Positions 1-11,860 of a stretch of DNA of 11,860 nucleotides are shown one piece after another. Source of the DNA: an uncultured Asticcacaulis sp. (GTDB lineage Bacteria > Pseudomonadota > Alphaproteobacteria > Caulobacterales > Caulobacteraceae). Every line of letters begins with the position of its first letter. Position 1 is the first letter of the stretch. The notes under the pieces are model-generated. The model made no database searches. It saw only the letters and a program-made list of their open reading frames with translations, and had not been told where the DNA came from. The stretch covers positions 1 to 11,860 of the forward strand of contig CAMLPZ010000117.1 of the NCBI GenBank assembly GCA_946482045.1, read 5' to 3'. The position numbers and the translations under genes were made by a program.

Positions 1-83
1 GCCGGCAACGCCGAGGACCGTTCATATTTCAAGGGTTGCTTAATGCAGGGCGGGCGGGACGCCCACCGGGCTCTTGGCCATTG

Positions 84-134
84 GAGCCTAGATCGGAATG
101 GGTTTAGATGGAAACGCTATTCCGATCTAGGCTC
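84..134. repeat. Long perfect stem-loop (hairpin A)
   Basis: The arm GAGCCTAGATCGGAAT at 84-99 is matched exactly by its reverse complement at 119-134, giving a 16-bp stem. The 19-nt interior can pair further (GTTT 102-105 with AAAC 112-115), leaving a loop of about six bases. It lies downstream of the MHYT gene's stop codon on that gene's strand. There is no U-run on either side, so it is not a standard intrinsic terminator. It may protect a 3' end, stop transcription with Rho, or be a copy of a dispersed intergenic repeat. The inverted repeat is seen directly; its role is unknown. Confidence 0.75.
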
Positions 135-144
135 TTGCTTTGTC

Positions 145-184
145 GCGATATGGCGAAAATCGCTGACACTTTTCGCCATATCGC
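145..184. repeat. Long perfect stem-loop (hairpin B)
   Basis: GCGATATGGCGAAAA at 145-159 is matched exactly by its reverse complement at 170-184, a 15-bp stem with a 10-nt loop. It begins one base past the stop codon (186-188) of the MHYT-GGDEF-EAL gene, so the transcript of that gene would fold here first. Hairpin A follows 10 nt further on. Neither is followed by a T-run in the minus direction. The likely role is 3'-end formation or stabilisation of the upstream mRNA; a mobile or dispersed repeat is the alternative. Confidence 0.75.
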
Positions 185-185
185 T

Positions 186-2963
186 CTAGCAGGCCACGCG
201 TGACGGGGAGATATCCTCCTGCGGCCGGCCCAGCAGGTAGCCCTGGGCCTGGTGACAGCCTTCTTCGCGCAGTAGGGCCATCTGGCTTTCGGTTTCGACG
301 CCCTCAGCCAGAACGGGGATATCCAGAGACTTGCCGAGCGCCAGGATGGCCCGGATAATAGCGCGTGCCTGCGCGCTTTTGTCAGCTTCCATGAGGAAGG
401 AGCGGTCGATCTTGATCTTGTCGAACGGGAATGAGTTGAGCGTATCGAGGGAGGCGTAGCCGGTGCCGAAATCGTCGATAGCAATGGTCACACCCAGCGC
501 CTTGATCTGGCGCAGGATGTGGAGGGCCCGAATCTTGTCCTCGATAATGGTCGACTCGGTGATTTCCAGCTCAAGACGGTGGGGGGACAGGCCACTGTCA
601 GCCAGGGCCGAGTGCACGACCTCGATCAGGTTGACGTCGTTCAACTGCACGGGCGACAGGTTGACCGCGATCTTCAAGCGGTCGTTCCATGACGCGGCCT
701 CGCGACAGGCGGTGCGAAGGACCCAGGCGCCCATTTCCAGGATCGCACCGCTTTCTTCGGCGACCGAGATGAAGTCGGCCGGCGAAACATAGCCACGGAC
801 CGGGTGTTTCCACCGGACCAGGGCCTCATATCCAGTGATTTCACGGGTCTGCACGTCCTGCTGGACCTGATAGAAGACCCTGAATTCCTTGTTGGCCAGG
901 GCGCGTTGCAGATCTTTGGCGAGCGCCCGGCGATCGCGCGCGGCTTCGTCCATGCCGGGCTCGTAGAAACAGATCTTGTCGCCGCTGGGGGCTTTGGCGC
1001 GATACAGCGCCAGATCGGCATTGTTGAGAAGGGTTTCGCGTAGACTTCCGTCCTGAGGGTAGACGGCAACGCCCAGCGAGGCTTGCAGCGCGACTTGGAC
1101 GCCATCGACCAGGATCGGCTCGCGGATGCAATCGTGGAGCACGGTAACGCAGTCGGCGATATCGGTATCCTGGTCGAAGCGTTTGATCGCGGCGAATTCG
1201 TCCCCACCCAGTCGGGCCACAAAGCGGCCATCGCCACTGGTGAGAGCCGCCAGGCGTTCAGCCAGGATTTTCAGGGCCCCGTCACCGATTTCATGGCCAC
1301 GCTGGTCATTGATGTCCTTGAAGCGGTCAAGGTCTATGGTGACGACGGCGACCTGTTCGCCGTGACGTGCGGCCCAGCCGAGTTCGGTGTCGAGATATTC
1401 GTTGAAGTGGACGCGGTTCGGAAGTCCTGTCAGCCCGTCGTGACGCGCCATGTGAGCGATACGCTGTTCCGATGCGCGGCGTTCGGTAATGTCGTCGAAG
1501 GTCGTCACCCAACCGCCGGACGGCATGGGGCGATGCGCAATCGACATGGTGCGGTTGGCTACAAGCTCAGATACGATAGTGCCGCCACCTGGCTGGGAAA
1601 TGACGGCGCGGTGCTTGGCATGGAACGCCTCCAGCTTGGCTTCGTCCGGCGCCCGGCCCTCGCGCAAGGCTATGATGCGGGCCAGCAGGTCGCGCAAGGA
1701 CACGCCCGGCTTCACGAAGTCGCTGTCCAGGCCATAGATGCTGTTGAAACGCGAATTGCTGAGAACCAGCCTTTCGTTGGCATCGAACAGGCACAGGCCG
1801 TGCGACATATGGCTCAGCGCGGCGTCAAGATTGCGCGACACCTCCAGGATCTGGTCCTGCGCCGCCTTTTGGGCGGTGATGTCGCGAGTGACATTGGCGA
1901 AGCCCAGCAGCTTCTGTTGGTCGTCGTGCAGCGGCGTGATGACGGTATGGGCCCAGAAGGTCGAGCCGTCGTTGCGCTTTTGCAGGCCTTCGGCCTCATA
2001 GCGGCCGGTATCCACCGCCGTCTTGAGGCCAGCGGCGCGGGTGACGCGCGCGGCGGCGTCCACTGCCGATACCTCGGCAAAATGGCGGCCGACGACTTCT
2101 TCGCCGCTATAGCCCATGATCCTCTGCGCGCCCATGTTCCAGTTGGCGATGCGCCCGTCCGGATCGAGCATGAAGATGGCGTAGTCGCGCACCCCTTCCA
2201 GCAGGGTCGAGAAGCGACGGTCGTTGTCGGCCTTGATGTCGTCCATCTGGCGGCCCCAGCGTACGGCGGCGACGCACAGGCCCATGGTGCCTGCAGCCAT
2301 GATAGCCAGGATTAGCGACATGGTATCGGGTGAAAGCGTAAGCCCGGTAGGTACGTGGCGCGGGTCGGGCACGACCGTGACGGCGCCCATGGCGGTGAAA
2401 TGGTGTGCGACGATGCCGAGGACGAGCAGCCCCGCCGCGGCGGTTCGCGCCCAGGCGATCTTTTTGTCGAGCACCCACATGGCAATGGCGCAGGCGACAA
2501 GGCCTGCAACGATTGAGGCAATGACCAGATCCGGGGCCCAGCGCAAGTAGCCGTGCGTGCTGACAGCCATCATGCCCAGATAGTGCATGGTGCATACACC
2601 AGACCCAATCACGGCACCGCCGACCAGGGCCGAGCCCTTGAAGCCGCGTGAAATGGCGATCTCCGCGCCGCCGGCGGTGATGGCCATGGCGGCTAGCAGC
2701 GACACCAGAGTGAGCGGAAGGTCGAAGGCCAGGGGCAGTCCCGGATCAAAAGCCAACATGGCGATGAAGTGGGTCGCCCATATGCCGAAACCGCCGGCGG
2801 CCCCGGCCGTCAGTATCCAGCGCAGACGGTCGCGGCCTCGTATGGTCCGCGCTCTGCCCAGGACGAGGACGGTGACGGCGCACGAAAGGATGCACACCAG
2901 CGCGGCCAGAAGGACCAGCTTCCAGTCATGAGCCGTTTCGAGGCAGGCGAGAATGCGATACAT
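186..2963 (-). CDS. MHYT-PAS-PAS-GGDEF-EAL membrane cyclic di-GMP enzyme
   Basis: This 925-residue inner-membrane signalling protein is predicted to make and/or degrade cyclic di-GMP. The N-terminal 235 residues form an MHYT sensor of paired membrane helices with three characteristic His-containing segments (WATHFIAM near 62-69, TMHYLGMM near 125-132, HHFTAMGA near 187-194), a domain proposed to bind a metal and sense a gas or redox signal. A PAS domain with its PAC tail follows at about 250-368 and a second PAS at about 375-497. The GGDEF domain has an intact GGDEF at 586-590, but the RxxD product-inhibition site five residues upstream is missing. The EAL domain keeps EAL at 713-715, NLSP, ELEITES, DDFGTGY at 830-836, KIDRSF and LAEGVE, so phosphodiesterase activity is likely; the GGDEF domain could be active or serve as a GTP sensor. 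The ATG at 2963 begins just before the first membrane helix. It has no strong Shine-Dalgarno sequence. Confidence 0.93.
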   Translation of the reverse strand: MYRILACLETAHDWKLVLLAALVCILSCAVTVLVLGRARTIRGRDRLRWILTAGAAGGFGIWATHFIAMLAFDPGLPLAFDLPLTLVSLLAAMAITAGGAEIAISRGFKGSALVGGAVIGSGVCTMHYLGMMAVSTHGYLRWAPDLVIASIVAGLVACAIAMWVLDKKIAWARTAAAGLLVLGIVAHHFTAMGAVTVVPDPRHVPTGLTLSPDTMSLILAIMAAGTMGLCVAAVRWGRQMDDIKADNDRRFSTLLEGVRDYAIFMLDPDGRIANWNMGAQRIMGYSGEEVVGRHFAEVSAVDAAARVTRAAGLKTAVDTGRYEAEGLQKRNDGSTFWAHTVITPLHDDQQKLLGFANVTRDITAQKAAQDQILEVSRNLDAALSHMSHGLCLFDANERLVLSNSRFNSIYGLDSDFVKPGVSLRDLLARIIALREGRAPDEAKLEAFHAKHRAVISQPGGGTIVSELVANRTMSIAHRPMPSGGWVTTFDDITERRASEQRIAHMARHDGLTGLPNRVHFNEYLDTELGWAARHGEQVAVVTIDLDRFKDINDQRGHEIGDGALKILAERLAALTSGDGRFVARLGGDEFAAIKRFDQDTDIADCVTVLHDCIREPILVDGVQVALQASLGVAVYPQDGSLRETLLNNADLALYRAKAPSGDKICFYEPGMDEAARDRRALAKDLQRALANKEFRVFYQVQQDVQTREITGYEALVRWKHPVRGYVSPADFISVAEESGAILEMGAWVLRTACREAASWNDRLKIAVNLSPVQLNDVNLIEVVHSALADSGLSPHRLELEITESTIIEDKIRALHILRQIKALGVTIAIDDFGTGYASLDTLNSFPFDKIKIDRSFLMEADKSAQARAIIRAILALGKSLDIPVLAEGVETESQMALLREEGCHQAQGYLLGRPQEDISPSRVAC

Positions 2964-3029
2964 AAACTTGGACCAGGCTTTTTGCGCAAGAGGTCACGCC
3001 TTCTGGCGCGCCTATTCAAGCTGTCACCC

Positions 3030-3073
3030 TAGCCGAATGACGTTTTTTTCCCGTTAATTCCGGGATTTGGCTA
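3030..3073. repeat. Nested inverted repeat upstream of the MHYT gene
   Basis: In the 134-nt gap between the Doc-like gene and the MHYT gene, TAGCC (3030-3034) pairs with GGCTA (3069-3073), enclosing a shorter stem TCCCG (3049-3053) / CGGGA (3061-3065). A run of seven T lies just before the inner stem on the plus strand. This is the wrong side for a terminator of the Doc-like gene. It may be a regulatory site for the MHYT gene or chance. No convincing -35/-10 pair was recognised in the gap. Confidence 0.3.
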
Positions 3074-3097
3074 AAATTGAGGCATTATGATGCTGAC

Positions 3098-3508
3098 TTA
3101 CGGTAGCGATTGCACGGTGTCGGCATCGACGGGAACGATATGACCACGTATCCAGCTGGCGAAGGCTTCGGCACTGAGTTCACCGTTCGCGACGACGCCG
3201 AAGCCAAGGTAGCAAGTTGTGTCGTCCGCGACGAGGCGATAGCCGTTTTGCGCCAGAAAGACTTCGATCGCAAGCAGGGCGGTTGTCAGGTTGTGGCTCA
3301 GGAAGAGCTCATCATGGGCCAGGCCGAAACCGTAGCAGGCGGCCAGGCTGGCGAGATCGGCCGTGCGGCTTTCGCTTAGAACCTCGGTGCGCGCCATTAG
3401 CATCTTAAGCATGCTGAGTTCGCGCAGGCCCGCAGGCCCGCCGTACTCCGCGGCCAGTTCCGCCTGAATGGCCGGAATGATACCGTCTTTCAGAAGTACG
3501 AACGCCAC
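3098..3508 (-). CDS. Doc/Fic-family (death-on-curing) toxin-like protein with degraded catalytic motif
   Basis: This 136-residue protein has the overall pattern of the Doc toxin family: a GGxxGLR segment at 23-29, an MLMARTEVL helix, then a Tyr-Gly-Phe-Gly-Leu-Ala helix leading into the place of the Fic motif and the typical TALLAIEVFLAQNGYRL helix after it. Doc toxins are kinases that phosphorylate elongation factor Tu, using HxFx(D/N)(A/G)NKR. Here that segment (67-75) reads ELFLSHNLT. The catalytic His is Glu, Asp/Asn is Ser, and Lys-Arg is Leu-Thr; only Phe69 and Asn73 remain. The protein may be inactive, have a changed reaction, or act as a structural partner. It starts with GTG 3 nt after the stop of the AbrB-like gene, so the two are translationally linked. 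The family call is fairly sure; activity is doubtful. Confidence 0.8.
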   Translation of the reverse strand: MAFVLLKDGIIPAIQAELAAEYGGPAGLRELSMLKMLMARTEVLSESRTADLASLAACYGFGLAHDELFLSHNLTTALLAIEVFLAQNGYRLVADDTTCYLGFGVVANGELSAEAFASWIRGHIVPVDADTVQSLP

Positions 3509-3511
3509 GGC

Positions 3512-3733
3512 CTATTTGCTCAGTTCGTTGAGGACATTGCGGCGTTTGCGCATCAGGGCCCGCGCTGTTTGCATCTGTTCGGCAAATTGAGGGTCCAAGG
3601 CCGACATGCGAAACCCTTCAGGTGTTTCGGTAATAAAGATGCTGTCACCCTTATCCAGCTTCAGCCGTATCAGCAATTCGCGCGGCAGGATAACGCCCAA
3701 TGAATTGCCGATCTTTGTGACCTTGAGTTCCAT
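3512..3733 (-). CDS. AbrB/MazE/SpoVT-fold antitoxin
   Basis: This small protein of 73 residues from the ATG at 3733 has the swapped-hairpin beta-barrel DNA-binding pattern MELKVTKIGNSLGVILPRELL, followed by a KGDSIFITE strand pair, as in MazE, PemI and AbrB-type antitoxins. The C-terminal third (about 45-73) is charged and probably helical and is the expected toxin-binding tail. The frame also opens 9 nt earlier at a TTG, but the only Shine-Dalgarno-like sequence (AAGG, 3745-3748) sits 11 nt before the ATG and too close to the TTG, so the ATG is preferred. It is expected to repress its own promoter and neutralise the Doc-like partner downstream. Doc is more often paired with Phd, but AbrB-fold partners are also known. 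Confidence 0.85.
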   Translation of the reverse strand: MELKVTKIGNSLGVILPRELLIRLKLDKGDSIFITETPEGFRMSALDPQFAEQMQTARALMRKRRNVLNELSK

Positions 3734-3755
3734 GTAAAACAACGCCTTCGTGACA

Positions 3756-3770
3756 ATTATACCGACGTAT
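3756..3770 (-). promoter_or_regulatory. Candidate promoter and operator of the AbrB/Doc pair
   Basis: On the minus strand a perfect TATAAT lies at 3761-3756, about 22 nt before the antitoxin ATG. It overlaps an inverted repeat ATAC-CGAC-GTAT at 3759-3770, the sort of site an AbrB-fold dimer could bind for autorepression. No good -35 hexamer is seen at 16-18 bp. The motifs are seen directly; the function is inferred. Confidence 0.45.
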
Positions 3771-3824
3771 TAACATCAATTTGGGCGGAGGCCAAGGTGC
3801 GTTCCAACGTGCGTGGGACGCGTA

Positions 3825-3846
3825 GGTGCACGGCCATGGTGGCACC
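3825..3846. repeat. Short inverted repeat between the halogenase and antitoxin genes
   Basis: GGTGC (3825-3829) and GCACC (3842-3846) flank a CCATGG core. An 8-bp palindrome TGGTACCA follows at 3851-3858. Together they occupy the 163-nt gap between the last halogenase gene and the antitoxin gene. No U-run is present, so this is a weak candidate for termination of the halogenase transcript. The rest of the gap shows no gene. Confidence 0.25.
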
Positions 3847-3896
3847 GCAATGGTACCAAATCATGACTTAACACTTGGTTGACCACCTAGTGAGGC

Positions 3897-5540
3897 TTAC
3901 GCCCGCTTAGGCAAGGCGATGTAGTTTTCTTTCGGCTTCTCGACAAAGCCATCCGCATAGACCTGTTCGACGAGGGCGCGGTGTGTCGGCAGCTCCTGTG
4001 TCGCCTGTTCACCGAAGCGCACGATACGGGCAAAGGCGGCGTCAGCCGCCACCTGGCGGGGGGTGAAGCCGCCGGCCTTGGCGGCGATATCGGTGCGGAA
4101 ATTCATGCCGTACAGGATGTACTGATAGTTGAAATAGGCGAAGGTATCGACGTCGTCCAGAAAGTCGAACCGCGACGGTGGCCGGTACTTCCACATGGCC
4201 AGCAGTTCGTTCAGTTCGTCCGGAATGGTGCGGGCGTCGGCATTGTCGCGCCAGAAAGGCTCATGCCGTTTGGTCACGCAGTAGTGCAGCTTGAGGAAGT
4301 TGACCGTTTTCTCGTTGCGCAGGGTCATTAGCGTGTTGAAGCGCTTGGCCTGGGCATCGACCGGGCCGTCGTGCGGGAAAAATTCGGTCAGCATGCCGAT
4401 GGCGACTTCGATCATCATGATGCCGGTGGCTTCCAGCGGCTCGAAGAAGCCGCCCGACAGGCCGACTGCGACGCAATTCTTGACCCACTGGGCTTCCCGG
4501 TAGCCGGTGTCGAACTTGATGACGCGCGTCGAATAGTCGGTGCCTTTCGGGCCGACATAACCGCGCAGGACGTCTTCGGCACGGGTGTCGCTGGTGTGGG
4601 CGGAACTGTAGACATAGCCGACGCCGCGCCGGGTGTTGAGCCCGATGTCCCACGTCCAGCCGGCCTCGTGGCCGGTCGAGACGGTATAGCTTTCGATCGG
4701 CGCGTCCGGCGCGTCATAAGGCACCTGGCAGGCAATGGCGCTGTCGGTCAGCAACTGGTGCTTGACCGATTTATATGGCGATTTCAGTGCCTTGCCGATC
4801 AGCACCGCCGCGAAACCGGTGCAGTCGATATAGAGGTCCGCGTCCAGCTCGCCGTGGCTGTCGGTCAAAATCGAGGCGATGGCGCCGTCGTCGCCCAGCT
4901 TCACATCGGTGATCCGACCCTGGAGGTGGGTGACGCCGAGGGAGACGGCGTGTTTCGCCAGCAGTTTGGCCAGCTTGGTGGCGTCGAAATGGTAGGCGTA
5001 ATTGAGCGGTCCGGCATAGCCGCCCTGGTGGAAGCGCTTGGGCGCTTTTTGTGCCTCGGCCACGCGCTTCTGGAAGGTGACGGCCTCGGCGAACGGCACG
5101 CGCGTCCCCGCGTCCTTAAGCAGCCAGTAGGGCAGGAGACCGGCGCCGTCGACGAAGTAAGGGGGATCGAACGGGTGGAAATAATGGGCGTGCCGGCCAT
5201 TTTCCGGTGTCAGCTCCCAATCGGCGAAGCGGATGCCCTGTTTGAAGGTCGCGGTCGCTTCGCGCAGGAAGGTCGCTTCGTCGATGCCGAGCGTCTGAAG
5301 CGTCGTGCGAATGGTGGCGAAGCTGCCTTCACCAACGCCGATAATGCCGATGTCGGGACTTTCGATCAGGGTAATACGCGGACATGTCGCCGGGTCCTGG
5401 CCCAGGACCTTTGCGAGATAACAGGCTGTCAGCCAGCCAGCGGTGCCGCCGCCTGCGATCAGGACGCGGCGGGGCTGAGAGGGGTTATGCTGTTCCACGG
5501 GGTTCCCGGCCGCGAGAGATACGATGCCAGAGGTTAGCAT
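3897..5540 (-). CDS. Flavin-dependent tryptophan-halogenase-family protein (copy 2, distal)
   Basis: This 547-residue cytosolic flavoprotein is of the PrnA/RebH type, which uses reduced FAD, oxygen and halide to halogenate an aromatic ring. The FAD-binding GGGTAGW is at 30-36. The Lys of TFKQGIRF (K100) aligns with the catalytic Lys79 of PrnA, and EPLEATGI (368-375) places Glu370 at the position of PrnA Glu346. The following Ser of PrnA is Ala here. The family's WxWxIP motif reads WTWDIG (295-300), with Gly for Pro. The tail is full length and ends in a lysine- and arginine-containing segment. It starts 28 nt after the stop of a close paralogue. Its N-terminus is about 20 residues longer than the paralogue's, and the ATG at 5540 has no Shine-Dalgarno sequence. 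Either the mRNA is leaderless or a downstream start such as the GTG at 5498 is used. The substrate is unknown; no flavin reductase gene is nearby. Confidence 0.9.
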   Translation of the reverse strand: MLTSGIVSLAAGNPVEQHNPSQPRRVLIAGGGTAGWLTACYLAKVLGQDPATCPRITLIESPDIGIIGVGEGSFATIRTTLQTLGIDEATFLREATATFKQGIRFADWELTPENGRHAHYFHPFDPPYFVDGAGLLPYWLLKDAGTRVPFAEAVTFQKRVAEAQKAPKRFHQGGYAGPLNYAYHFDATKLAKLLAKHAVSLGVTHLQGRITDVKLGDDGAIASILTDSHGELDADLYIDCTGFAAVLIGKALKSPYKSVKHQLLTDSAIACQVPYDAPDAPIESYTVSTGHEAGWTWDIGLNTRRGVGYVYSSAHTSDTRAEDVLRGYVGPKGTDYSTRVIKFDTGYREAQWVKNCVAVGLSGGFFEPLEATGIMMIEVAIGMLTEFFPHDGPVDAQAKRFNTLMTLRNEKTVNFLKLHYCVTKRHEPFWRDNADARTIPDELNELLAMWKYRPPSRFDFLDDVDTFAYFNYQYILYGMNFRTDIAAKAGGFTPRQVAADAAFARIVRFGEQATQELPTHRALVEQVYADGFVEKPKENYIALPKRA

Positions 5541-5541
5541 G

Positions 5542-5569
5542 AATTGGTATTATATCAATAGTACCAATT
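5542..5569 (-). promoter_or_regulatory. Inverted repeat with embedded TATAAT between the halogenase genes
   Basis: The arms AATTGGTA (5542-5549) and TACCAATT (5562-5569) are exact reverse complements separated by 12 bp. They fill the 28-nt gap and touch the stop codon of the first halogenase gene. On the minus strand a perfect TATAAT occurs at 5554-5549, only 9 nt before the ATG of the second gene, which fits a leaderless transcript. No clear -35 is seen. As RNA it would be an AT-rich hairpin just before the start codon. Operator, promoter or RNA hairpin are all possible. Confidence 0.5.
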
Positions 5570-7146
5570 TAAGCCTTCTTAGTGGAAGCCTTGTCCTTCT
5601 GGCGGTCGATAAAGCCGTTGCGATAGACCTGGTCGATCAGCTCGCGATGGGTGGGCAGGTCCTTGACGGCATGCTCGCCGAAGGTTCGGACCTTTTCGAA
5701 AATTCTCTGCGCGGCCTCGACATTGGGATAGGAGCCGCGCGCCGCTGTCAGGTCGGTATCGAAATCCATCCCGTAGAGGATGTACTGATAGCTGAAATAA
5801 GGGAAGGTCTCGACGTCGGTGAGGAAGTCGAAGCGCGACGGCGGACGATGCTTCCACATTTCGAGCATGTGGCGCAAGTCAGGGGGGATGGTCTCGTTCG
5901 CCGTATTGTCGCGCCAGAACGGTTCATCGCGCTGTGTCAGGCAGTAGTGCAGTTTCAGGAAGTTGACGATCTTCTCGCAGCGCTGGCGCATCAGCCGGTT
6001 GAACAGGTCGGCTGACGCATCAATGGGGCCGGCGTGCGGAAAGAATTCCGCGATCATGCCGGCGGCGACCTCAATCATGATGATGCCGGTGGCTTCCAGC
6101 GGCTCGAAGAAGCCCGCCGACAGGCCGACGGCGACGCAGTTCTTGACCCATTGGGTTTCGCGATAGCCGGGATCGAATTTGATGATGCGTGTGGTGACGT
6201 CCTTCGCCATCGGGCCGGAATAGGCGCGGACGACCTCTTCGGCGTGGTCGTCACTGGTATGATCGGAGCTGTAGACATAGCCGACGCCGCGCCGTTCGCT
6301 GAGGCCGATGTCCCAGGTCCAGCCGGCTTCGTGGGCGGTGGCGACCGTATAGGAATGGATCGGGCTTTTCGGCCCTTCGTACGGCACCTGGCAGGTTATG
6401 GCACGGTCGGTGAACAGATACTTTTGTACCGAGGTCTGGGTGACGCCCATCGCCTTACCGATCAAGAGCGCCGCAAAACCGGTGCAGTCAATATAGAGGT
6501 CGGCTTCAAGCTCGCCGTGTTCAGGCGAAGTCACCCGGGCGATCGCGCCGTCTTCGTCGAGGGTTACATCGCCGATGGTACCGCGCAGATGGCGCACCCC
6601 GAGCGCGATGCCGCGCTGTTCCAGGAGCCGGGCGAACTTCACGGCGTCAAAGTGATAGGCGAAATTCAAGGGGCCGGAGAAGTTGCCCTCGTAGGGACGC
6701 TTCGGCGCCTTGTCGGCATTCGCGACCCTGGGCTGAAAGGTGACGGCTTCGGCGAACGGCGCACGGGTGGCCTTGTCCTGGAGCAGCCAGTAGGGCAGGA
6801 GGCCGGCGCCTTCGACCCAGTAGGGCGCGTCGAAGGGGTGCAAGTAGTGCGAATGCCGGCCATCATTGGGCGTGCGCAGCCAGTCGACGAACTTGATGCC
6901 CTGCTTGTAGGTCGCCGTCGTCTCGCGCAGGAAGGTCGCTTCATCTATGCCGAGCGTCTGGAGGGTGGTGCGGATCGTGGGAAAGGTGCCTTCGCCGACG
7001 CCGATAACGCCGATTTCCGGGCTTTCGATGAGGGTGATTGCCGGCGTGCGGCCAGGATCGACGCCCAGGACCTTTGCCAGATAACATGCCGTCAGCCAGC
7101 CCGCTGTTCCGCCGCCGGCGATCAGGATGCTGCGTGGCGATGTCAT
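5569..7146 (-). CDS. Flavin-dependent tryptophan-halogenase-family protein (copy 1, proximal)
   Basis: This 525-residue paralogue of the next gene in the transcript is about two-thirds identical by eye along its whole length. It has the FAD-binding GGGTAGW at 11-17, the presumed catalytic Lys at position 81 in TYKQGIKF, WTWDIG at 277-282 in place of WxWxIP, and EPLEATGI at 349-355 with Glu351 at the position of the PrnA catalytic Glu. The conserved C-terminal RPPSRFDF and YQYILYGMDF blocks are present, so the gene looks intact. The ATG at 7146 starts only eight residues before the FAD motif, as in PrnA, with a GGGGA sequence about 9 nt upstream. It lies between the GH16 gene and its paralogue. 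The residues present suggest active halogenation. Tryptophan is not assured as the substrate, because this clade is named by homology. Confidence 0.92.
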   Translation of the reverse strand: MTSPRSILIAGGGTAGWLTACYLAKVLGVDPGRTPAITLIESPEIGVIGVGEGTFPTIRTTLQTLGIDEATFLRETTATYKQGIKFVDWLRTPNDGRHSHYLHPFDAPYWVEGAGLLPYWLLQDKATRAPFAEAVTFQPRVANADKAPKRPYEGNFSGPLNFAYHFDAVKFARLLEQRGIALGVRHLRGTIGDVTLDEDGAIARVTSPEHGELEADLYIDCTGFAALLIGKAMGVTQTSVQKYLFTDRAITCQVPYEGPKSPIHSYTVATAHEAGWTWDIGLSERRGVGYVYSSDHTSDDHAEEVVRAYSGPMAKDVTTRIIKFDPGYRETQWVKNCVAVGLSAGFFEPLEATGIIMIEVAAGMIAEFFPHAGPIDASADLFNRLMRQRCEKIVNFLKLHYCLTQRDEPFWRDNTANETIPPDLRHMLEMWKHRPPSRFDFLTDVETFPYFSYQYILYGMDFDTDLTAARGSYPNVEAAQRIFEKVRTFGEHAVKDLPTHRELIDQVYRNGFIDRQKDKASTKKA

Positions 7147-7196
7147 AAGGCGCTATCCCCGTTGGTTTTTCAGGAACAGCTAACATGAGCGGGCGT

Positions 7197-7215
7197 ACGG
7201 CGACAAGCGCGCCGT
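7197..7215. repeat. Short inverted repeat between the GH16 and halogenase genes
   Basis: ACGGCG (7197-7202) pairs with CGCCGT (7210-7215) around a 7-nt loop, in the 98-nt gap downstream of the GH16 stop codon. No T-run follows on the minus strand, so at most it is a weak pause or processing hairpin within the operon. Confidence 0.3.
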
Positions 7216-7244
7216 GCACCTTATTGCTGAGAAGTGAGCGGGGT

Positions 7245-8162
7245 TTAAGGCTTGGTGTAGACCCTGACGTAGTCGACCTTGAACTGCCAGGGCAGGGACG
7301 CGTCATCGATGCCGCCGACCCCGCCGAAATCGCCACCAACCGCGAGGTTCAGAATCAGGAATTGCGGGTGGATGAAGGGCCATTTGGTGTAGTCGCCCGA
7401 GCCATCATTGCGGAAGCTGAAATAGTTGCGCCCGTCGATCCCCATGGTGATGCGGTCAGCTGTCCAGGTCATTTCATAGACGTGCCATGCATTGCAGGCG
7501 TCGGGCACGTCAGTGAGCACGCTCTTCTGGGTGTTGATCGAATGGTAATAGGCGCGGGTATGGACACTCTGGTAGATCTTGCCCGCGTTCCAGCCGACAT
7601 ATTCCATGATGTCGATTTCGCCGTCATCGGGCCATGAATTATAAGGGGCCGAGGGGAGTTGCCAGATGGCCGGCCATGAGCCTTTGGGGCAGGTGACAAA
7701 TGCGCGGCTTTCGACGTGGCCGTACTGATAGCTCATCTTCGACAGCAGGCGTGCGGAGGTGTAGGTTTGGCCACCCCAGTCGGCGTTGCCGCTCAGGGAT
7801 TCTTTGCGTGCCTCGATGATCAGGTTGCCGCCCTCGACACGGGCGTTTTCCGGGCGGTTGGCCGAATAATATTGCTTCTCGTTGTTGAACCAGCCGTCCT
7901 TGTTGCGGAAGGTGTCATAGCTCCACTTGGCCGGGTCGGGCAGGCCGTCCGTGTTGAACTCGTCGGACCAGTGCAGCGTATAGCCGGTGGGAATTCCGCC
8001 CGGCTCGTTGATCTGGGTCGGGCCGGGGCCTGTGGCGGAAGACGAGGAACTGCTGGATGTTCCGCCGCCGGAGGTCTGGGCCGAGCCACCGCCGCAGGCC
8101 GCAAGGACGGTAAAGCTAAAGGCGACGGCTAGGCTTGTGCGCAGGCGATAGGCGGATGTCAT
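7245..8162 (-). CDS. GH16-family glycoside hydrolase lipoprotein
   Basis: This 305-residue endo-glycanase of family GH16, the laminarinase/beta-glucanase/agarase clan, cuts beta-1,3, beta-1,4 or galactan links with retention. Residues 1-22 are a signal peptide ending in the lipobox VLAAC, so Cys23 should be lipidated and the enzyme anchored in the outer membrane or envelope. A Gly/Ser-rich linker (24-45, seven Ser in a row) leads to the catalytic domain at about 55-305. The family signature EIDIME is at 182-187, giving Glu182 as nucleophile and Glu187 as acid/base, with GSWPAIWQLP upstream as the usual aromatic substrate-binding strand. The domain ends with VDYVRVY, the normal last strand of GH16. 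GAGGA lies about 8 nt before the ATG. It is downstream of a sugar-type symporter gene, consistent with polymer breakdown coupled to import. The exact polymer cannot be read from the sequence. Confidence 0.93.
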   Translation of the reverse strand: MTSAYRLRTSLAVAFSFTVLAACGGGSAQTSGGGTSSSSSSSATGPGPTQINEPGGIPTGYTLHWSDEFNTDGLPDPAKWSYDTFRNKDGWFNNEKQYYSANRPENARVEGGNLIIEARKESLSGNADWGGQTYTSARLLSKMSYQYGHVESRAFVTCPKGSWPAIWQLPSAPYNSWPDDGEIDIMEYVGWNAGKIYQSVHTRAYYHSINTQKSVLTDVPDACNAWHVYEMTWTADRITMGIDGRNYFSFRNDGSGDYTKWPFIHPQFLILNLAVGGDFGGVGGIDDASLPWQFKVDYVRVYTKP

Positions 8163-8186
8163 GGCGTTTCCTCTTTTTCTTAATTA

Positions 8187-8202
8187 ATGACATCGATGAC
8201 AT
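8187..8202. promoter_or_regulatory. Direct repeat ATGACAT x2 upstream of the GH16 gene
   Basis: ATGACAT occurs at 8187-8193 and 8196-8202, a period of 9 bp with a central ATCGAT, within the 71-nt gap between the symporter and GH16 genes and about 25-40 nt before the GH16 start. It could be a regulator site for an internal promoter. The repeat is seen; the function is a guess. Confidence 0.3.
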
Positions 8203-8233
8203 TTAGCCGCAACGTGTTTTTTCAATCGTAAGA

Positions 8234-9823
8234 TCAGAAGAAGGCGATGACGACGGCGCCGGTGACGATCAGCAGGCCGATCGAAAGCACACGATAGTTC
8301 TGATACCACTTTACCGTCTTCAAATGGACGGTTTCTGCTTCCCAGATCTCTTTGGAAAACATGAGCGGCATGATGCGGTCGGGATCGGGCGCGGGGCTGT
8401 AGCGGGTGCCGACGAAGAGCGCGGCAAGGCTGATGGCAAAGATGACGATGGCGGCCAGCAGAAAATGCAGGTTGATGATCTTGAACGCGATGTCGTCGGC
8501 GAAAAGAATGACGCTGGCTGCCGTCCCGAAGGCCAGGGCCGCGGCGGCTCCGGTGGAATTGGCCCGCTTCAGGAACAGGCCGCAGATAAAGACTGCCGCG
8601 ATCGGCGGCACGAAATAACACAGGACAGCCTGCAGGTACTGCCACAACGTATCCTTGAAGTGGATGATCTGCGGCGCCCACAGGATGGAAAGGGCCATGA
8701 CCGCCACCGTCGTCACCTGGCCGGTCCGGACCAGTCCGATCTCGCCCATGTCGGGTTTCAGCCGGCGGATGAAGTCCATGGTCACGAGCGTCGATGTCGC
8801 GTTGTAGATGCCCGACAGCCCCGACAGGACCGACACCAGGCAGGCGGCGACGATCAATCCGATCAGGCCGTGCGGCAGAATATCAAAGACGATGTGCGAG
8901 AAGACCTGGTCCGGCTTGTCGAGGTTGGGGAAGAGGGCGACGGTCGCCGCGCCCGGCAGGACGACGAGGAACAGGGTGGTCAACTTCAGGGCGCCGCCCA
9001 TCAAACTGCCCCAGCGGCCGTCGTCGAGCGTGCGGGCGGCGAGAACGCGTTGGACCATGGTCTGGTTGGTGCACCAGAAGTAGAAACCGATCAGGGGCAC
9101 ACCCGTTAAAAGCCCTGTCCATGGCATCGACGGATCGTCGGCCGGTTTGATCAGTTTCAGGTTTTCAGGCGGGACGTTGCTGAGCGCGGTCTGCCATCCG
9201 CCCGCGGCGTTGAAAGTGAACCAGGCGATGGCCGCGCAGGTCATGACGAGGACGAGCCCCTGCACCGACTCGACCATCAGCACGGCACGCAGGCCTCCCG
9301 CGACGAGAAAGCCACCGGCCAGCAGGGCCAGAAGCGCGCACACCTGCCATAGCGCCCAGCCAGGAAACAGGAGTTGAAATAGGACGGCGCCGGCGAAAAG
9401 TCCGCCGGCGGCATCGAGGAATATGCCGAGCACGATCGAGAGCGCCGACACGTAGGTGCGGACAAAGCGGCCGTAGCGCAGTTCCAGGAACTCCGGCACG
9501 GTGAAGACCTGGCTGCGAATATAGGTCGGCAGGACGAAGGCGCAGAAGACGGTGAGGACGACGGCCGCGCTCCATTCGTAGTTGAAGACCGAAATGCCAT
9601 GGGCATAGGCGCTGCCAGTCAGGCCAACCAGCGAGGTTACCGATATGGTCGAGGCGTAGAGGGAGAAGCCGATCTTGGGCCAGGTCGCCGAATTGCCGCC
9701 CAGGAAGTGGTCGCGCGCTTTCAGCGTCCGGCGCTTGTCGAACCAGCCATAGGCGAGCAATCCGGCAAAATAGGTGAGGATGATCCCGATATCGAGCAGG
9801 CTTAGGGCGGAGGCCTGAAACAT
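8234..9823 (-). CDS. SSS-family sodium:solute (sugar-type) symporter
   Basis: This 529-residue inner-membrane transporter has about 14 hydrophobic segments and is of the sodium:solute symporter family, most like the SGLT sugar branch. Evidence includes FLGGNSATWPKIGFSLYASTIS at 40-61, matching the family's first-core-helix region, a GLTGSAYAHG stretch (68-76), VPEFLELRYG (109-118), QTMVQRVLAARTL (254-266), and SVLSGLSGIYNATSTLVTMD (331-350), the family's eighth-helix signature. A final hydrophobic helix ends the protein. It is expected to import a sugar or related solute with sodium. It is the first gene of the four-gene minus-strand set, followed 71 nt later by GH16, which suggests the solute is a product of that hydrolase. 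The substrate cannot be fixed; myo-inositol, galactose or glucose-like sugars are all handled by relatives. Confidence 0.9.
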   Translation of the reverse strand: MFQASALSLLDIGIILTYFAGLLAYGWFDKRRTLKARDHFLGGNSATWPKIGFSLYASTISVTSLVGLTGSAYAHGISVFNYEWSAAVVLTVFCAFVLPTYIRSQVFTVPEFLELRYGRFVRTYVSALSIVLGIFLDAAGGLFAGAVLFQLLFPGWALWQVCALLALLAGGFLVAGGLRAVLMVESVQGLVLVMTCAAIAWFTFNAAGGWQTALSNVPPENLKLIKPADDPSMPWTGLLTGVPLIGFYFWCTNQTMVQRVLAARTLDDGRWGSLMGGALKLTTLFLVVLPGAATVALFPNLDKPDQVFSHIVFDILPHGLIGLIVAACLVSVLSGLSGIYNATSTLVTMDFIRRLKPDMGEIGLVRTGQVTTVAVMALSILWAPQIIHFKDTLWQYLQAVLCYFVPPIAAVFICGLFLKRANSTGAAAALAFGTAASVILFADDIAFKIINLHFLLAAIVIFAISLAALFVGTRYSPAPDPDRIMPLMFSKEIWEAETVHLKTVKWYQNYRVLSIGLLIVTGAVVIAFF

Positions 9824-9835
9824 GAAGGGACCCTG

Positions 9836-9855
9836 TGATTCTGTTATGATTCTGT
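9836..9855. repeat. Direct repeat TGATTCTGT x2 upstream of the symporter gene
   Basis: TGATTCTGT occurs at 9836-9844 and again at 9847-9855, one helical turn (11 bp) apart, 13-32 nt upstream of the symporter ATG. Its position within the leader or promoter suggests an operator for tandem protein binding. No known regulator was recognised. Confidence 0.4.
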
Positions 9856-9857
9856 GC

Positions 9858-9872
9858 GCCCGTTAGCCGGGC
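9858..9872. repeat. GC-rich hairpin in the divergent promoter region
   Basis: GCCCG (9858-9862) and CGGGC (9868-9872) form a stem with a TTAGC loop directly beyond the TGATTCTGT repeats. It would lie in the 5' leader of the symporter transcript if the promoter is further upstream. No T-run follows, so it is unlikely to be a terminator. Confidence 0.35.
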
Positions 9873-9877
9873 ACCTG

Positions 9878-9904
9878 TCCGGAAGTACACCACATAATCC
9901 GGAA
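9878..9904. promoter_or_regulatory. TCCGGAA pair spaced 20 bp
   Basis: TCCGGAA is found at 9878-9884 and 9898-9904, in the same orientation and two helical turns apart, in the 166-nt region between the divergent symporter and Nudix genes. Each contains the palindrome TCCGGA. The spacing is what paired operator sites would show, but two copies of a 7-mer could be chance. Confidence 0.3.
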
Positions 9905-9940
9905 TTTGAAAGTGTAAATCCTCGCACGAAGCCCCGGTGG

Positions 9941-9968
9941 TTGCTCGATCGCGCAACCCGTCTATAAG
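9941..9968 (+). promoter_or_regulatory. Candidate promoter of the Nudix gene with overlapping palindrome
   Basis: A possible -35 TTGCTC (9941-9946) and -10 TATAAG (9963-9968) are 16 bp apart, placing the start of transcription about 15 nt before the Nudix ATG. The 16-bp sequence TTGCTCGATCGCGCAA at 9941-9956 is an imperfect palindrome (7 of 8 pairs match) covering the -35 and spacer, the expected place for a repressor. The regulator is unknown. Confidence 0.5.
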
Positions 9969-9978
9969 ACGGCTGGAC

Positions 9979-9984
9979 GAGGAG
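9979..9984 (+). promoter_or_regulatory. Strong ribosome binding site of the Nudix gene
   Basis: GAGGAG ends 5 nt before the ATG at 9990 and fixes this start, which keeps the N-terminal GRF segment of the adenylyltransferase relic in the protein. Confidence 0.75.
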
Positions 9985-9989
9985 CCAAC

Positions 9990-10838
9990 ATGTCTGAAAC
10001 TGTAATCCGTGGCCGTTTCGCGCCCCCTACGAATGACGTGGTAGCCGCTATCCGGCAGGCGCTTTTGTCCGGAGGTGTGCAGGTGGCCGTGACGTGCGCG
10101 GATCTGGCCCGGTCCAGCCGGTTGCCATGGACAGCTGCCGAACGCGTGGACATGCTGCGTCTGGCCCTGGGCGAAGACGCCGGCCGCATTGTCATTTCAG
10201 AGGCGGATGGCCGCGGTGGCGAAACGATTGTGCACGACCCGGAGCCGGTCTCCGCCTTTCTGAATGGCGACGAGGTAGTGGTCCCGAAGGCTGTTGCTGA
10301 ATGGCTGGACGGGTTCCGCCGCACGGAAGAGTTTGACGAGATGGCGACAGAGGCGCGCTATGTTGCGGACTATAAGCGCGCCTGGGAGACAGCACCTTAC
10401 CCAGTGACATTGGTGACGGTCGATACCGTTATTGTCCATGCCGACCGCAACGGCGTCCCCCATGTTCTGCTGGTAAAGCGCGGCGCCATTCCCGGAAAGG
10501 GCAACTATGCCATACCGGGTGGCTTCATCGAGCCGGACGAATATCTCCTGGCGGCGGCACTACGTGAACTGCGCGAGGAAACCGGTCTGGCCTTGCCGGA
10601 TGACGAGGCGATGTCGCGGTTGAAAGGCAGGCAAGTCTTTGACGATCCGGAGCGGTCCTCACGTGGACGCGTCATTACCCACGCCTTCCATTTTGAATTC
10701 CCGGCAGGACCATTGCCCGATGTCGAAGGCCGGGACGACGCCGCTGAGGCGCGATGGGTTCCGGTGACCGAGCTGGCGCAATATCATGGTCGGTTCTTTG
10801 AGGACCACGGCGCAATTCTCAAGCACTTTCTTGGCTGA
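9990..10838 (+). CDS. NadM-type Nudix hydrolase with degenerate NMN adenylyltransferase domain
   Basis: This 282-residue protein is built like the bifunctional NMN adenylyltransferase/ADP-ribose pyrophosphatase NadM. The C-terminal half is a complete Nudix hydrolase: the box GX5EX7REUXEEXGU is exact at 178-200, preceded by the YKxxW-xAPYPxTxVTVD linker (128-145) and PGKGNYAIPGGF (168-179) typical of the NadM group. It likely hydrolyses ADP-ribose or a related nucleotide in NAD turnover. The N-terminal half (about 1-110) still shows GRF-x-P at 8-12 and a TAAERVDMLRLAL helix of the nucleotidyltransferase fold. The HxGH motif that should follow GRFxPF is replaced by TNDV (14-17), and the late ISxTxxR motif is not recognisable. 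The domain is also about 60-80 residues shorter than usual, so adenylyltransferase activity is probably lost. The gene stands alone and divergent from the symporter gene. Confidence 0.85.
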   Translation: MSETVIRGRFAPPTNDVVAAIRQALLSGGVQVAVTCADLARSSRLPWTAAERVDMLRLALGEDAGRIVISEADGRGGETIVHDPEPVSAFLNGDEVVVPKAVAEWLDGFRRTEEFDEMATEARYVADYKRAWETAPYPVTLVTVDTVIVHADRNGVPHVLLVKRGAIPGKGNYAIPGGFIEPDEYLLAAALRELREETGLALPDDEAMSRLKGRQVFDDPERSSRGRVITHAFHFEFPAGPLPDVEGRDDAAEARWVPVTELAQYHGRFFEDHGAILKHFLG

Positions 10839-10880
10839 CCGCCGGATCAAATTGTCGGTGACTTCCAAGACACTTGCAAT

Positions 10881-10902
10881 TCTCTGCCGGCATTTCCAGA
10901 GA
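10881..10902. terminator. Weak hairpin between convergent Nudix and ParE genes
   Basis: TCTCTG (10881-10886) and CAGAGA (10897-10902) form a 6-bp stem with a 10-nt loop in the 86-nt gap where the Nudix and toxin transcripts converge. The position fits a shared terminator, but there is no T-run on either strand, so the call is tentative. Confidence 0.25.
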
Positions 10903-10924
10903 GTCCGGTACCCAATGTCGCTAT

Positions 10925-11200
10925 TCAGGTACGCCGCGCCGTGTGGCGGAAGTGCAGAATTTGGATATTATCGCCGATAATGCGATAGGTGACGACGAAC
11001 GGCGTGCGGTTAATCGACAGATCGCGCGTATTCTTCTTACGTCCGGGGCGGCCGAGGTGTGGGTGCGTCAAAAGCCGGGTCGTCTGCTTTTGGACTTCGG
11101 CGAGTTGGTTGAGAGCGGCGCGGATGCTTGAGCGCGCGGTATGTTCAAGCGCCGCGTCACGGGTTTCGCGCGCGTCTTCGGTCCAATAGATTACGCTCAT
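10925..11200 (-). CDS. ParE/RelE-family toxin
   Basis: This 91-residue protein has the RelE/ParE fold pattern: an N-terminal strand and long helical pair (residues 1-45), an LLTHPHLGRPGRKKNTRDL segment (43-61), and the closing strands FVVTYRIIGDNIQILHFRHTARRT, whose I-x-x-L-H-x-R-H-x-x-R-R end is a hallmark of ParE-type toxins. ParE members poison DNA gyrase and RelE members cut mRNA on the ribosome. The tail and lack of the RelE catalytic set favour ParE, but this is not certain. The ATG overlaps the antitoxin stop codon as ATGA (11197-11200), giving translational coupling. It is the second gene of the operon, controlled by the antitoxin. Confidence 0.88.
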   Translation of the reverse strand: MSVIYWTEDARETRDAALEHTARSSIRAALNQLAEVQKQTTRLLTHPHLGRPGRKKNTRDLSINRTPFVVTYRIIGDNIQILHFRHTARRT

Positions 11201-11502
11201 TCGGCGTCAGGATTTTCAGCAAGACGCTTCAGCAGGGACTGACGTTGCCGCTCCATGTCGGCGACAACCTCTTCATGCGTGTACCATTTCGTACTAGGAT
11301 CATCCGCGGCCTTGATGGCGCGGTCGAGGTCAGCGTCCAGCCATTCGTCGTATTCGCGCTGTTCCCGCTGCTTCTTGACGAAATCGCGCATGAAGTCGCG
11401 CACGATCTGGGAGGCCGGACGGTGGCTTTCGGCGGCTTCTTTCATGAAGGCATCGCGTAAGTCAGCTTCGAGCTTGAGCGTGAAGACGGCTTCCTTGGAC
11501 AT
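11197..11502 (-). CDS. Ribbon-helix-helix-type antitoxin of the ParE-like toxin
   Basis: This 101-residue protein has an N-terminal FTLKLEADLRDAFMKEAAESHRPASQIVRDFMRDFV pattern, the strand-helix-helix of the ribbon-helix-helix DNA-binding dimer (residues 4-42). A long charged tail (43-101) follows, expected to be disordered until it wraps around the toxin. The ATG has a perfect AGGAGG five bases upstream (11508-11513), stronger than the toxin's coupled start, so more antitoxin than toxin should be made. It is expected to bind the palindrome at 11521-11552 and repress the operon. ParD, RelB or CopG naming cannot be settled by eye. Confidence 0.85.
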   Translation of the reverse strand: MSKEAVFTLKLEADLRDAFMKEAAESHRPASQIVRDFMRDFVKKQREQREYDEWLDADLDRAIKAADDPSTKWYTHEEVVADMERQRQSLLKRLAENPDAE

Positions 11503-11520
11503 GGCGGCCTCCTGAAAACG

Positions 11521-11552
11521 GGTACTAACGACGTATATACCACGTCAGTACC
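11521..11552 (-). promoter_or_regulatory. 32-bp palindromic operator of the ParE-like operon
   Basis: The 32 bases form an imperfect palindrome, with 13 of 16 pairs matching: perfect 6-bp ends GGTACT/AGTACC, inner ACG/CGT, and a central GTATATAC. It lies 18 nt upstream of the antitoxin ATG and includes the AT-rich core where the -10 should be. It begins 6 nt after the stop codon of the dioxygenase gene. Ribbon-helix-helix antitoxins commonly bind such tandem palindromes to autorepress; the match here is by structure, not by known sequence. Confidence 0.7.
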
Positions 11553-11558
11553 TAATTT

Positions 11559-11860
11559 TCAATTCGCCGCTGCCCCAAACTGAAAGGCGCTTATCGCGAT
11601 ACCGGTGGGGCCCAGGCTGTCTTCGTGATAGGTGACCGCGGCGCCATCGCCGTCGGCAGCGCCGGCGACGACCATGAGCGGGATCAGATGATCTTCGCGC
11701 GGGTGGCAATCATGGGCGTTGGGCGCTGACGCCCAGTTTACAAGGCCTGTGGGATTTGTCAGGACAGTCTCGCGCAGCCAGCGATCGAAAGCATGCGATG
11801 CCGGGCCGCTATTGGCCGGGTCGCGGCCCATCAGGCGGGGAATGCTGTGAAAGCTCATGC
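11559..11860 (-). CDS. LigB/DODA-type extradiol dioxygenase, C-terminal part (truncated by window edge)
   Basis: Only about the last 100 residues of a protein that is usually about 260 long are present; the 5' end is beyond the right edge, and the Met at 11858 is most likely internal. The segment matches class III ring-cleaving dioxygenases of the 4,5-DOPA/YgiD type: SFHSIPRLMG, then AFDRWL, the W-x-x-AP-x-A turn, and HPREDHLIPLMVVAGAA, whose last His is in the position of a metal ligand. Relatives open catechol-type rings using iron or zinc. The reading frame ends with TGA at 11559, 6 nt before the palindrome of the toxin-antitoxin operator. The substrate is unknown. Confidence 0.85.
   Translation of the reverse strand, partial: MSFHSIPRLMGRDPANSGPASHAFDRWLRETVLTNPTGLVNWASAPNAHDCHPREDHLIPLMVVAGAADGDGAAVTYHEDSLGPTGIAISAFQFGAAAN

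Follow-up and report, generated by a model that had tools for sequence, protein, structure and literature searches.

What are two flavin-dependent halogenases (FDHs) doing in an apparent operon of a soil bacterium for the use of a beta-glucan? The question is raised by a stretch of 11,860 nucleotides from an Asticcacaulis-like contig (GCA_946482045.1, CAMLPZ010000117.1; here the window), in which four open reading frames on the minus strand, between 3897 and 9823, encode an SSF symporter, a GH16 glucanase and two FDHs that we call HAL-A and HAL-B. Many of the FDHs found in genomes have no known substrate. The answer we favour, to which we give about an even chance, is that the genes belong to a beta-glucan-responsive LacI-type regulon of Asticcacaulis, with members that include FDHs halogenating small electron-rich aromatics. 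Such a regulon would tie specific FDHs to a polymer, a receptor and a LacI repressor, and so provide a concrete growth condition under which to seek the product of an FDH and the substrate it is made from. If this is true, halogenation would have a place in the daily acquisition of carbon and not in specialised metabolism alone. The gene order, the kept catalytic residues, a shared palindrome and a linkage that crosses taxa can all be read directly from the DNA. The features discussed are as follows.

9990..10838, plus strand: shortened NadM/Nudix protein (PF00293, partial matches to NCBIfam PRK05379), divergent and outside the operon
9901..9920, minus strand: possible decayed LacI half-site upstream of the symporter gene, a weak candidate
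8234..9823, minus strand: SSF symporter, predicted SGLT-type Na+/sugar cotransporter, 529 aa (PF00474, E 5e-57)
8188..8201, minus strand: LacI-type palindrome TGTCATCGATGTCA, a candidate operator of GH16-HAL-A-HAL-B that lies 25 nt upstream of the GH16 start
7245..8162, minus strand: GH16 endo-beta-1,3(4)-glucanase, predicted lipoprotein (PF00722, E 7e-19)
5569..7146, minus strand: HAL-A, FDH family, 525 aa (PF04820, 437 bits)
3897..5540, minus strand: HAL-B, second FDH, 547 aa from ATG 5540 or 533 aa from GTG 5498 (PF04820, 427 bits)
3512..3742, minus strand: MazE-type antitoxin (PF04014, E 5e-07), downstream neighbour outside the operon claim
3098-3508: Doc-like toxin following the MazE gene (DOC_P1, a weak match of 21.1 bits against a cut-off of 38.65)

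With regard to the layout, family profiles and gene calls agree with an earlier note on this DNA, which described four same-strand genes for a symporter, a glycanase and two intact halogenase-like proteins. Of the gaps it gave (71, 82 and 28 nt) the first is correct, but that between GH16 and HAL-A is 98 nt, and that between HAL-A and HAL-B is probably 70 nt, because HAL-B probably starts at GTG 5498: the frame upstream of this codon is not conserved in A. solisilvae, while the GTG itself is. An inverted repeat suspected by eye in the HAL-A/HAL-B gap (5543-5568) was not borne out, as the repeat finder gave none of at least 11 nt there. The divergent NadM/Nudix gene bounds the operon on its 5' side, and the four genes are probably co-transcribed. 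A scan of the window gave two promoter-like and seven terminator-like sites; shuffled sequence gave 2.0 (sd 1.5) of the former and 5.8 (sd 2.4) of the latter. Low dN/dS values in comparison with A. solisilvae (SSF 0.034, GH16 0.085, HAL-A 0.087, HAL-B 0.062) indicate purifying selection on all four genes.

The first two genes suggest the polymer. The best PDB matches of the SSF protein are SGLT1 (E 9e-61), SGLT2 and vSGLT (E 6e-48), and alignment with SGLT1 shows the same Glu in 'NYEW' and the same Gln in 'YLQAV', with one SGLT1 Lys replaced by Arg; we take all three positions to be sugar-binding. Its top NCBIfam model, PRK10484, scores 270 bits, under the model cut-off of 401. Family, nearest relatives and the aligned Glu and Gln all point to an SGLT-type sodium/sugar symporter. 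The GH16 protein has a lipobox, VLAAC (read by eye), followed by a Ser-rich linker, and the catalytic motif EIDIME, of the form ExDxxE. Its best PDB match is 6xof (E 5e-91), which we take to be SCLam, an endo-beta-1,3(4)-glucanase from a soil metagenome; the chain of 6xqf differs from 6xof at the first Glu of EIDIME, which would fit the E144S mutant. SCLam E144S is named in PMC7961093. SCLam is thus the closest solved GH16 and has the catalytic motif in common with the window protein, as expected of a laminarinase, but the latter is by its sequence a lipoprotein and lies within an FDH operon. The earlier note had offered beta-glucans and galactans as candidate polymers, and the closeness to SCLam makes beta-glucan the likelier and galactan the less likely.

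As for the halogenases themselves, HAL-A and HAL-B are 68% identical and cover positions 2-444 and 1-447 of the 458 in PF04820, for which the cut-off is 21 bits. The closest PDB entry to HAL-A is 2pyx, labelled Tryptophan halogenase (E 4e-125), and to HAL-B 9ltb (E 3e-116), matches that fix the family assignment. They resemble the tryptophan-type FDHs (2pyx, then 9ltb and 9lu2) in full-length alignment, in the FAD motif GxGxxG (GGGTAG in both), in the catalytic Lys, in EPLE-x-(T/S) and in WxWxI. The residues of HAL-A are K81, W276-x-W278-x-I280-G281 and E351, and HAL-B has the same catalytic residues, its Lys aligning with a Lys of 8fov. We assume that K81 corresponds to K79 of PrnA, and E351, in EPLE(S/A)(T/S), to E346. 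The catalytic Lys and Glu are also kept in 84 of 85 aligned FDHs. In BrvH the catalytic Lys is K83, according to PMC5945002, which also gives Y454, Y455, E461 and F465 as the RebH residues holding the amino and carboxyl groups of Trp. Among enzymes of that kind the alignment covered 8fov, which is labelled Tryptophan 5-halogenase; at the position of the Glu in its FESYSY, HAL-B has Ala and HAL-A has Pro. We take this Glu to be Trp-binding.

Further differences from the tryptophan-type FDHs are the embedding of the HAL genes in a glucan operon and a WxWxIG in place of WxWxIP: both Trp residues and the Ile are kept, and the last position is Gly in HAL-A, HAL-B and 75 of the 85 aligned rows. This Gly is one reason to consider that the FDH fold serves some other flavin chemistry here, such as hydroxylation; another is that both resemble, if weakly, the NCBIfam model of the monooxygenase QhpG, at 31-32 bits where the cut-off is 240. 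We think this decidedly unlikely, as the catalytic Lys and Glu and, by alignment, the Thr-Gly positions of the halide loop are kept in both proteins, the PF04820 scores are far over the cut-off, and 2pyx has WxWxIG too. Neither protein has a signal peptide visible in its sequence, so both are probably cytosolic. No flavin reductase is among the eight window proteins scanned by profile. The A. solisilvae locus does have an FMN_red gene, but none of the other 79 loci fetched shows a match to it. In plasmid records a tblastn search with HAL-A matched 95, the best 60% identical, with no close copy of HAL-A there. The open-access literature searched yielded no enzymatic activity for a close relative of either protein.

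The regulon that we favour would work as follows. The GH16 lipoprotein would cut beta-1,3(4)-glucan, probably at the cell surface, and a TonB receptor and a GH3 beta-glucosidase would import and trim the fragments. In A. solisilvae the genes for these lie 7 to 16 kb away, and in the window's own genome they are presumably beyond the window end. The SGLT-like symporter would carry the sugar over the inner membrane. In the cytosol a separate reductase would supply FADH2, from which HAL-A and HAL-B, with O2 and halide, would form HOX; the catalytic Lys and Glu would relay this to small electron-rich aromatics and probably not to free tryptophan. The most likely substrates would be aromatic aglycones, or indole or phenol compounds met during growth on glucan-bearing biomass. 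Both the halogenation and the class of substrate are here predicted from sequence.

It could be argued that the halogenases merely hitch-hike and have no functional link to the glucan genes, since FDHs are abundant in the genus (12-29 matches per Asticcacaulis genome) and chance proximity is thus easier. However A. solisilvae repeats the order SSF-GH16-HAL-A-HAL-B, and three other Asticcacaulis have SSF-GH16-HAL-LacI between different flanking genes, so that the set is not a chance juxtaposition; a further Asticcacaulis locus (L037) has OprB-SSF-HAL. In more distant taxa the order TBDR-HAL-LacI (TBDR, TonB-dependent receptor) is found in 17 loci. With dN/dS below 0.1 as well, and a palindrome class that is rare in the A. 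solisilvae genome, we regard hitch-hiking as very improbable.

The palindrome at 8188-8201 is the only exact match in the window and lies inside a 20-nt stretch identical in A. solisilvae. That genome has only two sites of the class, each of them ahead of an FDH operon, and a reversed control gave 0. The second site is 16 kb from the first, flanked by a LacI gene on one side and a TBDR-FDH-FDH-GH3 operon on the other. This LacI is 73% identical to one of A. taihuensis that adjoins an FDH; there the same palindrome class precedes GH1, and the FDH itself is not behind it. The class was not found in the AC466 locus (L044), which has a similar LacI. The palindrome lies before GH16 in the window and A. 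solisilvae and before SSF in the three loci with SSF-GH16-HAL-LacI (L002, L004, L006), whose GGAAAGCGCTTTCA aligns with 9901..9920 of the window, where the right half alone is kept; this may be a decayed half-site. It counts against the regulon that all eight FDHs of this SSF-GH16 clade lack a palindrome at 450 nt or less from their own starts, as do the findings in A. taihuensis and L044.

More widely, many sugar-linked FDH loci of the HAL clade and outgroups carry LacI-type palindromes. In TBDR/GH/LacI loci 21 of 32 FDHs have one in the 450 nt upstream, in an antiporter and toxin-antitoxin group 0 of 36, and the background is 2.0% of random 450-nt windows. The pattern is not specific to sugar genes, because it also precedes genes for Phd (5/32), PIN (6/35) and KefB (5/42) and is rare before GH1 (3/13), GH3 (2/9), MFS (0/26) and LacI (2/38), a point on the side of hitch-hiking. 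The 8188-8201 palindrome may function as an operator.

In the case of the neighbourhoods in relatives, the linkage of halogenases with sugar-use genes that the earlier note expected holds in Asticcacaulis and in outgroup clades, but not in the sister group, in which 36 of 41 FDHs have no sugar neighbours and adjoin antiporter and toxin-antitoxin genes. This counts against the regulon and is, in part, the outcome that the earlier note named as refuting its idea. Around the 49 FDHs outside this antiporter group, sugar genes thin out with distance, being 45 of 165 neighbours up to 2 kb away and 13 of 250 at 6-10 kb; for TBDRs the counts are 34 of 165 and 4 of 250. An association with TonB-receptor loci in Caulobacterales and xanthomonads, also claimed, holds for A. 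solisilvae, which has about 30 FDHs, 23 of 29 lying within 5 kb of a TonB receptor and several directly downstream of one, and for the five fetched loci that we take as Xanthomonadales (L054, L055, L057, L068, L071).

Such pairing of FDH and receptor could mean that these enzymes, like the peptide halogenase MibH, have aromatic residues as their target, in the cognate TonB receptor, say, or in some other protein or a peptide that is imported; the open active site of BrvH is likened to that of MibH in PMC5945002. However an enzyme in the cytosol would need to do this before its target is exported, and the HAL-A/HAL-B operon has no TBDR, which tells against the regulon too: none is among the window proteins scanned, and the closest one in A. 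solisilvae is 13.9 kb upstream of HAL-A and follows a palindrome of the window's class. Of the 308 genes that neighbour FDHs of the antiporter group at up to 4 kb, only 2 match TBDR or sugar-gene queries. We consider a protein or peptide substrate improbable.

The FDHs might instead turn an endogenous indole or phenol into a halogenated compound for signalling or defence, the glucan being only a cue, a sign of fungi, algae or plant litter that switches them on, with no role in sugar use. This would explain a regulatory linkage without metabolic need, and BrvH, according to PMC5945002, has a low activity by which it brominates free indole, at C3, but not tryptophan. However so many FDHs in one genome, most of them near a TBDR, fit receptor-matched substrates better, and the eight window proteins scanned include no product of a biosynthesis gene; we think this reading unlikely, if not strongly so. 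The earlier note also suggested a lignin-carbohydrate phenolic, for which there is slight support: A. solisilvae does have LigB, WrbA and OsmC genes in its locus, but a single-sequence search found none in the remaining 79 loci fetched. By phmmer on called genes of the 80 loci and the window, WrbA, OsmC and YceI match only in A. solisilvae, and LigB only there and in the window, so these aromatic-catabolism candidates were given little weight.

Returning to the regulon, a tentative extension, which we hold to be somewhat doubtful, is that Caulobacterales and their relatives halogenate as a regular part of glycan use, in a step matched to the receptor, with an FDH of its own for each of many TBDR/LacI regulons and the window pair as the beta-1,3(4)-glucan branch. 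Each of the FDHs in one Asticcacaulis genome would then halogenate an aromatic brought in together with one particular glycan. The TonB-receptor carbohydrate utilisation (CUT) loci of PMC1790865 have a TBDR, GH, inner-membrane transporter and LacI, as does the A. solisilvae regulon, which unlike them includes FDH genes; the word 'halogenase' is absent from the main text of that paper. The titles and abstract openings listed from the open-access literature, several of the lists showing 30 of 699, 20 of 297 and 12 of 176 matches, include no FDH tied to a LacI/TBDR sugar regulon. BrvH (6frl, Brevundimonas) and Xcc4156 (6y1w), FDHs of an alphaproteobacterium and a xanthomonad respectively, are farther from HAL-A than 2pyx (E 4.5e-73 and 4.8e-79), and 'TonB' is absent from the main text of both papers. 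The BrvH paper (PMC5945002) gives its natural substrate as unknown and places brvH next to another FDH gene.

There remains the matter of why there are two. The HAL-A orthologue is single in L037 and the HAL-B orthologue in L002, L004 and L006, and best matches in these genomes (drafts, that of L037 a MAG) revealed no second orthologue. Each thus occurs alone in other Asticcacaulis operons, which argues against the heteromeric enzyme earlier proposed, at least in an obligate form. A recent tandem duplication was also rejected, as HAL-A and HAL-B belong to different subclades, each of which contains further species as well. The pair is old, and the two would have diverged, with either one sufficient in some relatives.

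The four genes of the operon are real and lie where the earlier note placed them, and family scans of the window returned an SSF symporter, a GH16 protein and two full-length PF04820 proteins, the flavin-dependent halogenases (FDHs) HAL-A and HAL-B. The gap between the GH16 and HAL-A genes is 98 nt and not 82 nt as had been reported. HAL-B probably starts at GTG 5498, judging by the alignment, because the frame ahead of that codon is not common to A. solisilvae. A. solisilvae BE327 (locus L001) is the closest genome among those compared, with HAL-A identity of 94% and a 10.8-kb stretch of the window that aligns at 87% identity, and against it dN/dS is 0.034 for SSF, 0.085 for GH16, 0.087 for HAL-A and 0.062 for HAL-B.

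The nearest solved structures for the symporter are SGLT1, SGLT2 and vSGLT, and of the Glu, Gln and Lys of SGLT1 that we take to be sugar-site residues, the first two match and the Lys is Arg in the symporter. The GH16 protein opens with a signal peptide whose last residues, VLAAC, read as a lipobox, and its nearest solved structure is 6xof, which we take to be SCLam; the 6xqf chain carries a change that fits the SCLam E144S mutant. According to PMC7961093, SCLam acts on laminarin and barley beta-glucan by cleaving both beta-1,3 and beta-1,4 linkages, and beta-glucan is thus a likelier target for the GH16 protein than galactan. For the two FDHs the nearest structures are 2pyx, 9ltb and 9lu2. 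The operator candidate and the genes flanking the operon in the window are as follows.

186-2963, MHYT-PAS-GGDEF-EAL c-di-GMP protein; L001 and L037 also have it downstream of the operon
3098-3742, toxin-antitoxin-like pair (MazE and a weak Doc-like match)
8188-8201, LacI-type palindrome TGTCATCGATGTCA, candidate operator before GH16, the sole zero-mismatch place in the window
9990-10838, NadM/Nudix protein, 282 aa long against 327 aa in L037, only parts of which match NCBIfam bifunctional-enzyme models
10925-11502, toxin-antitoxin-like pair (weak RHH match and ParE)
11559-11858, C-terminal part of an aromatic ring-opening dioxygenase of LigB type, whose gene is whole in L001 at 4794-5600; the fragment alone gives no Pfam match

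For the neighbourhoods we took the best 80 of 262 loci encoding a relative, and gene calling on these and the window gave 86 FDH genes, with none from L065 and L072. Within 8 kb of the 86 FDHs there are TonB receptor (TBDR) genes near 41, KefB-type antiporter genes near 39, PIN near 35, LacI near 31, MFS sugar transporter near 19, GH1 near 13, GH3 near 9, SSF near 8 and GH16 near 7, and the direct order TBDR-FDH-LacI occurs at 17 loci. The tree (quick IQ-TREE, SH-aLRT support only) has 85 rows, the fragment L062 being left out. HAL-A and HAL-B fall in an SSF-GH16 clade of 8 rows that is one side of a branch with support 90, and its sister group (41 rows, support 80) comprises L009, four rows from Asticcacaulis (for three of which a LacI, GH1 or sugar MFS gene was labelled nearby) and 36 rows of an antiporter-TA group, in which the FDH adjoins antiporter and toxin-antitoxin genes. 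FDHs of the window's clade and of the outgroups travel with sugar genes, as most sister-group FDHs do not. The earlier note had said that halogenases lacking sugar-use neighbours in relatives would refute its proposal, and the sister group counts in part against that proposal.

In the 49 FDH rows outside the antiporter-TA group, sugar genes are 45/165 of neighbours within 2 kb vs 13/250 at 6-10 kb, and TBDR genes 34/165 vs 4/250, but the representatives used for labels were picked after inspection of these neighbourhoods, and neighbours are also what defines the antiporter-TA group. This gradient is therefore a description of the loci and no test of a prior hypothesis. Within that group sugar genes are 0/171 of neighbours within 2 kb, and within 8 kb a TBDR gene is near 4/36 FDHs and a LacI gene near 2/36. 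The group (L003, L005, L008, L010-L017, L019-L035, L038-L043, L045 and L058; 36/85 rows) has within 8 kb a KefB-type Na_H_Exchanger gene in 36/36, PIN in 35, Phd in 32 and an Alginate_exp-type gene in 15; it covers Sphingomonadales, Caulobacter, Phenylobacterium, some Asticcacaulis and Burkholderiales, and the FDH is on either side of the block depending on lineage. Other FDHs adjoin Cupin_8 and SapC genes (L044, 2328-5775) or a DUF6445 gene (L007, 10019-12245), in neighbourhoods unlike that of the window.

In the tree HAL-A groups with L001 and L037, and HAL-B with L001, L002, L004 and L006, both groupings being starred. L037 has the order OprB-SSF-HAL without GH16, and L002, L004 and L006 have SSF-GH16-HAL-LacI with different flanking genes; no second HAL orthologue was found among the best matches in the genomes of these four loci, a result to be taken with caution as they are drafts and a MAG. 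The pair is older than these species and each half has been retained alone somewhere, and for this reason an obligate heteromer is unlikely; a heteromeric enzyme had been one of the two options in the earlier note, the other being different substrates.

A LacI-type palindrome lies within 450 nt upstream of the FDH in 21/32 cases at TBDR/GH/LacI loci and 3/7 at TBDR-only loci, with 0/8 in the SSF-GH16 clade, 0/36 in the antiporter-TA group and 0/2 in others. The background is 2.0% of random 450-nt windows and 39/1047 other genes (21/32 vs 39/1047, Fisher p 9e-21, which ignores relatedness), and as the pattern was derived from palindromes already seen in upstream regions the count is not independent of its discovery. 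By gene the figures are TBDR 27/48, SSF 3/6, GH1 3/13, GH3 2/9, LacI 2/38 and MFS 0/26, and palindromes precede Phd (5/32), PIN (6/35) and KefB (5/42) genes too, so sugar genes are not alone in having the pattern. Within the SSF-GH16 clade, L002, L004 and L006 have the site ahead of SSF, and the window and L001 have it ahead of GH16. The window palindrome is part of 20 nt that are unchanged in L001, and a 16-nt stretch ahead of it is also conserved, other portions of this gap having drifted.

The 5-Mb A. solisilvae genome has two places with the class TGWCATCGATGWCA (reversed control 0). The first precedes GH16-HAL-HAL; 16 kb from it, the second separates a LacI gene from the same-strand run TBDR-FDH-FDH-GH3, after which come FMN_red (WrbA-like) and OsmC genes. 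The best PDB matches of that GH3 protein are GH3 enzymes, mostly labelled beta-glucosidase. The LacI protein shares 73% identity with those encoded next to FDHs in A. taihuensis and in strain AC466, and we infer from sequence that it would bind these palindromes. In A. taihuensis the class occurs at two places flanking a GH1 gene, the FDH being behind neither, and there is no copy in the AC466 locus. In the open-access literature, among the matches listed and in excerpts of PMC5945002, PMC8269204, PMC7336383, PMC1790865, PMC7190382, PMC11340318, PMC11337851, PMC13352647 and PMC7961093, no FDH is described as a sugar-regulon member. PMC11340318 tabulates one tryptophan halogenase gene among those of Sphingomonas that influence colony morphology, and PMC11337851 reports a rise of rebH/prnA transcripts in seawater treated with dispersant, with TBDRs named separately.

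FDHs use FADH2, O2 and halide to form HOX, and Lys/Glu-guided halogenation follows, a chemistry established for the family. The Lys, the second Glu of EPLE, and both Trp and the Ile of WxWxI are each conserved in 84/85 rows and present in both HAL-A and HAL-B; the last motif position after WxWxI is Gly in both and in 75/85 rows. The HAL-A (3 rows) and HAL-B (5 rows) orthologue groups have 35 fixed residue differences, some adjoining the catalytic Lys (Y80F, K85R, V87A), and these would fit diverged specificity. Aligned with a Glu of 8fov are an Ala in HAL-B and a Pro in HAL-A, and on this comparison with 8fov free Trp is a doubtful substrate. PMC5945002 outlines FDH chemistry and reports that BrvH, a distant relative, slowly brominates free indole and not Trp. 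Together with the 8fov-Glu substitution this preference leads us to favour as substrate a small electron-rich aromatic, which HAL-A and HAL-B would halogenate when it is met during glucan use. The main rival is that the product is a glucan-induced signal or defence molecule.

Eleven Asticcacaulis genomes have 12 to 29 FDH matches each (E <= 1e-40). A. solisilvae has 29 FDHs at E <= 1e-20, 80 TBDR and 2 GH16 matches, and its 30 by PF04820 is the most among 40 family genomes, followed by 19 (A. taihuensis), 9, 6 and 5, with none in 18/40; weak part-matches make up several of the lowest counts, and the profile also matches in E. coli. Within 5 kb of a TBDR gene are 23/29 of the A. solisilvae FDHs vs 5.3 expected from the genome fraction covered, with a binomial p of 2e-12 that makes the excess look too strong because FDHs cluster; the HAL-A and HAL-B orthologues are among the six others. 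In this set the Lys and the Glu are each conserved in 26/29. L125, L126 and L127 (C4:174084, C8:140384 and C4:243824) have Lys replaced by Ser/Thr, Glu by Asp and two of three FAD-motif glycines substituted; each adjoins intact FDHs, of which they are possibly pseudo-enzyme partners, and 2/3 are within 2 kb of a TBDR gene.
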